Positions 1 to 64,000 of a stretch of DNA of 64,000 nt are shown one piece after another. A program made the position numbers and the translations under genes. Numbering within the stretch: position 1 is the first letter of the stretch; each line of letters begins with the position of its first letter. Below the pieces are notes generated by a model. That model made no database searches. It was not told the origin of the DNA and worked only from the letters and a program-made list of their open reading frames with translations. Source of the stretch: Candidatus Manganitrophaceae bacterium. Lineage in GTDB: Bacteria > Nitrospirota > Nitrospiria > SBBL01 > Manganitrophaceae. The stretch lies in the NCBI GenBank assembly GCA_016200325.1, contig JACQEZ010000016.1:124001-188000 (forward strand). Direction: 5' to 3'.

Positions 1-371
1 TCGGTGACGATCGGTCCCTTTCCGTCGATCGGACGGCCGAGGGCATCGACGACCCGTCCGGCCATGGCATCCCCAACCGGAATTTGGGCGATCTTGCCGG
101 TTCGCTTAACGATATCCCCTTCTTTGATGTGATTGGTGGCGCCGAAGAGGATCGCGCCGACATTGTCCTCTTCGAGATTGAGGATCATCCCCATCACGTT
201 TCCCGGAAAGGAAACCAGCTCGCCCGCCATCACGTCGTCGAGACCGTAGACACGTGCGATGCCGTCGCCGACCTGCAACACCGTTCCGACACTTTCGAGG
301 TGGAGCTCCGTCTGGTACTGCTCGAGCTCCGTCTTAATGATGGAGGTCACCTCTTCTGGCTTGAGTGCCAT
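1..371 (-). CDS. atpA: ATP synthase F1 subunit alpha (N-terminal part, truncated by window edge)
   Basis: The gene encodes the alpha subunit of the F1 catalytic head. Only the first 123 or so codons are here; the rest lies left of base 1. On the minus strand the ATG at 371 follows a good GGAGAG ribosome site. The product begins [19 protein letters not shown] and continues through the beta-barrel domain motifs [19 protein letters not shown] and [12 protein letters not shown] typical of AtpA. The nucleotide-binding P-loop is not yet reached at the edge. Unlike the usual layout, a receiver-HisKA gene (556-1254) sits between atpH and atpA, and a separate promoter precedes atpA. Identity is secure from the family motifs. 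Confidence 0.95.
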
Positions 372-415
372 GCCTCTCTCCTTCAACAATAACGATTCAT
401 CGACAAAATTGAACG

Positions 416-445
416 GCCTTGAGACGGACCTTCTCACGTCAAGGC
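416..445 (-). other. Hairpin at the 5' end of the atpA leader
   Basis: The perfect 7-bp arms GCCTTGA (416-422) and TCAAGGC (439-445) enclose 16 bases. They would lie about 7 nt downstream of the predicted start of the atpA message. A role as a 5' stabiliser or a regulatory leader is inference. Confidence 0.4.
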
Positions 446-458
446 AAAAAGACTGCTC

Positions 459-488
459 ACTATAAACTGTTTCTCGCGCAATTGTCAA
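459..488 (-). promoter_or_regulatory. Sigma70-type promoter for atpA
   Basis: On the minus strand TTGACA (488-483) is followed after 18 bases by TATAGT (464-459). Predicted transcription start is near 452, giving a leader of about 80 nt. This would let atpA and any downstream F1 genes be transcribed separately from the Fo genes. Confidence 0.6.
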
Positions 489-555
489 GATTTTGAGGAG
501 AAATCACGTTGGATTTCAGATGCTGGGAGCGCCGCCGCATTCCAATCTGGGAGGA

Positions 556-1254
556 TTAGGTGCCGGTGGGACGCCGCTTCGCCGGACGGATATCGATCAT
601 CTTTTCGCCCCGAATATACTCCCGGGTCTTATCTTGGACCTGATCGAGCTGCTTGACGATGTCGCTGATTCGAAGGCCCATTTCATAGACGATCTTAAGT
701 TTGCTTCGGAGCTCTTCCGTCAGATCTTTTCGCTGCAGCAGAAGCTGCGCCTGCCCGCAGATGACGGCGAGCGGATTGTTGATCTCGTGCCGGACAGTCA
801 GGCTGATCTGTCCGATCGCCTCCAGCCGCTCCAGCAGAACCTTTTCCTGATAGGCTCCTTCGGTCGCAAGGAACCGGCGGACCCGAGAGACGACCTCGCG
901 CGGCTCGACCGGCTTTACCAAATAATCGTTCGCCCCCCCTTCGATCCCCTGGATCTTGGCATCGATGTCGGAGCGGGCGGTCAACATCAGGACGATCAGC
1001 TCTTTTGTTTTCGGATCTTTTCGAATCTCATTGCACACTTCATAGCCGCTCATCTTCGGCATCATGAGGTCGAGGATCATTAAATCGGGCGCCTCTCTCT
1101 GGACGAGATCGAGCGCCTCTCTGCCGTCATAGGCGGAGACGACATTAAAACCGGCGCCTTCCAATGCATCGCGGATGATCCGGACGGTGTCGCGGTTATC
1201 GTCTACGACGAGGACTTTCCGATTGCTTTTCATAACCGAATCCATCTCTGACAC
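556..1254 (-). CDS. Response regulator receiver domain fused to a HisKA phosphoacceptor domain, no ATPase domain
   Basis: The 232-residue product is a signalling protein. Residues 12-132 form a receiver domain with the acidic pair D18-D19, phosphoacceptor D62 (in LMILDLMMP), T92 and K114 (in YLVKP). Residues 135-200 form a HisKA helix pair with an H-box, RHEINNPL, placing the candidate phospho-histidine at H156. No N, G1 or G2 box of a HATPase domain follows, so the protein cannot autophosphorylate as a normal kinase. It may pass phosphoryl groups or act as a dimeric sensor; that is inference. It lies between atpH and atpA with about 200 bases of free sequence on each side. Start choice is uncertain: GTG 1254, ATG 1245 or ATG 1233. 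Confidence 0.85.
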   Translation of the reverse strand: MSEMDSVMKSNRKVLVVDDNRDTVRIIRDALEGAGFNVVSAYDGREALDLVQREAPDLMILDLMMPKMSGYEVCNEIRKDPKTKELIVLMLTARSDIDAKIQGIEGGANDYLVKPVEPREVVSRVRRFLATEGAYQEKVLLERLEAIGQISLTVRHEINNPLAVICGQAQLLLQRKDLTEELRSKLKIVYEMGLRISDIVKQLDQVQDKTREYIRGEKMIDIRPAKRRPTGT

Positions 1255-1312
1255 TTTTTTCGAATACCTCTGGACGAAAATCCCGCCGATGGGTGAAGTC
1301 TCTATTCTTGTT

Positions 1313-1342
1313 AGAATACACTCTTCATCGCTTCCATTTCAA
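1313..1342 (-). promoter_or_regulatory. Candidate promoter of the receiver-HisKA gene
   Basis: Minus-strand TTGAAA (1342-1337) and TATTCT (1318-1313) are separated by 18 bases, in the 200-base gap after atpH. Predicted start is near 1306, about 50-70 nt before the possible start codons. Confidence 0.45.
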
Positions 1343-1380
1343 TCCCTATCGAATCGAAAAGAATACATTATTTTGATCCA

Positions 1381-1407
1381 TTTTCTGTCGTTGCTTTTTC
1401 TGTCGTT
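1381..1407 (-). repeat. Pair of 12-bp direct repeats upstream of the receiver-HisKA promoter
   Basis: AACGACAGAAAA (minus strand) occurs twice, at 1381-1392 and 1396-1407, with a period of 15 bases. The pair lies about 40 bases upstream of the predicted -35 element. Such paired direct repeats are a common binding site for response regulators; the assignment is inference. Confidence 0.5.
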
Positions 1408-1456
1408 TCTATCGATGAGAAAGAAAGGGGACACCGCCTGGAAGAGACGTCCGACG

Positions 1457-2005
1457 CTAAATCAGCGAGACCGCTTTTAATTTCTCTTCGAGGTCTTCCA
1501 GCTGCTTCTGGACGCTGGCGTCAATCAAGAGGGTTCCGGTGGAGAAGATAAATCCGCCGAGGATATCCGGATCTTCAATCGGGGTCAGCTCCAACGTATG
1601 GCGGACTTGCGATTCGAGCTTCGACTTTACTTGGGAGAGGATCTCCGGCTCCAACGGGTAGGCGGTGGTCAGCGTTCCCTTTAGAATCCCCCGCTTGCGG
1701 TCGTGTAACTTGGGGTAGAGCGCAAAGATGTCGCGGAGATAGCCGATACGGCCTTTGCGGAGGAGAAGGTGGACGAATCGGATCAATATCGGCTGCGCCT
1801 CCCCCTCGAAAATCCGCCCGATCAGCGCCTCTTTTTTCTCTTCGGAAATGCGCGGGTTTTCTAGAAAGCGGGGGAGGTCGGGAAGACGGGCAGATGCCTG
1901 AAGGAAGCGTTCAATCTGCGCCAGCACCGTCTCTGCCAGGGCATGGCCCTCCGCCACCTCCAAGAGGGCCTCGCCATACCGCTCAGACACGACCTCACTT
2001 TTCAT
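1457..2005 (-). CDS. atpH: ATP synthase F1 subunit delta
   Basis: The 182-residue OSCP/delta subunit links the peripheral stalk to the F1 head. The start MKSEVVSERYGEALLEVA, the middle FLENPRISEEKKEALI and the C-terminal IEDPDILGGFIFSTGTLLIDASV are typical, and the length is normal for the family. Its start overlaps the atpF stop by 4 bases, so the two are translationally coupled. After it comes a roughly 200-base gap and then the receiver-HisKA gene, instead of atpA directly. Confidence 0.95.
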   Translation of the reverse strand: MKSEVVSERYGEALLEVAEGHALAETVLAQIERFLQASARLPDLPRFLENPRISEEKKEALIGRIFEGEAQPILIRFVHLLLRKGRIGYLRDIFALYPKLHDRKRGILKGTLTTAYPLEPEILSQVKSKLESQVRHTLELTPIEDPDILGGFIFSTGTLLIDASVQKQLEDLEEKLKAVSLI

Positions 2006-2487
2006 TTAAACCCTTCCAGCTCATTCATATATTGCAGAACCAGCTCTTTGTTCTTCTGCCTGTTCATCTCCTGACGGACGATCTTTTCGGCCGCGGCGAC
2101 GGCGATGGTGGCGATTTCGTCCCGAAGCTGGACTTTCGCCTTCTGCATCTCACGCTCGATGCTCTCCTTTGCCTTGTCGAGGATCTGGCGCGCCTCTGCA
2201 CGAGACTCGTCGGCCAGCTCCTTCGCCGCCCGCTGCCCTTCGACGACCGCTTCCTGAACGCGGGCCCGGGCCTGATTCTCGATCTCCGCCATCTTCACCT
2301 CGTAGTCGCGCCGCATCTGCTCAAGCGACGCTTTCCCGACGCGGATCTCTTCCAGCTCGGCGATAATCTTTGAGCGTCGTTCCTCCAAGATGGAGGAGAG
2401 AGGACCCCAGGCGAATTTCCTCAAGACCCAAAGGAGGATCAGAAAACCGATGACCTGCGTAATGATCTGCTGAATTTGAATATCCAT
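2002..2487 (-). CDS. atpF: ATP synthase Fo subunit b
   Basis: The 161-residue peripheral-stalk subunit has one N-terminal membrane helix (about residues 6-24, ITQVIGFLILLWVLRKFAW). A long charged, Ala/Glu/Arg-rich helix follows that forms the stalk coiled coil. Length and layout are normal for a single b subunit, and no b' paralogue lies nearby. It overlaps atpH by 4 bases. The 72-base gap to atpE holds no clear signal. Confidence 0.95.
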   Translation of the reverse strand: MDIQIQQIITQVIGFLILLWVLRKFAWGPLSSILEERRSKIIAELEEIRVGKASLEQMRRDYEVKMAEIENQARARVQEAVVEGQRAAKELADESRAEARQILDKAKESIEREMQKAKVQLRDEIATIAVAAAEKIVRQEMNRQKNKELVLQYMNELEGFK

Positions 2488-2559
2488 CTCTGAAATCCCT
2501 ATGATGAGGCCGGAGGAGCGAGCGTCGCCCGCCCTGACAAACCGGTTCCCTCAATCGAT

Positions 2560-2799
2560 TTAGGCGACCCGTCCCATGAAAAGGAAGACAACGAGGAGGG
2601 CATAGATCGTCAACGCCTCGATAAAGGCGGCGCCGATGATCATGGCCGTTTGAATTTTACCCGACGCCTCCGGCTGCCGCCCGATCGCCTCCAGCGCGGA
2701 CCGAACCGCCAATCCCAACCCGATTGCAGACCCCAATGCCGCAATCCCCACAGCCAAGGGCAACGCAAAAGCCAACGCAGTCGCAGTGTTCACATCCAT
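2560..2799 (-). CDS. atpE: ATP synthase Fo subunit c
   Basis: The 79-residue product forms the rotor ring of Fo. It has two membrane helices joined by the polar loop R41-Q42-P43. Helix 1 carries the glycine motif GSAIGLGLAV, and helix 2 carries the ion-binding carboxylate E61 in AAFIEALTIYALLV. The residues around E61, and the lack of a glutamine or serine partner of the sodium type, suggest proton coupling; that is inference. Confidence 0.96.
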   Translation of the reverse strand: MDVNTATALAFALPLAVGIAALGSAIGLGLAVRSALEAIGRQPEASGKIQTAMIIGAAFIEALTIYALLVVFLFMGRVA

Positions 2800-2844
2800 C
2801 TCCTTTCGTTAGGTGAATAAACCCGATCCGATTGTTTTCGAAGT

Positions 2845-3693
2845 TTATTTTTTGTGGTGATGCTCTCCAATTTGGTCGGTGGTCACCAACCCATGTTCAT
2901 GGCCTTCCTCGTGAGGGAAAACCATAAAGATATAAATCGTTGCCAACAAGCTGAAAATCAGTGCCTGAATCGTCCCCAGCAAAAGCGAGAGAAATAAAAA
3001 TGGAAGCTGAAAGGGGATAAAGAAAGTCGCCGCGCCGATGATCACGAACGCCGAGATCAATGTGTCTTCCCCGAAGACGTTTCCGAAAAGACGGAGCGAG
3101 AGGCTGACCGGCGGAAGAAAGACTTCGAGGATCAGATTCAGCGGCAGCATCATCGGGATCATGAAATAGCCGATCACGTCGCGGGGCCGACCCATCAAAT
3201 GGTCGAGATAACCCATCAACCCCAGCTTTCGAATGCCGGTATATTGGACCACCACAAAGACGGTCAGTCCAAGCGCCAGCGTCGTATTGATGCTCGACGT
3301 CGGCGATTTCATCCCCGGAATCAGACCGAAGAGGTTCAGAGAAAAGATATAAAGGAAGAGGGTCCCAAGGAAGGGAATGTAGGCTTTTCCCTGCGGGCCG
3401 AGGATGCCGCCGTAAAAATTGGAGAGCCCCTCCACAATCATCTCACCGAGATTCTGGACTTTACCCGGAATCAGCTCCCGCCGGCGCGCTGCAAACCGGG
3501 CGAGGAAAACCAAAATGAGAATGATCAACGCGGAGAAGATCACATTCTCATAATGATGCAAGAAGTCCGCAACCGGCCCCTCGCCGAGCGCCTCTCGGAT
3601 CAGCGAGACAACGTTGGCTGCTTCCGGGCTCCCCGATTCTGCAGCCGCGTGGGATGCCGCCCCGTGTGTGACCACCTCATGCGGTTCAGCCAT
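2845..3693 (-). CDS. atpB: ATP synthase Fo subunit a
   Basis: The 282-residue membrane subunit provides the proton half-channels beside the c ring. It has several membrane helices and the family motifs SLSLRLFGNVFGED, with the essential stator arginine in the LRLFGN segment, and IQALIFSLLATIYI near the C-terminus. A roughly 50-residue N-terminal extension is rich in Ala, His and Glu, and the tail ends in a short His/Lys cluster. It overlaps the upstream atpI-like gene by 8 bases. Confidence 0.96.
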   Translation of the reverse strand: MAEPHEVVTHGAASHAAAESGSPEAANVVSLIREALGEGPVADFLHHYENVIFSALIILILVFLARFAARRRELIPGKVQNLGEMIVEGLSNFYGGILGPQGKAYIPFLGTLFLYIFSLNLFGLIPGMKSPTSSINTTLALGLTVFVVVQYTGIRKLGLMGYLDHLMGRPRDVIGYFMIPMMLPLNLILEVFLPPVSLSLRLFGNVFGEDTLISAFVIIGAATFFIPFQLPFLFLSLLLGTIQALIFSLLATIYIFMVFPHEEGHEHGLVTTDQIGEHHHKK

Positions 3694-4078
3694 GACTTCC
3701 CCCGAATCTAAAAACGCCGCCGGTCATCTTGCCGGCTTGTATGAGGGCCTGGAGTGAGATGAACAGAAGCGGAACTGAAAAACCGATGAATACGCCGACC
3801 TTCGAGAATGGGAACGACCATAGCAGGGCGAGTCCGCCGCCATAGAGAAGCAATTTGAAGGAAACCAAAAAGAGAATCGTCAGCAACGGCTTCCGCTCCG
3901 TCTGAAGCATCCACGGAATTAACTCTCTTAAAAGCCAGAGGTTCAGCAGGCTCCACCCCCCCGCGGACGCCAATCCCCATGCAACAAAGGAATAACCGAA
4001 CAAAATAGAATAAGAAACCATCAAAAATAGAAGAGAGGCGCTTCCGATCAGCCACCTTCTCAAGAACGCCTTGCTCAC
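3686..4078 (-). CDS. atpI: AtpI-like ATP synthase-associated membrane protein
   Basis: The 130-residue protein has four predicted membrane helices (roughly residues 8-28, 32-52, 62-82 and 90-112). It lies between atpZ and atpB, the usual place for atpI, whose product helps c-ring assembly or magnesium uptake. Sequence conservation in this family is low, so the call rests mainly on topology, size and position. Its stop overlaps the atpB start. Confidence 0.75.
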   Translation of the reverse strand: MSKAFLRRWLIGSASLLFLMVSYSILFGYSFVAWGLASAGGWSLLNLWLLRELIPWMLQTERKPLLTILFLVSFKLLLYGGGLALLWSFPFSKVGVFIGFSVPLLFISLQALIQAGKMTGGVFRFGGSHG

Positions 4079-4300
4079 CTATTTCTCCGAGGTTTTGGAC
4101 AGAAGCTGTTTCACCTGCTTGACGCTGGCCGCCCCTCCCAAGATCAGGAAGAGGATCATCAGCCAGGGACCGGTTCCGAATTTTCCGTCCAAATAGTTGC
4201 CGATCAGAAAGCCAACCAGCGGACCGGCGACCAACACCATTGGAATCGCGGTCAAGACGATTACCTGGCGCCGCTGAGCATCTTTGTCGTCCTCTGCCAT
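4079..4300 (-). CDS. atpZ: AtpZ-type ATP synthase accessory protein
   Basis: The 73-residue protein has two membrane helices (about residues 12-33 and 43-62) joined by a short loop with GNYLDGKFGTGPW, typical of the AtpZ/AtpQ family. It is the first gene of the atp operon. An upstream ATG at 4339 and TTG at 4342 are also in frame. I prefer the ATG at 4300 (MAEDDKDAQRRQ) because the predicted promoter -10 element covers 4331-4336 and family members start with such a charged segment. Confidence 0.8.
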   Translation of the reverse strand: MAEDDKDAQRRQVIVLTAIPMVLVAGPLVGFLIGNYLDGKFGTGPWLMILFLILGGAASVKQVKQLLSKTSEK

Positions 4301-4330
4301 GGCGCCGATCCAAATCAAAATAACTTGGAA

Positions 4331-4359
4331 ATCTAACATCAAAGAAGAACCGGTGTCAA
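4331..4359 (-). promoter_or_regulatory. ATP synthase operon promoter
   Basis: Minus-strand TTGACA (4359-4354) and TTAGAT (4336-4331) are separated by 17 bases, with a predicted start near 4324. This agrees with atpZ starting at 4300. Confidence 0.55.
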
Positions 4360-4364
4360 GTAGG

Positions 4365-4378
4365 AAAGTCTAGACTTT
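4365..4378. promoter_or_regulatory. 14-bp perfect palindrome upstream of the atp promoter
   Basis: AAAGTCTAGACTTT reads the same on both strands. It is centred about 47 bases upstream of the predicted atp transcription start and abuts the -35 element, a typical activator position. No binding protein is known from the sequence. Confidence 0.5.
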
Positions 4379-4396
4379 TTCGGAATGAAGGGGTTT

Positions 4397-4437
4397 TTTA
4401 AAAGGAAATCGGCCGTGCGATCTTTGCACGGCCGATT
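4397..4437 (-). terminator. Intrinsic terminator upstream of the atp operon
   Basis: Perfect 12-bp arms (4407-4418 and 4426-4437, core CGGCCGTGC/GCACGGCCG) with a 7-base loop are followed on the minus strand by a T-rich stretch (TTTCCTTTT). It would end transcription coming from the CARDB remnant before the atp promoter. Confidence 0.75.
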
Positions 4438-4439
4438 CT

Positions 4440-5040
4440 GAATCATCAATTCGGTCCATTCGCTAAGGGAGTGTTCCTTGGTTGTTGTGGCCTTCGTATT
4501 ATTGCTTTCTATGCTCTCCGAGACAGCACCTCCCGAATCATCGTTGACGATGATGAAGTAGCTCCCCGCCGGAGCTGAAGGAACAGTGCAAGTGGTCGTT
4601 TGGGTCCCGGAGGTTGGATTGGAAGCCCCCGCCGCCAGCGATGCCACCGATCGGCTGCAGATGAAGATATCGGTTCCGGCTGGATAGGTACTGTCGAGGA
4701 AGAGATAGAAGCGGACCGTAAAGGCGCCGGAGGCGGTCCCCTGGTTTTTCACCGAGTCGGTCAAGGTCAGCGTGCTACCTGACTTCGATGCCGTCACCGC
4801 AGTTGGAATCAGATCAGGACCGATATTTAACGTCGCAGTGGTCGCCAGGGTATTATTCGGCTCGCCACGCTCCACTACTGCACTGGTCGCCCATCATCAT
4901 AGGCGATGACGTAATAAGCGCCGGGTGGGACTGAAGGGAATCGTACAGGTCGTTTGGGTTGTCCCCGAGGTCGGGCTCGATGCGTCCGCTGCAAGAGAGG
5001 TGATGGATCGGCTGCAACTCATTTGCGTATGGGCATCCAG
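4440..5040 (-). pseudogene. Remnant of a secreted CARDB-repeat protein gene
   Basis: On the minus strand, 4480-4840 encodes a CARDB/Ig-like domain (PDLIPTAVTASKSGSTL, VKNQGTASGAFTVRFYLFLD, SYFIIVNDDSGGAVSESIESNN). The stretch 4905-5035 is a second, diverged copy of part of the same unit, out of frame and interrupted. No signal peptide or plausible full-length start is present, and the reading frame simply runs on to 4339 through a terminator hairpin. I read it as the 3' end of a decayed multi-repeat surface protein. Domains of this family usually occur in tandem in exported proteins. Confidence 0.65.
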
Positions 5041-5153
5041 GAGTGGTGATTAGCGATTGTACCTCTACTTTTAGATCTAGGAGCTGACATAAATAAGACA
5101 GCCGCAGATGGTCGATCTGCTTTAGGAGTCGCCGCCGTCTCCATTGCTCATCA

Positions 5154-5203
5154 CGTAGGATCTTCCTACCATCTCGCCAACCTCCTTGTCGGGTTGGCGA
5201 GAT
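5154..5203. other. Two adjacent hairpins
   Basis: A short palindrome (arms GTAGGA/TCCTAC, about 5154-5168) is followed by perfect 12-bp arms ATCTCGCCAACC (5171-5182) and its complement (5192-5203) with a 9-base loop. Neither strand shows a T-run, so this is not a typical terminator. It lies between the CARDB remnant and the glycosyltransferase promoter. Confidence 0.5.
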
Positions 5204-5290
5204 TATCCCGATATGAATAACAATAACCGACACTAAACCATCACGTCTTTTTATAAACACCGCAAACCCGATCAGGCGATTCCCTCCGGT

Positions 5291-5319
5291 TTGACCGTTA
5301 TACAACCCTTAGATATACT
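5291..5319 (+). promoter_or_regulatory. Promoter of the glycosyltransferase gene, predicted start at the ATG
   Basis: TTGACC (5291-5296), a 17-base spacer and TATACT (5314-5319) make a strong sigma70-type promoter. Transcription should start at about 5326-5327, which is the ATG itself, so the message may be leaderless. Confidence 0.65.
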
Positions 5320-5326
5320 CCCTGTC

Positions 5327-6028
5327 ATGAAGCTTTCCATCCTCATCCCGGTCTACAATGAAGAATCGACGATTGGCGAAGTGATCGAGCAGCTCTTATC
5401 GGTCAAGCTCCCCGGCGTCGAGAAGGAGATCATCGTCATCGACGATGGCTCCACCGACGGGACGGCCGACGTCTTAAAACAGGAGCAGAGAAAAAATGCC
5501 GATGTCGTGACGGTCTATTCTTCTCGCCGGAATTTTGGGAAGGGGATGGCGATTCGGATCGGGTTGAAGTATGCGAGCGGAGAGATCATCCTAATTCAAG
5601 ACGCCGATCTGGAGCTCGATCCGAAAGAGGTCGGACGGCTCCTCGAACCGATCCTCTCCGGCCGCGCTTCGGTGGTCTACGGCTCGCGCTTTTCGGGCGG
5701 GACCAACCGCATTCCCTGGAAAAGCCGGCTGGCGCAGCGGATTCTGACGCCGCTCACCCGTGTTCTCTATGGCGCGCACCTCACCGACGAAGCAACCGCC
5801 TACAAGGTCTTTAAGGCAGAGATCCTCAAAGAAATCGCGCTCCACTGCACCGGATTCGAGTTCTGTCCGGAAGTTACCGCCAAGCTCTTGAAGCGCGGCC
5901 ATGCCATCACAGAGGTTTCGATCTCCTACCAACCCCGCACCCGGGTTGAGGGAAAGAAGCTCCTGTTCCTTCGAGACGGCGTCACCGCCGTATACACCCT
6001 TCTGAAATACCGTTTTCTGAACGATTAG
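5327..6028 (+). CDS. Family 2 glycosyltransferase, polyprenyl-phosphate mannosyl/glucosyltransferase-like
   Basis: The 233-residue cytoplasmic enzyme has a GT-A fold. The N-terminus KLSILIPVYNEE, the UDP/GDP-binding DDGSTDG (residues about 39-45), the metal-binding DADLELDP and YGSRFSGG follow the Dpm1 pattern. There is no C-terminal membrane domain, so it is the short, soluble type. It likely transfers a sugar to a lipid carrier for envelope glycans; the donor cannot be told. I chose ATG 5327 over the TTG at 5291 because the latter is the -35 box of its own promoter. No Shine-Dalgarno sequence precedes the ATG. It is a single gene, convergent with nuoN. Confidence 0.88.
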   Translation: MKLSILIPVYNEESTIGEVIEQLLSVKLPGVEKEIIVIDDGSTDGTADVLKQEQRKNADVVTVYSSRRNFGKGMAIRIGLKYASGEIILIQDADLELDPKEVGRLLEPILSGRASVVYGSRFSGGTNRIPWKSRLAQRILTPLTRVLYGAHLTDEATAYKVFKAEILKEIALHCTGFEFCPEVTAKLLKRGHAITEVSISYQPRTRVEGKKLLFLRDGVTAVYTLLKYRFLND

Positions 6029-6188
6029 GAAAGCTGTTTATCTGAGCAGGCAGGGTCTTTCTTTTCTTCGACCGTCAGTCCCCTTATGCCCGCAATCCGC
6101 AGCAGGGTACGCATGCAGGACAGAAATGCATTGACTCAAATAACCTGTATAGCGTTCCGCAATGCGGGACGAGATAGGAAAACTTTCT

Positions 6189-7619
6189 CTAGAACAGAAT
6201 CTTCGAGGCGGCCATCGCCATGTTGAGGAAGGGAGAGGGGTAAATTCCGATGATCAGGATGCCGAGGATACAAGCATAGAGCGCCCAGCGGGCGGAGGGG
6301 GCGATCGGGAGGGGACGGGGGTCTTTGATTTCGCCCATATACATCTGCTTGATCACCATCAAATAATAATAAAGCGAGATGACGATGCAGAGGGCGCCGA
6401 TGTAGACGAGCCACAACTCCCCTTCCCGGACGGCGGCGCCGAGCAGAATAAACTTTCCGAAAAACCCGGCAAGCGGCGGAACGCCGGCGAGCGAGAGGAG
6501 CCCGAGCGTGAGCGACGATGCCAGGAGCGGTGAGCGGCGGCTCAAACCGGAGTAGTCCTTAATCTCATCGCTCTGTGTCGTCCGGAAGAAGATGACGACG
6601 ACGAGGAAGGCGGCCAGATTCGAAAAAAGATAGGCGAGGAGGTAAAAAAGAATCGCGCTGACCCCGAGGTGATTGGCCGAAGAGAGCCCGACCAGCAGAT
6701 ACCCCGCCTGACCGATGCTGGAGTAGCCCAACAGCCGCTTGATGTTCGTCTGCGGAATCGCGGCGAGGTTGCCGAAGAGAAGGGTCAGCGCCGCAAAGAG
6801 GGCCACCAGGAAAATCCACTCTTGCTTCAGCGGAATCAGGACGTTCATCAGCACCCGGACCAATACGGCAAAGCCGGCCCCTTTGGAGCCGACCGAGAGG
6901 AACGCCGTCACCGGCGTCGGTGCTCCCTCATACACATCGGGGACCCAGACATGGAACGGAACCGAGGCGATCTTGAAGAAGAGGCCGACCAAGATCAAAA
7001 AGCCGGCGACCAGTAAGACCGGATCGATCCGGCCGCGGGTGGTGATCCAGGCGGTCACCCCCTGAAAATCGGTGGTGCCGGTCAGGCCATATATGAAGCT
7101 GATGCCGTAGAGCAGCGTTCCGGTCGAGAGTCCGCCGACGATCAGATACTTCAGCCCCGCTTCGACCGATTTCGGATGGTTCTTCATGTAGGCGGCCAGG
7201 ATGTACGAGGAGATCGAGAGAAGCTCCAGAGAAAGAAAGAGGGTGATGAAGTTGCCGGAGGCCGGCAGGAGCATCATCCCCATCGTCGCGAAGATCAGCA
7301 GCGTGTAATACTCCCCCTGGCGGGACGGAAAGTACTTGGCATAGTCGATCGACATCGTCATCACCAAAATCGCTGTCAGCAGAAAAATCACCCGGAAAAA
7401 GGAGGTGTAGGAGTCGATGATGACCATCCGGTCGAACGCCACCCCTTCCATCCGGCTTCCGAAGAGGAGCGTCAGGAGAAGAATCACCGCCATTCCGCCG
7501 ATGCTGACATAGGCCAGATCGCTCCGGTCGCGCTTGGCAAACGGGGAGAGGACGAGCACGGTCATTCCCAACAGACCGACCAGGATTTCCGGGAAGACCC
7601 GCATCAACGATTCAATCAT
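6189..7619 (-). CDS. nuoN: NADH-quinone oxidoreductase subunit N
   Basis: The 476-residue antiporter-like membrane subunit belongs to the proton-pumping arm of complex I. It has about 14 helices and the conserved segments SLELLSISSYILAAY, FKIASVPFHVWVPDVYEGAPTPVTAFLS (carrying the key lysine) and LLGYSSIGQAGYLLVGL. It is the last gene of the nuo operon, separated from nuoM by 22 bases. The 160 bases downstream, shared with the convergent glycosyltransferase, contain no convincing terminator. Confidence 0.97.
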   Translation of the reverse strand: MIESLMRVFPEILVGLLGMTVLVLSPFAKRDRSDLAYVSIGGMAVILLLTLLFGSRMEGVAFDRMVIIDSYTSFFRVIFLLTAILVMTMSIDYAKYFPSRQGEYYTLLIFATMGMMLLPASGNFITLFLSLELLSISSYILAAYMKNHPKSVEAGLKYLIVGGLSTGTLLYGISFIYGLTGTTDFQGVTAWITTRGRIDPVLLVAGFLILVGLFFKIASVPFHVWVPDVYEGAPTPVTAFLSVGSKGAGFAVLVRVLMNVLIPLKQEWIFLVALFAALTLLFGNLAAIPQTNIKRLLGYSSIGQAGYLLVGLSSANHLGVSAILFYLLAYLFSNLAAFLVVVIFFRTTQSDEIKDYSGLSRRSPLLASSLTLGLLSLAGVPPLAGFFGKFILLGAAVREGELWLVYIGALCIVISLYYYLMVIKQMYMGEIKDPRPLPIAPSARWALYACILGILIIGIYPSPFLNMAMAASKILF

Positions 7620-7641
7620 GCCGACGTAAACCCTCCAAAAA

Positions 7642-9243
7642 CTATCTCAGCCAACCGGCCGTCCAGGAGACGAGCGAGGCGACCGTTTGAGATCCCGCGC
7701 CTCCCTGAATCCGCTCCAAGATGGCGGCCGATCCGCTCTGGATCGTGTTGATCAAGATCGACGGATAAAAACCGATAATCATCAGAACCAATAACAAAGT
7801 AACGAAAGGGAGCCGTTCGGTCCAGGTCATCGGATCGCGCAGCGTCTTCCATTTTGGATTGATCTCTCCGAAAAACGCCGCCCGGATCGCCCGCAGGTAG
7901 TAGACGGTCGTGATGACGACGCCGAAGGCGGCGAGGACCGTCTGGATCGGGTAGGCCTTGAACGTTCCGATAATGATCATGAACTCCGAAACGAAGTTGG
8001 CAAAGCCCGGCAGCCCCGACGAGGCCATCGACATCGCGATGAAGAAGAAGCCGAGGAACGGAAGCTGCTTCGCGAGGCCCGAAAGCTCCGGATATTTTTT
8101 CTGGGAATGATCGAACGCATTCGCGGAGTCGTATCCATAGTCCCCCGCCCATTCGGGAAGCATCCGGGTATGGGTCTGGTCATAAAGAAAGCCGATCAAT
8201 CCGAAGGCCAGTCCGGTCATGATCCCGTGCGCAAACATCAGCAGAACCGCGCCGTTGAAAGCGATCACGTTGAGGCTCGCCAGCCCCAGCAACACATACC
8301 CCATGTGGCTGCTCGACGAATAGCCGACCATGAACTTCAGGTCGCGGCGCGACATCGCCACATAGCCGCCGTAGAGGATGTTCATCATGCAAAGGACCGC
8401 CACCAGCGGCATCCAGTAATGGGCGCCGACCGGGAAGAGGTACATCATCCGAAGAATGCCATAAGCTCCCAGCTTCATCAGCACCCCGGCATGGAGCATG
8501 CTGACCGCCGACGGCGCCGCCGCGTGGCCGCCCGGCGACCAGGAGTGAAACGGCCACATCGGGACGAGCGTTCCGAAGCCGATCAGAAGCGGAAGAAAGA
8601 AGAGGATTTGGAAGCGGTCGGAGAAATGGATCTTCGCCAGCTCCAGCATGTCGAATGTGTAGTGGCCGAGCTCCTTGTTGGAGACGGCATAAATCGTCAG
8701 AATCGGCACCAATGCGATGACCGCCCCGAAGGTAAGATAGAGGGTCAGCTTCAGCGTCGCATATTCGCGGTTGGTGCTTCCCCAAATGCCGATGAGGAGA
8801 TACATCGGAATCACGGCAAGCTCATAGAAGAAATAAAAGAAGAAGAGATCGAGGCTGATGAAGACGCCATAGACGCCGCAGACGAGAAGAAGGAGGAGAA
8901 CGAAAAACTCCTTCACCCGCTTTTGAACCGCAAAGGAGACGAAGACCCCGGTGAAAATGATCAGGGAGGTGAGGAGGACCATCGCCACGCTGATTCCATC
9001 GACCGCCAGATGCCAGTTGATCCCGAGCGCCGGGATCCATTCGAGTTTTTCTTCGAATTGAAACCCGCCGGCCGTCTTATCGAACTGGAAGAGAATCACC
9101 AGCGAGAGGAGCAGGGAGACCAAGGTGGTCGCCGCCGCAGTCCACCGGATCGCCTCTTTCCGCTCTTCGGAGAGGGTCAGTATTATAATCGCCCCCAACA
9201 GCGGGGCGAGGAAGATCACACTCAAATAGGGAAATCCTGCCAC
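7642..9243 (-). CDS. nuoM: NADH-quinone oxidoreductase subunit M
   Basis: The 533-residue antiporter-like subunit of the membrane arm is typical of NuoM. It carries FFFYELAVIPMYLLIG (conserved glutamate on helix 5), PMWPFHSWSPGGHAAAPSAVSMLHAGVLMKLGAYG and FMVGYSSSSHMGYVLLG. The ATG at 9243 gives the N-terminus MAGFPYLSVIFLAPLLGA. It sits between nuoL (18 bases away) and nuoN. Confidence 0.97.
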   Translation of the reverse strand: MAGFPYLSVIFLAPLLGAIIILTLSEERKEAIRWTAAATTLVSLLLSLVILFQFDKTAGGFQFEEKLEWIPALGINWHLAVDGISVAMVLLTSLIIFTGVFVSFAVQKRVKEFFVLLLLLVCGVYGVFISLDLFFFYFFYELAVIPMYLLIGIWGSTNREYATLKLTLYLTFGAVIALVPILTIYAVSNKELGHYTFDMLELAKIHFSDRFQILFFLPLLIGFGTLVPMWPFHSWSPGGHAAAPSAVSMLHAGVLMKLGAYGILRMMYLFPVGAHYWMPLVAVLCMMNILYGGYVAMSRRDLKFMVGYSSSSHMGYVLLGLASLNVIAFNGAVLLMFAHGIMTGLAFGLIGFLYDQTHTRMLPEWAGDYGYDSANAFDHSQKKYPELSGLAKQLPFLGFFFIAMSMASSGLPGFANFVSEFMIIIGTFKAYPIQTVLAAFGVVITTVYYLRAIRAAFFGEINPKWKTLRDPMTWTERLPFVTLLLVLMIIGFYPSILINTIQSGSAAILERIQGGAGSQTVASLVSWTAGWLR

Positions 9244-9261
9244 GATCGACCTTTCTAAAGG

Positions 9262-11205
9262 TTACTTCAGCGCCATCACCTGGGATGGGATGAAAATGGC
9301 CAAGAGAAGTAGAATCACCGAGATCACGCCGGTGATGAAAATCATCAGATACGTCTGAAGCCGTCCGGTCTCGGAGAGACGAAGGGTCGCGCCGAACCAA
9401 GCGGTGAGCGAGGCAAATCCATTAACGACGAAATTGATCACAACCCACTCTTCGACCCAATTACAGATCAGCGCAATGCCCCCCTGGATATGCTTGATCA
9501 TCCAGAAGTAGAGCTCGTCAAAATAATATTTATTTTGCAGCGTCCGATGAATGAAGGGAAAGCGGGCAACGAGCGCATCGGCCGAGAAGAGGTGCGCCGA
9601 ATAGAAGGCCCAGGCGAGCGCGATCCCGCCGACCGCCACCGCCGTCCCGGCAAAGGCAATCGAGAGGTGGAATACGCCGTGATGCCCCTCGCCGAAGTGG
9701 ATGAACGAGGCAAACCCATGCTCCATAAACGGCGCCCCCCAAAATCCGACGAAGATCGAGAAAAAAGCCAAAATCATCAGCGGCACTGTCATGATCGGCG
9801 GCGATTCGTGCGGATCGCCATGCCCCGCGCCATGCCCGTCATGCCCGTGCGCGCCATGTCCATGCGCATGGGCCTCTTCTTTTTTGTGCGAAGGACCGGT
9901 GAAGACGACGAAGAAGAGCCGGAACATATAGAGCGCGGTAAAGAAAGAGGTGGCCAGCGCCACGATATAGAGAAAATAATGATGCGATTCGACCGTCGCC
10001 ACCAGGATCTCGTCTTTGCTCCAGAAGCCGGCGAGCTGAAAGACCCCGGCGTTCGCCAGCGCCCCGATCAAAAAGGTCGGCGCGGTGATTTTTAGATACT
10101 TTGACAACCCCCCCATCTCCCAGATATCTTGCGTATGGACGGCGTGGATCACACTCCCTGCGCCGAGGAAGAGAAGCGCCTTGAAGAAGGCATGGGTTGT
10201 CAGGTGGAACATTCCGGCGGTATAGCCGCCGACCCCCAGCCCCATCATCATCAAACCGAGCTGGCTCAACGTCGAATAGGCGATGATCCGCTTGATGTCG
10301 TTCTGCGCGATCGCAATCGTCGCCGCCATGATCGCCGTGATCCCCCCGGTGTAGGCGACATATTCCAACGCGCTCGGAGAAGCGGCAAAGAGGAAGAAGG
10401 TACGCGCGACCAGATAGACCCCGGCCGCCACCATCGTCGCCGCATGGATCAACGCCGAGACCGGCGTCGGACCTTCCATCGCGTCGGGAAGCCAGACATG
10501 GAGCGGGAACTGGGCCGATTTTCCGACCGCCCCCATGAAAACCAAGATCGCCGACGCGGTGATCAACCCCGCAGGGAGGCCCCCGGTTTTCAGCGTCGCC
10601 TGCAGCTCGGCGAAGTTGAACGAGCCGGCGGTAAAATAGAGGAGCACGATCCCGATGACAAAACCAAAGTCGCCGACGCGGGTCGTGAGAAACGCCTTTT
10701 TGCACGCCTCCGCCGCCGACGGCTTCTCAAACCAGAAGCCGATCAGGCTGAACGAGGCCAATCCGACCAGCTCCCAGAAGATGTAGGTCTGGACCAGGTT
10801 GTTCGAGAGGACGATCCCGAGCATCGAGAAGGTGAAGAACGAAAGCGAGGCGAAGTAGCGGGAGTAGCTCGAATCGCCATGCATGTATTCGGTGGAGTAA
10901 ATGTGGACCAGCGAGGCGACCCCGGTGACGACAAAGAGCATCACGACGCTGAGGTTGTCGATCAACACCCCCATCTTGATCTGAAGGGTCGGGAGGTTGA
11001 TCCAATACCAATACGACTCCACGGCGGGCGCGTCCGGCTCGGCCAACCGGTGGAGCAGCGGCCCCAGCGTCAGGAGAAAAGAGCCGACCACCGCGCCGAC
11101 CGAGATGGCGGCGCTGACCTTCGGCGATTTTCGGGTGAAGACGGTGATCACCGCTGCGGAAATCAACGGCAACAAAAGAATCAGCCAGAGCTGGACCGGC
11201 GACAT
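9262..11205 (-). CDS. nuoL: NADH-quinone oxidoreductase subunit L, with a His-rich loop
   Basis: The 647-residue distal pump subunit carries FWELVGLASFSLIGFW, SAQFPLHVWLPDAMEGPTP and AYSTLSQLGLMMMGLG, and ends with the lateral helix and final membrane segment. Residues about 443-472 form a His/Gly-rich loop (AHAHGHGAHGHDGHG) just before HESPPIM. Such loops are seen in some other NuoL proteins, but this one is long. Gene spacing (13 bases to nuoK) supports co-translation. Confidence 0.97.
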   Translation of the reverse strand: MSPVQLWLILLLPLISAAVITVFTRKSPKVSAAISVGAVVGSFLLTLGPLLHRLAEPDAPAVESYWYWINLPTLQIKMGVLIDNLSVVMLFVVTGVASLVHIYSTEYMHGDSSYSRYFASLSFFTFSMLGIVLSNNLVQTYIFWELVGLASFSLIGFWFEKPSAAEACKKAFLTTRVGDFGFVIGIVLLYFTAGSFNFAELQATLKTGGLPAGLITASAILVFMGAVGKSAQFPLHVWLPDAMEGPTPVSALIHAATMVAAGVYLVARTFFLFAASPSALEYVAYTGGITAIMAATIAIAQNDIKRIIAYSTLSQLGLMMMGLGVGGYTAGMFHLTTHAFFKALLFLGAGSVIHAVHTQDIWEMGGLSKYLKITAPTFLIGALANAGVFQLAGFWSKDEILVATVESHHYFLYIVALATSFFTALYMFRLFFVVFTGPSHKKEEAHAHGHGAHGHDGHGAGHGDPHESPPIMTVPLMILAFFSIFVGFWGAPFMEHGFASFIHFGEGHHGVFHLSIAFAGTAVAVGGIALAWAFYSAHLFSADALVARFPFIHRTLQNKYYFDELYFWMIKHIQGGIALICNWVEEWVVINFVVNGFASLTAWFGATLRLSETGRLQTYLMIFITGVISVILLLLAIFIPSQVMALK

Positions 11206-11218
11206 CAGATCGGCACTC

Positions 11219-11521
11219 CTACCATTTCATTAAATTGAAATCATCCACATTGACCGTGGCGCGCCGGCGGAAGGCGACGATCACGATCGCGAGCCCCACC
11301 ACCACCTCCGCCGCGGCGATCGTCATCACGAAGAAGACGAAAATCTGTCCGTCGAGCGACTGATGGAAGCGGGAGAAGGCGACGAAGTTGATGTTGACGG
11401 CATTTAAGATCAGCTCAATCGCCATTAAGACCATCAAAATGTTCCGACGGATCAAGATCCCGACCACCCCGATCGAGAAGAGAAAAAAGCTGAGTGTGAT
11501 GAAATAAGAAAGCGGAACCAC
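11219..11521 (-). CDS. nuoK: NADH-quinone oxidoreductase subunit K
   Basis: The 100-residue, three-helix membrane subunit (Mrp/MnhC type) has the paired conserved glutamates in MVLMAIELILNAVNINF and MTIAAAEVVVGLAIVI, which form part of the proton path. The start codon is GTG at 11521 behind GAGGGA. A terminator-shaped hairpin lies immediately upstream, between nuoJ and this gene. Confidence 0.96.
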   Translation of the reverse strand: MVPLSYFITLSFFLFSIGVVGILIRRNILMVLMAIELILNAVNINFVAFSRFHQSLDGQIFVFFVMTIAAAEVVVGLAIVIVAFRRRATVNVDDFNLMKW

Positions 11522-11533
11522 GTTCCCTCACAT

Positions 11534-11559
11534 TAAAAACCGGGAGGAGCGCTCCCGGT
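11534..11559 (-). terminator. Terminator-shaped hairpin between nuoJ and nuoK
   Basis: On the minus strand ACCGGGAG (11559-11552), the loop CGCTC and CTCCCGGT (11546-11539) form a perfect 8-bp GC-rich stem directly followed by TTTTTAA. This is a complete intrinsic-terminator structure inside an operon, 13 bases after the nuoJ stop and just ahead of the nuoK start. It may attenuate expression of nuoK-L-M-N or protect an upstream 3' end. Confidence 0.75.
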
Positions 11560-11571
11560 CCGGATCAAAAT

Positions 11572-12189
11572 TTAGACGTGCTCCCCTTCGCGCTGCTCCA
11601 AGACCACCCGCGGAACCGGCGTTGCATGGACCGGGGCCGCATGTCCATTGGCGCTTCCATTCGTCGCCGCTGGGACCTCTTTTGCCCTGGTCGTTCGCTT
11701 GCCGAGGGTGATCGCCCCGACCATCGCCACCAATAAGATGATCGACGCAATTTCAAAAGGGAAGAGATATTTTGTGTAAAGCAGTGCGCCGATCGCCTGC
11801 GTATTTCCCACTTCGGCCCAGACCGGCGGACCGACGGCGCCTCCGTCGGAGGCCGCTCCGGTTCCCCAGTAGACGACCAACATCTCCACCAGGGCAAGTC
11901 CCCCCAAGAAAACGCCGACCGGATAGGTGGCGTGCAATGCCTGCTGGCCTTGGTGTTCGGAAAAGATCATCAGCACAAAGAGATAAAGCACCAGGATCGC
12001 ACCGGCATAAACGATCACCTGGACCGCTGCGACGAACTCCGCGCTGAGTAAAACGTAGATTCCGGCGACATGGATCAACGTCACCAACAGCGCAAGCGCC
12101 GAGTAAATTAGGTTCGGCGAGGTGATCGCGACCACCGCGCCCCCCAAGATCATCGCCGAAAAAAAGAAAAAAAAGAGTTGAGGAATCAA
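11572..12189 (-). CDS. nuoJ: NADH-quinone oxidoreductase subunit J
   Basis: The 205-residue, five-helix subunit carries ALLVTLIHVAGIYVLLSAEFVAAVQVIVYAGAI, including the pi-bulge region of helix 3. A non-conserved Ala/Pro-rich C-terminal tail runs from about residue 175 (EVPAATNGSANG). The start appears to be TTG at 12189, one base after the nuoI stop, so it is probably translated by coupling. Confidence 0.95.
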   Translation of the reverse strand: MIPQLFFFFFSAMILGGAVVAITSPNLIYSALALLVTLIHVAGIYVLLSAEFVAAVQVIVYAGAILVLYLFVLMIFSEHQGQQALHATYPVGVFLGGLALVEMLVVYWGTGAASDGGAVGPPVWAEVGNTQAIGALLYTKYLFPFEIASIILLVAMVGAITLGKRTTRAKEVPAATNGSANGHAAPVHATPVPRVVLEQREGEHV

Positions 12190-12190
12190 C

Positions 12191-12742
12191 CTAGGCAGCT
12201 CCCTTCTTCGCGACCGGGAACCCTTCTTCCTTGACCTTGTTGAAGAAGCCGAGCCGGTTTTCGGTGTACTCCGGCCGCTTCTGGCGGTTCGGGAAATATT
12301 TGTCCCCCAGCGCCAGCATCATCTCTTTGTCCATGATCAGGGTTCGCTTGTTGCCGGTCGCCATCTCGTACTCTTTGCTGCTCGCCAATGCATCGACCGG
12401 ACAGGCCTGGACACAAAATCCGCAAAAGACGCACTTGGTCATATCGAGAATATACTGTTTGGCGAAACGCTTCTGCGGCATGTCTTCCCGCTCGGCGCTG
12501 TTGACAGTGATGCAGTGGGAAGGACAGGCCGCCTCGCAGAGGGCGCAGCCGACACACTTCTCGGTCATGTCGTCGTAGCGGAGGTGGACGATCACCCCCC
12601 GGTAGCCGTCGGGCAGATTTCGTTTTTGATGTGGGTACTGATTGGTGATCGGCTTGACGAACAGATGCTTGAAGGTCACGCCGAGCCCCTTTGCAATCTC
12701 CGCGAAGGAGACCTTCTTAACGAAATCGGTTAAAGTCGGCAT
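12191..12742 (-). CDS. nuoI: NADH-quinone oxidoreductase subunit I (8Fe ferredoxin)
   Basis: The 183-residue peripheral subunit binds clusters N6a and N6b through two CxxCxxCxxxCP motifs: CVGCALCEAACPS around residue 60 and CVFCGFCVQACPV around residue 100. These hand electrons to NuoB. The N-terminal amphipathic region FAEIAKGLGVTFKHLF docks on the membrane arm. Length is normal; it ends one base before nuoJ. Confidence 0.97.
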   Translation of the reverse strand: MPTLTDFVKKVSFAEIAKGLGVTFKHLFVKPITNQYPHQKRNLPDGYRGVIVHLRYDDMTEKCVGCALCEAACPSHCITVNSAEREDMPQKRFAKQYILDMTKCVFCGFCVQACPVDALASSKEYEMATGNKRTLIMDKEMMLALGDKYFPNRQKRPEYTENRLGFFNKVKEEGFPVAKKGAA

Positions 12743-12751
12743 ACATCACCT

Positions 12752-13771
12752 CTAATGATTGAGAAGGTAAACAACCGTCGATGTGATCAAAATATTCGCC
12801 AGCGACAAGGGAAGCATGATCTTCCATCCAAATGCCATCAGCTGGTCAAACCGCAATCGAGGAACGGTTGCACGAAGCCAAATATAGAAGAACAGGAAGA
12901 AGTAAACCTTGATCAAGAACCAAACAATCGGTGGAATGAACTCCAGGAAGGAGAGCGGAGCGTGCCAGCCGCCGAGGAACGCGACCGTGGCAATGCACGA
13001 CACCAGGATCATGTTAGCATATTCGGCCAGGAAGAAGAAGGCAAACCGCATCCCCGAATATTCGGTGAAAAAGCCCGCCACCAGCTCGCTCTCCGCCTCC
13101 GGTAGATCAAACGGGAGCCGGTTCGTCTCCGCAATGGCGCAGATGAGGTAGATCACGAAGGCGATCGGCTGAACGACGACGAACCACTTCCAGAATCCAC
13201 CCCCCTGAGCCTGAGTGATCTTGACCATCGAGAGCGACTGGGAGAGGAGAATCGGGCCGACCAGCGCCAATCCGAGCGAGAGCTCATAGCTGATCACCTG
13301 CGCCGCCGACCGCAATCCGCCGAGGAGCGAGTATTTGCTGTTCGACGCCCATCCGCCGAGCAAAATGCCATACGCGCCGAGCGAGGCGAAGGCGAGAATG
13401 TAGAGAATGCCGACGTTGATGTCGGTGATCACCGGTTTGATCTCCAGCGGTCCGATCTGGAGAGAATCCCGCCCGAACGGCACCACGGCGAACCCGATCA
13501 GCGCCGGGATGAGCACCAAGATCGGCGCCGCCGAGAAGATAAACCGGTTCGCGCCGGCCGGGATGATGTCTTCTTTGAAGAAGAGCTTCAGGCCGTCGGC
13601 GATCGGCTGCAGCAGTCCATGGAAGCCGACCTCCATCGGGCCCATCCGGTCTTGCATGTCCCCTAGCACTTTTCGCTCGAGATAGGTCAAATAGGCGACA
13701 TGAAGGAGAACAATCCCCATCACTGCGCCGATCTCGATCAGAATGACCACTAACTTTAACGTTGCATCCAT
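12752..13771 (-). CDS. nuoH: NADH-quinone oxidoreductase subunit H
   Basis: The 339-residue, eight-helix subunit forms much of the quinone-entry chamber. Motifs include [58 protein letters not shown] and [15 protein letters not shown]. All acidic residues of the E-channel loop are present. It lies 9 bases from nuoI and 17 from nuoG. Confidence 0.97.
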
Positions 13772-13788
13772 GATGATCCCTTATCTGC

Positions 13789-16368
13789 TCATTTTCCGAC
13801 CGAGACCGATACCTTCGAGAGGCTCACCTTTCCACGCTCGGTATAAACGGCGCGGCTCTTCGGATCGGTCGACACCGGCAGAAGCCGTTTGATCTCCATC
13901 CCGAAATGTTCCGGAAAGAGGAGGGTGCCGGTCGCCAGTTTTTTGCTGAATTTCACCGGAGCTTGAACCGCCCCGCCGCCGTCGGCGGAGAGCTCAACCA
14001 CCTCCCCCTCTTCCAGGCCGAGCCGCTCCCCATCGTCGGGGTGCATCAACACCGCTTCCTTCGGGAAGAGGCCGAGCAGCCCGCTTGCGTAGGTCGACGT
14101 CTTTCCGGAGTGGAAGAGGATTTGCCCGATCTGCAGGTCGAAATGTCCGTTGGTTGCCGCAGGCGCCGGGACCGTCCCCTGGCTTCTCGCCGACGAACCG
14201 TAGGCGGCGATCTTGGCCGAGAGCCCCTCCGGTGAGGAAGCGGGCCATCCGGCCGGCAGCGCCATGACGATCTCTCTCCAGATCGCATCGGCATCTTTAT
14301 AATTGAATGATTCGGCTTCTCCGAGCTTGTTTCCAATCAGCGAGAAGATCTCCCAATCGGGCTTGGCATTGCCAAGCGGCTCGATCGCTTTCCGAACCTT
14401 CTGGATCTCCCCTTCGTGATTGGTGAACCGCCCTTCCTTCTCAGCATAGCTTGTCGCCGGAAGAATGATGTGGGCCAGCGCCGTCGTCTCGTTCGGGAAG
14501 AGATCTTGGCAGATCAGCAGATCGACTTTGCGGAGCGCCTCTTCGACCTTTTTTTGCGGAAGCGAGCGGAGGAGATTTTCTCCGACGAGGTAGAGCGCTT
14601 TGATCTCTCCCCGCGCCGCGGCATCGATCATCTCCGAGAGGGTGAGTCCGCCGGCGGGTGCTGCGGCCAATCCGGGGAGGTATTCGGTGCTCCCCCCCAT
14701 CTCTATCGCCCCTTGCGCATTGTTCTCCTTCGCCAAAGCGAGAATCCCCGAACCCGGCTTGTTGACCTGACCGGCCAACATCGCCAGCTCCGCGAGCGCC
14801 ACCGTATTCCGATAGCCGTTCTCGCTTCGGATGATCGCCCGGCCGAAGATCAACACGCCGCGCTTTGCCCCGGCATAGAGGGCGGCCGCGGACTTATAAA
14901 TCGACTCGGGGACACCGGTGACCGCTTCAATCTGCCCGAATGAGATCCCTGCGACCGACTGTTTGACCTTCTCGACAAAGGCCGCCGACGCGGAGAGGGG
15001 AGCGCCTCCTTCGACCAGCGCTTTGGTCAGGCCGAGGATCGCCGTCGCCTCGCTCCCCATTTTGATCTGAAGGTGATGGGTTGCGTGCCGCGGGAGGTGG
15101 CTTCGATAGGCGTCGCTCTGCCGGTTGAAGGCGTCGACCGCAATCAGCTTCGCCCCCCGCTTTTTGATCGCTTCTTTGACCTTGAGGCCGGTGATCGGAT
15201 TCGACTCGGTCATCTCGCCGGCAAAGACGAGAAGGACATCGGCTTCGATAATATCTTCATAGCGGGCGAGCCGGGTCGTCCCAAAAACGTCGTTGAGGCC
15301 GGAGACGGCGTTGATATGTCCATAGCGGGCGCCGCTGTCTATATTTTGCGTGCCGATCACCTTCCGCATCAATTTTTGGAAAAGATAGATCTCCTCGTTC
15401 GTGCAGTGGGCCGAGATTACCCCGCCGATCGCCTGCGGACCATATTGCGCTTTGATCTGTTTGAGGCCGGCGACGATCTTGTCGGTCGCCCCCTCCCAGG
15501 TCGTCTGCAGCAGCCGGTCTTGAAGCCGGACGGTCGGGCGGGCGAGCCGATCGGGATGATTGATCGTCCCATATCCGAAGAAGCCGCGGGCGCAGAGATC
15601 CCCCTCGTTTCGGCCGGTCCCCAGCTCCGAGCTGACCCGCTTCACGTCGTCTTTCACCGCCTCGATCGTCATCAGGCAGCCGTCGCCGCAGTAGTTGCAG
15701 ATCGTTTCGGTCTTCTTCAACTGCCAGGGGCGATAGTCGTACATCGCAAGCCGGCTGGTGAGCGCGCCGACCGGACAGATCTGGATGCAGCCGCCGCAAA
15801 ATTCACAATCGAGCTCATGCTGCGCAAAGGCGCCGATCTGGTGGTGGCTGCTCCGGTCGATCGAGCCGAGCGCGTTCGAATCGATGACTTCATCACAATA
15901 TCGAACACAGCGGAGACAGGAAACACAGCGGTTCATCTCTTTTTCGACGAGCGGTCCAAAGTAGGTCTTTTCAAAAACGCGTTTTTCTTCGGTGAAACGG
16001 CTCGTGGTCGGAGAATATTGGTGGGCGAAGTCTTGGAGCTGACACTCTCCCCCCTGATCACATTCGGGACAGTCGAGCGGGTGGTTGCCGAGGAGGAACT
16101 CCATCACGCCGAACTGGGCATCTTGTACACGGGGAGAATTCGATAAGACGACCATTCCTTCGGTGGCGGGGGTGCTGCAGGAGGTCTGCAGCTTCGGCAT
16201 CTTCTCGATCTCGACGAGGCACATCCGGCAATTCGCATCGGGCTTGAGCTTCGGATGATAACAGAAATGCGGGATCTCGATCCCCGCCTTCTTCGCCGCC
16301 TCGATCAGAAGGGTCCCCTTCTCGACCTCGATCTCGACCCCATTAAATTTAATCTTGACCTTGCTCAT
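13789..16368 (-). CDS. nuoG: NADH-quinone oxidoreductase subunit G
   Basis: The 859-residue iron-sulfur subunit has these parts in order: an N-terminal [2Fe-2S] domain (HFCYHPKL, NCRMC, TSCSTP; N1b), the His-Cys motif LDCPECDQGGEC (N5), and two 4Cys motifs CVSCLRCVRYC and CEFCGGCIQICPVG. A molybdopterin-oxidoreductase-like domain follows, opening with CNYCGDGC and a fourth Cys exactly 27 residues later (LCARG). That matches the CxxCxxxCx27C ligands of cluster N7, which many lineages have lost. The C-terminal third is the usual degenerate MopB plus dinucleotide-binding-like region. A 124-base gap separates it from nuoF. Confidence 0.96.
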   Translation of the reverse strand: MSKVKIKFNGVEIEVEKGTLLIEAAKKAGIEIPHFCYHPKLKPDANCRMCLVEIEKMPKLQTSCSTPATEGMVVLSNSPRVQDAQFGVMEFLLGNHPLDCPECDQGGECQLQDFAHQYSPTTSRFTEEKRVFEKTYFGPLVEKEMNRCVSCLRCVRYCDEVIDSNALGSIDRSSHHQIGAFAQHELDCEFCGGCIQICPVGALTSRLAMYDYRPWQLKKTETICNYCGDGCLMTIEAVKDDVKRVSSELGTGRNEGDLCARGFFGYGTINHPDRLARPTVRLQDRLLQTTWEGATDKIVAGLKQIKAQYGPQAIGGVISAHCTNEEIYLFQKLMRKVIGTQNIDSGARYGHINAVSGLNDVFGTTRLARYEDIIEADVLLVFAGEMTESNPITGLKVKEAIKKRGAKLIAVDAFNRQSDAYRSHLPRHATHHLQIKMGSEATAILGLTKALVEGGAPLSASAAFVEKVKQSVAGISFGQIEAVTGVPESIYKSAAALYAGAKRGVLIFGRAIIRSENGYRNTVALAELAMLAGQVNKPGSGILALAKENNAQGAIEMGGSTEYLPGLAAAPAGGLTLSEMIDAAARGEIKALYLVGENLLRSLPQKKVEEALRKVDLLICQDLFPNETTALAHIILPATSYAEKEGRFTNHEGEIQKVRKAIEPLGNAKPDWEIFSLIGNKLGEAESFNYKDADAIWREIVMALPAGWPASSPEGLSAKIAAYGSSARSQGTVPAPAATNGHFDLQIGQILFHSGKTSTYASGLLGLFPKEAVLMHPDDGERLGLEEGEVVELSADGGGAVQAPVKFSKKLATGTLLFPEHFGMEIKRLLPVSTDPKSRAVYTERGKVSLSKVSVSVGK

Positions 16369-16441
16369 GTCTTAAATACCCATCCCAGATAAGGAGCGCC
16401 TTAAAACTTTTTCTATCTTTAATTACTGAATGACTGCCTGC

Positions 16442-16462
16442 TGAAGCATCTCGCCCGCTTCA
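16442..16462 (-). other. Small hairpin in the nuoF-nuoG gap
   Basis: The 124-base gap between nuoF and nuoG holds a 6-bp stem (TGAAGC/GCTTCA at 16442-16447 and 16457-16462, 9-base loop) and a weaker overlapping dyad at about 16463-16482. No T-run follows. It could be a processing or stability element; nothing else is visible in the gap. Confidence 0.3.
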
Positions 16463-16492
16463 ACGTTTCGGGAACGACGTTTAACCGAATGC

Positions 16493-17800
16493 CTAATGCG
16501 ATCCCGCCATCACGAGCGCGGCGTTGGGACGGAACGGGCAGCGCCGCTCCTGAATGTGCGCCTCGTATTCTTCCCTAAAATGCTTCAGCGTCGAGAGGAC
16601 CGGCGAGATTTCGGCGTCGCCGAAGGCGCAGACGGTCCGCCCTTCGATCCGCTTGGAGAGGCTCACCAGCAAGGCCAGGTCTTCCATCCGGCCCTGTCCG
16701 ATCTCGATCCGGCGCAAGATATTCAAGAGCCAGCCGCTCCCCTCGCGACAGGGGGTGCATTTGCCGCACGACTCGTGATTGAAGAACTCCATCAGGTTCA
16801 TCGCCGCCCAGACCATGCAGGTGTCTTGATCCATCACCGTCACCGCCCCCGATCCGAGCATCGAGCCGGCCTGGGCGATCGATTCAAAATCCATCTTCGT
16901 ATCGAGATGGGCCTCGGTCAAAAACGGCGCCGACGCACCGCCGGGGATGATCGCCTTCAGCCGCTTGTCGCCGCGGATTCCCCCGGCATGCTCATAGATC
17001 ATCTCCCGAAGCGAAATTCCCATCGGAACTTCATAATTGCCGGGCCGCTTCACATGCCCGCTGACGCAGAAAACACGCATCCCGGTGCTCTTCTGCGTGC
17101 CGAGCGCCGCGTACCATTCCGGGCCGCGGTTGATGATGTAAGGGATGTTCGCCAGAGTCTCGACGTTGTTCACCACGGTCGGCTTCTGGTAAAGGCCATG
17201 GGTCGCCGGAAAGGGGGGCTTGGTTCTCGGCTTCCCCCGCTTTCCCTCAACCGATTCCAACAGCGCCGTCTCCTCGCCGCAGATATAGGCGCCCGCGCCC
17301 CGATGGAGCACGACGTCCAGATCGAACCCGGTTCCGAAGAGATTCTTCCCAAAGAGCTTTGCCGCATAGGACTCTTCGATCGCCCGTTGAATAATCTCCG
17401 CCCCGAGGTCGAACTCCCCTCGAATATAGATGTAGGCATTGTGTGAGCCGATCGCATAACAGGCGATCCCGATTCCTTCCAACATTTGGTGCGGATCGTT
17501 CTCAATCAGCTGGCGGTCTTTATAGGTTCCCGGCTCGCTTTCGTCGGCATTGCAGCAGAGGTACTTCGGCCCGGGATGGTCTTTCGGGATAAAGCTCCAC
17601 TTCATTCCGGTCGGGAAACCGGCCCCGCCCCGTCCGCGCAGGCCCGACTTCTTGACGATGTCGATCACCTCCGCCGGCGGAATCCCCTTGAGGACCTTCT
17701 CGAAGGCGGTATAGCCGCCGGTCTGGCGGTATTGATCGAGCGTCCCGGTGTATCCGGGCTGGGACATGTTCTTCAGCAAAATCGGTTCGTACTTCGGCAT
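16493..17800 (-). CDS. nuoF: NADH-quinone oxidoreductase subunit F (NADH/FMN-binding)
   Basis: The 435-residue entry subunit oxidises NADH. It carries the NADH/FMN-binding GLRGRGGAGFPTGMKWSF, the FMN segment YLCCNADESEPGTYKDR, and the N3 cluster ligands ESCGKCTPCREG with a distant Cys in VCAFGDAEISP. The ATG at 17800 overlaps the nuoE stop (TGATG), so translation is coupled. The TTG three bases upstream is unlikely to be used. Length is normal. Confidence 0.97.
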   Translation of the reverse strand: MPKYEPILLKNMSQPGYTGTLDQYRQTGGYTAFEKVLKGIPPAEVIDIVKKSGLRGRGGAGFPTGMKWSFIPKDHPGPKYLCCNADESEPGTYKDRQLIENDPHQMLEGIGIACYAIGSHNAYIYIRGEFDLGAEIIQRAIEESYAAKLFGKNLFGTGFDLDVVLHRGAGAYICGEETALLESVEGKRGKPRTKPPFPATHGLYQKPTVVNNVETLANIPYIINRGPEWYAALGTQKSTGMRVFCVSGHVKRPGNYEVPMGISLREMIYEHAGGIRGDKRLKAIIPGGASAPFLTEAHLDTKMDFESIAQAGSMLGSGAVTVMDQDTCMVWAAMNLMEFFNHESCGKCTPCREGSGWLLNILRRIEIGQGRMEDLALLVSLSKRIEGRTVCAFGDAEISPVLSTLKHFREEYEAHIQERRCPFRPNAALVMAGSH

Positions 17801-18339
17801 CAAGACTTCCCTCCCAGCACCGGCAGCTGAAACGGCCCGGTGGCCAAGGCGCTCTTCCCCTCCCGTCGGAGATCGTCCAAGATCCGGTCGATCTTCTCGG
17901 AGGTGAGATTCTCATAATAACGGTTGTTGATCTGCATCATCGGCCCGGTCCCGCAGGAGGCGAGACACTCGACCAGCCGCAGGCTGAAAACGCCGTCGGG
18001 GGTCGTCTCTCCGACCTTGATTCCGAGTCGATCTTGAAGATGCTCGATGACCGATCCGGCGCCGACCAGCGCGCAGGAGAGGGTTTTGCAGACTTGGATC
18101 AGATGCTTCCCGACCGGCTTTAAATTAAAGAGGGTATAAAAGGTCGCGACATCATAGACCTGGACCGGGGTGAGTTCCAACAGCTCGGCGACATCGATCA
18201 TGGCCGCCTCGGAGAGATAGCCGACCTCGTTCTGAGCGACCCGAAGCGCCGCGAGCAGCACCGACCGCTTGTCCGGATATTTGGGAAACTCCGCCTCGAT
18301 GGCGGCCTTGGCTTTTTCAGAAAGAACTTTGAGTCTCAT
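17800..18339 (-). CDS. nuoE: NADH-quinone oxidoreductase subunit E
   Basis: The 179-residue thioredoxin-fold [2Fe-2S] subunit binds cluster N1a with two motifs, CKTLSC (C-x4-C) and CLASC (C-x3-C). The N-terminal helical domain contains LPVKPIY-type sequence adapted as LTPVQVYDVATFYTLFNLKPVGKH. It pairs with NuoF, whose start codon overlaps this stop codon. Confidence 0.97.
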   Translation of the reverse strand: MRLKVLSEKAKAAIEAEFPKYPDKRSVLLAALRVAQNEVGYLSEAAMIDVAELLELTPVQVYDVATFYTLFNLKPVGKHLIQVCKTLSCALVGAGSVIEHLQDRLGIKVGETTPDGVFSLRLVECLASCGTGPMMQINNRYYENLTSEKIDRILDDLRREGKSALATGPFQLPVLGGKS

Positions 18340-18374
18340 CTATTTTTCTCTTAAACTCCGCAATCCGCACTCGC

Positions 18375-19649
18375 CTATCTGTCACATTCTCCCATCACGA
18401 TGTCGTAGGTGCCGAAAATGGTGACGATGTCGGCGATCATGTAACCCCGCGCCATGTGATCGAACGCCCCCATATGGATAAAAGAGGGGGGACGGATCCG
18501 CAACCGGTACGGTTTGTTTCCTCCCATGCTCCGGATATAAAAGCCGAGCTCCCCCTTCGGGGCTTCCGTTCCGCAGTAGACCTCTCCCTCCGGCACGTCG
18601 AAGCCGCGGGTGGCGATCATGAAGTGATGGATCAGGCTCTCCATGTCGGTGAGGATCTTGTCGCGCGGCGGATAGGTGATCATCGGGAGATCGGCCATGA
18701 ACGGCCCCGGCGGCAGCCGGTCCAGACACTGCTTGACGATCTTTGCGCTCTGCCGCATCTCCTCGACCCGGATCCAATAACGGTCGTAGGTGTCGCCGTT
18801 TTTCCCGAGCGGGACCTCCCATTCGACCTTGTCGTAGACCCCATACGGCTCGGCCTTCCGGATGTCGTAGTTGACCCCCGACCCGCGCAAGGGGGGTCCG
18901 GTCAGGCTGAAGTTGATCGCATCTTCCGCCGAAATCAGGGCGATTCCTTTGGTTCGGGCGATCCAGATCCGATTGGTTTCAAGGAGGGCGTTATATTCAA
19001 TTACCTTTTCGGGAAAGGTCTCCAAAAATTTGTAAAGCCGGTCGATGATCTCCGAGGTGAAATCACGATCGACCCCGCCGACGCGGTAATAGCTCATCGT
19101 GAGGCGCGCGCCGCAGATTAGTTCAAAGAGATCAAGCAACACCTCCCGCTCTCGGAAGGTGTAGAAGAAGACGGTCATCGCGCCGACGTCGAGCGCCTGG
19201 GTGCCGAGCCAAAAGAGATGGCCGGCGATCCGCTGGACTTCCGCGACAATGGTCCGGATATATTCCGCCCGCTCCGGCACCTGGACCTGAAGGAGCTTCT
19301 CCACCGTCCGGACGAAGGCATAGTTGTTCGTCATCGCACAGACGTAGTCAAGCCGGTCGGTCAGGGGGATAATCTGGGTATAGGTCGAGTTCTCCGCGAG
19401 CTTCTCGACGCCCCGGTGAAGGTAGCCGAGATGAGGGGTCGCCTTGACGATCGTCTCTCCTTCCAGCTCAAGGACGATTCGGAGCACCCCATGGGTCGAG
19501 GGATGCTGCGGCCCCATGTTGAGGAGCATGTCCTCGATCCGCTTTACCCCCTTCTCCGGGGTGAGGTCTTGATCGAACTCATCCTCATCGTTGTAAGGGG
19601 CGATCTGGGGGAGCGCCTCGATTTTTTTACTTTCCTGGGTTTCTTCCAT
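18375..19649 (-). CDS. nuoD: NADH-quinone oxidoreductase subunit D (49-kDa type)
   Basis: The 424-residue subunit forms the quinone site with NuoB. It has NMGPQHPSTHGVLR, HLGYLHRGVEKLAE, DIGAMTVFFYTFREREVL and the C-terminal DIVMGECDR. The arginine in HRGVEKL (R79) aligns with bovine 49-kDa Arg85, the residue dimethylated by NDUFAF7, whose homologue is encoded just upstream of the operon. An N-terminal acidic extension of about 35 residues is longer than in many homologues. C and D are separate genes here. Confidence 0.96.
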   Translation of the reverse strand: MEETQESKKIEALPQIAPYNDEDEFDQDLTPEKGVKRIEDMLLNMGPQHPSTHGVLRIVLELEGETIVKATPHLGYLHRGVEKLAENSTYTQIIPLTDRLDYVCAMTNNYAFVRTVEKLLQVQVPERAEYIRTIVAEVQRIAGHLFWLGTQALDVGAMTVFFYTFREREVLLDLFELICGARLTMSYYRVGGVDRDFTSEIIDRLYKFLETFPEKVIEYNALLETNRIWIARTKGIALISAEDAINFSLTGPPLRGSGVNYDIRKAEPYGVYDKVEWEVPLGKNGDTYDRYWIRVEEMRQSAKIVKQCLDRLPPGPFMADLPMITYPPRDKILTDMESLIHHFMIATRGFDVPEGEVYCGTEAPKGELGFYIRSMGGNKPYRLRIRPPSFIHMGAFDHMARGYMIADIVTIFGTYDIVMGECDR

Positions 19650-19681
19650 TGTTCTATCTCAGATAAACGCTTGGATAAACG

Positions 19682-20173
19682 TTATTCTTGCTCTAAAAAC
19701 TCAAAGGTATCCCGCCAGCCTCTCCCCTCGACCGGGAAATCTTTCCGAAGGGGGAAACCTTCATCATAATCTTCGGTCATCAAGATCCGGCGGAGATCGG
19801 GATGGTTGTTGAAGACAATCCCCATCATATCGTAGACCTCGCGCTCCATAAAATCGGCCCCCTTCCAAATGCCGGTGACCGAATCGATTGTGCAATCCTC
19901 CTCGGGAACGCGTGCTTTGATCCGGATCCGATGGTTTCGGCTCACGGAATAAAATTGATAAATCATCTCAAACCGCGGCGTTTCATTGGGAAAATCGACC
20001 GAACAGATATCGGTGATCATGACAAAAGAAAGCTCCGGCGTGTCATGGAGAAACCGGCAGACTTCGACCACTTTTTCCCGCTTGATTGAGAGGGAGAGCT
20101 CCCCGAGCGCCTCCTTCGCTTCCACGAAGGCCTCCGGGAATTGCGCTTCAATTTTCTGGGCAATCGGATGCAT
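19682..20173 (-). CDS. nuoC: NADH-quinone oxidoreductase subunit C (30-kDa type)
   Basis: The 163-residue hydrophilic subunit packs against NuoD. The signature ERREVYDM-type segment is present as FMEREVYDMMGIVFNNHPDLRRILMTEDYDEGFPLRKDFPVEGR. It is short but complete. The ribosome site in front is weak. A 54-base gap separates it from nuoB. Confidence 0.96.
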   Translation of the reverse strand: MHPIAQKIEAQFPEAFVEAKEALGELSLSIKREKVVEVCRFLHDTPELSFVMITDICSVDFPNETPRFEMIYQFYSVSRNHRIRIKARVPEEDCTIDSVTGIWKGADFMEREVYDMMGIVFNNHPDLRRILMTEDYDEGFPLRKDFPVEGRGWRDTFEFLEQE

Positions 20174-20227
20174 ATTCTTTAATTAATGGAGGCAAGGGTG
20201 GAAACGCCTCATCCCCGCGAAGCCGGT

Positions 20228-20707
20228 TTATTTGGTAAAAACCTTTTGTTCCATGATTTTTTCCTGAAGCCGTAAGATCCCCGCGAACAGGGCTTCAGGA
20301 CGGGGCGGGCAGCCTGGGACGTAGATATCGACGGGTACGAACCGATCGACCCCCTGCACCACGCTGTAGCTATTATAGATATTCCCCGAGGTGGCGCAGG
20401 AGCCCATCGAAATCACATACCGCGGTTCCGGCATCTGGTCGTAAATTCGTCGGATCACCGGGGCCATCTTGCGACAGACCGTTCCGGCCACGATCATCAG
20501 GTCGGATTGCCGTGGAGAGGCCCGGAAAACGCCGGCTCCAAACCGGTCGATATCGTACCGGGAGGAAACCGAGGCGATCATCTCGATCGCACAACACGCA
20601 AGCCCGAATGTCATCGGCCATAAGGCCGATTTCCGAGCCCAATTCACCAAGGAGTCGAGTGAGGCGGTGACGATGTTCGACTCAAACTGACGATCCATCA
20701 ATCCCAT
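20228..20707 (-). CDS. nuoB: NADH-quinone oxidoreductase subunit B
   Basis: The 159-residue subunit binds terminal cluster N2, with ligands in LACCAIEM (adjacent cysteines), [10 protein letters not shown] and [12 protein letters not shown] chose ATG 20707 ([11 protein letters not shown]), the common family start. ATG 20698, overlapping the nuoA stop as TGATG, is also possible, and ATG 20728 is unlikely. Either preferred start overlaps nuoA and implies coupled translation. Confidence 0.96.
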
Positions 20708-21069
20708 TCCAGGGCTCCTTTTTTCCAAGCATAGAAATAGCCGACGAAAAGAATCGCCAAGAAAACAATCATTTCAATCAGAGCAAAAAGACCCAGCTTT
20801 TGGAAAGCCACCGCCCAGGGGTAAAGAAAGACCACTTCGATATCAAAGATCACAAAGAGCATGGCAATCATATAATAGCGGAGGGGGAACATCTGCCGCG
20901 CATCGGTGAGGGGGTGAATGCCGCTCTCATATGCATATAGCTTCTCTTTGTAAGGCTTGCTGGGACGAACGAGGTATCCGATTAAAATGGTGACCGCGCC
21001 GAAGCCGAATGCAATGGCGATAAATACAACGATTGGCAGGTAATTGACAGGGATAAGGTCGGTCGACAC
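20698..21069 (-). CDS. nuoA: NADH-quinone oxidoreductase subunit A
   Basis: The 123-residue, three-helix subunit has the conserved loop [20 protein letters not shown] (the ND3 loop near the quinone channel) and [12 protein letters not shown]. The start is GTG at 21069 behind AGGAGA. A strong promoter directly upstream makes it the first gene of the nuo operon proper. Confidence 0.96.
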
Positions 21070-21080
21070 CGTTGTCTCCT

Positions 21081-21105
21081 AAACCTCCACAAAGACAGTA
21101 GGTTT
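21081..21105. promoter_or_regulatory. Inverted repeat overlapping the nuo transcription start
   Basis: The arms AAACCT (21081-21086) and AGGTTT (21100-21105) are perfect complements separated by 13 bases, covering about -3 to +21 of the predicted nuo message. Position suits a repressor operator; a leader hairpin is the alternative. Confidence 0.4.
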
Positions 21106-22277
21106 CACATAATAAAGAAGAAAAAAATTAATGTCAAGAGCTTAAAAAAAGGTTTAAATTGGAGTCCCTCCAACGATATCCCCGGCGGGATATTTTTCCC
21201 TTGGATCAATAATTTGAAGACCCCTCCCATCCGCTCCGGCGCCATCAGCTGCTTCATGGCGATGAACTCTTTCTTCGCCTCTTCCGACCGATCCATCTCC
21301 GCCGCATACCGCTCCATCCGCTGCGCGATTCCCAGTCCCATTAAAAAATGGGTCTGGTCGGTGAAACCGATCACCGAGAGACCGACCGACTCCCCCGCCT
21401 TGGCGAGCGAGGTAAAATCGACATGTGCCGTCATATCCTGCTCGCCGATATGATCATAGGGTGCTTCATTCGTTTGGTGGCGGTAGTAGCAGAGGAAGGT
21501 TCCTCGGGGCCGACGGGGGGTATAGAGCACCTCCGCCGGGTAGCCGTAATCGATCGTGACCAAAAACCCTCGATCGATTGCCCGACCAATCCGACCGATC
21601 CAGTCAAGCCCATCCAGGTTAATTTCGATTTCGGTCGGCCGGTCGAACTCAACAGCCAGCCTTCCCAAATAATCGAGGAGTCTCTGAGTGGAAGGAGGGC
21701 CGAGCGTTTCGACAAAGCGGCCTTCTTTGAAATCGACGTAGATCTCCTGAATTGCGGCCCCTTCGATTCGGAGACGATGCACCGGCATGGCATCGATCAG
21801 CTCATTCGAGAAGACGATGCCGGTCAGATTGCTCGGGACTTCTTCCTCCCACTCCACCCGGTCAGGGAAACGCGGCCTCAGCCGTTCGATCTGTTTTTCG
21901 CGAAGCGCGGGACTCTTTTCCACAATGATATAGCGGAGCTGATTGAAAAAAAGAGGAGACGCCTGCTGGAGCGCGGTGAGGATGTCGGCACAAAGGGTTC
22001 CTTTTCCGGCGCCGATTTCGACCCAGGTAAAACCGCTTCCGTCGTCCCCCAAGGCGAGCGACATTTGCAAAAACTGTTTTGCGAGGAGCTCCCCAAAAAT
22101 CGGATGGACGGAGCTGCTGGTGTAGAAATCGCCCCGGGGACCGATCTTCTCTCCGGCCGACGTGTAGTAGCCGAATTCCGGATGATAGAGCGCCGTTTCC
22201 ATAAAGCGTACAAAAGGGATCGGTCCTTTCTTTGTGATCTCCTCGCGCAGGATGGCGACCAGCTCCGGTTTCGACAT
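21105..22277 (-). CDS. MidA/NDUFAF7-family SAM-dependent protein methyltransferase
   Basis: The 390-residue class I methyltransferase is of the MidA family. It has YTSAGEKIGPRGDFYTSSSVHP near the N-terminus, SAM motif I WVEIGAGKGTLCADIL, and SNELIDAMPVHRL. In mitochondria NDUFAF7 dimethylates an arginine of the 49-kDa complex I subunit and is needed for assembly. Lying 35 bases ahead of nuoA on the same strand, this homologue very likely acts on NuoD; that function is inference. The C-terminus ends in a phenylalanine run encoded by the T-tract that also serves as the nuo promoter spacer. No good ribosome site precedes the ATG. Confidence 0.85.
   Translation of the reverse strand: MSKPELVAILREEITKKGPIPFVRFMETALYHPEFGYYTSAGEKIGPRGDFYTSSSVHPIFGELLAKQFLQMSLALGDDGSGFTWVEIGAGKGTLCADILTALQQASPLFFNQLRYIIVEKSPALREKQIERLRPRFPDRVEWEEEVPSNLTGIVFSNELIDAMPVHRLRIEGAAIQEIYVDFKEGRFVETLGPPSTQRLLDYLGRLAVEFDRPTEIEINLDGLDWIGRIGRAIDRGFLVTIDYGYPAEVLYTPRRPRGTFLCYYRHQTNEAPYDHIGEQDMTAHVDFTSLAKAGESVGLSVIGFTDQTHFLMGLGIAQRMERYAAEMDRSEEAKKEFIAMKQLMAPERMGGVFKLLIQGKNIPPGISLEGLQFKPFFKLLTLIFFFFIM
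21109..21137 (-). promoter_or_regulatory. nuo operon promoter inside the 3' end of the methyltransferase gene
   Basis: Minus-strand TTGACA (21137-21132), a 17-base T-rich spacer and TATTAT (21114-21109) predict a start near 21102, 33 nt before the nuoA GTG. Confidence 0.7.
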
Positions 22278-22283
22278 GGCATC

Positions 22284-22312
22284 ACTTTACCGGAAACGAT
22301 AAAAGGAATCAA
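22284..22312 (-). promoter_or_regulatory. Candidate promoter of the methyltransferase gene
   Basis: Minus-strand TTGATT (22312-22307), a 17-base spacer and TAAAGT (22289-22284) are weak matches. The predicted start falls at the ATG (22277), so the message might be leaderless. Confidence 0.35.
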
Positions 22313-22377
22313 ATTCACCTCTCACCTCAGAAATGTTTCTACATTTATTTCATGATTTCATCCGGGACCGGCAAAAG

Positions 22378-22386
22378 TGTTATAAT
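22378..22386 (+). promoter_or_regulatory. Extended -10 promoter of the barrel protein gene
   Basis: TGTTATAAT is a perfect extended -10 element (TGnTATAAT) without a clear -35. The predicted start near 22393 leaves a leader of only about 7 nt. Confidence 0.55.
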
Positions 22387-22399
22387 GAGCTAAGCCAAA

Positions 22400-24979
22400 A
22401 TGATTATCCTACTCCTTCCGATTTTTTTGTTTTTTTTCGACATTCTCCCTGCCGACGCCGCCCCACCTCAATATGATATTGTGGCGGCCTACTCCGAAGA
22501 AGATCGTCGGATCTATGGATCGGAAAAAATTACGATTACCAACGACGGAACGGAGCCGCTCTCCGAGCTCTACCTTTTTCTTTATCCGAACCTCTATCTT
22601 GAAAAAGACCCTGACGTCGACCCGACCTTTTATAAGCAGGCCTATCCAGTCAATTTTAACTCCGGAGAGCAGGTCATCACGTCGATCCAAGACATGAGGG
22701 GGCAGAACCTTCCCTACTTTCCCGACCTTTTTAAGAAGCGGATCTTGATGAAAATCCGCCTTCCCATCCCAATCCAGCCAAAGGCTCAGTTTGATTTTCT
22801 GGTCCATTTTGTCACAACGATTCCGGAAAAGTATGGTGTCTTCGGCCAATATCGGAACCTCGTCACCCTACAAGGAGGATGGCATCCTTATCTTCCTTAT
22901 TTTGACGGAAAGTGGAACTTCCTCCTCCCGCCGCGCCCGAGCCGATACCGCATTCATTTTACCTTGAACGAACACCTCGATCTAATTACCCCGGTACCGT
23001 CGGAGCGCGAAAACGAGGAGGGGTCCGAAGTCACTTTTCTGCTGCAATCGGATGTCCTTGCCACCGTTTCCCTCGCCATTGGGAAAGACCTGGTCAAAAA
23101 AGAGAGAAAGGTCGGCTCGGTTGATCTGGTTTATCATTTCCACCATCACGACAAAGCCTATGCGAGACAGGTCTTCAAGATTGCCGAAGAGGCGACCGCC
23201 CATTTTTTAAAACGGGTCGGACCGCTTCCGCCGACCCGTTTAGAGATGGTCGAATCGTATCTATATCAAGACTTGGTCGCTTCCGGATCGAATCTTCTGT
23301 ATATCAGCCATCGAATCTATAAGGTTTTTCCGCTGCTGAAGCGGTTTCATGAGGGAAGCATCGCGAGGAGTGTTTTCCTCCTGCTCTGGCGCGAACGGCT
23401 CCCCTGGGAAGAGAGTTGGGTCATTGAGGGGTTGGCCGACTTCGAGGTCAGTCAATTCGTCCGGACAAGATATGGGGGTCCGCCCAGCCTTGAAAAGTGG
23501 CTCAGTCCGATCTCATTTATCCCATTAATCGATCAGATCCTTTATTCTAAAGACATTCCGCTTCGGCAGATCTATTTTAGAGAGCGGGTCACCCAGGCCG
23601 TCAACGAAGATATCCAGCTCTTCAATCACCCCCGGCCCGAGGGGACAGCCATTTTTTCCAAGCTGGAAAATCTTCTGGGGCATGAGACCACTCAAAGGGC
23701 GGTGGAAGACTACAGGAGAAAAATCGAAGCGGGGGAGAAGGTCTCCTTTAGAGAAGTGCTTTATCAGATCTCAGGGAAAAAACTCGACTGGTTTTTCGAA
23801 CAGTGGCTGATGTCCAATCCGGTTCTCGACTTTGGAATCGAGAAGATCGAGAAAGAACACATCGAAGAGGGATACAAAACCACCCTTACGATCAAGAAAC
23901 ATGGCGAGGGGATTGAACCGCTTGAAATCTTGGTCACCCAGGAGAACGGTTCGAAAATTCCGCTGGTCTGGGAAGGGGATCAAGGGGTGCATCAAGAGGT
24001 TTTAATCACCCCCTCCCCTATTGACGTGGTGGAGCTCGATCCCCACCGCGAGTCGAGCGATCCGAACCGTCTAAACAACCGCGTTCCCCGACTCTGGAAA
24101 ATTCTTCTTAATCGCTTCGGCGGCAGTTATAACATCAACACCCATGTCCTCAGTTACGAAGCGGGGCTGCTTTTTCAGCCGGTCTATGATAATAAGAATC
24201 GGATCGGTTTCGGTTTCTCCCATTCGGATGTCGGAAGCGGAACCCAACTCGATTTCAGCCATATCTTTAAGAACAGCCATACCATCAGCGTCGGACTCTC
24301 CTATCAAGGTCCCCAGACACCCAAAGACAAACCGAAGGAAGACCCGGCGGGTGTCGCTCACCTCGGCTACTCGCTGAGTTATCCCAATAACACCCTTTTG
24401 GTCAGTTCGATTCAACGGCTAACCGGACGATATCCCAGATTCAGCATCGGTTTTGGATACGATCAGCGGTTCACGGGGGGGAAATATGAACATCTCTTCA
24501 CCGCCGTGGTCGATATGCACCGGACGTTCTCCTTTGCGAATTATCATGAGATCGGCACCCATGCGATGATTGGACAATCTTTTGGGAACCTTTTCCAAAA
24601 CAGCCGATTTTTCCTGGGAGGCGATCAGGGAATGCGCGGTTTTACCCCGCTGCGATACGAAGGAGACAATATCGTTCTCCTCTCTGCGGAGTATCGCTTT
24701 CCCCTATTTTATGAGAGCGACATCAACCTGATTGGGATGGCGCACACCCATACCCTGCTGGGAGCGCTTTTCGCTGATCTCGGAACGGTCACCGATTCCA
24801 GAAACGTCTTTCAACCGTCCGACTATAAAAAAGATATCGGGATGGGGATTCGATGGTATATCGATGCGCTCGGCTTTTATCCAACAATTGTCCGGCTGGA
24901 TGTCGCCATTCCGGTCGGCCCCGTCATTGAATCCGAGAAGAAGATCCATTATTACGTTGCAGGAGGGTTTCCGTTCTAA
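22400..24979 (+). CDS. Outer-membrane protein: inactive M1-peptidase-like domain plus C-terminal beta-barrel
   Basis: The 859-residue protein has a signal peptide (hydrophobic residues 2-15, cut near ADA). Residues about 20-190 resemble the N-terminal sheet domain of M1 aminopeptidases, and about 200-460 resemble the catalytic domain. At the zinc site HExxH is replaced by HEGSIAR (H317, E318, then I321 where the second His should be), although the downstream acidic motif EGLADFE (E343) is kept. Zinc binding is therefore probably lost. From about residue 570 alternating strands follow (LSYEAGLLFQPVYDN, LDFSHIFKNSHTISVGLSY, ARF-like GGDQGMRGF), ending in Phe like a BamA/surface-antigen barrel. 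It stands alone and divergent from midA. Its function is unknown. Confidence 0.75.
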   Translation: MIILLLPIFLFFFDILPADAAPPQYDIVAAYSEEDRRIYGSEKITITNDGTEPLSELYLFLYPNLYLEKDPDVDPTFYKQAYPVNFNSGEQVITSIQDMRGQNLPYFPDLFKKRILMKIRLPIPIQPKAQFDFLVHFVTTIPEKYGVFGQYRNLVTLQGGWHPYLPYFDGKWNFLLPPRPSRYRIHFTLNEHLDLITPVPSERENEEGSEVTFLLQSDVLATVSLAIGKDLVKKERKVGSVDLVYHFHHHDKAYARQVFKIAEEATAHFLKRVGPLPPTRLEMVESYLYQDLVASGSNLLYISHRIYKVFPLLKRFHEGSIARSVFLLLWRERLPWEESWVIEGLADFEVSQFVRTRYGGPPSLEKWLSPISFIPLIDQILYSKDIPLRQIYFRERVTQAVNEDIQLFNHPRPEGTAIFSKLENLLGHETTQRAVEDYRRKIEAGEKVSFREVLYQISGKKLDWFFEQWLMSNPVLDFGIEKIEKEHIEEGYKTTLTIKKHGEGIEPLEILVTQENGSKIPLVWEGDQGVHQEVLITPSPIDVVELDPHRESSDPNRLNNRVPRLWKILLNRFGGSYNINTHVLSYEAGLLFQPVYDNKNRIGFGFSHSDVGSGTQLDFSHIFKNSHTISVGLSYQGPQTPKDKPKEDPAGVAHLGYSLSYPNNTLLVSSIQRLTGRYPRFSIGFGYDQRFTGGKYEHLFTAVVDMHRTFSFANYHEIGTHAMIGQSFGNLFQNSRFFLGGDQGMRGFTPLRYEGDNIVLLSAEYRFPLFYESDINLIGMAHTHTLLGALFADLGTVTDSRNVFQPSDYKKDIGMGIRWYIDALGFYPTIVRLDVAIPVGPVIESEKKIHYYVAGGFPF

Positions 24980-25021
24980 GTCGTCGGTAGAAATCTTCGA
25001 GAGGATTTGGAAACGGGGAAT

Positions 25022-26161
25022 CTAAGCCAAGAAGATTCGATCGCGGCCCATCACCTTCGCCTTGTACATCGCCTGGTCGGCCAGGCGAATCAGGTCGGTC
25101 TTGTTTTTAGCATGCTCGGGAAATCCGGCAATCCCGAAGCTGGCCGAGAGGTGGATCGACAGTCCTGCTTTTTTGAGAAATTCATGCGAGCGGATGGCAT
25201 TCCGCACCCGGTGGGCGATTCGGGAACAGGTCTCGACGTTCGTTTCCGGCAGGACGACGACGAATTCGTCTCCTCCATACCGCGCGATGATATCGACCTC
25301 CCGGAGGCTCTTCCGCAGAAGCTGAGCGACCTCCACCAGCACTTGGCTTCCCATCAAGTGGCCATGGTGATCGTTCACCATTTTGAAATGGTCCATGTCG
25401 AGAAAGATCAGCGAAATGGAAGAGCCGTATCGCTGCCCCCGCTTAATCTCGATATCCAATGTCTGATCAAGAAACCGGAAGTTGTAGAGCTGCGTCAGGT
25501 CGTCCGTGATCGCCAGGTCGGACATCCGCTGATAGAGTGACGATCGCTCGATCGCCAGCGCCGCCTGATCGACCAACTTGAGCAAAAGGTGAAGGTCGGT
25601 TTCATCGAATGGCTTCCGATCCGAGCGGTTTACCATCTGGATCACCCCGATGACCTTTCTTTTGCTGACGATTGGAACGGCGAGAACCGATTTCACCCGG
25701 GTATGAGGATAAAACTCACTCCGCTGAAACATCGCCTCCTTTGTAAAATCGGCGATCAGCAGGGGGCTCTCTTGCTGAGCGACCCATCCCATCGGTCCTT
25801 CACCGAGTTTATAGCGAGCGCTTTTGAGTGATTTCGGGTTGATCCCTTTTGCCAGCTCGAAATAGAGCTCATTACGCACCCCATCGCTTAAGAGGAGCGA
25901 CCAGGCATCACAGCGAACCATTTTCTGTGCCGTTCCCATGATGACGCGAAGCACCTTATTCAGCTCAAGGGTCGAGGTAAGGGCCTTGCCGACGTTGATG
26001 AAGTAGGTCAACTCCCGTGTTTTTTGACGGAGCTCTCGTTTAAGGCGGGTGTTCTCTTCGGTCAGAAGACGATTTTGAGCTTCAGGGGTTGGGCGGAGCG
26101 AGCCGCGCGGGGAAGGCGGTTTTTTATCGCTCCTTTTCTTTACATCTATTTTCCGTGGCAC
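25022..26161 (-). CDS. GAF-GGDEF diguanylate cyclase
   Basis: The 379-residue cytoplasmic enzyme makes cyclic di-GMP. It has a basic N-terminus, a coiled coil (about 26-60), a GAF domain (about 60-205, with [18 protein letters not shown] and [22 protein letters not shown]), then a GGDEF domain with the intact motif RYGGDEF near residue 295. The product-inhibition I-site REVD lies exactly five residues before it. Its start overlaps the secA stop by 16 bases, so it is likely co-transcribed with secA. Pili encoded nearby are a plausible c-di-GMP target because the PilB here is of the MshE type. Confidence 0.9.
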
Positions 26162-28800
26162 TTCTTATATTTCTTTCCGCTTCCGCAGCTGCAGAGATCA
26201 TTCCTTCCGATCTTTTTTCCGGACCGTTGGGTGGTTTGGGCCGTCTCCGGCTCTCCCCGGTTGAGCTGCATTTCCTGGGGTTGAGGGAAGACGGGGGCGA
26301 CCGGCATCCTTTCTTCCCGCATCACCTGCACGCGGAAGAGATGCTCGACGGTATCCCGCTTGATTCGACCGATCATTTCCGAGAACATCTCGAACCCTTC
26401 GCGTTTGTATTCGCTGAGCGGGTCCTTCTGTCCGTATCCGCGAAGACCGATTCCCTCTTTTAGAGAATCCATCGCGAGGAGATGGTCTTTCCAATGGGTA
26501 TCGATCATCCGTAGGAAGATCTGCCGCTCGAGGTGGCGGAGCAGTTCGGCGCTGATTTCCGCTTCCTTCTTCCGGTAGGTTTCATGAACCTGTTTGAGGA
26601 TCTCCTCTTTCAGAGCCTCTCTTCCGATGTTAGGGAAGCCAAACGTTTCCTTAGAGAGGGAGAGGGAGAACCGATGAGAGAGCGCCTCCAGCAGGCCGTC
26701 CGCGTCCCATTCTTCCGGATGGATCTCTTCCGAGCAGTAGGTCTCCAAAATGTCATCGACCTGCTCTACAATCATCTCCTGTGTGTCTTCTTGAATATTC
26801 CCCCCCGAGAAAACCTCGTGGCGGCGATTGTAGATGACGGTCCGCTGCTTGTTCATGACGTCGTCATATTCAATCAGCTGTTTTCGAATATCGAAGTTGT
26901 GCGCCTCGACCCGCTTCTGCGCGTTTTCGATCGCCCGGGTCACCATCCGATGCTCGATCGGCACCCCCTCTTCCATCCCGAGGCGGCCCATCAGATTTGA
27001 GATCCGCTCCGAGCCGAAGATCCGAAGAAGATCGTCTTCAAGGGAGAGATAAAAGCGAGAAGAGCCGGGGTCGCCCTGTCGGCCAGACCGGCCGCGCAGC
27101 TGGTTGTCGACACGCCGGGATTCATGCCGCTCGGTTCCAATGATATGCAGGCCCCCGACGGCAATCACCTCCTGCTTTTCGCTCTCGCACGTCGACTTGA
27201 TCTTTTCCTTTGCGGCGCCGAGGGCATCCGGCTCCGCGTCGGGATGTTGCAAGCGGTATTGCTTGAAGAGAAATTCGGGATTCCCGCCCAACAGGATATC
27301 GGTGCCGCGGCCCGCCATGTTGGTGGCAATGGTGACCGCCCCTTTGCGCCCTGCCTGGGCGACGATCTCCGCCTCTTTCTCATGATATTTTGCATTGAGA
27401 ACGGCATGCGGAATCCCCTTCCGCTTCAGGAAGGTCGCCAGATGCTCCGACTTCTCAATCGAGATCGTTCCGACCAGAACGGGATGGCCCGTTTTATTTA
27501 ACTCAATGATCTCTTCGACGATCGCGTCAAACTTTTCCTTTTCGGTTCGATAAATGACATCGGAGAGGTCTTTCCGGACCATGGGACGATTCGGCGGAAT
27601 GACCAAGACCTCTAGGTTGTAAATTTTAGAAAACTCCGCCGCTTCGGTATCGGCAGTCCCGGTCATTCCCCCCAACTTCTTGTAAAGACGAAAATAGTTC
27701 TGAAAAGTGATGGTGGCGAGGGTCTGGTTTTCATTGGCGATCTTGACCCCCTCTTTCGCCTCCACCGCCTGATGGAGGCCGTCGCTCCAACGCCGCCCCG
27801 GCATCAGCCGGCCGGTGAATTCATCGACGATGATCACCTCACCGTCATTGACTACATAATCGACATCTCTCTTAAAGAGGGTATGCGCCTTGAGCGCCTG
27901 AAGAACATGATGAACCAAAGAGATATTCGTGATGTCATAGAGGTTGTCTACCCCAAGCAGCTGTTCAACCTTGGCGTTTCCCTCTTCGGTTAGGGTCGCC
28001 GTCTTCGTTTTCTCTTCAATGGTGTAATCTTTTTCATGCTTCAGCGCAGGGATGATTTGGTTGATCCGGTAGTAGAGCTCGGTTGATTCCTCGGAAGGAC
28101 CTGAAATAATCAGCGGCGTTCTTGCTTCATCGATTAAAATGCTATCGACCTCATCGACAATCGCAAAATTCAACTCGCGCTGGACAAAGCTTTGGGGATC
28201 GAACTTCATATTGTCGCGAAGATAGTCAAATCCAAATTCATTGTTGGTTCCGTAGGTGACATCGGATCCATAAGCGCTCTGCCGTTCTTGATCGGTTGAA
28301 TCGTGCTGAATGATCCCGACCGACAATCCGAGGAATCGATAGATCTCGCCCATCCATTGGGAGTCTCTTTTTGCCAAATAGTCGTTCACTGTGACGACAT
28401 GAACCCCCCGTCCGGTGAGCGCATTGAGATAAACCGGAAGGGTGGCGACCAACGTTTTCCCTTCTCCGGTCTTCATCTCGGCGATTTTACCCTCATGCAG
28501 GGTGATTCCTCCCAAGATTTGGACGTCGAAATGGCGCATACCCAGGACCCGTTTGGAGGCTTCCCGAACCACGGCGAAGGCCTCCGGCAAAATGGTATTG
28601 AGCCGCGCTAATAATTCCTCATCCGAAGGTGAGCCTTCCGCGAGAAAACTCCGAAAACCGACGGTCTTCTCCCGCAAGCCTTCATCCGAAAGAGGGATGA
28701 TCGACGGCTCAAGCGCATTGACTTTTGCAACGATCGGCCACATCCGCTTGAGTTCCCGATCATTCCTGCTGCCGATCACTTTTCTTATTAGTTCTAACAT
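26146..28800 (-). CDS. secA: Preprotein translocase ATPase SecA
   Basis: The 884-residue motor drives proteins through SecYEG. Visible are the Walker A TGEGKT (residues 111-116), [19 protein letters not shown], the helicase motif [21 protein letters not shown], the HSD/HWD region and the C-terminal zinc motif [14 protein letters not shown]. All domains are complete and the length is normal. The ribosome site AGGGA lies 5 bases before the ATG. Confidence 0.98.
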
Positions 28801-28841
28801 TCTGATCCCTAATTCCAGATAAACGGTTTGAAAATGCTCTG

Positions 28842-28850
28842 ATTATAACA
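28842..28850 (-). promoter_or_regulatory. secA promoter (extended -10)
   Basis: Minus-strand TGTTATAAT contains a perfect TATAAT (28847-28842) with an upstream TG, and no good -35. The predicted start is near 28835, about 35 nt before the secA ATG. Confidence 0.5.
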
Positions 28851-28877
28851 TAGAACGGTTGCAGTTACTACGCGTTC

Positions 28878-28911
28878 AAAAAAAAACCCCGACAAGTCGT
28901 TCTTGTCGGGG
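28878..28911 (-). terminator. Intrinsic terminator after the cold-shock gene
   Basis: The arms CCCCGACAAG (28887-28896) and CTTGTCGGGG (28902-28911) with a 5-base loop are followed on the minus strand by nine T. It closes the cold-shock transcript, 16 bases after the stop codon. Confidence 0.9.
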
Positions 28912-28927
28912 TCGGGAATTCTTTATT

Positions 28928-29131
28928 CTATTCTTTGCTAACGTTGGCCGCTTGAGGACCCTTCTCGCCTTGGATAATCTCAAACTCAACCGTCTGTCCC
29001 TCAGCTAAAGTCTTGAACCCCTCCCCCTTGATTGCCGAGAAGTGGACGAATACATCTCCCCCCTCTTCCCGTTCAATAAACCCATACCCCTTTTTCTCGT
29101 TAAACCACTTCACTTTCCCTTTCACCGCCAT
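28928..29131 (-). CDS. Cold-shock domain protein (CspA family)
   Basis: The 67-residue single OB-fold RNA chaperone has the RNP1 motif KGYGFIE, the RNP2 motif DVFVHFSAI and the start [18 protein letters not shown] chose ATG 29131; the reading frame extends to 29158 but the nine extra residues are arginine-rich and not family-like. It is monocistronic with its own terminator. I could not pick out a convincing promoter in the 141 bases upstream. Confidence 0.96.
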
Positions 29132-29242
29132 CTGACCTCGAACCCTCCTCCTGCCCATCTTAACCAGCCTGTCCGGCCTAAATCAGGATGGGGTGTTGAT
29201 AATTCAGAGAGAGACCCGCGCAGTCCCTCCCCCCTTTCAAAG

Positions 29243-29261
29243 AGAAGGAGACCTCCCTTCT
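29243..29261 (-). terminator. Weak hairpin after the M23 peptidase gene
   Basis: An AGAAGGAG/CTCCCTTCT imperfect stem is followed on the minus strand by CTCTTTGAAAG, a poor U-tract. It may end the M23 transcript. Confidence 0.3.
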
Positions 29262-29272
29262 CCTGAATCTCC

Positions 29273-30169
29273 TTAATTCAAGATATATCTCATCGGATTG
29301 ACGGGCACTTCATTCACGTAAACTTCATAATGGAGGTGGGGTCCGGTGGAGAGGCCGGTGCTTCCAACATAAGCGATGACATCTCCCCGCTTCACTTTCT
29401 GTCCAACTTTAACTGCGGCCTTCGCGAGATGGCCGTAATAGGTTGCAAGTCCATATCCATGATTGAGCTTGACAAGCTTCCCAAGTCCGCTGTCAAAGCC
29501 GGTGTAACTCACGATCCCAGCGGCCGGCGCAATAACAGGGGTATCTTGGCGGGAGGCAATATCAACACCATTATGCATGCTGACTCTTCCCGTAAAAGGA
29601 GAAATACGATTCCCAAAACCGGAGGTGAGCCATCCAGTGGTCGGCCAGATGGAGGGGGTGGAAGCCCATAAAGATTGGCGGCTTTGAACTGCTTCCGTTA
29701 ATTCTTGAAAACTTTTTTCTTGTGCAACGGCTTTCGCTCGAAGATCGCCGAGGTCCAACTGAATCGATCCCATTAACCGGGAGGCGTCCGAATGAGCAGG
29801 GCCCACTTCTTCAGGCCCTCCCTGTCCTATAATGCCTACTTCCTTACGTGGTCCAATATCGGTGATGACGCGTAATTTTTGATCTAATTCAATTAAGCGG
29901 TTCATCTGTTTCTTCAAATCATCAATCGTCGTGAGGAAGCTCTGAATCTGAATTTTTTGCGTTTTGGCTTCTTTTCGGAGGTCTTTTAGCTCGGTCATTT
30001 GACCGAGCATGAGGACATACTGTACAAAAAACCCTGTGAGGACAAGCGTCAACACGGACGAGAATCCCATCAGGTATTTGCAGGTCTTTTTGCTCAACGA
30101 AAAACGATATGGCTCTGCGGTGGGACTTGGAAGAATTACAATCGTATAGGAGTCGTTATCGTTTCCCAT
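29273..30169 (-). CDS. Membrane-anchored M23 (LytM) peptidase family protein
   Basis: The 298-residue protein has a cytoplasmic N-terminus, one membrane helix (about 33-52), a coiled coil (about 56-105) and a C-terminal LytM domain in the periplasm. The zinc ligands are present: H and D in MHNGVDIA and the HxH of GPHLHYEV. It should therefore be an active peptidoglycan endopeptidase, or an activator of amidases as in the EnvC/MepM group. It has its own promoter and an AGGAGAG ribosome site. Confidence 0.9.
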   Translation of the reverse strand: MGNDNDSYTIVILPSPTAEPYRFSLSKKTCKYLMGFSSVLTLVLTGFFVQYVLMLGQMTELKDLRKEAKTQKIQIQSFLTTIDDLKKQMNRLIELDQKLRVITDIGPRKEVGIIGQGGPEEVGPAHSDASRLMGSIQLDLGDLRAKAVAQEKSFQELTEAVQSRQSLWASTPSIWPTTGWLTSGFGNRISPFTGRVSMHNGVDIASRQDTPVIAPAAGIVSYTGFDSGLGKLVKLNHGYGLATYYGHLAKAAVKVGQKVKRGDVIAYVGSTGLSTGPHLHYEVYVNEVPVNPMRYILN

Positions 30170-30196
30170 TACGTCTCTCCTAAAAATTTGGCCGGG

Positions 30197-30226
30197 ATGG
30201 TATCACAGCATTTTCCCTTTTGTCAA
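30197..30226 (-). promoter_or_regulatory. Promoter of the M23 peptidase gene
   Basis: Minus-strand TTGACA (30226-30221), an 18-base spacer and TACCAT (30202-30197, preceded by TGA as an extended -10) give a start near 30190, about 21 nt before the ATG. Confidence 0.6.
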
Positions 30227-30495
30227 GTTTGAGATACCAAACGACCATAGGATTCACTGGGATGATTCCCGATTTCAATATAGGCAATCGGCCTCTGCTT
30301 CTGTTGCCCCTAATTTATCAACTTTTTATCTCTTGTCAAGGACAAAAATGCATTAATCCTATTAAGGATCAAACGGCATCCCTGGCCATACTTTTGCACA
30401 ATCCCATTCCACTATTCAGAAATTTAGAAAAAATTGAAAATAAATAGAGAACATTAAGAAACTCCATGACGGCGTCTCGAGAAGTGAAGAAGGAG
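30227..30495. other. AT-rich intergenic stretch without a gene
   Basis: Between the M23 promoter and cutA the DNA is clearly more AT-rich than its surroundings. A plus-strand frame of 75 codons (30220-30447) lacks a ribosome site and any recognisable protein character. A weak 6-bp inverted repeat (AACTCC/GGAGTT, about 30459-30496) near the cutA stop could be its terminator, but has no T-run. Confidence 0.4.
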
Positions 30496-30816
30496 TTAGG
30501 TTGACTCGGTATTCTCTCGGATCCACTTCAAATATTCAGGAGAGCCGTCAACAATGGGGAGGGCAATGATTTCGGGAACGGAATAAGAATGTTGTCGTTT
30601 CACTTCCTCTATGAGCTGTGCGAGACACCCCCTCTTACTCTTTAGGATCATGAGCGATTCCTGCTCACGGTTTATTTTTCCTTCCCAAGAAAATATCGAT
30701 GAGATTGAAGGAACAATATTGGCACAGGCGGCCAGCCGCCTCTCGACAAGAGCACGTCCGATCTTCTCTCCTTCTTCTTTAGAAGAAGTCGTTACCAGCA
30801 CCATTATTTCATCCAT
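30496..30816 (-). CDS. cutA: Divalent-cation tolerance protein CutA
   Basis: The 106-residue ferredoxin-like trimer-forming protein carries TTSSKEEGEKIGRALVERRL, AACANIVPSISSIFSWEGKI and the C-terminal YLKWIRENT. CutA proteins are linked to copper tolerance, but their true role is unsettled. It lies 48 bases after pilQ on the same strand and may be the last gene of that operon. Confidence 0.93.
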   Translation of the reverse strand: MDEIMVLVTTSSKEEGEKIGRALVERRLAACANIVPSISSIFSWEGKINREQESLMILKSKRGCLAQLIEEVKRQHSYSVPEIIALPIVDGSPEYLKWIRENTEST

Positions 30817-30864
30817 CTCACCCAGAGTGATGACTTAAAAGGAAATCGGCTAAAAACCATATTT

Positions 30865-32319
30865 TTATTCCCGGCCCGAAACGGCCGACAACTCTTGTTT
30901 CGAAACACTCTCACCTTCTCCTTTATAGACGGTCGGCGTCAGAAAAATCAAGAGTTCATTTTGAATATCGGTTTTCGTTTCTTTTTTAAATAACCAACCC
31001 AAGATCGGAATTTTGGAGAGCCACGGGACCCCTTTCTCCCCTTGGGATTCATTTCGGGTGTAGATTCCGCCGATGACCACCGTCTCCTTATCTCCTACCA
31101 ACAGATCGGTCTCTGCCGTCCGGGTAGTCAGAGGAGGGATGTTCTGGATCTGTCGATTGAAATCGGGATCCTTTTTGTCTGTTTTTACATGAATGAGGAT
31201 TTGATTATCGGGCGTGATATGCGGCGTTACGGTGAGTTCCAATTTCGCATTGATCACGGTCACCCCTGTAGTGGCACTTGCGCCGGCGCTGGTCGTGCCT
31301 GGAGAGGATGCGGTCGACAGAATCGATGTGGTCGGAATGAGTATTTCGGTTCCGTTCGAAATCTTTGCCTCCTTATTATTCAGTGTTAAAATGCGAGGAT
31401 TTGAGAGAATTTTCCCTTTTCCTGTATCCTCCATCGCCGACAGTTGGAGATCAAGCTGAAGGGTCGATCCGATATTGCCGAAGGTAAAACCGAGCGCACC
31501 GCCCGATCCGACACCGACTGCTGCTGGAAGGTTTACGGCCAGACTATTTCCCGAAAGACCGGTTCCCCCCGTCAGGATACCCGGGGTCCCTCCGCTTCCG
31601 ACTGGATTTCCAGTGGCCCCTGTCACTCGCATAGAACCCGAGGCCCCGGCGTCATAAGCCTTACCCCCCCACTGGACACCCAACTCCCTCGTAAAATTGG
31701 AATTCACCTCAACGATTCGCGCTTCAATCATGACCTGCGGGGTCTTTCCATCCAATTGTCTTACAATTTCCATGATCTTGGCCATGTTCCAGGTATAATC
31801 TCGAACCACGAGGGCATTCGTTCTGGTATCAACCGTCAAGCTTCCTTTTTTGGTCAAGAGTCCTTTGACGCTGTCTTGGGTTTCTTTGGCATTGGCAAAA
31901 TGGATGGGGATAATCCGCGTCGCAAGATCGGCCTCTCCTTCACCGAAAGGAGACTTCATTACCCGGATGATATCTCCCTCACGGAAAGAGGTGAGATTGT
32001 TAATTTTCAAAATCGCCTCCAAAGCTTCTTCGAATGTTACATCCCGGAAGCTGAGGGTCAACTTTCCATCGACGTCATCACTGATGATAATATTCAGATG
32101 ATTCTCCTGGCCGAGGGCACGAAGAACATCTTTCAGTTCGGCATTTCGAAACTCCAATGAAAAGGAGGAAGCATTTCTTTTTACTGAGATCGCCGACCGG
32201 CCGGCCTCTTCCTTAGACCCTAGGTCTGAGGCGCCAAAGGAGGGCGCTTCTCCGCAGACGAGATAGATGAGGATTATGAGTGCAATTGATTTCAATCGAA
32301 TATCTAAATGTAACCTCAT
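30865..32319 (-). CDS. pilQ: Type IV pilus secretin PilQ
   Basis: The 484-residue outer-membrane secretin is the pore for the pilus. A signal peptide covers about residues 1-29. Then comes an STN/N0 domain (FSLEFRNAELKDVLRALGQENHLNI), an N1 domain (RIIPIHFANAKETQDSVKGLL) and the secretin core (VMIEARIVEVNSNF, VPWLSKIPILGWLFK). N-terminal AMIN domains, common in longer PilQ proteins, are absent. A Gly/Ala/Ser-rich stretch (about 225-275) and a Ser/Thr/Ala stretch (about 325-345) form low-complexity inserts. A hairpin overlaps the stop codon. Confidence 0.95.
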   Translation of the reverse strand: MRLHLDIRLKSIALIILIYLVCGEAPSFGASDLGSKEEAGRSAISVKRNASSFSLEFRNAELKDVLRALGQENHLNIIISDDVDGKLTLSFRDVTFEEALEAILKINNLTSFREGDIIRVMKSPFGEGEADLATRIIPIHFANAKETQDSVKGLLTKKGSLTVDTRTNALVVRDYTWNMAKIMEIVRQLDGKTPQVMIEARIVEVNSNFTRELGVQWGGKAYDAGASGSMRVTGATGNPVGSGGTPGILTGGTGLSGNSLAVNLPAAVGVGSGGALGFTFGNIGSTLQLDLQLSAMEDTGKGKILSNPRILTLNNKEAKISNGTEILIPTTSILSTASSPGTTSAGASATTGVTVINAKLELTVTPHITPDNQILIHVKTDKKDPDFNRQIQNIPPLTTRTAETDLLVGDKETVVIGGIYTRNESQGEKGVPWLSKIPILGWLFKKETKTDIQNELLIFLTPTVYKGEGESVSKQELSAVSGRE

Positions 32320-32344
32320 TGAAGCCTCCGCAGAGCAAACCTAA

Positions 32345-32752
32345 TTATTTTGATACAAAATTCTCGACCTTCAGTTCAATTACCTTGGACCCTGACTTTA
32401 GGAAAATCCGATCTGGAAGAATTTCATCAACGATCATTCCCTCCACATGATCGCCTTTACGGACGATCCGATGATTAATGATCGCTGTCCCTTCCCCTTC
32501 GCGATAGATCACCGCGCTGAGAGACAGCGCTTTTCCATCGTCGCTTTCCGTATTATTTATCGGCGCGATTGAAGCCGGCTTCACCGGAAGGATAAACGGA
32601 TCCCGTCCCCACTCAATGGTGCCTCGTCTTTCCTCCAAGAAATTACGGTTAAGATCAATCAGCGACATCTCACCTTCGGCGGCATAGATTAACTGGACTA
32701 AGTAGATCATGAAAAAAGGGGCCAAAAAGAAAGTGAGAAGACTCTTTTTCAT
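32345..32752 (-). CDS. pilP: Type IV pilus assembly lipoprotein-like protein PilP
   Basis: The 135-residue periplasmic protein connects the PilNO inner-membrane complex to PilQ. It has an N-terminal hydrophobic signal (residues 7-24) but no lipobox cysteine, so it is probably secreted or anchored by that segment. The C-terminal beta domain contains LSAVIYREGEGTAIINHRIVRKGD and VDEILPDRIFLKSGSKVIEL, typical of PilP. It overlaps pilO by 4 bases. Confidence 0.9.
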   Translation of the reverse strand: MKKSLLTFFLAPFFMIYLVQLIYAAEGEMSLIDLNRNFLEERRGTIEWGRDPFILPVKPASIAPINNTESDDGKALSLSAVIYREGEGTAIINHRIVRKGDHVEGMIVDEILPDRIFLKSGSKVIELKVENFVSK

Positions 32753-33303
32753 ATCCCCCTCTTTTTATAAATATAAAGCGTCATCTCGGCAGCCACTTCC
32801 GGACTCGTCTCTGTTCTTGATTCGATCTTGAGCCGTGTAATGGCAATCGGACGCGGAAGCCCTTCCAATGCCGCGATATAATCTCCTAAGCTAAAAAATC
32901 GGGAGCGCGTTTTCATTTGAATCGGTAACACTTCAATCCCTTCCTTGGTCTCTGGCAAACTCGGTTTGAGCTCGATGACCTGCACCTCTCGCATCCGAGC
33001 CTTTCGGCCAATCTCATCCAGGATAGAAGAGAGAGAAGCCTCCACCAGTTCGGGCCGTGGCTTTGAAGGAGGGTTTGCTTTTTCCGCTTCGGCTCTCTGA
33101 AGCAGGATGGGAAGAGCAGATGAGAGGGCCGAGATTTCCTGCTGGAGCGTCTTTTTCTGACTGTCGAGCTTTCGGCGTTCTACGACTCGAGGCTGAAGAA
33201 CAAAAATGATCAGCATGCACAGGGCTACCATGACGGTCGTCACGAAGAGGATCCGCTCTCTTCGGGATAGTTTTGACCATTGAAGCTGGCTCAGTACGCT
33301 CAT
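32749..33303 (-). CDS. pilO: Type IV pilus inner-membrane protein PilO
   Basis: The 184-residue bitopic protein has a membrane helix (about 17-38), a coiled coil (39-75) and a ferredoxin-like periplasmic domain with LPIQMKTRSRFFSLGDYIAALEGLPRPIAITRLKIE. It heterodimerises with PilN. Its start overlaps the pilN stop by 4 bases and its stop overlaps pilP, so N, O and P are translationally coupled. Confidence 0.92.
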   Translation of the reverse strand: MSVLSQLQWSKLSRRERILFVTTVMVALCMLIIFVLQPRVVERRKLDSQKKTLQQEISALSSALPILLQRAEAEKANPPSKPRPELVEASLSSILDEIGRKARMREVQVIELKPSLPETKEGIEVLPIQMKTRSRFFSLGDYIAALEGLPRPIAITRLKIESRTETSPEVAAEMTLYIYKKRGI

Positions 33304-33890
33304 TCTTTCTCCAGATGCTTCCCGTAAGTTATATTCCTAAATTTGGCATGAATTGAAAAATCAACCCGTCGCTCGGCCGGATTCTGCCTTGAAAAGTCGA
33401 GTAGCACATCCTGAAACAAGGGGGAGCCTTCCATTGAGGAGATCAGGTCGGTGACCTTTTGATAGGACAAGGTAAATCCATCGACACGGACCCCTTCGGC
33501 AGCATTGTTCTCAAATTGAGTAACCCAGACCCCCTCCGGCACAATCCGGCTGACTTCGACCAAGACCCTGGACCAGACGATGTTCTCTTTTAAAAGTGAC
33601 TCCAACCCTCTACTTTTTTTTAGGGTTGTTTCCTCCAGAATGTTATCAATAGGAGTGAGTGAAGAAGTGAGTGAGGAGATTTTCTGCTGAAGTTGCTCAC
33701 GTTGTTGTAGAATGGCATCCACTTCCCTTTTCAGAGATATCTGCTTCTTCTCATCGTCAACATAGAAGGCGATCAATAGAAGAATCGAAAGAGACATCGA
33801 CGCGACAATCCACCCCCTGCGGCGAGAAGATTTCGATTGAACCCTTCCTTCAAGAAGATTCGGTTGGAATAGATTGATATGCTCTTTCAT
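33300..33890 (-). CDS. pilN: Type IV pilus inner-membrane protein PilN
   Basis: The 196-residue protein begins with the short cytoplasmic INLFQPNLLEGR motif (residues 4-15) that docks on PilM. A membrane helix (about 27-45), a coiled coil and a periplasmic domain follow (SRIVPEGVWVTQF, VDGFTLSYQKVTDLISSMEGSPLF). The 33-base gap to pilM is short. Confidence 0.92.
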   Translation of the reverse strand: MKEHINLFQPNLLEGRVQSKSSRRRGWIVASMSLSILLLIAFYVDDEKKQISLKREVDAILQQREQLQQKISSLTSSLTPIDNILEETTLKKSRGLESLLKENIVWSRVLVEVSRIVPEGVWVTQFENNAAEGVRVDGFTLSYQKVTDLISSMEGSPLFQDVLLDFSRQNPAERRVDFSIHAKFRNITYGKHLEKE

Positions 33891-33923
33891 TAAACCTCTC
33901 TGGCCGAGTGAAATGCTGGTTAA

Positions 33924-34952
33924 TCAAGCGTGGGAACGAAGCGCTAAGCCGATTCCGCTTGAGAACCTTGGCGCGATTGCCCGTATAGCGCCGGCCGATT
34001 CAGATTTGTCGATCTCCGCAAAAGGGTCGTCAATTTCCATATCGGCCTCGAAATAACTTCCGAAGTAATCGGAAAACCCAGGCAGAAGCACCCCCCCTCC
34101 CATCAGGACCATTTTTTTGAAGACCCCTTCTCGGAACTGAGCACGGTAATAGTCGATCGACCGTTGAATCTCCACGATGAAACGATCAATTTCGCTTTTG
34201 ATGATGGTTTGGGCCGCTTCTTCCGCACCGAATCCTTTTTCCCGCTTTAATTTTTCCGCTTCTTCATTAGAGAGACTCAGTTCCTGCTCCAGCCGACGAG
34301 TCACTTGTGCTCCTCCCATTTCAATCCTCCGCGTAAACCGGAGAACCCCGTCTTTGAGGACGGTAATATCGGTCTTTACAGCGCCGATATCGATATAGAT
34401 GAAATTGCCGGCCAGTTCATTCCCATAATTAAGTCGAACCGTATTTAATAAAGAGAGCGGGTTGACGTCGATCGCCACAACCTCCAAACCCAATCGCTGC
34501 ATCAAATCCAATTGCCCCCTCAGTAGACTCTTCTCGGTAATGACAAGAACTAAATCATACCGCTTCGTCTCTCGTTCTTTCCGCCCTCCGGCGATGATAT
34601 AATCAAGGATCATCTCCTCCATCGGGAATGAGATTAATTTTTTTGCCTCCCACTTCACCGCTTCCGCGAGCTCTTCTTTCGGCATCTCGGGAAGGGTCAA
34701 ATATCGGATTAAAGGAGCCGGACCAGAAAAATTGACGATTGCCTTTGGTCGCTTCTTCTCTTTGATCAACTCTTCGAGAGCCGCCGCGATGCTCTCCTGG
34801 CGGAAATCCTGCTCAGGAGGTAACTCCTTGATCCCGATGTCAAGTAATTTCACCTTCCGGCGCGTTCGGCAAAGCCGGACCACCTTCACCGAGCTCGCCC
34901 CGATGTCAACTCCCCAAAACGGCTTATGAAACGGTAACCACTCCCAGCTCAA
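33924..34952 (-). CDS. pilM: Type IV pilus actin-like ATPase PilM
   Basis: The 342-residue cytoplasmic FtsA/actin-fold protein has GVDIGASSVKVVRL at the N-terminus, GNFIYIDIGAVKTDITVLKDG (phosphate 2) and KMVLMGGGVLLPGFSDYF (adenosine motif). It binds the PilN tail. I chose the TTG at 34952 because GGAGAGG lies 4 bases before it. The ATG at 35018 would overlap the upstream regulator and adds an arginine-rich segment that is not conserved. Confidence 0.92.
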   Translation of the reverse strand: MSWEWLPFHKPFWGVDIGASSVKVVRLCRTRRKVKLLDIGIKELPPEQDFRQESIAAALEELIKEKKRPKAIVNFSGPAPLIRYLTLPEMPKEELAEAVKWEAKKLISFPMEEMILDYIIAGGRKERETKRYDLVLVITEKSLLRGQLDLMQRLGLEVVAIDVNPLSLLNTVRLNYGNELAGNFIYIDIGAVKTDITVLKDGVLRFTRRIEMGGAQVTRRLEQELSLSNEEAEKLKREKGFGAEEAAQTIIKSEIDRFIVEIQRSIDYYRAQFREGVFKKMVLMGGGVLLPGFSDYFGSYFEADMEIDDPFAEIDKSESAGAIRAIAPRFSSGIGLALRSHA

Positions 34953-34968
34953 GCGACCTCTCCTTCTT

Positions 34969-35247
34969 CTAAGCCTCCAACACTCCGTTGGAAGCAGCTC
35001 CTTTTCCATTCGTCCCATTTATCGAGGCGAGTTCTTTCATTGCCATTTCATAGGCCACTTTATGCTTGAACCCCAACATTAAATATTTCCAGATGAACTT
35101 GATCTTAGTTAAATCTTCCCGACTATATTCTCGTGTCTCCAGATCACCCATTGGAATCCGCTGTGGTGTGACATATCCCTTCTGCTCCAGATAGTAGAGC
35201 TTGTGTCGCGGGATATTGATCTGTTGCAGAATTTCCGATGTTTTCAT
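34969..35247 (-). CDS. Short MerR-like DNA-binding protein
   Basis: The 92-residue protein has a winged-helix MerR-type N-terminus (KTSEILQQINIPRHKLYYLEQKGYVTP, then TREYSREDLTKIKFIWKYLMLGF). It has only a short Gly/Asn-rich tail and no effector-binding domain or metal-binding cysteines. It lies between the minor-pilin cluster and pilM, so it probably regulates pilus genes; this is inference. A candidate -10 (TATAAC, 35258-35253) ends 5 bases before the ATG, and an ACTTAAGT palindrome sits next to it. Confidence 0.75.
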   Translation of the reverse strand: MKTSEILQQINIPRHKLYYLEQKGYVTPQRIPMGDLETREYSREDLTKIKFIWKYLMLGFKHKVAYEMAMKELASINGTNGKGAASNGVLEA

Positions 35248-35362
35248 TTACCGTTATACTTAAGTGAGTAATAAATCTATTTCTCTAAAGATGGACGATT
35301 CAAAAATTGCTCACCACGTTTCAATTGAAGATAATCCTATTTAAAGGCTGTCAGGTTATCCC

Positions 35363-37138
35363 TCATCGAAAATCTTCGCGGTATGTTTTGATGTCGGACT
35401 CATTTAACGAATCGGAATTAAACGGATTCACCGTAATCGGTATCACATCCGTATCCGCTCTATCATTTGCATCCGTGATAATCGATGTAAAAGAGCTAAC
35501 CCCAGTCGTCGCCGGGGTGCCGGTAAAGACCAATCTAAAATCTCCGGCTCCTCCTATCATCAACCGCTCGGCCACGGAAGGTGCCGTAAAGACCACCGGG
35601 TTTGTGCCCGACGCGGTCCAAGTCTCGATAAGATTCCCCGCGCTATTTTCGATGAGAGAGTAGGCATCTCCTCCATACGACCAGCCGGCCGGATAGGAAA
35701 TCGAGACACTTTTAACCGCGGCACACCCCTGATTGACGAAAGTCCAGCTCACCGCCTGATTCGTGCTCGATGCATTTGTATCGGTCGGATCGACCGTGAT
35801 GGTATAGCCGCCGAAAACTGAAGATACAGAAGGAGTTGGGGAGTTTGGCGTGGTTACTGTGGCGCCGCCCTTCGTCCCAGTGGCAAAGCCGGAGAAGATA
35901 ACGGAGTCCCCTAGATTTCCTCCGGAAGGACGATAAGTCCAGCTAAAGACAAACGTTCCTCCCGCAGAGGCAACCGGCCCACTCGGCGCAGCCGGTGTCG
36001 GCCCAGAAACTAGCGTAGCTGGCGCTCCCGGCAATGTCAGCGTCGGCGTGACATTGGTAATATTATTTGTTGGTGGTGGCCCCGAGAAGGTATTTGTCAG
36101 CGCCATGGTCACCGTAATATCTTGTCCAAGATAGGCACAGGTTGGACTGACCGCCAGGTTCGCAAAAAAGCGGCTCACCCCAAATGTAATCGAAGAAACC
36201 GGCGAAGACGTCGCATTGCCACTGCTATTTTTGGCATAAGCGCTGAAAGTGACTGTTCCACTCGTCGACGTCCCTCCCAATGTACCCGTATAAGTAAATG
36301 TAATTGTTCCCGAGGCTCCCGCTGTCAGATTCAGTGGATTTGGATTATATTGGGTCGAGTTGAGGCTCGCACCTGCTTGTGTGGTGCCTGTCACAGTCGG
36401 CGGATTCTGGAAGGTAACAATGCTGGACTGTGTCACAGTCGACCGATTTGTAACAGTCATAATCAGTCTGAATTGAACGCCGTCTCGGGTCGCCGTAATT
36501 GGATTGCCGAGCGTATCGGTGATCTGAAAGGAGGCCAGTAGCGACTTTATTTTCCACGATCCCGGCGTATAGATTGTGCTACTACTACTATTTGATCCGG
36601 ACCAGCGCCAGCGCCCCGAGCCCGAGTCGGAATAGGTAGCCTTCACATTGCTAAGTGTCTCCGTTACATCCTGACTGGTGGACCGTACGGCCAGGAGGAG
36701 GGTAAAATTCAATGTGGCATTCGGTGCAATCCCATTTGACGAGTTGCTGGCCTGAAACGTTACCGAAGAGGCGCTAAACGAGGTGCGGGACCAGTTGGCC
36801 GGTGCCGCGGTACCGGACGAAAAAGTACTCCCCGGCGACGGCAATTGAAATCGAACCTGGCTGATAACCTTACTCGATGAGGTATTTTTAATCTGGAAAA
36901 CGAATGTGGCAGTGTTCCCCATAGCCACATCGCTTCCCAAAGACGGGCTGATCTGGGTAATCGTGAAGCCGGTCGTGCTACCCCCCCCGCCGCCTCCGCC
37001 AAATTGGGCCCAAACCAGCGTGGAAGAAATAATCAGAAGAGAGACAATCGCAAATGTGAGAACGATATGTCCCGCTTTACCTGAAGACGAATGTGAAGGC
37101 TTCCAAAATCCACCCCTCTTCATCTTTCTCTCCGTCAT
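35363..37138 (-). CDS. Large secreted Ser/Thr/Gly-rich repeat protein of the pilin cluster
   Basis: The 591-residue exported protein has a signal segment (about 24-44, VLTFAIVSLLIISSTLVWAQ), a run of seven Gly, and then several Ig-like/conserved-repeat (DUF11-like) units with recurring phrases such as NTATFVFQIKNTSSSKVIS, ATLNFTLLL, ASGTITFTYTGTLGG and GTFVFSWTYRPSGG. Few cysteines are present. Its ATG overlaps the stop of the PilX-like gene (ATGA), so it is translated with the minor prepilins. It occupies the place where PilY1-type tip proteins are often found but does not resemble PilY1. A tip adhesin or pilus-exported surface protein is plausible, not shown. Confidence 0.75.
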   Translation of the reverse strand: MTERKMKRGGFWKPSHSSSGKAGHIVLTFAIVSLLIISSTLVWAQFGGGGGGGSTTGFTITQISPSLGSDVAMGNTATFVFQIKNTSSSKVISQVRFQLPSPGSTFSSGTAAPANWSRTSFSASSVTFQASNSSNGIAPNATLNFTLLLAVRSTSQDVTETLSNVKATYSDSGSGRWRWSGSNSSSSTIYTPGSWKIKSLLASFQITDTLGNPITATRDGVQFRLIMTVTNRSTVTQSSIVTFQNPPTVTGTTQAGASLNSTQYNPNPLNLTAGASGTITFTYTGTLGGTSTSGTVTFSAYAKNSSGNATSSPVSSITFGVSRFFANLAVSPTCAYLGQDITVTMALTNTFSGPPPTNNITNVTPTLTLPGAPATLVSGPTPAAPSGPVASAGGTFVFSWTYRPSGGNLGDSVIFSGFATGTKGGATVTTPNSPTPSVSSVFGGYTITVDPTDTNASSTNQAVSWTFVNQGCAAVKSVSISYPAGWSYGGDAYSLIENSAGNLIETWTASGTNPVVFTAPSVAERLMIGGAGDFRLVFTGTPATTGVSSFTSIITDANDRADTDVIPITVNPFNSDSLNESDIKTYREDFR

Positions 37139-38013
37139 CTCTCCACCATTTTGAGCACTACCCGGGCCGCGCTCCCTGATACAAGGCTGACCGACCCGGT
37201 GGAAACCAATTCCGACTGGAAATCAGGCGCAAAGCCATCAATTAGCATCGGTGTGACCGGCACGCCCGATGCGTGCGCAGTGGAAGTAGTTCCATTCTGA
37301 CAGCGGGAGATACCGGTGAGGGTGAGGGTTCCACCGGATGTGCTCGACCCGGTGTAGGAGACCTCCTCTTCCTGGATATCGATCGTTCCGGCACTGAGAA
37401 ACTTTGGATGGGCCGCCAGCGAGAGGGTCGATAACGGGTTACAGTCATTCGAAAGGGCTGTCGTCAGGGTTGTCACTGGATAGACCCGGTTGCCCCGGTC
37501 ATGGTCGCCCGCCGCCCCGCCGGTCCCTCCGATAGAGACATTACGCGTGATTCCTGTAAATGTATTGCCGCTGATTCCGGTATACTGAATAAACTCACCC
37601 GTCGTAATGCTGTCATCAACCTGCAAGTATCCGGTGCTTGGGAAACGGCTAGCGGTGTAGACCTGGATGGGTGTGGTAGACGTACCGGTCGGAATTCGCG
37701 TCCGGAGCATGGTCGCCGGCAAGTTAATACTGACATTGAATGTGCCTGCCCCCAGATTCATGGCAGGAATTAAGACTGGATCGACCGTACTGCGATACCA
37801 GTCGAGGTTCTTCATCATCTCCAATTGGCCGTACTCTCCCCCCCCTTCTGCAATGAAAAAGGCTTGATCTGACCTCACTTCATTCGCAGCGGTGAATCCC
37901 TGCGTGCCGATTAGAGAAACGGCGGTGATCCCGAGGAAACCGAAAATGACAATCAAAAAAATCGCGGCGACGAGTACAATCCCTTTCTCCGTCTTTAAGA
38001 GGGCCCCACTCAT
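37135..38013 (-). CDS. PilX-like minor pilus assembly protein
   Basis: The 292-residue protein has an N-terminal KTEKGIVLVAAIFLIVIFGFLGITAVSLIGTQ segment, the PilX/GspK style helix. Here the residue after the cleavage glycine is Ile rather than Phe. The helix is followed by AANEVRSDQAFFIAEGGGEYGQLEMM, as in PilX. The large C-terminal domain is Thr/Ser/Gly-rich. It is coupled at both ends (4-base overlaps) to the PilW-like gene and to the large secreted protein gene. Confidence 0.82.
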   Translation of the reverse strand: MSGALLKTEKGIVLVAAIFLIVIFGFLGITAVSLIGTQGFTAANEVRSDQAFFIAEGGGEYGQLEMMKNLDWYRSTVDPVLIPAMNLGAGTFNVSINLPATMLRTRIPTGTSTTPIQVYTASRFPSTGYLQVDDSITTGEFIQYTGISGNTFTGITRNVSIGGTGGAAGDHDRGNRVYPVTTLTTALSNDCNPLSTLSLAAHPKFLSAGTIDIQEEEVSYTGSSTSGGTLTLTGISRCQNGTTSTAHASGVPVTPMLIDGFAPDFQSELVSTGSVSLVSGSAARVVLKMVER

Positions 38014-38591
38014 ACGAAGTTCCTCGGGTGAACACGAACTTGATATAGCTGCGATTCACCCTGTTTAGTCACTGTTAGACTGATACCCATACTCCAGACT
38101 GCCGCCGCCGTCGTTGCAGCAGTCACCCCGTCTGTCTGATAATACGAAAAGGACAAGGCTATCGCGTCGCCCGCCGCTAAGATCGTCCCATTCCGAGTGA
38201 TCGTGTTTCCAGACTTTGCGAAGGTAACGGTAGTCCCAGTAACATCGACGAAGCTGAGCGTCGCGGCGCTGCAGCATCCGGGGAGATCGGTGACCGTCCT
38301 GGATCGAGCCATCCGGATCTCGCGCACCATTCGCTCTACAGCAAGACGTCCTTGATTCGAGATGTCGGCGCGCGCTCCTTGTGCAGTGAATGCATTCAGT
38401 CCCCGAGAAAAAAACATGGAACCCATCCCTCCGACAATACCAATCAAAGTGATCGCCAAGACGAACTCAATCAGCGTAAAACCTCGCTGATCAGCCGGCT
38501 GTAAACTAGATCTGCTCCATTCGACCTGCTTGAGTTGCTGTTTATCTTGGCTCCTTCCCCGGCTCTGTCGATTCAACACAATCGAATCCAT
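38010..38591 (-). CDS. PilW-like minor prepilin
   Basis: The 193-residue prepilin has an unusually long leader of about 36 residues before the type III signal QRG-FTLIEFVLAITLIGIVGG (glutamate at mature position 5). The C-terminal part contains ARADISNQGRLAVERMVREIRMAR, as in PilW/PilJ types. No better internal start codon is visible, so the long leader is probably real. Confidence 0.85.
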   Translation of the reverse strand: MDSIVLNRQSRGRSQDKQQLKQVEWSRSSLQPADQRGFTLIEFVLAITLIGIVGGMGSMFFSRGLNAFTAQGARADISNQGRLAVERMVREIRMARSRTVTDLPGCCSAATLSFVDVTGTTVTFAKSGNTITRNGTILAAGDAIALSFSYYQTDGVTAATTAAAVWSMGISLTVTKQGESQLYQVRVHPRNFV

Positions 38592-38593
38592 TT

Positions 38594-39022
38594 CTAAGAG
38601 TTTGTTAAAAGCGTCACGCCCTTAATACTTCCGATGGAGGCATTCGTAATCGTCACCTCGACCCGTTTATAATCGGTAGCGGTTCCACAGGCAGCGGTAT
38701 TGTTCAGACTGGCCGCCGAGACGTAGCAGACGGTCCGGCTGCAAGTATACCCGGCCGGCATCGCCCCGCTGCAGGTGCCCGTCGCAACGGCGGAAAAGCC
38801 GCTCGTCCGTTTTTGCGCAATCACCTGTTCGAGTTCCGCCTGTGCCAAGAAAATTCCTCTCTGAGCTGTAGCCGGCTGCGGACTTCCCTGAATACTGATG
38901 GTCAGGGGGACCAGCACACCTGCAGCGAGACCGAGGATAATAATAAAGAGAATGACCTCAATGAGTGTGAAACCCCGCTCCGACATCAGACGCCATTCAA
39001 TCAATGTTGCTTTCCCATTCAT
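38594..39022 (-). CDS. PilV-like minor prepilin
   Basis: The 142-residue prepilin has the processing site SERG-FTLIEVILFIIILGLAAGVLVPL, then a pseudopilin-like domain with LAQAELEQVIAQKR and four later cysteines. A second in-frame ATG (38986) five residues before the site is also possible. Its stop is two bases before the PilW-like gene. Confidence 0.85.
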   Translation of the reverse strand: MNGKATLIEWRLMSERGFTLIEVILFIIILGLAAGVLVPLTISIQGSPQPATAQRGIFLAQAELEQVIAQKRTSGFSAVATGTCSGAMPAGYTCSRTVCYVSAASLNNTAACGTATDYKRVEVTITNASIGSIKGVTLLTNS

Positions 39023-39027
39023 CGATG

Positions 39028-39576
39028 CTATCCAACGTTTCCTGTTACCGGCAGCACCGTTACCGACTGGGTGACTCCGCCTCCCGTAATGCTTACCGAC
39101 CTGGATGCCGTCAATGCCGTTGTCGATGCCCCGCCGGCCGATTCGAAGGGAACGCCGAGACTATTAAATTCCACATACGACCCGGCAAAACCGATGCTGG
39201 AGATTGTAATGCCGGCATAATTGCCTGTGTTCAAGGTAATCGAGAGGGTTCCAGCGCTGTCGGCGGGGTCGGTCGCAACCTCCCCCGCCTCTCCCCAGGT
39301 GCCATTCCCGTTGGCATCATTGACCACGGCGTAGCCGCTCGCAGGCGCCGGCGCGGCATTGAAATAGACCCGATACCGCTGGTTGCTAATCATCGCCAGT
39401 TGCTGTGCATAGGCGACGTCCGATCTGAGCTTGCGGGCGGAAGCGGCCGCCCTCGTTCCGGTCATGTTCCCCGCACGGGTCATTGCCGTGGCAGCAAGGA
39501 TCATAACCAGAACGATGACGATCACCACCTCTACCAGCGTGAAACCCGCTTCTCCCTCTGGCCTAGCCATGATCAT
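39028..39576 (-). CDS. GspH/FimT-like minor prepilin
   Basis: The 182-residue prepilin MIMARPEGEAG-FTLVEVVIVIVLVMILAATAM has an 11-residue leader and glutamate at mature position 5. A GspH-type beta domain follows (RAAASARKLRSDVAYAQQLAMISNQRYRVYF). It is the first minor prepilin after the main pilin, separated from it by 73 bases without a clear terminator. Confidence 0.87.
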   Translation of the reverse strand: MIMARPEGEAGFTLVEVVIVIVLVMILAATAMTRAGNMTGTRAAASARKLRSDVAYAQQLAMISNQRYRVYFNAAPAPASGYAVVNDANGNGTWGEAGEVATDPADSAGTLSITLNTGNYAGITISSIGFAGSYVEFNSLGVPFESAGGASTTALTASRSVSITGGGVTQSVTVLPVTGNVG

Positions 39577-39649
39577 TTTCCTATGCTATCAGTACCTTTC
39601 CTTCTCCGATACTTTCTTAACTTCCTAGCTCCGCTTGCAGCCGATCAGA

Positions 39650-40096
39650 CTAACAACCTCCAGTGGTCGTAGTAACCGCTCCTGTTGCCGGATCATAGGA
39701 AACCTGGCAGGTTGCACTCCCGCCGTTCGTTGGTTGGTACGTCGTCGGGGATCCGAATGCCGCAGTAAATCCGGAGGTATCATTCAGGGCCGCTCCAATG
39801 CCGGCAGCTGCTCCAGTCGGAACACCCGCCGCAGCACCGGCAATTCCAACGGCCACGGTTGAACCATCCGCCATGGTGACAGGGGTAGTATTGGTTCCGA
39901 CCACCATATACTGCGTCTTCACCACGGCCACCGCAGAGCGGAGCCCGCCCGCAAACCCGTTGATACTGGCAATCCGGGCATTCTTTGCCACATCGATGAA
40001 TTTCGGAACCGCAAAGGCCGCCAGAATACCAAGGACAACGATCACCAGGACCAACTCAACCAACGTGAAACCTTTTTCATTCTTTATCGTTCTCAT
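39650..40096 (-). CDS. pilA: Major type IV (MSHA-like) pilin
   Basis: The 148-residue prepilin has a 9-residue leader ending in Gly, then FTLVELVLVIVVLGILAAFAVPKFIDVAKNARIASINGFAGGLRSAV, closest in style to MSHA pilins. The C-terminal domain has two cysteines (about residues 129 and 148, the last residue) that can form the D-region disulfide. The preceding 143 bases and the strong AGGGAGGAGAG ribosome site suggest high expression. Confidence 0.9.
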   Translation of the reverse strand: MRTIKNEKGFTLVELVLVIVVLGILAAFAVPKFIDVAKNARIASINGFAGGLRSAVAVVKTQYMVVGTNTTPVTMADGSTVAVGIAGAAAGVPTGAAAGIGAALNDTSGFTAAFGSPTTYQPTNGGSATCQVSYDPATGAVTTTTGGC

Positions 40097-40120
40097 GAAC
40101 CCTCTCCTCCCTTTATTGTG

Positions 40121-40138
40121 AATGAAGTGCCATTCATT
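40121..40138. promoter_or_regulatory. Inverted repeat ahead of the pilin gene
   Basis: AATGAA-N6-TTCATT lies 25-42 bases before the pilA ATG, and a GC-rich imperfect hairpin lies further upstream at about 40172-40195. They may be an operator or message-stabilising structures between pilC and pilA. I found no clear sigma54 or sigma70 promoter here. Confidence 0.3.
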
Positions 40139-40239
40139 GCTTTGCCTTTTTGCCGACCCAATTTCATCATCGGGGTCTCGATGAGATCCTCCCCACCGGG
40201 AGCATCTACTATCTCGTAATTGTCATTCCCTGATTATCT

Positions 40240-41478
40240 TTATTTCCCCCCTTTGGCCACCTCGATCAGGCTCCACCAGGGTAGAAAGATCGCCAATGCC
40301 AGGAGAAGGACCGCGCCGCTGATGATTACCAGAAGCAGCGGCTCTAGGCTACCCGAGAGATTTTTGATCGCATAATTGACATCCCGATCGTAATACTCCG
40401 AGACCTTGATCATCATCTCTTCCATCTTGCCGGTTTCCTCTCCAATCGCCACCATCTGTATGACGATTGGAGGAAAGGCCTTGCTGACCCGCATCGGCTG
40501 GACAATCCCCCGCCCCTGCTGGGCTGAATCTCGGACGCTAGTGATAACCCTCGCGATCACGACATTGCCAACTGTCTCCGAAACAATCTCCAGCGTCTGA
40601 AGAATAGGGAGGCCTGCCCGGTGGAGCGTCCCGAAGACACGGGCAAAACGGGAGAGGGCTGTTTTCTTAAAGATCGGCCCGAAGATCGGCATTTTCAGCT
40701 TTAGACCATCCCACCAAAACCTTCCAGGCGCGGTATTGATATACTTCCTAAAGCCGAAGACCGCCGCCGCGATCAGAGCCAATAGGAAGAAACCATATTG
40801 TTGAACCACCTTATTAATCCCAAGCAACAGTCGGGTTGGCCAGGGCAATTCCACTTTGAAACTGGAATAAAGACCGGTGAATTTCGGAACAACGAACGTC
40901 ATCAACACCCCGAAGGCGACGGCTAAGGTTATGATGACGATTTTTGGATAGCGCGTTGCGGTTTTAATCTGGGCGCGCGTCTCGGCTTCATGCTCAGCTA
41001 AGATCGCCAGCCGGTTAAGGATCTCATCCAGAACTCCCCCTGTCTCACCCGCCTTTACCATTCCGATATAGAGGGAGCTGAAAATCTTCGGATGCTTCGC
41101 AAAAGCATCGGATAAGGCGCTTCCCCCCTCTACATCTCGGCGCACTTGATTGATGATCTCTCTCAGTTTCGGATTCTCGGTCTGCTCTGCCAGGGCACTA
41201 AAGCTCGCAGTAAATGGAATACCGGCACCCACTAATGTGGCCAACTGTCTGGAGAAAATAATCAAATCCTGCTGGGTAACCTTCTCGAATCTTGAAAAAA
41301 GCCCCGAACTGATACCACCCGCTTTTTCTTCTTCGATTAAGACGGGTATATAGCCGAGTCCATCGAGGTGGCCTGCGACGGCTTCTTTGCCGTTCGACTC
41401 AAAGATCCCGTCCAGAAGCGCACCATATTTATCTCTTGCCTTGTACCGATAAATCGGCATTTTTCCAAAACCCCTCAA
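40240..41478 (-). CDS. pilC: Type IV pilus inner-membrane platform protein PilC/GspF
   Basis: The 412-residue protein begins MPIYRYKARDKYGALLDG after six extra residues. Two GspF domains follow: FSRQLATLVGAGIPFTASFSALAEQ with GMVKAGETGGVLDEIL, and FARVFGTLHRAGLPILQTLEIVSE with MVAIGEETGKMEEM. Three membrane helices are predicted (about 175-195, 225-245 and 380-402). A TATAAT element (41525-41520) lies upstream in a 229-base gap after pilB. Confidence 0.94.
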   Translation of the reverse strand: MRGFGKMPIYRYKARDKYGALLDGIFESNGKEAVAGHLDGLGYIPVLIEEEKAGGISSGLFSRFEKVTQQDLIIFSRQLATLVGAGIPFTASFSALAEQTENPKLREIINQVRRDVEGGSALSDAFAKHPKIFSSLYIGMVKAGETGGVLDEILNRLAILAEHEAETRAQIKTATRYPKIVIITLAVAFGVLMTFVVPKFTGLYSSFKVELPWPTRLLLGINKVVQQYGFFLLALIAAAVFGFRKYINTAPGRFWWDGLKLKMPIFGPIFKKTALSRFARVFGTLHRAGLPILQTLEIVSETVGNVVIARVITSVRDSAQQGRGIVQPMRVSKAFPPIVIQMVAIGEETGKMEEMMIKVSEYYDRDVNYAIKNLSGSLEPLLLVIISGAVLLLALAIFLPWWSLIEVAKGGK

Positions 41479-41519
41479 TATTCCGCTCCTTAATTTTGCA
41501 AGCTTTATGCCTATACGGT

Positions 41520-41525
41520 ATTATA
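41520..41525 (-). promoter_or_regulatory. Possible -10 element ahead of pilC
   Basis: Minus-strand TATAAT sits about 45 bases before the pilC start in the 229-base gap 41479-41707. No good -35 partner is visible. The rest of the gap is AT-rich and shows no gene or terminator. Confidence 0.35.
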
Positions 41526-41707
41526 TAAGAGAATAGAGAAAAGCCCAGCAAAGTCATCTGGTTATAGCAGAACCATTGGACTAAACATACCTCAGAAAAA
41601 TATTCTTGTGTAGAAGATCACCTTATATCGGGCCATTTTTCGTCAGGAAAGACTCTTGGAGAGTATGAGTAATCGAGGAACATTGGAGATATACTAGGCT
41701 GGAATTC

Positions 41708-43426
41708 TCAGGTAAGTTCACCGTCAACTTCCTGCGTGACGCGGAGGACCTCTTCGATTGTAGTGATCCCTTGGATTGCTTTTAAAAGCCCTTCATTCCG
41801 AAGTGATTTCAATTTCATTCCAGCATGGCGGCGGATCTCGCTTGACGAAGCGCGGCTGACGATTAGCTGTCTGATTGCCTCGTCGGCCACCAGCAATTCA
41901 TGAATACCGATGCGGCCCGAATAACCGGTCCCCCGGCACTCCAGGCACCCTTCTCCCCTGATGAATGTGATTGGACCGTTCTCTTTAATGAGATCGGCCA
42001 AACCGAGGTCGGCCATGAGGGCAGGGGTGGCGGGGTAAGCGCTCTTGCACTGTTTGCAGACCTTGCGGATCAACCGCTGAGCGACGACGCCAAGAAGCGA
42101 GGATGCAACCAAGAACGGCTCGACACCCATGTCAATGAGCCGGGCGATGGCACCGGAGGCGTCGTTGGTATGAAGTGTCGACAAAACCAGGTGTCCTGTA
42201 AGCGCCGCTTGAATGGCGATGATCGCCGTCTCTCGGTCGCGGATCTCACCGACCATGATAATGTCTGGATCTTGTCTTAAAATGGATCGAAGCCCATTTG
42301 CAAAAGTAACCCCGATTTTGTTGTTGACCTGCATTTGATTCACTAGTTTGATCTGATACTCCACCGGATCTTCAATCGTCACGATATTTTTCTCCACCGA
42401 GCTCAGCTGCTTTAAGGCCGAATAAATGGTGGTCGTCTTACCGCTTCCGGTTGGGCCGGTGACCAGTACCAGACCGTATGGTCGGTGGATCAGCTTCTCG
42501 AATGTCTGAAGGATTTCGGGTGAAAAACCAAGATCAAGGAGGGAAAGATCCAGATTGGACTTGTCGAGCAACCGCATAACGATCTTCTCGCCGAAGAGCG
42601 TCGGGAGGGTCGATAGACGGAGATCAATGTCATGATCTCCCACCTTTATTTGAAATCGCCCGTCTTGGGGAATCCGCTTCTCCGCAATATCAACATCAGC
42701 CATGATCTTGATGCGGGAAGCAATACCCAGTTGCAAGTTTCGAGGGGCCGTCATCACCTCCCGCAGCAGGCCGTCCCGCCGGAACCGGATCCGGAGTGCA
42801 TCCGCATCCGGCTCGATATGGATATCGCTTGCCCCTTCTTTTACTGCCTGCATAATCATGGTGTTGACGAATTTGACAACCGGCGTATCTTCGGCCAGCT
42901 TGGAGAGTTCCAAAACAGTCTCTCCGTCCTCTACGCCAAACCCCTGGCGATCGGCTTCGCGGACGGCTTCCTCCATAGAGGAAGTTCCCGAATAGTTCCG
43001 CTCAATCGCCTTCATCACCTCCGATTCTTTACTCATCACCGGCTCGATTTCGCAACCGGTAATCCGCTTCACATCATCGATTGCGAAGACATTCAGTGGA
43101 TCGGACATGGCAAGGACGAGGACCGATCCCTTCTTATGCAAAGGAACCACTTGATGACGCCGGGCAATCATCTCGGGCACCAGCTGAATCACCCCGGGTT
43201 CGATGATGATCCCGGCCAGACCGACATACTGAATTCCCATCTGCCTTCCGAGGACTTTGATGATGTCATCCTCGGTGACCAAGCCGAGCGTCTTTAAGAC
43301 CATGCCGATTCTGCCGCCGTGCGCTTTCTGCTCGGCGAGCGCCCGCTTGAGCTGCTCCGATGAGAGAAGGCCCTCGGCGATCAACATCTCTCCGAGCATC
43401 TTTCGTTTTTGTTGGGGTTGCGGCAT
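41708..43426 (-). CDS. pilB: Type IV pilus extension ATPase PilB (MshE type)
   Basis: The 572-residue motor has two N-terminal MshEN/GspE-N units (about 8-150; RKMLGEMLIAEGLLSSEQLKRALAEQ), Walker A GPTGSGKTTTIYS, the Asp box TIEDPVEYQ, Walker B DIIMVGEIRDRETA and the tetracysteine zinc site CKQC...CLEC. MshEN units in relatives bind c-di-GMP. I chose ATG 43426 because its own promoter covers the longer start at 43462. No PilT is present in the window. Confidence 0.95.
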   Translation of the reverse strand: MPQPQQKRKMLGEMLIAEGLLSSEQLKRALAEQKAHGGRIGMVLKTLGLVTEDDIIKVLGRQMGIQYVGLAGIIIEPGVIQLVPEMIARRHQVVPLHKKGSVLVLAMSDPLNVFAIDDVKRITGCEIEPVMSKESEVMKAIERNYSGTSSMEEAVREADRQGFGVEDGETVLELSKLAEDTPVVKFVNTMIMQAVKEGASDIHIEPDADALRIRFRRDGLLREVMTAPRNLQLGIASRIKIMADVDIAEKRIPQDGRFQIKVGDHDIDLRLSTLPTLFGEKIVMRLLDKSNLDLSLLDLGFSPEILQTFEKLIHRPYGLVLVTGPTGSGKTTTIYSALKQLSSVEKNIVTIEDPVEYQIKLVNQMQVNNKIGVTFANGLRSILRQDPDIIMVGEIRDRETAIIAIQAALTGHLVLSTLHTNDASGAIARLIDMGVEPFLVASSLLGVVAQRLIRKVCKQCKSAYPATPALMADLGLADLIKENGPITFIRGEGCLECRGTGYSGRIGIHELLVADEAIRQLIVSRASSSEIRRHAGMKLKSLRNEGLLKAIQGITTIEEVLRVTQEVDGELT

Positions 43427-43461
43427 AATCCCTATCCAGGATGGAACCAGACGTCGAGCCA

Positions 43462-43489
43462 ACTATAACAGCCATCGATGATTTGTCAA
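43462..43489 (-). promoter_or_regulatory. Promoter of pilB and the pil block
   Basis: Minus-strand TTGACA (43489-43484), a 16-base spacer and TATAGT (43467-43462, preceded by TGT) form a strong sigma70 promoter. The predicted start near 43455 lies 29 nt before the pilB ATG. Confidence 0.7.
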
Positions 43490-43583
43490 GAAAATGGAGG
43501 AATAAGGCGGCCAAATTGATTTTTCAGCGGGGCTATGTTAGATTCCGGAATGCCCGAGCATCGGGCCGGTTGAAAGGTCTGCG

Positions 43584-43760
43584 ATGGGAAAATTTTTTTA
43601 TTATCTTGGAAGATTGATTCAGGCGACCGGACTTCTATTAATCTTAAATGTCCTAATCGTCTCTGCCCTCCAAAACGGCAGCATGGGGTTTCTTTTTAAG
43701 TTTACCTTGCTGGGTATGGGGATCTTTATGGTCGGATGGTTTATACAGCAGTACGCCTGA
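43584..43760 (+). CDS. Small two-helix membrane protein
   Basis: The 58-codon frame starts at ATG 43584 behind GAAAGG (5-base spacing). The product MGKFFYYLGRLIQATG continues with two hydrophobic segments (about 17-28 and 34-53, GFLFKFTLLGMGIFMVGWFI) and ends IQQYA. Its stop overlaps by 20 bases the 3' end of the convergent flavoprotein gene. A short GCCCGA/TCGGGC hairpin lies in its leader. I do not recognise a family. Codon structure and ribosome site make it likely real. Confidence 0.6.
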   Translation: MGKFFYYLGRLIQATGLLLILNVLIVSALQNGSMGFLFKFTLLGMGIFMVGWFIQQYA

Positions 43761-44874
43761 ACGGAATCCATTTTTGGAGAAAGGCCCACTTCACCTCCCT
43801 CCAAAAGTCGCAATAAGTCCGCTTGCCCCGTAAGACGTCCAGATAGAGTTCCATCGCGGCCGGATGGCGCCGCGTCATTTCTAAAAAGAGAGCGGGAAAG
43901 GTGTAAACCCACTTCGCCAAAAAACCGGCCACCCTAAAATCAGGATAAAAGGCCTCCCGAAATTCTTCATCATACGATTCGGTTTTTTTACTCCCCGTGA
44001 AGGATGCACTGATTGCTTTGGCAGCCATCTGTCCACTCCGGATCGCATAAAAAATGCCCTCTCCAAAGAGGGGATCGACCAGCCCCGCGGCATCTCCAAC
44101 CAGGAGAACCCTTCCTCTTACCAGCGAAGGAACCGGCTGCTGATGAATGGGGATCGTGCAGCCTTTAGGGAAAGTCTGCTGTGCCTCCGAAAGGAGTGCT
44201 TGCCTTTCAATAAAATCAAGGTAGAGGCGATGCGGTCTCTGAACCTTCCCCCGGAAATCGGCAACGCCCACGGCCGCACCCGACTCTTTTGGAAAAACCC
44301 AGCCATATCCCCTGGGGACGGTTAAATCAATCCAGACCGTCTCTTCTTTGGTTCGGAGAGGAATTTCCGCTTCCAGGGAGAAGGCACGGCGTTGGATCCA
44401 AGCGGGATAGACTTTCTGGGCCACACGGCTCCCTGCACCGTCGGCGGCGACTAAAAATGAAGCGGTCTCCCGGCCTGCGCGGCTTTGCACCTCGACTCCT
44501 TCGGGGGTCTCGCGCCAATCCTCCATCGGACAGCTCTCCCGGATTTCCGCCCCCGCCTCTCTCGCCTTGTCGACCAGGTAAGCATCAAACCGGGAACGCG
44601 CCACCAAGTAGGCAACAGGGGTAGCCGATGAAAAGACAGCTTCTTTTTTCTTGAAGCGGAAGGAGAGGTGGAGAATGTTTCGCTCAATGACCTCTTTTAC
44701 ATCTTCATCGAGATAGCGGAGAAGTCGTGCGGAGAGTCCTCCGCCGCATGATTTGTGCCGCGGATGTTTTGCTTTCTCCAATACCAAGACTGACCGTCCC
44801 GACCGTGCCAAGGCAGCTGCAGCCGCGGAACCGGCCGGACCGGAACCAACGATGATGATATCGTAATGTTGCAA
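43741..44874 (-). CDS. Geranylgeranyl-reductase-family FAD-dependent oxidoreductase
   Basis: The 377-residue flavoprotein has the FAD dinucleotide motif IIVGSGPAGSAAAAALARSGRSVLVLEK (residues 5-32), the family motif KSCGGGLSARLL, the VAADGAGSRVA segment and the second FAD motif VLLVGDAAGLVDPLFGEGIFYAI. Relatives reduce polyprenyl chains of lipids or pigments; the substrate here is unknown. It is the last gene of the series running down from ccmA and follows the HtrA gene by 38 bases. Confidence 0.88.
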   Translation of the reverse strand: MQHYDIIIVGSGPAGSAAAAALARSGRSVLVLEKAKHPRHKSCGGGLSARLLRYLDEDVKEVIERNILHLSFRFKKKEAVFSSATPVAYLVARSRFDAYLVDKAREAGAEIRESCPMEDWRETPEGVEVQSRAGRETASFLVAADGAGSRVAQKVYPAWIQRRAFSLEAEIPLRTKEETVWIDLTVPRGYGWVFPKESGAAVGVADFRGKVQRPHRLYLDFIERQALLSEAQQTFPKGCTIPIHQQPVPSLVRGRVLLVGDAAGLVDPLFGEGIFYAIRSGQMAAKAISASFTGSKKTESYDEEFREAFYPDFRVAGFLAKWVYTFPALFLEMTRRHPAAMELYLDVLRGKRTYCDFWREVKWAFLQKWIPFRRTAV

Positions 44875-44912
44875 AGCGTTTTCTCCAGAAATCGCCTCGG
44901 AAAGAGGAGCGA

Positions 44913-45965
44913 TTACTCATCTTTCAACTGCTGAATCTTGACCCGCAGCTGAAACGCCGCGCCGTCACGGATCACCCGCATAGCAACCGTCTTACCGACC
45001 GGAGTTTCCGCAACAAGGGTCGGCAGATCATGCATCTGGCTCACTTTTTTCCCGTCGTATTCGGTAATGACATCTCCCCGCAAGACGCCGGCCTGCTCGG
45101 CAGGACTCTGCTTCATCACTTCCGAGACCAAGGCGCCCTGATCATCTTTTAATCTAAAAGCTTTCGCAAGGTCGGTTGTCAGCTGCTGAATCATCACTCC
45201 CAGCCAGCCACGGGTAACCGCTCCTTCACTCTGCAGGGCGGGCAGAATTTTTCGGACCATATTGATCGGAATGGCAAAGCCGATCCCCTGTGTCGAAGCA
45301 TTCAAGGCCGTGTTGATCCCGATCACCTCTCCCCGGATATTGAAGAGGGGGCCGCCAGAATTTCCGATATTGATTGCTGCGTCGGTCTGAATAAAGCTGT
45401 CATAGGGGCCGGTACCGAGCGCGCGGCCGACTCCGCTCACCACCCCGACTGTGACCATCTCTTCGATACCGAATGGATTTCCGAGGGCGACCACCCACTC
45501 TCCGATTTCCATCTGATCGGAATTGCCCAGGGTCACCGAAAAGAAAGGAGCGTTCCCCTCAATCTGAAGCAGCGCCACATCGATCTTTGGATCTTTTCCG
45601 ATAATTCGCACCGGGAATTCGCGCTGATCGGCGGTGCGGATCAGGATCCCTTCGGCCAAATGGTTCGAAGGAGCAATGACGTGATAATTGGTGAGAATGA
45701 GACCTGAGGAATCGATGAGAAAACCGGTTCCGAGGCTTCCCTCTCGAACCTCGGGCTTCAATCGGTTGCCGGGAAGAGAGAAGAAGTCTTTGAGCGGCCC
45801 CCCCCCTTCTTTCGCAAAACGAGACGATCGGATGCTGACGATCGCCGCCCGCTCGGTTTTAACCAGCTCCGCAAAGGTATAGTTCCGCGGAGACTCCTCT
45901 GCATAAACTGAAAAGGCCAAGAAAGAAGAAAGGGAGAGAAACATGAGAAAAAGACAGCGCCACAT
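44913..45965 (-). CDS. HtrA/DegP-like periplasmic serine protease
   Basis: The 350-residue protease has a signal peptide (1-22, cut near VYA-EE) and a trypsin-like domain with the triad H95 (TNYHVI), D129 (KIDVALLQ) and S203 (GNSGGPL). One PDZ domain covers about 250-345. The single PDZ matches DegS/HhoB-like forms. ATG 45965 is preceded by GGAAGG and gives the signal peptide; the longer frame upstream lacks any conserved character and overlaps ccdA. It probably serves envelope quality control. Confidence 0.93.
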   Translation of the reverse strand: MWRCLFLMFLSLSSFLAFSVYAEESPRNYTFAELVKTERAAIVSIRSSRFAKEGGGPLKDFFSLPGNRLKPEVREGSLGTGFLIDSSGLILTNYHVIAPSNHLAEGILIRTADQREFPVRIIGKDPKIDVALLQIEGNAPFFSVTLGNSDQMEIGEWVVALGNPFGIEEMVTVGVVSGVGRALGTGPYDSFIQTDAAINIGNSGGPLFNIRGEVIGINTALNASTQGIGFAIPINMVRKILPALQSEGAVTRGWLGVMIQQLTTDLAKAFRLKDDQGALVSEVMKQSPAEQAGVLRGDVITEYDGKKVSQMHDLPTLVAETPVGKTVAMRVIRDGAAFQLRVKIQQLKDE

Positions 45966-45997
45966 GTACCGACCCTTCCAGAGAAAAAGAGGAGCGT

Positions 45998-46741
45998 TTA
46001 CTGTCCGATCGACCAGCCGATGCCGATCTGGGAGAAAAATGAGGTTAAGCGGGTCAAGGAGTTCGTGAAGATAAGGAAGCCGACGGCCACCAGAAAGACC
46101 CCGCTGGTTGCGGAGATCCACCGCATATACCGGGCTGTTTTCTTAAAATAAGCGAGAAAAGATTGAACACCGAGGGAAGAGAGAAACAACGGAAGACCGA
46201 GTCCGAATGAATAGGCCGTCAGTAAGAGAATCCCGGTCGCAACCGAGCCGGAGGCGCTCGCATAGAGAAGAATCGATCCAAGGATCGGACCGACGCAGGG
46301 GGTCCAGCCGGCGCCGAAAGCCATTCCGACTAAGAAAGAACCGAGATAGCCGGCCGGTTTGCTTTGGAAGTGAAACCGGGCATCCCGCATCAGAAGGGCC
46401 GGTTTGATCAGCCCCATAATATAAAGTCCGAAGAAAATAATCAGCAGACCGCCGATCTGTCGAATGGCCGACTGATAGATCAGGAAAAACCGTCCGATGA
46501 GTGTCGCGGAAGCGCCGAGAAGGATGAAGATAAAAGAAAACCCCCCGATGAACATCAAGGAATTCTTGATCGCCACTTCCCGTGCCCGCGATTTCCCTTC
46601 CGAAGCGGTCAGCTCCTCCAGGGAAAGCCCTGTGATGTAGGAAATGTAGGAGGGAATCACCGGCAACACACAAGGGGAGACAAACGAGAGGAGCCCCGCC
46701 GAAAAGGCAATAAAGAGTGAGATATTCTCCGCTCCCTGCAT
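45998..46741 (-). CDS. ccdA: CcdA-type thiol-disulfide membrane transporter
   Basis: The 247-residue, six-helix protein moves reducing power from cytoplasmic thioredoxin to the periplasm. The two redox cysteines are in FVSPCVLPVIPSYISYITG (about residue 23) and GAGWTPCVGPILGS. It sits next to a TlpA-like lipoprotein and the ccm operon, so it likely keeps apocytochrome and CcmG/CcmH cysteines reduced. Confidence 0.94.
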   Translation of the reverse strand: MQGAENISLFIAFSAGLLSFVSPCVLPVIPSYISYITGLSLEELTASEGKSRAREVAIKNSLMFIGGFSFIFILLGASATLIGRFFLIYQSAIRQIGGLLIIFFGLYIMGLIKPALLMRDARFHFQSKPAGYLGSFLVGMAFGAGWTPCVGPILGSILLYASASGSVATGILLLTAYSFGLGLPLFLSSLGVQSFLAYFKKTARYMRWISATSGVFLVAVGFLIFTNSLTRLTSFFSQIGIGWSIGQ

Positions 46742-46774
46742 TTTTATACCCTTAACAGTGGATCTTCATAAGAA

Positions 46775-47326
46775 CTAACTCTTCACCTGAATAAGCTTTT
46801 CGATCACGCTCCGGCTCTCTTTACTGTTCCAATCTTTCGCGCCGAGGAACCGATCCGCCACAACCCCCTTCCGGTCGATGAGGATGCTGGTCGGAACAAC
46901 ACGGACCTGAAATCGATCATTGATCTCAAACTCATTGTCCATTAATACCGGAAATGTAAAACCGAAATCTTCCACAAAGAGCCGGACCGGCGGCTCACCC
47001 ATTGTGTCGATCGACACGGCCAAAATTTCAAAATCATTCCGGGGGTAGCTTCGATAGAGCGCCTCCATCGACGGCATCTCCATCTTGCACGGACCGCACC
47101 AAGTCGCCCAGAAGTTAATCAGAACGACCTTGCCCCGGTACTGCGAGAGCGAGGCCGATCCTCCACGGAGATTCTTCGTCATAAAATCGGGGGCGAGCAG
47201 TCCGACATCGACACCGGTTTCCAGCGCGAGGGGACGCTTCCCCTCTCCGCCCTCCTTCCTCGAACAGGCAATCGATAAGGAGAGAAAGAGGAAGACCGCC
47301 AGCGCTCTCTTGATCGGACCGATCAT
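46775..47326 (-). CDS. TlpA/ResA-like thioredoxin-fold lipoprotein
   Basis: The 183-residue periplasmic protein has a lipobox (LSIAC, lipidated C21) and a redox motif WCGPC (C77-C80) in NFWATWCGPCKMEMPSM. The AhpC/TSA-like thioredoxin domain with VVPTSILIDRKG has the cis-proline at VVP. It is a second reductant besides CcmG in the same gene series, and the likely partner of CcdA, which lies 33 bases downstream. Confidence 0.92.
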   Translation of the reverse strand: MIGPIKRALAVFLFLSLSIACSRKEGGEGKRPLALETGVDVGLLAPDFMTKNLRGGSASLSQYRGKVVLINFWATWCGPCKMEMPSMEALYRSYPRNDFEILAVSIDTMGEPPVRLFVEDFGFTFPVLMDNEFEINDRFQVRVVPTSILIDRKGVVADRFLGAKDWNSKESRSVIEKLIQVKS

Positions 47327-47388
47327 TCGTATGTAATGTCCTTATTCCGGGCCTGAAGAGGGCGTTCCCTTTTTGCCTCGTCCCCTCT

Positions 47389-47394
47389 ATTATA
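47389..47394 (-). promoter_or_regulatory. Possible -10 element before the TlpA-like gene
   Basis: Minus-strand TATAAT in the 107-base gap after ccmI, about 65 bases before the ATG. No convincing -35 is seen; it may allow the tlpA-like, ccdA and htrA genes to be expressed separately from ccm. Confidence 0.35.
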
Positions 47395-47404
47395 TCGAAT
47401 CAAA

Positions 47405-47450
47405 GGGCACCGCTCCGCCGAACAGGCATCCCACTAGAATAAAGGTGCCC
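47405..47450 (-). terminator. Possible terminator at the end of ccmI
   Basis: The arms GGGCACC (47405-47411) and GGTGCCC (47444-47450) are perfect but enclose 32 bases. On the minus strand TTTGATT follows. The stem overlaps the last codons of ccmI. The long loop makes it a weak candidate. Confidence 0.35.
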
Positions 47451-48357
47451 GGCCTGAGCGGAGGCTCTGCAATGCCTGTTTAACGAAATCGGCGCTCTCC
47501 GTTCCGGGAGGAATATATTTATATGCCTCGGTCCATACTTCATCCGCCTCTTGGTACCGCTCCAAGTGAACCAACACCACCCCCTTTGCCCAGAGGATCG
47601 ATGCATCTTGTGGAACATTGATCAATGCTTTATCGAGATGGCTCAATGCTTCTTGATAGACCTCGCGATTGTTCGGATCGGCCGTCCGGATCAAAACCTC
47701 GGCAAGCCCATAATGGGCGGCATGGCTTCGCTCATCCAATTCAACCGCTTTGCGCCATGCTTTTTCCGCATCCGGCCACCGCTCAAGCGCCATATAGGAT
47801 CGACCTGCCATCAATTGGCCCTGGAGATCGTTTGGGTTTTTCTTTAGACGCTCTTCCAGCCGCGCCACCATTTCAACCGGATTGACCGGAGGCATGCCGG
47901 CTGCCGCTTCTCCAGCGGCAGCCACCTGTTGGCGCTCCAATTTCCACTGAACGAGCTGATGCATGCCGACCGCCCCTGCAACCACCGCCACACCCAGGAC
48001 ACCGATCCAGAGGGGCCCCGGGCCACCCGAAACCGGTTTAGACTTCTTTAATTTGGGTGGGACCAGACCAATCCCCGATAAAGCATCGAGACGATCGAGC
48101 ACCTGAGCCAGCCGGTGTTCATGCCCGAGCTTGAGACGGCCATACTCGGCCGCGGCCATTTTTGATCGGGCGAAATCAATTTCTAAATCCGAGAGGGTAT
48201 GCATAAGGCTCTCCTTCTCGATCTGGAGATCGACCCGTTCTTCATCCAAAGCCGCTTCGTCACCGACGATTAATGCCGCTCGCGATCGGCGCCATAGCGG
48301 ATAAAGCAGAACCAAGGTCACCGCCATCAACATCAACCCGGCGGAAAAAGGAAACAT
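47434..48357 (-). CDS. ccmI: Cytochrome c maturation TPR protein CcmI
   Basis: The 307-residue membrane protein has an N-terminal helix (3-21), a cytoplasmic leucine-zipper-like segment (DLQIEKESLMHTLSDLEIDFARSKM), a second helix (about 113-131) and a periplasmic TPR domain (about 150-300; GRSYMALERWPDAEKAWRKAVELD). It holds apocytochrome c for the heme ligation complex CcmFH. It is the last gene of the ccm operon. Confidence 0.9.
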   Translation of the reverse strand: MFPFSAGLMLMAVTLVLLYPLWRRSRAALIVGDEAALDEERVDLQIEKESLMHTLSDLEIDFARSKMAAAEYGRLKLGHEHRLAQVLDRLDALSGIGLVPPKLKKSKPVSGGPGPLWIGVLGVAVVAGAVGMHQLVQWKLERQQVAAAGEAAAGMPPVNPVEMVARLEERLKKNPNDLQGQLMAGRSYMALERWPDAEKAWRKAVELDERSHAAHYGLAEVLIRTADPNNREVYQEALSHLDKALINVPQDASILWAKGVVLVHLERYQEADEVWTEAYKYIPPGTESADFVKQALQSLRSGRAPLF

Positions 48358-48381
48358 AACCGACTCCTTTAGTAATTCAAG

Positions 48382-48864
48382 TTATTTGTCAGATTCGAAA
48401 GAGCGAAGCGCCTGCTCGACACGCTTTCTGCTGCGCTCATCGAGGGGGGAGAGATCCTCCGGCGGAGGAGGAGCAGTTTGCGCCACCCACTTCCGCAAGG
48501 TCCGGAACAAGAAGGTGCCACCGAGGATCAACAGCAGAAACGGCCCGCCCCAGAGGAGCCAGTTCATGCCGACAAACGTCCTCGGCTGCAGCAGAATGAA
48601 ATCGCCGTAACGGCTGACAAAATAAGCGCGGATCTCATCGGGCGATTGCCCCTGGACCAGCCGCTCCCGGATGATGTCTCGCATCTGAATGGCCAGCTCC
48701 GCATTCGACTCCCAGACCGACTCGGACTGGCAGACGGCACAGCGAAGGGTTTTCGCCACCTCTTTTACACGAACTTGGAGTTGATCATCCGTAAGCGTTT
48801 GGGCCGTTGAAAACGAGGAGAAAAGAATAAGGAGAACGGGAATGAGAATCCAATACTTTATCAT
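48382..48864 (-). CDS. ccmH: Cytochrome c maturation thiol oxidoreductase CcmH
   Basis: The 160-residue protein has a signal peptide (1-21) and the redox motif LRCAVCQSESVWESNAELA (C42-C45). A three-helix bundle follows (RDIIRERLVQGQSPDEIRAYFVSRYGDFILLQP), then a C-terminal membrane helix (about 105-124). It handles the CXXCH cysteines of apocytochromes. It overlaps ccmG by 4 bases. Confidence 0.95.
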   Translation of the reverse strand: MIKYWILIPVLLILFSSFSTAQTLTDDQLQVRVKEVAKTLRCAVCQSESVWESNAELAIQMRDIIRERLVQGQSPDEIRAYFVSRYGDFILLQPRTFVGMNWLLWGGPFLLLILGGTFLFRTLRKWVAQTAPPPPEDLSPLDERSRKRVEQALRSFESDK

Positions 48865-49451
48865 GATGCGGTTGCCGTTCCATTTAATAAAGGCTCGACC
48901 ATTTGCTCAATCAGGAAGGTATAGTTATCACCCATAATCGGCCCGATCAGTTTGTGCCGGATTACTCCGTTCTGATCGATCACGAAGGTCTCCGGGACGC
49001 CGTAGACGCCATAATCGATTGAGATCCTCCCCTTCGCATCCCGGATATGATTAAAATTATTGCCATGCTCCTGAAGATATTGGCGCGCCAGGTCTTCCTT
49101 GTCTTGATAATTGACGCCGAGCATCACAAAGTTTGGGTTCTGCGCAAAATGCTTTTGGACGGCAAGGAGATTTTGGTGCTCGAGCTTACACTCCTGGCAC
49201 CAGGAGGCCCAAAAATTGAGAACCACCACCTTCCCGCGAAATTGAGAGAGCGAGACCTCCTTCGGCTGATAGAGATCGGGCGCCGTGATCTCCGGCGCGG
49301 CGGTCCCGACCAGAACCGGCGGAATGTAAGATGGATTTCCCCAGAGCCCTTTATAAAAAAGGACAATCAAACCGAAAATGACAGCGAGCAGTACAACCTG
49401 CCAACTCCGAATGCCAACCGAGGGAGATTTGGTTTCAGCCATTTCCTTCAT
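48861..49451 (-). CDS. ccmG: Thioredoxin-like CcmG/DsbE protein
   Basis: The 196-residue membrane-anchored thioredoxin has a helix (about 17-33) and the motif WCQEC (C85-C88) in LNFWASWCQECKLEHQN, plus VYGVPETFVIDQNG with the cis-proline of the GVPET segment. ATG 49451 overlaps the ccmF stop (ATGA), giving coupled translation; longer starts lie inside ccmF. It reduces CcmH and apocytochromes. Confidence 0.94.
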   Translation of the reverse strand: MKEMAETKSPSVGIRSWQVVLLAVIFGLIVLFYKGLWGNPSYIPPVLVGTAAPEITAPDLYQPKEVSLSQFRGKVVVLNFWASWCQECKLEHQNLLAVQKHFAQNPNFVMLGVNYQDKEDLARQYLQEHGNNFNHIRDAKGRISIDYGVYGVPETFVIDQNGVIRHKLIGPIMGDNYTFLIEQMVEPLLNGTATAS

Positions 49452-51535
49452 ACCTCTTTTCTCCCCGGCCAGACGGCGTTGAGAAAGGCCTGCCATCGAT
49501 TCGACCGATGAAGCACCTCCTCCCGGGCTGGCCGCGGCAGAGAAACCGGCGCTTCAGAAAGAGCGGGCTCCGGGTGGAGTGCTGATAACTTCATCCGCGA
49601 GCCTCGGAGGATATTTAAGATCACACCGATCCCCATGATCCCCCCCCCATACCAGACCCACAGCACCAACGGATTATGCAGGGCGCGTACCCGTGCCCAA
49701 CTGCCGTCGGGTGCCACTTCAGGAATCGTCAGAAAAATATGTCCCGTGTAGATTTGGTGAATGGCGGTCTCAGTGGTCGGCGTCTGTGAGACAGTGTAAA
49801 AACGCTTTTGAGGACGAAGCTGAGTGAGAAGGGTCTCTCCCTTATAGACATTAAAGAGGGCCTCTTGGCCTTCCCAGTTTACCCCCTCTGCGCCGTAAAG
49901 CCGAATCAATTTGATTCGGTAGGCGCCGAGCCCCGTCTCTTCCCCGGGCTTCATGATCAATACTTTTTCAGTTTGATAGATGGTAGAGAAGATAATTCCG
50001 ACGATCATCACCAGCACACCAATATGCGTGAGAATCCCCGCAAGCCGCCTCGGATTCTTTTTATAAGCGGTTAAAAATCCTTGAAGCGAACTGACCTGCT
50101 CCCGCTTCGCCCAGAAAACGGAGAGCTTGGCAAAATCGAGAAAGATCACGGCGGCGACGAAGCAGACCACGGTTAACCCGGCCAAAGCATAACTGTGCCG
50201 AATGCCGGCGATCAAAAAAAAGGCCAGACCTCCTAAGGCAATCAACCCCGGTATTAAGAAGAGCCCCTTCAAGCTCTGAATCGATGCCTTCCGCCACGGG
50301 ATATAAGGCCCAATCCCCATCAGAAAGACGAGACCGAGCGCCACCGGCATGAAAACGGTGTTGTAATAAGGAGGCCCCACTGAGACCTTTTTGAATTGCA
50401 GCGCTTCCGTCAGCAGAGGATAGAGGGTCCCGATGAAGACGGTGACCATGGCGACCAGGAAGAAAAGATTGTTGAAGAGGAAAATCGCCTCCCGGGAGAT
50501 CACCGAATCCATCTCAATCTGACTCTTCAGCTTGGCAGATCGAAAGATCAGCGTTCCAAAAGAAAGGAGCAACATGAAGGAAAGAAATCCGAGGATGAAA
50601 ACACCCCGGCCTGGGTCGGCGGCAAAGGAATGGACCGAGGAAAGAATGCCGCTTCGGACCAGGAACGTTCCGATGAGAGAGAGGGAGAAGGCCAGGATGA
50701 TGAGAAAGAGATTCCAAACCTTGAACATCTTCCTTGTTTCCTGCACCATCACCGAATGAAGAAAGGCGGTGGCGACGAGCCAAGGCATGAAGGCGGCATT
50801 TTCGACCGGATCCCATCCCCAATAGCCGCCCCAGCCGAGCTCATAATAAGCCCAGTAGCCCCCCATCAGAATTCCAATCGTCAAGCAGAGCCACGCCATC
50901 AGCGTCCACCGCTGCGTCGCCTTAATCCATTCTTCTCCCAAGCGCCCTGAAAAAAGAGCGGCCATTGCAAATGAAAATGGGATCGACAGCCCCACATAGC
51001 CGAGGTAGAGGAAGGGGGGGTGCATCACCATCGCAGGATCTTGTAGAAGGGGATTGAGATCCCTTCCATCCAGCGGAATCGGGAAGATCCTCTCGAAAGG
51101 GTTGGAGAGAAAGAGGATGAGGAGCAGAAATCCGCTCATCACCGTCGACTGCATGGCGATCAAATAAGGCATCACCGCCGGCTGTGTTTTCCAGTGAATT
51201 CGAGCTGCCAGCATGCAGAAGAACGACAGAATCCAGGACCAAAGAAGGAGGGAGCCCTCATGCCCCCCCCAAAGACCCGCCACCTTATAAAAGATCGGAA
51301 GCTTGCTGTTGGAAGTGGCATAGACATACTTTACAGAATAGTCCTGGGTCAAATAGGAGTATTCCATCGCCAACATCCCGATCGAGATGAGGACGAAATT
51401 CAGCGTGACCGCCTGACGGCCCACTTCGACCCAAACCGCCTCACGCCGCTTCAATCCGACGATGGGAGAGGCAATCCCGACCGCCGCAAGAATCAGCGCG
51501 GTAATGACGGCGAAATGGCCAAGCTCGATGATCAT
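49448..51535 (-). CDS. ccmF: Heme lyase subunit CcmF
   Basis: The 695-residue, multi-helix protein attaches heme to apocytochrome c. It carries the tryptophan-rich WWD domain (ELGWGGYWGWDPVENAAFMPWL, about residues 230-252), GLWGGHEGSLLLWSW, and histidines in the flanking periplasmic loops. A C-terminal periplasmic segment (about 550-630) precedes the last helix. The length is slightly above typical because of the C-terminal tail. Confidence 0.96.
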   Translation of the reverse strand: MIIELGHFAVITALILAAVGIASPIVGLKRREAVWVEVGRQAVTLNFVLISIGMLAMEYSYLTQDYSVKYVYATSNSKLPIFYKVAGLWGGHEGSLLLWSWILSFFCMLAARIHWKTQPAVMPYLIAMQSTVMSGFLLLILFLSNPFERIFPIPLDGRDLNPLLQDPAMVMHPPFLYLGYVGLSIPFSFAMAALFSGRLGEEWIKATQRWTLMAWLCLTIGILMGGYWAYYELGWGGYWGWDPVENAAFMPWLVATAFLHSVMVQETRKMFKVWNLFLIILAFSLSLIGTFLVRSGILSSVHSFAADPGRGVFILGFLSFMLLLSFGTLIFRSAKLKSQIEMDSVISREAIFLFNNLFFLVAMVTVFIGTLYPLLTEALQFKKVSVGPPYYNTVFMPVALGLVFLMGIGPYIPWRKASIQSLKGLFLIPGLIALGGLAFFLIAGIRHSYALAGLTVVCFVAAVIFLDFAKLSVFWAKREQVSSLQGFLTAYKKNPRRLAGILTHIGVLVMIVGIIFSTIYQTEKVLIMKPGEETGLGAYRIKLIRLYGAEGVNWEGQEALFNVYKGETLLTQLRPQKRFYTVSQTPTTETAIHQIYTGHIFLTIPEVAPDGSWARVRALHNPLVLWVWYGGGIMGIGVILNILRGSRMKLSALHPEPALSEAPVSLPRPAREEVLHRSNRWQAFLNAVWPGRKEV

Positions 51536-51625
51536 TTATCTGGACCTCCATGAGCGACCCTGCAAAAGACCCTTCGAAATAGGCTCTTCGAGGTCCCCGG
51601 CTCTTTGATGTTCGGAACTTCCACT

Positions 51626-52081
51626 TTAATCGACTTTCAAGGTCTTGAAGAAGTCCTTCTTCGGGAGCGCTCCACCGGCCTTCTTCATTTCGACCGGCAT
51701 GTAATCTTCCGAGTGCTTCGCCATAATCATTTGGGAATGAAAGGTCCGATCGGCATCCCAGAATCCTTCGACAACGGCCCCTTGTCCTTCTTTAAAGAGA
51801 TCGGGCGGCACCCCTTCAAAAGCAACCGGGATCTTCTCAGCCCCATCGGTCAGATCGAACGTCAACTGCAAGGTATTCGGGACCACTTTCAGGCTATTCT
51901 TCACCACCAGTCCGGCCACCCGAACCTTCTTGCCATAATGATCGGGAGCAAAGGTGACCACCTCGGAGGGGGTGACAAAATAGATCAGATTTTTACCGAA
52001 ATTGCCGAAGACCAGGTATCCGACCCCACCGACGACGATCAGGATGCTGATGATGATCGCTGTTTTCTTACCGCCTTTCAA
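51626..52081 (-). CDS. ccmE: Heme chaperone CcmE
   Basis: The 151-residue protein has an N-terminal anchor (about 8-25) and an OB-fold domain ending in the heme-binding motif H123-S-E-D-Y127 (AKHSEDYMP), the HxxxY site that binds heme covalently. It overlaps the preceding CcmE/CcmD-like fusion gene by 14 bases. A 90-base gap separates it from ccmF. Confidence 0.95.
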   Translation of the reverse strand: MKGGKKTAIIISILIVVGGVGYLVFGNFGKNLIYFVTPSEVVTFAPDHYGKKVRVAGLVVKNSLKVVPNTLQLTFDLTDGAEKIPVAFEGVPPDLFKEGQGAVVEGFWDADRTFHSQMIMAKHSEDYMPVEMKKAGGALPKKDFFKTLKVD

Positions 52082-52583
52082 GTTGCTCCTCCGCCAGCTG
52101 CTCCGGCTGATAGACCTTTTCCTCTTTAATAAGAATATATAACAATGCGACTTTCCGTTCCATATTAAAAAGGAAAAGCCCCATCGGAAGCAATGAGATC
52201 AGATATGCCGCCGTCACAAACCCATAATTCGGCACGAGCGCAAGTTTTTCCGATTCGAAGGTTTGCGTGGTTGAATTCCATTTTCCGACCACCACCACGG
52301 TTTTTAAATCTCTCAGGTTCTCGGCCTCTTCTCCCTGGTATTGGACACCGATCTTCGCCCCCTCCCCAGAGAGCTGAAACCCGATCGGCTTCCCTTCGGC
52401 CTCTTTGATCACACTCCCGGCTTCCACCATTCCCAGGACCCGGACCATCTGTGTCGGCTGCTCGCGAAGAAGCCGATCCGGAGAAATCGCCGTGACGTCC
52501 CGATTGTATCGCTGAATTCCAAAGATCCCGATGGTGGCTGCAACAATCAGGACACCTCCCCACCGGATGTAAAACCATTTCAT
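52068..52583 (-). CDS. CcmE-like OB-fold protein fused to a CcmD-like membrane segment
   Basis: The 171-residue protein has a first membrane helix (8-24), then an OB-like domain (about 40-118; VRVLGMVEAGSVIKEAEGKPIGFQL, TVVVVGKWNSTTQTFESEKLALV). The layout parallels CcmE, but at the heme site VPNY stands where CcmE has KHSEDY, so no heme-binding histidine remains. A second helix follows (about 122-140, GFVTAAYLISLLPMGLFLFNMERK) with a charged tail, reminiscent of CcmD. It lies between ccmC and ccmE, where ccmD normally sits. A fusion that replaces CcmD is my interpretation. Confidence 0.65.
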   Translation of the reverse strand: MKWFYIRWGGVLIVAATIGIFGIQRYNRDVTAISPDRLLREQPTQMVRVLGMVEAGSVIKEAEGKPIGFQLSGEGAKIGVQYQGEEAENLRDLKTVVVVGKWNSTTQTFESEKLALVPNYGFVTAAYLISLLPMGLFLFNMERKVALLYILIKEEKVYQPEQLAEEQLERR

Positions 52584-52586
52584 TGT

Positions 52587-52640
52587 CGGGTGGCCGCTCC
52601 TTCTCCTAGGCTACGGGTGGCCGCTCCTTCCTTTAGGCCA
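52587..52640. repeat. 27-bp tandem repeat between ccmC and the CcmE-like gene
   Basis: Two adjacent 27-bp units (52587-52613 and 52614-52640) begin with the same 17 bases (CGGGTGGCCGCTCCTTC) and end with similar TAGGC(T/C)A. On the minus strand each copy contains an AAGGAG-like sequence, the nearer one just ahead of the CcmE-like start codon. Confidence 0.75.
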
Positions 52641-52647
52641 TCGGTTC

Positions 52648-53361
52648 TCATAGATGAACTTTGCTGAGCATCCGTCCCCGTTTTGCTTCGAGCAGGTGTT
52701 GAAGATAGAGCATCTGCGTCCGGACCATCAGCATATAAGCAAACAGAAGATAAAACCCGACCGACATCAAAAGCAGCGGAATCAGCATGTCGCGTGCGAT
52801 GCTGACCCCCCGGGTCGAAATAGAGAGAGGCTGGTGTAGCGTCCGCCACCATTCGACCGAAAAATGGATGATCGGCAGGTCGACAAAACCGATAATGGCA
52901 ATGATGGCGGCATAGGTCGCCTCCTTCTCCTTATCTTCCAGGAACGTTCGAAGCATTAAATATCCAACCAAGATCAGGAGCATAATGGCGAAGGAGATCA
53001 ACCGGGGATCCCATGTCCACCAGGTATTCCAGGTCGGCTTTGCCCAAATCGAGCCGGTAATGAGCGCCACGAGCGTAAAGAAAACGCCAATCCCGGCCGC
53101 CGCGTGGGACATATTATCGACGATCGGATCGCGCTTCCAGAGATACCAAACGCTCCCGCCGAAGAGGACGGTATAGGCGAACATGGCACTCTGTGCGGCG
53201 GGGACATGAATATACATGATTCGGACCACCTCTCCCTGGTAATAATCGGGCGACGAGGTGACCAGACCCATGTAGAGGCCGACCATGATCAGAAGCCCGG
53301 CGGCGACACCGAACCATCCTTCGTAGCGTTGAAGCCTTGCAATGAGACGACTGACAATCAT
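52648..53361 (-). CDS. ccmC: Heme export/handling protein CcmC
   Basis: The 237-residue, six-helix protein has the WWD motif WAKPTWNTWWTWDPRLISFAIML and flanking periplasmic histidines (YIHVPAAQSAMFAY, IIHFSVEWWRTLHQP). It loads heme onto CcmE. ATG 53361 follows the ccmB stop by 4 bases; the longer frame start at 53388 lies inside ccmB. Confidence 0.95.
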   Translation of the reverse strand: MIVSRLIARLQRYEGWFGVAAGLLIMVGLYMGLVTSSPDYYQGEVVRIMYIHVPAAQSAMFAYTVLFGGSVWYLWKRDPIVDNMSHAAAGIGVFFTLVALITGSIWAKPTWNTWWTWDPRLISFAIMLLILVGYLMLRTFLEDKEKEATYAAIIAIIGFVDLPIIHFSVEWWRTLHQPLSISTRGVSIARDMLIPLLLMSVGFYLLFAYMLMVRTQMLYLQHLLEAKRGRMLSKVHL

Positions 53362-53365
53362 CTTA

Positions 53366-54043
53366 TTAATAATCCAGGATAAATTCAAATACCCAAAAAG
53401 AAATGGTCACAAAAATGAGGTCGAAGACGATCAGCAATTTGATCCAATCAAGATAGAGCGGAAGGGGATCGCCGTTGAATACGCCGCGCGTCGCTTCAAC
53501 CGCGCCGATAAAAATCGGCACGGCCAGCGGCAAGAGGAGAATTGGAAACATCACCTCCCTTGCTCGGATCTGAACCGTCAGGGCGGAAAAAAGGGTGCCT
53601 AATGCCGAAAGTCCGATCGTCGCCGCCAGAGATATTAGCAGAATCATCGGCGTCTTTTCAAGTACATCCAGGTTGAAGAAGAGGATAAACATCGGAAAGA
53701 GGATGATTTCCACAATTAACATGAAAAGGGCATTACCGGCAAACTTTCCAAGGTAAATCGCACCCTTGGGCACCGGAAGCATCTGGAAATATTCCATGCA
53801 GTCGTTATGTACTTCGGCCAAGAAAGATTTCCCTAATCCAATAATCCCGGTGAACCCGAACGCAATCCAGATAATCCCGGGCATCAGTTCACGGCTGCTC
53901 TTTGCATCCATCGAGAAGCTGAAGCTAAAAATCAAGATCACAATCAGCGCAAAAAAGAACATGGAAGAGATGTTTTCACGGCTGCGGAGCTCGCTTAATA
54001 GATCCTTCCATGCAATCCATTGAATCACCCTAAAAAAGTGCAT
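53366..54043 (-). CDS. ccmB: Heme exporter membrane subunit CcmB
   Basis: The 225-residue ABC permease subunit has six helices. It opens with IAWKDLLSELRSRENISSMFFFALIVILIFSFSF and contains EYFQMLPVPKGAIYLGKF, both characteristic. It pairs with CcmA to release heme-loaded CcmE. It overlaps ccmA by 14 bases. Confidence 0.94.
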   Translation of the reverse strand: MHFFRVIQWIAWKDLLSELRSRENISSMFFFALIVILIFSFSFSMDAKSSRELMPGIIWIAFGFTGIIGLGKSFLAEVHNDCMEYFQMLPVPKGAIYLGKFAGNALFMLIVEIILFPMFILFFNLDVLEKTPMILLISLAATIGLSALGTLFSALTVQIRAREVMFPILLLPLAVPIFIGAVEATRGVFNGDPLPLYLDWIKLLIVFDLIFVTISFWVFEFILDY

Positions 54044-54707
54044 GTTCCGCCAGTAGTTCTTTTACGGCCAGTTCGTTCAGCCCCCCCCGGTTCAGAACAC
54101 CGGCACGATGGGCCACTTCCGCCGTCTTCGCCCGGTCGTGCGCCGTCAGAAGGACCGTCATTCCCCCTTGAGCCACCTCTCGGATAAATCCATTCACCAT
54201 ATCGACCCCCCGTTCATCGAGTGAAGCATAGGCCTCATCTAAAAGGAGCACTTTGGGGCGGACCAACATCGCCTTGGCGATCGAGAGGCGTTTTTTCATC
54301 CCTGCAGAGAGATATCGGCTCTTTAGCGCGGCGAAGGCGCCGATGCCGACCCGGTCGAGCGCCAGTTTCATCTCCCGTTCGGTCGGATTTCCTCCACGAA
54401 GGCCGATGGCAAAACGGATATTTTCCAGAACGGTTAGATCATCATAGAGGTAGGAGCCGTGGCTGATGAGAAAGAGAGATTCGCGGACCTTTATCCGCTC
54501 GCGAGAGCCGTCGAATCCGTTAATTTCGAATCGTCCGGAGGTGGGGCGGTGGAGCGTCGCCAGGATCCTCAGGAGGGTCGTCTTCCCGGCGCCATTCGGG
54601 CCAAACAGGGCATAACATTCGCCCTCCTTCACCTCCAAAGAGATCCGATTGAGGACCTGATAGTGCTGGAAGGACTTACTTAGCTCTATTCCTCGAATCG
54701 CCGCCAT
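54030..54707 (-). CDS. ccmA: Heme exporter ATP-binding subunit CcmA
   Basis: The 225-residue ABC ATPase has Walker A GPNGAGKTTL (residues 36-45), the signature YLSAGMKKRLSIAKA, Walker B VLLLDEAYASLD and the switch region LLTAHDRAK. The signature begins LSAG rather than LSGG, as is often seen in CcmA. It is the first gene of the ccm operon, preceded by a good promoter. Confidence 0.94.
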   Translation of the reverse strand: MAAIRGIELSKSFQHYQVLNRISLEVKEGECYALFGPNGAGKTTLLRILATLHRPTSGRFEINGFDGSRERIKVRESLFLISHGSYLYDDLTVLENIRFAIGLRGGNPTEREMKLALDRVGIGAFAALKSRYLSAGMKKRLSIAKAMLVRPKVLLLDEAYASLDERGVDMVNGFIREVAQGGMTVLLTAHDRAKTAEVAHRAGVLNRGGLNELAVKELLAEHALF

Positions 54708-54781
54708 TGTTGAAGTAAGTCCATCTCCCGAGCAAAACGGAACCGCTCAGGAATCTGCGCCCTCTGCCCTAAAGTGGCCGA

Positions 54782-54810
54782 ATAGTAACATGGTTCCAGA
54801 GGAGGGTCAA
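54782..54810 (-). promoter_or_regulatory. ccm operon promoter
   Basis: Minus-strand TTGACC (54810-54805), a 17-base spacer and TACTAT (54787-54782, preceded by TGT as an extended -10) predict a start near 54775, a leader of about 68 nt before ccmA. Confidence 0.6.
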
Positions 54811-54831
54811 GCCAGCGACCCCTTTCAAAAC

Positions 54832-54881
54832 CGGAAGAAAAAAGAATCTCTTTTTAAGAGAGATGCCGCTATTAAAGCGGC
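54832..54881 (-). terminator. Tandem-hairpin terminator after the FmdB-type gene
   Basis: GCCGCT/AGCGGC (54865-54870 and 54876-54881, 5-base loop) is followed on the minus strand by a second stem (TCTCTT/AAGAGA, 54847-54861) and then TTCTTTTTTCTTCC. It ends the fmdB-type transcript before the ccm promoter. Confidence 0.7.
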
Positions 54882-54941
54882 CTGATAATCTTGTTGACGG
54901 CCCATCGGAGAAAGGGGTATCTTCCGACTAAGAAATGGGGG

Positions 54942-55163
54942 TCATCCGCAGCAGCCTCCGGCATGGGAATGGCCGCCGGAAGGTCCGGGTGAAGCGGTGG
55001 GGCCGTCGGACCCATTCGCCTTAGATGCGAAGGTGGAGAAGAGACGCTCGCTTTTCTGCGCGCCGCAATGCGGACAGGGGGTCTCCTCCGGTTTTGCCGA
55101 AAGGGGCTGGAGGAGTGTAAACGGCTGTTTGCACTCTCGGCAGGTATATTCATAGATCGGCAC
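54942..55163 (-). CDS. FmdB-type zinc-ribbon protein with a His/Cys-rich tail
   Basis: The 73-residue protein starts at GTG 55163 behind GAGGAGG. It contains the FmdB zinc ribbon: PIYEYTCREC (C8, C11) and TPCPHCG. A Gly/Ser/Pro-rich tail follows, ending HSHAGGCCG, a likely metal-binding end found in some relatives. The function of the family is unclear. The longer frame upstream (to 55229) adds nothing family-like. Confidence 0.85.
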   Translation of the reverse strand: MPIYEYTCRECKQPFTLLQPLSAKPEETPCPHCGAQKSERLFSTFASKANGSDGPTASPGPSGGHSHAGGCCG

Positions 55164-55213
55164 GGTGTCCTCCTCGCTTCTGTTTGGCAGCCTGGTGTGA
55201 CTGCTGGCTGCTA

Positions 55214-55242
55214 TTGATACCACATCCAATTGACCTTTTCAA
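55214..55242 (-). promoter_or_regulatory. Promoter of the FmdB-type gene
   Basis: Minus-strand TTGAAA (55242-55237), a 17-base spacer and TATCAA (55219-55214) predict a start near 55207, about 45 nt before the GTG. Confidence 0.45.
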
Positions 55243-55279
55243 GGAGAGCCCGAATCGCATTTTACGGTCTAAGCCATTG

Positions 55280-55948
55280 ATGCGGCGGCCCGCTCTTTCA
55301 CTCTTCCTCCTCCTTTTAATCGGCCTCAGTACCGGGCCCACCGAGCCGGGCACGGTCGGTGAAGAACCGACGATCGATACGAACGCCTTACGCTACCCCG
55401 TCGTTCCGATCGGAACCATCATCCCCCAGCCCTCTGAAACTTTTTCCGATGAACCGACTCCTGTCAAAATTCGTATCGTGAATCGAGGGACAAAACCGAT
55501 TTATCTGCAAGGATTCCGTCAAGGGAAGGAGCAGGTCCAAATTTATCTCTACCACCGGGAAGCAAAAGGGGGCTGGAAACCCTTTTTCGACTCTCTCCCC
55601 TGCGATCTTCCCACCTGCCGCACCCTTCACGCTCCTCCCAAAGCCTGCCCGAAGCCGACCCCCTTTGTGGTAAAGCTCGGTCCGATGGGAAACGCCGATT
55701 CGATCAGAGAGGTCTCCTGGGGAGGATTTCTTTATCAACGAAGCGAGGCGACTCAGGAAGACCGAGGACATCGCTACTGTTACAAGGGATCGGTCCCCAA
55801 GGCAGGACGGATGCGGGTGGAGGTGGAATTCTCCGATTCCATCCAGAGGGGAGGAGAGAAAAACGGAATCATCGGCGCGCGGGACCATGCCGTGATCGAA
55901 TTTGATCTTCCCCCTTCCCAGCCTCAGTACGATATCGTGATTAAATAA
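55280..55948 (+). CDS. Exported protein of unknown function
   Basis: The 222-residue protein starting at ATG 55280 has a signal peptide (MRRPALSLFLLLLIGLSTG). A beta-rich body follows, with TPVKIRIVNRGTKPIYLQGF and VRVEVEFSD-type strands and a cluster of four cysteines in CDLPTCRTLHAPPKAC. It resembles the intracellular-proteinase-inhibitor or Ig-like folds in pattern only; I do not recognise a family. It is divergent from the FmdB-type gene and convergent with the TIGR02757-type gene. Confidence 0.7.
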   Translation: MRRPALSLFLLLLIGLSTGPTEPGTVGEEPTIDTNALRYPVVPIGTIIPQPSETFSDEPTPVKIRIVNRGTKPIYLQGFRQGKEQVQIYLYHREAKGGWKPFFDSLPCDLPTCRTLHAPPKACPKPTPFVVKLGPMGNADSIREVSWGGFLYQRSEATQEDRGHRYCYKGSVPKAGRMRVEVEFSDSIQRGGEKNGIIGARDHAVIEFDLPPSQPQYDIVIK

Positions 55949-55980
55949 ACCGGCTCAGCATCTTCGAGTGAAGAGAAAAC

Positions 55981-56913
55981 CTAGACGGGGAGAACGGTTG
56001 GCCCCAGACAGGGTGTCTTAAGCGATTTTCCGATCGCACGGCGGCCCCGCCGGCAAGCGCCGAGAAGGGGGCATGCCTGGCATTTTGAGCGGTTTTTCTC
56101 CGGCGGGCAGGCCCCCGAGATGCCAAGGTGGCAGAGGGGAAAGTCATATCGAAGCGGGTCGACCGGATCCAAGGTTTTAAGGCTTTCGGTGATCTCCTTC
56201 GCCATCTTCCAATCGGGGCTCTTCCTTCGCGTTAGTCCGAGATAGCGCGCGATTCGGATGATGTGGGTATCCAGCGGAATAATCAGCTTGCTCGGCGGAA
56301 TCGTACTCCAGAGGCCAAAATCAACCCCATCGTTCGGCCGAATCATCCATCTCAGATAAAGATTCGATCTCTTGCAAGCGCTCCCGTGTGCCGGTGAGGA
56401 GAGCAGGTGGCGGAGTCCATCTGGCAGGATGTTCTTCCCATAGATGGGGGCCAGATCAACGGCGGTCACCTTCTCAATAAACCGGGAGAGGGTGGGGCCG
56501 AGATCCTCCTCCTCTTCACGGTAGAGGGAGCGAATGAGATCGCCGACCGAGCCGAACCGCTGAACCACCCGGCTCATCAGAAAAATAAAACAGAGGAGAT
56601 CCTCCGTCGCACTGAGTCGATAATAGATCCCCTCGAATCGTCGACGCTCCCGCTTCGGGTCAAAACGGGAGAGATAGGTATAAGGTCCCCCTTCCATCAG
56701 CGCCAGGATCTTCTCGACCGCCGCCTTGAAGAGGTCAACCCGGCCATACGCCATCGCCGAGGCGAGCCAGCCGACCAGTTCTATCTCTTTTGGATCGTCA
56801 TAACGATGCGGAAACTCGATCGGGTCTGCTTTGATTCGATCGATCTGTGGGCGGGATTGGTAAAAAGATTCCAAGAGCGGCGCGAGCCGCTCCCGTTGCT
56901 GCCGTGTCATCAA
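55981..56913 (-). CDS. TIGR02757/DUF2400-family protein
   Basis: The 310-residue protein belongs to a conserved family with a DNA-glycosylase-like helical fold. Visible marks are DPIEFPHRYDDPKEIELVGWLASAMAYGRVD, KRSNLYLRWMIRPNDGVDFGLW, IPLDTHIIRIARYLGLTRRKSPDW and a C-terminal cysteine cluster (CHLGISGACPP, CQACPLLGAC), as in iron-sulfur HhH proteins. The biochemical role is not established. The start is ATG 56913 or 56910. Confidence 0.88.
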   Translation of the reverse strand: MMTRQQRERLAPLLESFYQSRPQIDRIKADPIEFPHRYDDPKEIELVGWLASAMAYGRVDLFKAAVEKILALMEGGPYTYLSRFDPKRERRRFEGIYYRLSATEDLLCFIFLMSRVVQRFGSVGDLIRSLYREEEEDLGPTLSRFIEKVTAVDLAPIYGKNILPDGLRHLLSSPAHGSACKRSNLYLRWMIRPNDGVDFGLWSTIPPSKLIIPLDTHIIRIARYLGLTRRKSPDWKMAKEITESLKTLDPVDPLRYDFPLCHLGISGACPPEKNRSKCQACPLLGACRRGRRAIGKSLKTPCLGPTVLPV

Positions 56914-56959
56914 ATGAACTTATCCTTATAACAAACCGATGTCAACGCGTGCATCGTCC

Positions 56960-57364
56960 TCAAGAAATCCCTGCCTGCTTTTGAATCCATCGAACATAGG
57001 GGATGATTTCATCCACCTCTTGCGGAGAGACGCCGTCGAGCTTTGGCATATCGCCAAAATTCCAATGATGAGAGCGCACCCCCCGCTGAGGGGCCATTCG
57101 GAAGGCGACGTCACCATGATGGCTCGGCTCATAGATCTTCGAGAGAAAAGAAGGACCATGATCGGTTCCACGCGCCCCTTCCCCATGACAGCGCGCACAA
57201 TGGGTGTTAAAGAGCGCCTCCCCTTTGGCAAACTCGGCCGGCGCTTTCGGCACCGGGCCTGCGGAGGCGCCCCCTGAAGGCGACGGCGACCCGCTGCAGC
57301 CGGCCAGAAAAAAGGTAAACAGAAGCAATGCTGTGTTCCATTTCGTCCATTTCGTCCATCTCAT
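56960..57364 (-). CDS. Monoheme c-type cytochrome lipoprotein
   Basis: The 134-residue protein has a lipoprotein signal (FFLAGCSGS lipobox) and one heme-binding CARCH motif. A plausible axial methionine lies in FGDMPKLDGVSPQEVDEI and a C-terminal helix in PYVRWIQ. The class I fold suggests a small periplasmic electron carrier matured by the ccm system nearby. ATG 57364 begins MRWTKWTKW, a short duplication encoded by a 9-bp direct repeat. Longer starts overlap the divergent RNR region. Confidence 0.88.
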   Translation of the reverse strand: MRWTKWTKWNTALLLFTFFLAGCSGSPSPSGGASAGPVPKAPAEFAKGEALFNTHCARCHGEGARGTDHGPSFLSKIYEPSHHGDVAFRMAPQRGVRSHHWNFGDMPKLDGVSPQEVDEIIPYVRWIQKQAGIS

Positions 57365-57468
57365 CAGGGATCTCTCCGTTGAAAAGTGAATCGCCGCTAT
57401 CATATCGAGGGTTACCGATGGAGTCAATCGAACCACGCGAACCGAGGGAACCACGCCACCCTGCCGAC

Positions 57469-57497
57469 TTGACTCCCCCTTTTTCCCCCGATATGAT
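57469..57497 (+). promoter_or_regulatory. Promoter of the ribonucleotide reductase gene
   Basis: TTGACT (57469-57474), a 17-base pyrimidine-rich spacer and TATGAT (57492-57497) predict a start near 57504. A GAGGA ribosome site (57511-57515) and ATG 57523 follow. Confidence 0.65.
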
Positions 57498-57522
57498 CAG
57501 ATTAAGAACCGAGGAATCGACG

Positions 57523-59250
57523 ATGCGTACAAACAGTTCCCCCCTCTCTCAAAATGCCATTACCGTCTTAGAGAGACGATACCTTAAAAAAGATCCGGAA
57601 GGGCGCCTGATTGAAACACCGGAACAGATGTTCCGCCGGGTGGCCCATAACATCGCGGAAGCCGACCGACGGTACCGATCGGCCTCGGAGGCGGCAGAGA
57701 CAGCGGAAGTTTTCTACGACCTCCTCTCCTCGCTGGAATTCCTCCCCAACTCCCCCACCTTGATGAATGCGGGACGGGAGCTGCAGCAGCTCTCCGCCTG
57801 CTTTGTGATCCCGGTGGAAGATTCACTTGAATCGATCTTTGAGGCGGTCAAAGACACAGCGTTGATCCATCAGAGCGGCGGCGGAACCGGCTTTTCCTTC
57901 TCGCGGCTCCGTCCCCAGAATGATCGGGTCCTCTCGACCTCGGGAATCGCCTCCGGACCGGTCTCTTTCATGAAAGTCTTCAACATGGCGACCGAGGTGA
58001 TCAAACAGGGAGGGGCCCGACGCGGCGCGAACATGGGGATTCTTCGCGTCGATCACCCGGACATCCTCGACTTCATTACCATCAAGGAAGATCCCCGCGA
58101 GATGGTCAACTTCAACCTCTCGGTGGCCGTCACCGATCGTTTCATGGACGCGCTGCAGAAGGAGGCGAGCTATCCGCTCCTCAGCCCCCGAGCCCAAACA
58201 GAGGTCCGGCGTCTTCCGGCGCGGATGGTCTTCAATCAAATAATTCAATCCGCCTGGAAGACCGGGGACCCCGGCATTATTTTTATCGACCGGATCAATC
58301 AAGCCAACCCAACCCCGGCGCTCGGCGCCTTTGAGGCGACCAATCCCTGCGGCGAGCAACCGCTCCTCTCCTATGAGTCGTGCAATCTTGGCTCGATTAA
58401 TCTTGTCAAAATGCATTCGGAAAAGGGGACGATCGACGACTCGAAGCTGCGGGAGACGGTTTGGAAAGCGGTTCACTTCCTCGACAATGTGATCGATCAG
58501 AATCAATATCCCCTTCCCGAGATCGCAGAAGCGACCTATCGAACCCGAAAGATCGGACTCGGCGTCATGGGATTTGCCGACCTCTTAACCGCATTGGCAA
58601 TTCCTTATGACAGCCGTGAAGCGCTCGCGCTTGCCGAAGAGATCATGTCGCTCATTCGACGCGAGGCACGCGAAGCTTCCGCAGCGCTTGCGAAAGAGCG
58701 GGGGGTCTTTCCGGCCTACGACCAGAGCATTTACGCCGGACAGGGACTCCGGCTTCGGAACGCGACCACGACGACGATCGCTCCCACCGGAACGTTGAGT
58801 GTGATCGCCGGCTGCTCCAGCGGGATCGAGCCGCTGTATGCCCTCTCCTACCATCGTCGGGTTCTGGGAGGCGTTCGCCTGCCCGAATTAAATGCTCGTT
58901 TTGTGGAGGCAGCCCGCCAGGGGAACTTTTACTCGGAAGCGCTGATTGCGCGGATCGCCGCGACCGGATCGGTCAAAGGGCTGCCCGAAGTTCCCCAGAA
59001 GATTCAACGGATCTTCGTGACCGCCCATGATCTCTCCCCCGAATTCCACATTCGAATTCAGGCGGCCTTTCAAAAACATACCGACAATGCCGTCTCCAAG
59101 ACGGTCAACTTCCCACGAGAAGCGACCCCTCAAGACGTCGAGAAGGTGTTTCTTCTTGCCTATCGGGAGGGCTGCAAAGGGGTCACCATCTACCGGGATA
59201 TGAGCCGTGAAGAGCAGGTCCTCGCCTGCGCACAGAGCGATTACTGCTGA
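57523..59250 (+). CDS. nrdJ: Adenosylcobalamin-dependent (class II) ribonucleotide reductase
   Basis: The 575-residue enzyme makes deoxyribonucleotides without oxygen. Active-site residues follow the NrdJ pattern: C93 (LSACFVI) and C287 as the reducible pair, thiyl-radical C276 in N274-P-C276-G-E278, spaced as in Thermotoga NrdJ (C276 to C287, 11 residues). TTIAPTGTLSVIAGCSSGIEP is present. The C-terminal redox pair C569/C575 ends the protein (CAQSDYC). No ATP-cone is seen at the N-terminus. No cobalamin riboswitch was recognised upstream. Confidence 0.94.
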   Translation: MRTNSSPLSQNAITVLERRYLKKDPEGRLIETPEQMFRRVAHNIAEADRRYRSASEAAETAEVFYDLLSSLEFLPNSPTLMNAGRELQQLSACFVIPVEDSLESIFEAVKDTALIHQSGGGTGFSFSRLRPQNDRVLSTSGIASGPVSFMKVFNMATEVIKQGGARRGANMGILRVDHPDILDFITIKEDPREMVNFNLSVAVTDRFMDALQKEASYPLLSPRAQTEVRRLPARMVFNQIIQSAWKTGDPGIIFIDRINQANPTPALGAFEATNPCGEQPLLSYESCNLGSINLVKMHSEKGTIDDSKLRETVWKAVHFLDNVIDQNQYPLPEIAEATYRTRKIGLGVMGFADLLTALAIPYDSREALALAEEIMSLIRREAREASAALAKERGVFPAYDQSIYAGQGLRLRNATTTTIAPTGTLSVIAGCSSGIEPLYALSYHRRVLGGVRLPELNARFVEAARQGNFYSEALIARIAATGSVKGLPEVPQKIQRIFVTAHDLSPEFHIRIQAAFQKHTDNAVSKTVNFPREATPQDVEKVFLLAYREGCKGVTIYRDMSREEQVLACAQSDYC

Positions 59251-59341
59251 TTCTTCATGCTCATTCAAACGACGCCTTCTCTTCATCGCTGATCGCGTTT
59301 TACGCTGACAGCCCATTCGACTCCTCTCTATCCCTTTGAAG

Positions 59342-59356
59342 CCGCTTGACAAGCGG
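59342..59356 (+). terminator. Weak hairpin after nrdJ
   Basis: CCGCT-TGACA-AGCGG followed by AAGGCATTTCTTT. The short stem and poor T-run make it a weak candidate terminator. Confidence 0.3.
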
Positions 59357-59401
59357 AAGGCATTTCTTTAATCTTCGTCCATCACATCAGGGGGAAGTGT
59401 C

Positions 59402-60196
59402 ATCGAGTTACGGGTTTGTCTGCTAGGAAGTGGAAGCGGGGGGAACACCACCTACATTGGGACCCCTTCCCACGGCAAGGAAGAAGGACAAGGGGTCTTG
59501 ATCGACGCAGGCCTCTCCGCCTCTGAGATTGTCTCTCGGCTTCGCGCCATTCAGGTCGATCCCCGTCAGATTAAAGCGGTGCTGGTCACGCATGAACATC
59601 AAGACCATGTCTTTGGTACCGATGTTCTTGCCTTGCGGTATGGCATCCCCATTTATGCAAACGAGGCAACCCGGCGGGCGGCAAAACCGCTGAAAAAGCT
59701 CCCGGTGCCGGTTCATCTCTTTGAGACCGACAGTCCCTTCCGGGTCGATCGTTTTTATATCCATCCTTTTCCCATTTCACATGATGCTGCCGATCCGGTC
59801 GGGTACACCGTCCAGACCGATTGGCACAAGGTCGGCATGGTCACCGACCTGGGTTGCCTCACCCCCTCGTTGGAGGCGCTGAAAGAGTGCGATGTCCTGA
59901 TCTTGGAATCAAATCATGACATCGATCTGTTGCTCAACGGCCCCTATCCGGAACACCTCAAAAAGAGGGTTTCCGGAAATCAAGGCCACCTCTCCAATGA
60001 TGAAGCCGGTACCCTTCTCCAATCGCTCCTGCATCCCAAGCTGAGAACGCTCTTTCTCGCGCATATAAGTCAGAAGAACAACCTTCCCCACCTCGCCTAC
60101 CAGACGGCGGAGACAGTCTTAAAGGAGACGGACGGGGCGGTCCAACTTCATCTCGGCTGGCAAGACTTTATCAGCCCCGTCGCAACACTGACCTAA
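59402..60196 (+). CDS. MBL-fold metal-dependent hydrolase (YycJ/WalJ-like), possible ATC start
   Basis: The protein of about 264 residues carries the metallo-beta-lactamase motif HEHQDHVFG, with later HDAAD, DLG and NHD ligands. The family N-terminus LRVCLLGSGSGGNTTYI lies upstream of the first ATG (59498), in the same open frame, which is bounded by a stop at 59369. In the opened segment there is no ATG, GTG or TTG before this motif. AGGGGGA (59389-59395) is followed after 6 bases by ATC at 59402, giving (M)ELRVCLLGSGSGGN. An ATC start or a base error is likely. The substrate is unknown; relatives are nucleases or hydrolases. Confidence 0.8.
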   Translation: MELRVCLLGSGSGGNTTYIGTPSHGKEEGQGVLIDAGLSASEIVSRLRAIQVDPRQIKAVLVTHEHQDHVFGTDVLALRYGIPIYANEATRRAAKPLKKLPVPVHLFETDSPFRVDRFYIHPFPISHDAADPVGYTVQTDWHKVGMVTDLGCLTPSLEALKECDVLILESNHDIDLLLNGPYPEHLKKRVSGNQGHLSNDEAGTLLQSLLHPKLRTLFLAHISQKNNLPHLAYQTAETVLKETDGAVQLHLGWQDFISPVATLT

Positions 60197-60272
60197 GCGG
60201 CAAAACTCCTTCTTGGAATAATCACCCCGATTGCTCGACTGGCCTGCACCCCCCCAAAAGAGAGGGCATTTC

Positions 60273-60301
60273 TTGACAGACCCAGGATCCTATGATACGG
60301 T
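60273..60301 (+). promoter_or_regulatory. Promoter of the receiver protein gene
   Basis: TTGACA (60273-60278), a 17-base spacer and TACGGT (60296-60301, preceded by TGA) predict a leader of about 60 nt. Confidence 0.45.
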
Positions 60302-60367
60302 TTGCTCGTTTCACCGGCCCGGCAGAACCCGCTCCTCATCCATAACATTCGCCCATCGTGAGCTGAA

Positions 60368-61531
60368 ATGCCCCGAAGAGTGCTCCTCATCGATGACAAT
60401 CTAGCCGTTCAAAAACTGGTCGAGTTGACCCTTCGAAAAGAGGGTTACGAAATCACGTCGATCGACAACGGCCTCTCCGCCCTCGATCTTGCCTTTAAAA
60501 ATCAACCCGACCTGATCCTGGCAGATTACAATCTCGAAGGAATGAATATTTTTACTTTTGTGCAAAAGATCCGGCAAAGAGGAAGCCTATCCGACACCCC
60601 GATCATTCTTCTGATCAACTCGACCGAAAGCTATGATCCGGCGCAACTCCAATCGGCCGGCATCCAGGCTTTTTTGAAGAAACCGATCGACTCGAGAGAG
60701 CTGGCGAAGGAGGTCAAGCGGCACACAGGGACCGCCGAAACGGTCATGATGCAGCCGGCGTCGGTCCAACTGAGAGAGGAAAAAAGTCTCTCCGAACATT
60801 TCTCTAATCCGGGCGGCGAGGCGGTCAAGATCGAGGAACTCCTCGGCTGGTCCAGCCCAGGAAGTTTGACCGACGAATTGAAAGACAGAGGCTCTTTTGA
60901 ACAAGCTTTGGAACCGGCCACCCCTTCGATAGAAAATTTAGAGCCGCCCTCCGATGAAATGGGTGAAGAAACCCAGATGTTCATCGACCCCGCGGCGTTG
61001 CAACCTCCGCCCGCGCCGGTGGAGCAGCAGATCTCTCCCCTTGAAACAGACACCTCTCTGGAGGAGACCCGATATTTCCAGGAGCCGCCCCCCATGCCGC
61101 CAGAAGAGCCTGATCTTCTTGAACAGTCTTTGCCGGAGATTCTTTCTACGGCCCCGCTGGAATCAATGCAAGAGGCCTCGGATTCTCTGGAGACTGAAAT
61201 AAAGGAGCCGGCTGTTCCGGCCCTCTCGGATGTCAACTCGGCAGAACCGGCACCCCCTTCCCCGCCCCCCCCCACCTTTCTGACTGAATCCGCTCCCATG
61301 CCCCCGGTTGGTCAACCACAGGTTGATCGCCAACAGATCGATGCGTTACTGCAAAAAAATATTGTGGAAACGGTCGAGAAGGTGGTCTGGGAGGTTCTTC
61401 CTGGGTTGTTACAATCGGCACTTACGAAGGCAGAATTGAAGCAGATCATCGAGAAGGTCGCATGGGAGGTGATCCCTCCCCTGGCGGAGACTGAAATTAA
61501 AGAAGAAATCAAGCGCCTCCAAGAAGAATAG
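60368..61531 (+). CDS. Receiver-domain protein with Pro/Glu-rich linker and C-terminal helical repeat
   Basis: The 387-residue protein has a receiver domain (1-120) with the acidic pair D9-D10, phosphoacceptor D53 (ILADYNLEG) and lysine in FLKKPID. A long acidic Pro/Glu-rich linker (about 150-310) follows. The C-terminal region repeats one motif twice, VEKVVWEVLPGLLQSAL and IEKVAWEVIPPLAETEI, ending EEIKRLQEE. Similar tails are known in receiver proteins of deltaproteobacteria-like bacteria. The linker suggests a scaffold or polar-localisation role rather than DNA binding. Confidence 0.82.
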   Translation: MPRRVLLIDDNLAVQKLVELTLRKEGYEITSIDNGLSALDLAFKNQPDLILADYNLEGMNIFTFVQKIRQRGSLSDTPIILLINSTESYDPAQLQSAGIQAFLKKPIDSRELAKEVKRHTGTAETVMMQPASVQLREEKSLSEHFSNPGGEAVKIEELLGWSSPGSLTDELKDRGSFEQALEPATPSIENLEPPSDEMGEETQMFIDPAALQPPPAPVEQQISPLETDTSLEETRYFQEPPPMPPEEPDLLEQSLPEILSTAPLESMQEASDSLETEIKEPAVPALSDVNSAEPAPPSPPPPTFLTESAPMPPVGQPQVDRQQIDALLQKNIVETVEKVVWEVLPGLLQSALTKAELKQIIEKVAWEVIPPLAETEIKEEIKRLQEE

Positions 61532-61622
61532 ACCCTTTCCAATCCCGCTGTACTCCCCTCATTCATTAGCGAAAACGGCCTCTCTCCCCTTATTTCATTA
61601 CTAAGTTCCCGTCTGGTTTTTG

Positions 61623-61651
61623 TTGACGCTCCCGCCATTCTTTGTTATACT
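61623..61651 (+). promoter_or_regulatory. Promoter of the DksA/TraR-type gene
   Basis: TTGACG (61623-61628), a 17-base spacer and TATACT (61646-61651) make a strong sigma70 promoter. The predicted start near 61658 leaves about 31 nt before ATG 61689. Confidence 0.7.
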
Positions 61652-61688
61652 GTTTTGCTAATTGCTTTTTACCCAAAGGGACCCGCAA

Positions 61689-62099
61689 ATGGCAACGGAG
61701 AGGAACAATCGGATGAAGGCCACGAAGAAAAAAGAGAAGGCAACAAACCCCTATGAAGAAATCAAAAAAGACTTAGAAAAACAGAGGGAATCATTGTTGG
61801 CCGAAGCGGGCGTGATCTTGGGATCGGGGCTGAACCAGGTGAATGAGACACTGACCGATCTGGGGGACCAAGCCTCTGCGGAAGCGGACCAAAACTTTCT
61901 CTTGAGACTCCGCGAGCGCGAGCAAAAACTACTAAAAAAGATCGATGAAGCCATTGATCGTATCAATGAAGGGACGTTTGGAATCTGCGAATCCTGCGGC
62001 GGCCAAATCTCCATAAAGCGTCTAAAAGCCCGTCCTGTCACCACACTCTGCATCGATTGCAAAACCAAGCAAGAGGCGGAAGAAAAAATCAGGCAGTAA
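61689..62099 (+). CDS. DksA/TraR-family zinc-finger protein
   Basis: The 136-residue protein has a coiled-coil helix pair (about 18-88) and the C4 zinc finger CESCGGQ...CIDC in GTFGICESCGGQISIKRLKARP. Members bind RNA polymerase through its secondary channel. The acidic tip residues of DksA cannot be confirmed in the coiled-coil turn (TLTDLGDQASAEADQ). ATG 61689 is preceded by AAAGGGA. Confidence 0.88.
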   Translation: MATERNNRMKATKKKEKATNPYEEIKKDLEKQRESLLAEAGVILGSGLNQVNETLTDLGDQASAEADQNFLLRLREREQKLLKKIDEAIDRINEGTFGICESCGGQISIKRLKARPVTTLCIDCKTKQEAEEKIRQ

Positions 62100-62174
62100 A
62101 ACGATACCGTTTCTCCTGAAGAGATCTGACCCGACCCATTTATTTTGCACCCCATCCCCCTTCCGGAATCCCTT

Positions 62175-62402
62175 ATGAAGGGAATCGGAGGTTGCCTTCT
62201 TGTCTTCCTTGGGCTTTTCGGGCTCTTTTTATCCATCGCGATGAGCTTCACTTACTATCTGCTTCCATTCGCCTTTTTCTTTTTCATCGGGTCGCTTATT
62301 TTGATTTCTTACGCGCTGGGGCCGTCCGGTGAAAAGGACAAACCGAGCGACCTCACCTATAATAAAGAAGTACGTCAGAAAAAAAGTGAAGAGGGAAAAT
62401 GA
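62175..62402 (+). CDS. Small membrane protein of unknown function
   Basis: The 75-residue protein has two hydrophobic helices (about 4-22 and 26-48) and a charged lysine-rich C-terminus (SGEKDKPSDLTYNKEVRQKK). ATG 62175 is preferred over the TTG at 62145. Its stop overlaps the next start (ATGA), so it is coupled with the following two genes. The family is not recognised. Confidence 0.65.
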   Translation: MKGIGGCLLVFLGLFGLFLSIAMSFTYYLLPFAFFFFIGSLILISYALGPSGEKDKPSDLTYNKEVRQKKSEEGK

Positions 62403-62647
62403 TTGAGGTCGGCTTGTGGATACAAACGGATCAAGGAGAATCTCTCTTAATCAAAAAAGATCCGAACGGATATCCCGACGTGGTGTCTCTTTCCCCCTCT
62501 CTCACGCTGACAGATTCCCAATCGAAGAAAGAGGCGATAAAAGCGCTGTATGAAAAACTAACAGGGAAGAGCTATGCCCACGCACATGCGACCACACGGC
62601 AGGTATTATGGGATTTTTTAGAGGTCGCGATTCAACACCTTCCATGA
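62399..62647 (+). CDS. Small soluble protein of unknown function
   Basis: The 82-residue product MIEVGLWIQTDQGESLLIKKDPNG... shows no signal peptide or membrane helix. Both its start (with the gene before) and its stop (with the gene after) overlap in ATGA, so it is part of a tight three-gene unit. The family is not recognised; the coupling is the main evidence that it is real. Confidence 0.6.
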   Translation: MIEVGLWIQTDQGESLLIKKDPNGYPDVVSLSPSLTLTDSQSKKEAIKALYEKLTGKSYAHAHATTRQVLWDFLEVAIQHLP

Positions 62648-63903
62648 CCGACCTTTTCCAGAAGAAGCCTTCCTATAAGGCGCTTTCTTTGCTGAAGTAT
62701 CTCGGCACAAAAAGATCTCCTGTCCCCCTCTCCATTCTCATCTTTCTTATGATTCTTCTCAATGGATGCGCTTCAAAACAGACCATCGTCGACAATCGAG
62801 CCCACCTATTCAGATCGAAAGAGATCGGCGTCGAGATCACTTTTTCCCCTCAATGGCATCTCTCCAATGCCGCCAATAGCTTGTTTGTCGCTGAATTAAA
62901 ACCGACCGGAACACCGATCGTTCGACTCACCGCCACCGACGAGAAAAATATCCCTTCTCTAGAAGACTATCTCAAACTGGAGCCTTCCATCCCCCTCTCT
63001 CAGCGCGTTCAGAAGCTCTCTCAAAACAAAATCTCCTACCTGCAAGCCCTCTCCTCCCGGAAAATTAAAGTAAATGGGGAAACATGGGGAGAATCGGTCT
63101 GGCTCGGTCAGCGGGAGGGGATCACAAAAATTTTCCACACCTATACCGCTTCAGCTCGGCTGAATCTCGTCCAGCTCCATTTTGAATTTCCCTCGACTTT
63201 TTATGAGAATCAGAAAGAGATCATCGCCGCGGTGCTCGACGGGGTCTCTTTTCTACCCCTGCCGGAGCCGTCAGACGAGGAATATGTCCGCGCCTACCGT
63301 TCAATAGGAGAGATCTATAAAGGGCGAGGACAGTGGAGTGATGCGATTGAGGCCTTCCAGAATGCTCTCTCCAAAAACCCGCAAGAGCCGGAGTTGCACA
63401 TTCTTCTGGGAGAGAGCCATTTGAAAAATGATGCGATCGACCCAGCGCTTCAATCTTTTCTGAAAGCAACGCAATTGAGCTCTCAAAATGCCCGAGCCTA
63501 TGAAGGATTGGCGGATGTCTACTTTAAGCAGGGAAGCACCGATCAGGGGATCGCTGCGATTAAACGGGCCGTCGGACTGGCCCCTCAGAATCCGGGGCTT
63601 TATCTCAAGCTGGGGGAAGCTTACCTGAAGCAGGGAAGAACACAGGAGGCGATTAATACCTATCAGAAATTGCTTCGTCGGAAATTTGACACTGCCGATG
63701 CCCATCTCGGCTTGGCAAAGGCCTATCTCAACGTCGATCTATACGAACAGGCAATCCTTGAATTGGAGCAGACGGTCAAGCTTCGCCCGCAACAGGTCGA
63801 ACCGCATTGTCTCCTGGAAAAGGCCTATACTCATCTTGAGTCGACCGCCGACGCCGAGCGCGAAAAACAGCTCTGCAAACAAGGGACCTCAGAGACCCCG
63901 TAG
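62644..63903 (+). CDS. TPR-repeat lipoprotein
   Basis: The 419-residue protein begins with a 34-residue basic N-region and a lipobox (LMILLNGCAS). A beta-type domain follows (about 50-205; ITFSPQWHLSNAANSLFVAEL) resembling PsbP/DUF1795-like folds only in pattern. Five or so TPR units cover about 215-415 (YRSIGEIYKGRGQWSDAIEAFQNAL, YLKLGEAYLKQGRTQEAINTYQKLL). It is coupled to the small soluble protein gene. A role in an envelope complex is likely. The last 97 bases of the window hold no recognisable feature. Confidence 0.8.
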   Translation: MTDLFQKKPSYKALSLLKYLGTKRSPVPLSILIFLMILLNGCASKQTIVDNRAHLFRSKEIGVEITFSPQWHLSNAANSLFVAELKPTGTPIVRLTATDEKNIPSLEDYLKLEPSIPLSQRVQKLSQNKISYLQALSSRKIKVNGETWGESVWLGQREGITKIFHTYTASARLNLVQLHFEFPSTFYENQKEIIAAVLDGVSFLPLPEPSDEEYVRAYRSIGEIYKGRGQWSDAIEAFQNALSKNPQEPELHILLGESHLKNDAIDPALQSFLKATQLSSQNARAYEGLADVYFKQGSTDQGIAAIKRAVGLAPQNPGLYLKLGEAYLKQGRTQEAINTYQKLLRRKFDTADAHLGLAKAYLNVDLYEQAILELEQTVKLRPQQVEPHCLLEKAYTHLESTADAEREKQLCKQGTSETP

Positions 63904-64000
63904 AGGCCGCTCCGCCGCCGTCCGATTACCTTTTTCCACCCTGGCCTGTTTGGCTCTGCTGATATTCCCGCTCCGCCTCCGGCAGCCATGCTGTGATCTG

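Follow-up and report, generated by a model that had tools for sequence, protein, structure and literature searches.

A CcmD-like segment joined to a histidine-free CcmE-type OB domain in the ccm operon of a Candidatus Manganitrophaceae bacterium

The ccm locus and the OB domain of X

The ccm genes of the window, i.e. the whole stretch of 64,000 nucleotides of Candidatus Manganitrophaceae DNA that was analysed, follow the order ccmA-B-C-[X]-E-F-G-H-I, where X is the gene considered here (Table 1). This is the order given in the original prediction, and the Pfam and NCBIfam assignments agree with it. X starts with ATG and reads from 52583 down to 52068. About 65 nt separate it from the end of ccmC, and its own end is overlapped by 14 nt by the start of ccmE, whose start codon, TTG, is preceded by GGAGGAG. 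Because of this overlap and the GGAGGAG, translation of X and ccmE is probably coupled. No RNA structure above the level of shuffled sequences was found at the overlap.

Table 1. Features of the ccm locus in the window
Feature	Position	Strand	Remarks
Gene X, 171 aa	52068..52583	-	TM helix at the N-terminus; OB domain of the CcmE type lacking the heme ligand; second TM helix and charged tail, both CcmD-like
X residues ~9-29, N-terminal TM helix	52497..52559	-	Weak similarity to CcmE N-terminal TM profile (hhalign probability 44.5%)
X residues ~36-117, CcmE-type OB domain	52233..52478	-	Pfam match at residues 38-114; hhalign against CcmE profile 98.5%
X residues ~118-161, CcmD-like segment	52101..52232	-	PNYGF, TM helix, MERKVxLLYxxIKxxKxYxPE
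Canonical ccmE with AKHSEDY	51626..52081	-	AGGALPKKDFFKTL motif at the C-terminus, as is usual in fusion-type genomes
ccmC, directly upstream of X	52648..53388	-	Pfam/NCBIfam
ccmB	53366..54043	-	Pfam/NCBIfam
ccmA	54030..54707	-	Pfam/NCBIfam
ccmF	49448..51535	-	Pfam/NCBIfam
ccmG/DsbE-type thioredoxin	48861..49496	-	Pfam/NCBIfam
ccmH	48382..48864	-	Pfam
ccmI (TPR)	47434..48357	-	Pfam/NCBIfam

CcmE is the sole domain matched by Pfam in the X protein of the window (PF03100; E = 2.4e-11, 44.3 bits against a cut-off of 24.6), and it is matched in all 21 members of the X family. The structure of X alone, predicted by AlphaFold2 from 21 sequences (pLDDT 84.4, pTM 0.63), consists of a TM helix, a five-strand OB domain and a long TM helix, with helices at residues 2-30 and 120-157 and strands at 47-53, 67-73, 76-82, 95-103 and 108-115. 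Searched with Foldseek against the PDB, this model matches 8ce8_E best (E = 2.4e-6, TMq 0.50), which is CcmE in the CcmABCDE complex of E. coli; generic OB folds rank next. The best matches in a sequence-profile search of the PDB are likewise CcmE. The CcmE-like OB domain proposed earlier is thus borne out by the Pfam match, the predicted strands and the Foldseek result.

The heme site of CcmE is replaced in X, as had also been proposed. LALVPNYGF occupies the position of IMAKHSEDY in the neighbouring CcmE, with VPNY in place of KHSEDY, and in all 54 X homologues the ligand (HxxxY or CxxxY) is absent at this site, where no His or Cys is conserved. The OB domain of X is almost certainly derived from CcmE and free of the histidine. 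X shares with CcmE (PF03100; PDB 8ce8_E, 1sr3) the N-terminal TM helix, the OB domain and the conserved scaffold residues. In contrast to CcmE, which has a single N-terminal TM helix and a free C-terminal tail, X lacks the ligand, has the predicted second long helix, CcmD-like, in place of the tail, and co-exists with a true CcmE.

A variant Ccm is also present in other Nitrospirota families, namely System I*, with a Cys-type CcmE (CPSKY; L124-L129). The ligand altered in System I* is that of the sole CcmE, whereas in X it has been lost from a second copy. Separately, a secreted OB-fold protein of 140-150 aa recurs in Nitrospiraceae, also where there is no CcmE match (L130:1769-2191, - strand; L131:1695-2150, + strand); it matches the CcmE model weakly and is unrelated to heme by sequence.

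X might be regarded as a second, divergent heme chaperone, in which the OB domain holds heme without a covalent bond, or by other residues, and hands it to CcmE or directly to CcmF. The conserved OB scaffold, the conserved LRELK loop at the position of LFREG in CcmE, the invariably aromatic residue 120 (Y in 45 and F in 9 of the 54 homologues) and W102 (93% conserved) would be in keeping with such a role, as would the crosslinking of heme by CcmD Y17, which in E. coli lies at a like position, once it is changed to Cys (PMC12077264). This explanation is nevertheless unlikely, considering that neither His nor Cys is conserved at the covalent site, that a canonical CcmE adjoins X in the fusion genomes, and that X is tethered to the membrane at both ends, which is unsuited to shuttling.

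Likeness to CcmD and absence of a standalone CcmD

The original prediction had also likened the second helix and charged tail of X to CcmD. The X protein of the window itself has no CcmD match in Pfam or NCBIfam. When all X members are scanned, two independent libraries rank CcmD next after CcmE: PF04995 matches seven of 21 orthologues (best E 0.0051) and TIGR03141 matches five of 21 (best 5.2e-4), all below the curated cut-offs. Three genomes of another class of the same phylum (family f15; L081, L122 and L123) carry between ccmC and ccmE an unfused ORF of 53-55 aa, MKSNYEFIAAAYGATAVILGLYWWRMRARLSRL, which is a NYEF-type CcmD and reaches 20.9 bits with PF04995 in one genome, below the cut-off.

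The tail of X matches the f15 ORF with an hhalign probability of 94.7%, while the controls, true CcmE matches left out, range from 0.1 to 1.6% (reversed tail, CcmC and CcmE ≤ 0.4%; first TM segment of X against CcmD 0.8%). The higher value between this TM segment and CcmE (44.5%) is expected if the segment derives from CcmE. With an HMM of the f15 ORFs, 33 of 54 X proteins score above 8 bits, compared with 0/1080 shuffled tails, 0/54 reversed proteins and 0/167 CcmE and CcmC sequences. An HMM built solely on GGY-type CcmDs (Nitrospira, E. coli) fails to tell X from shuffled sequences; therefore, the link of X to CcmD runs via the f15 ORFs. Taken with the sub-cut-off matches, the hhalign result upholds the claimed likeness, and a CcmD-like nature of the C-terminal segment is supported at the level of sequence. 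The f15 CcmD is the unfused comparison state and a putative intermediate toward the fusion.

Like CcmD (PF04995/TIGR03141), X lies between ccmC and ccmE and is predicted to have a returning TM helix with a charged tail, and its N(Y/F)GF...AY resembles the GGYxxYVW of CcmD. It differs in its length (171 aa vs about 40-100 aa), in the TM helix and OB domain that precede the segment in X alone, in the absence of the GGY motif and of the N-terminal amphipathic helix of CcmD, and in that its sequence match to CcmD is sub-threshold.

The genome of the window is 99.4% complete, and no convincing separate ccmD was found in it with any of four different queries (PF04995, TIGR03141, a CcmD alignment and the unfused CcmD of the sister lineage); one of these searches was empty and had no positive control of its own. 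Neither a separate ccmD nor a lack of the OB fold, the combination named as contrary to the original prediction, is thus found. In the class, represented by 270 genomes, X is present in 79 (counted at E below 1e-30) and a standalone CcmD over the cut-off in 88; no genome has both, the totals being counted from the listed rows. In the phylum sample, X is present in 21 genomes, each also with a separate CcmE, and CcmD in 27, again without overlap. All 88 genomes with standalone CcmD belong to one family (f4). The two states follow families, and the exclusion therefore represents few independent events. It appears very probable that X replaces CcmD.

In one f4 genome (G227, L133; Nitrospiraceae-family), a whole X-type ccm cluster is present instead of a standalone CcmD; transfer, old retention and contamination are possible sources.

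The sub-threshold nature of the CcmD matches might also mean that the second helix is an unrelated anchor with a convergent likeness to CcmD, and that X is a mere paralogue of CcmE in bacteria where the CcmD function has been lost or is dispensable, as in archaea, whose Ccm functions without CcmD (PMC9084895). According to the same work, ccmD is universal in bacteria, and its fusion to ccmA, ccmB or ccmC in archaea is deemed unlikely (PMC9084895). The anchor explanation is improbable, slightly more so than the chaperone. Against it stand the rank of CcmD directly behind CcmE in both independent libraries, the f15 link with its clean controls, the mutual exclusion of X and standalone CcmD, the strong constraint on the tail (see below), and the association of X with ccmC, not ccmE, where the two are separated.

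Conservation and origin of the fused gene

The search for the same fusion in related genomes, suggested with the original prediction, was productive. In the phylum, sampled with 198 genomes, 20 further full-length homologues with 37-53% identity are present. An independent scan of GTDB contigs gives 44 loci, nearly all labelled Nitrospirota and two Nitrospinota, with the nearest relative in a Candidatus Manganitrophaceae genome (82%); the scan used two conserved X motifs and would overlook more distant forms in other phyla. Within the class, X occurs in nine families or more, and no plasmid-borne relatives were found. Frames of 388-467 aa in some X matches, considered as CcmC fusions, were rejected as out-of-frame read-through upstream of the start.

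The order C-X-E is kept in all 44 loci, with gaps of 7-53 bp between ccmC and X and of -40 to 1826 bp between X and ccmE. At the locus with the largest X-E gap, an integrase-type transposase (L065:5573-6700, - strand) lies between X and ccmE and splits ccmABC-X from ccmEFGH. In two other loci (L036 and L073), unlike most, no ccmAB were found within 4 kb on the upstream side of ccmC-X; these genes may lie elsewhere.

Thirteen residues are invariant in the 54 non-identical homologues (R48, G51, F69, G84, R91, K94, G100, Y127, F139, M141, L148, K153 and Y158). Comparison of the window with the nearest relative, a single pair with small counts, gives dN/dS values of 0.13 (X), 0.14 (TM-OB part of X), 0.036 (CcmD-like part of X) and 0.089 (CcmE); by this measure the CcmD-like part is the most constrained part of X. 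Dozens of orthologues with 37-82% identity keep the whole architecture under purifying selection, and a chance arrangement is therefore excluded. It is also most improbable that operon linkage merely preserves X as a duplicate of ccmE in decay or broken of late, since its presence in at least nine families with invariant residues and a dN/dS of 0.13 contradicts decay, although the heme ligand is lost, X evolves faster than CcmE and its clade has a long stem.

The fused proteins form one clade (SH-aLRT 100) with a long stem. With p-AU values of 0.57-0.65 for rival groupings of the OB domain, the tree neither supports nor rejects a sister relationship between this domain and the neighbouring CcmE. 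A motif in the tail of CcmE, AG..(LPKKDF.KTL-like), is present in 52 of 52 CcmE from fusion-type genomes vs none of 29 CcmE of other Nitrospirota. CcmE may have co-adapted with X, or the motif could simply be inherited from a common ancestor.

Proposed role of X

The reading preferred here, with a probability of roughly 0.7, is that X is a lineage-specific CcmD which carries a CcmE-derived histidine-free OB domain and is a fixed part of CcmABCD. CcmD has the topology N-out/C-in and a role in the release of holo-CcmE (PMC3884852, PMC3601427, PMC10457321). X is predicted to have its N-terminus in the cytoplasm, the OB domain in the periplasm, and helix 2 returning to a cytoplasmic C-terminal tail, the orientation of the predicted helix 2 being suggested by its charges and by the fused OB domain. 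Because the CcmE module is N-in with the OB domain outside and CcmD is N-out and C-in, this topology is consistent.

Sequence, gene position and mutual exclusion suggest that the CcmD part of X would take the site of CcmD on CcmC. The OB domain would then be held above CcmC and beside the WWD heme site, close to where heme is loaded onto the mobile CcmE. Its most likely role there would be to dock CcmE and help to release holo-CcmE, or to shield heme non-covalently. An action in docking or release is put at slightly under even odds. More tentative still is the picture of a CcmD whose integral CcmE copy binds no heme and serves as a fixed dock for mobile CcmE, through an OB-OB handover to which the CcmE tail would be co-adapted.

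In E. coli, CcmD packs on CcmC, the TM helix of CcmE touches CcmB, and the OB domain of CcmE hovers over the CcmB-CcmC interface (PMC10457321); Cys variants of CcmD at Y17 and I46 crosslink heme (PMC12077264). The contacts of the TM helix of CcmE with CcmB and of CcmD with CcmC count against a simple seating of both TM segments of X.

CcmH-CcmI of E. coli likewise unites Ccm parts that otherwise occur as separate proteins (PMC3601427). Both parts of CcmH-CcmI are functional, while one part of X is a histidine-free extra copy. An earlier report of a CcmD-CcmE-like fusion was not found in the open-access literature, and a prior mention is possible.

CcmD is tiny and poorly conserved, and the mode in which it releases holo-CcmE is unsettled. 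A natural fusion of CcmD with a ligand-less CcmE points to a physical partnership of CcmD and CcmE, for which X would provide a larger, taggable handle. It would also explain why standard models find no ccmD in much of the Nitrospirota, among them manganese-oxidising relatives for which cytochromes c are essential.
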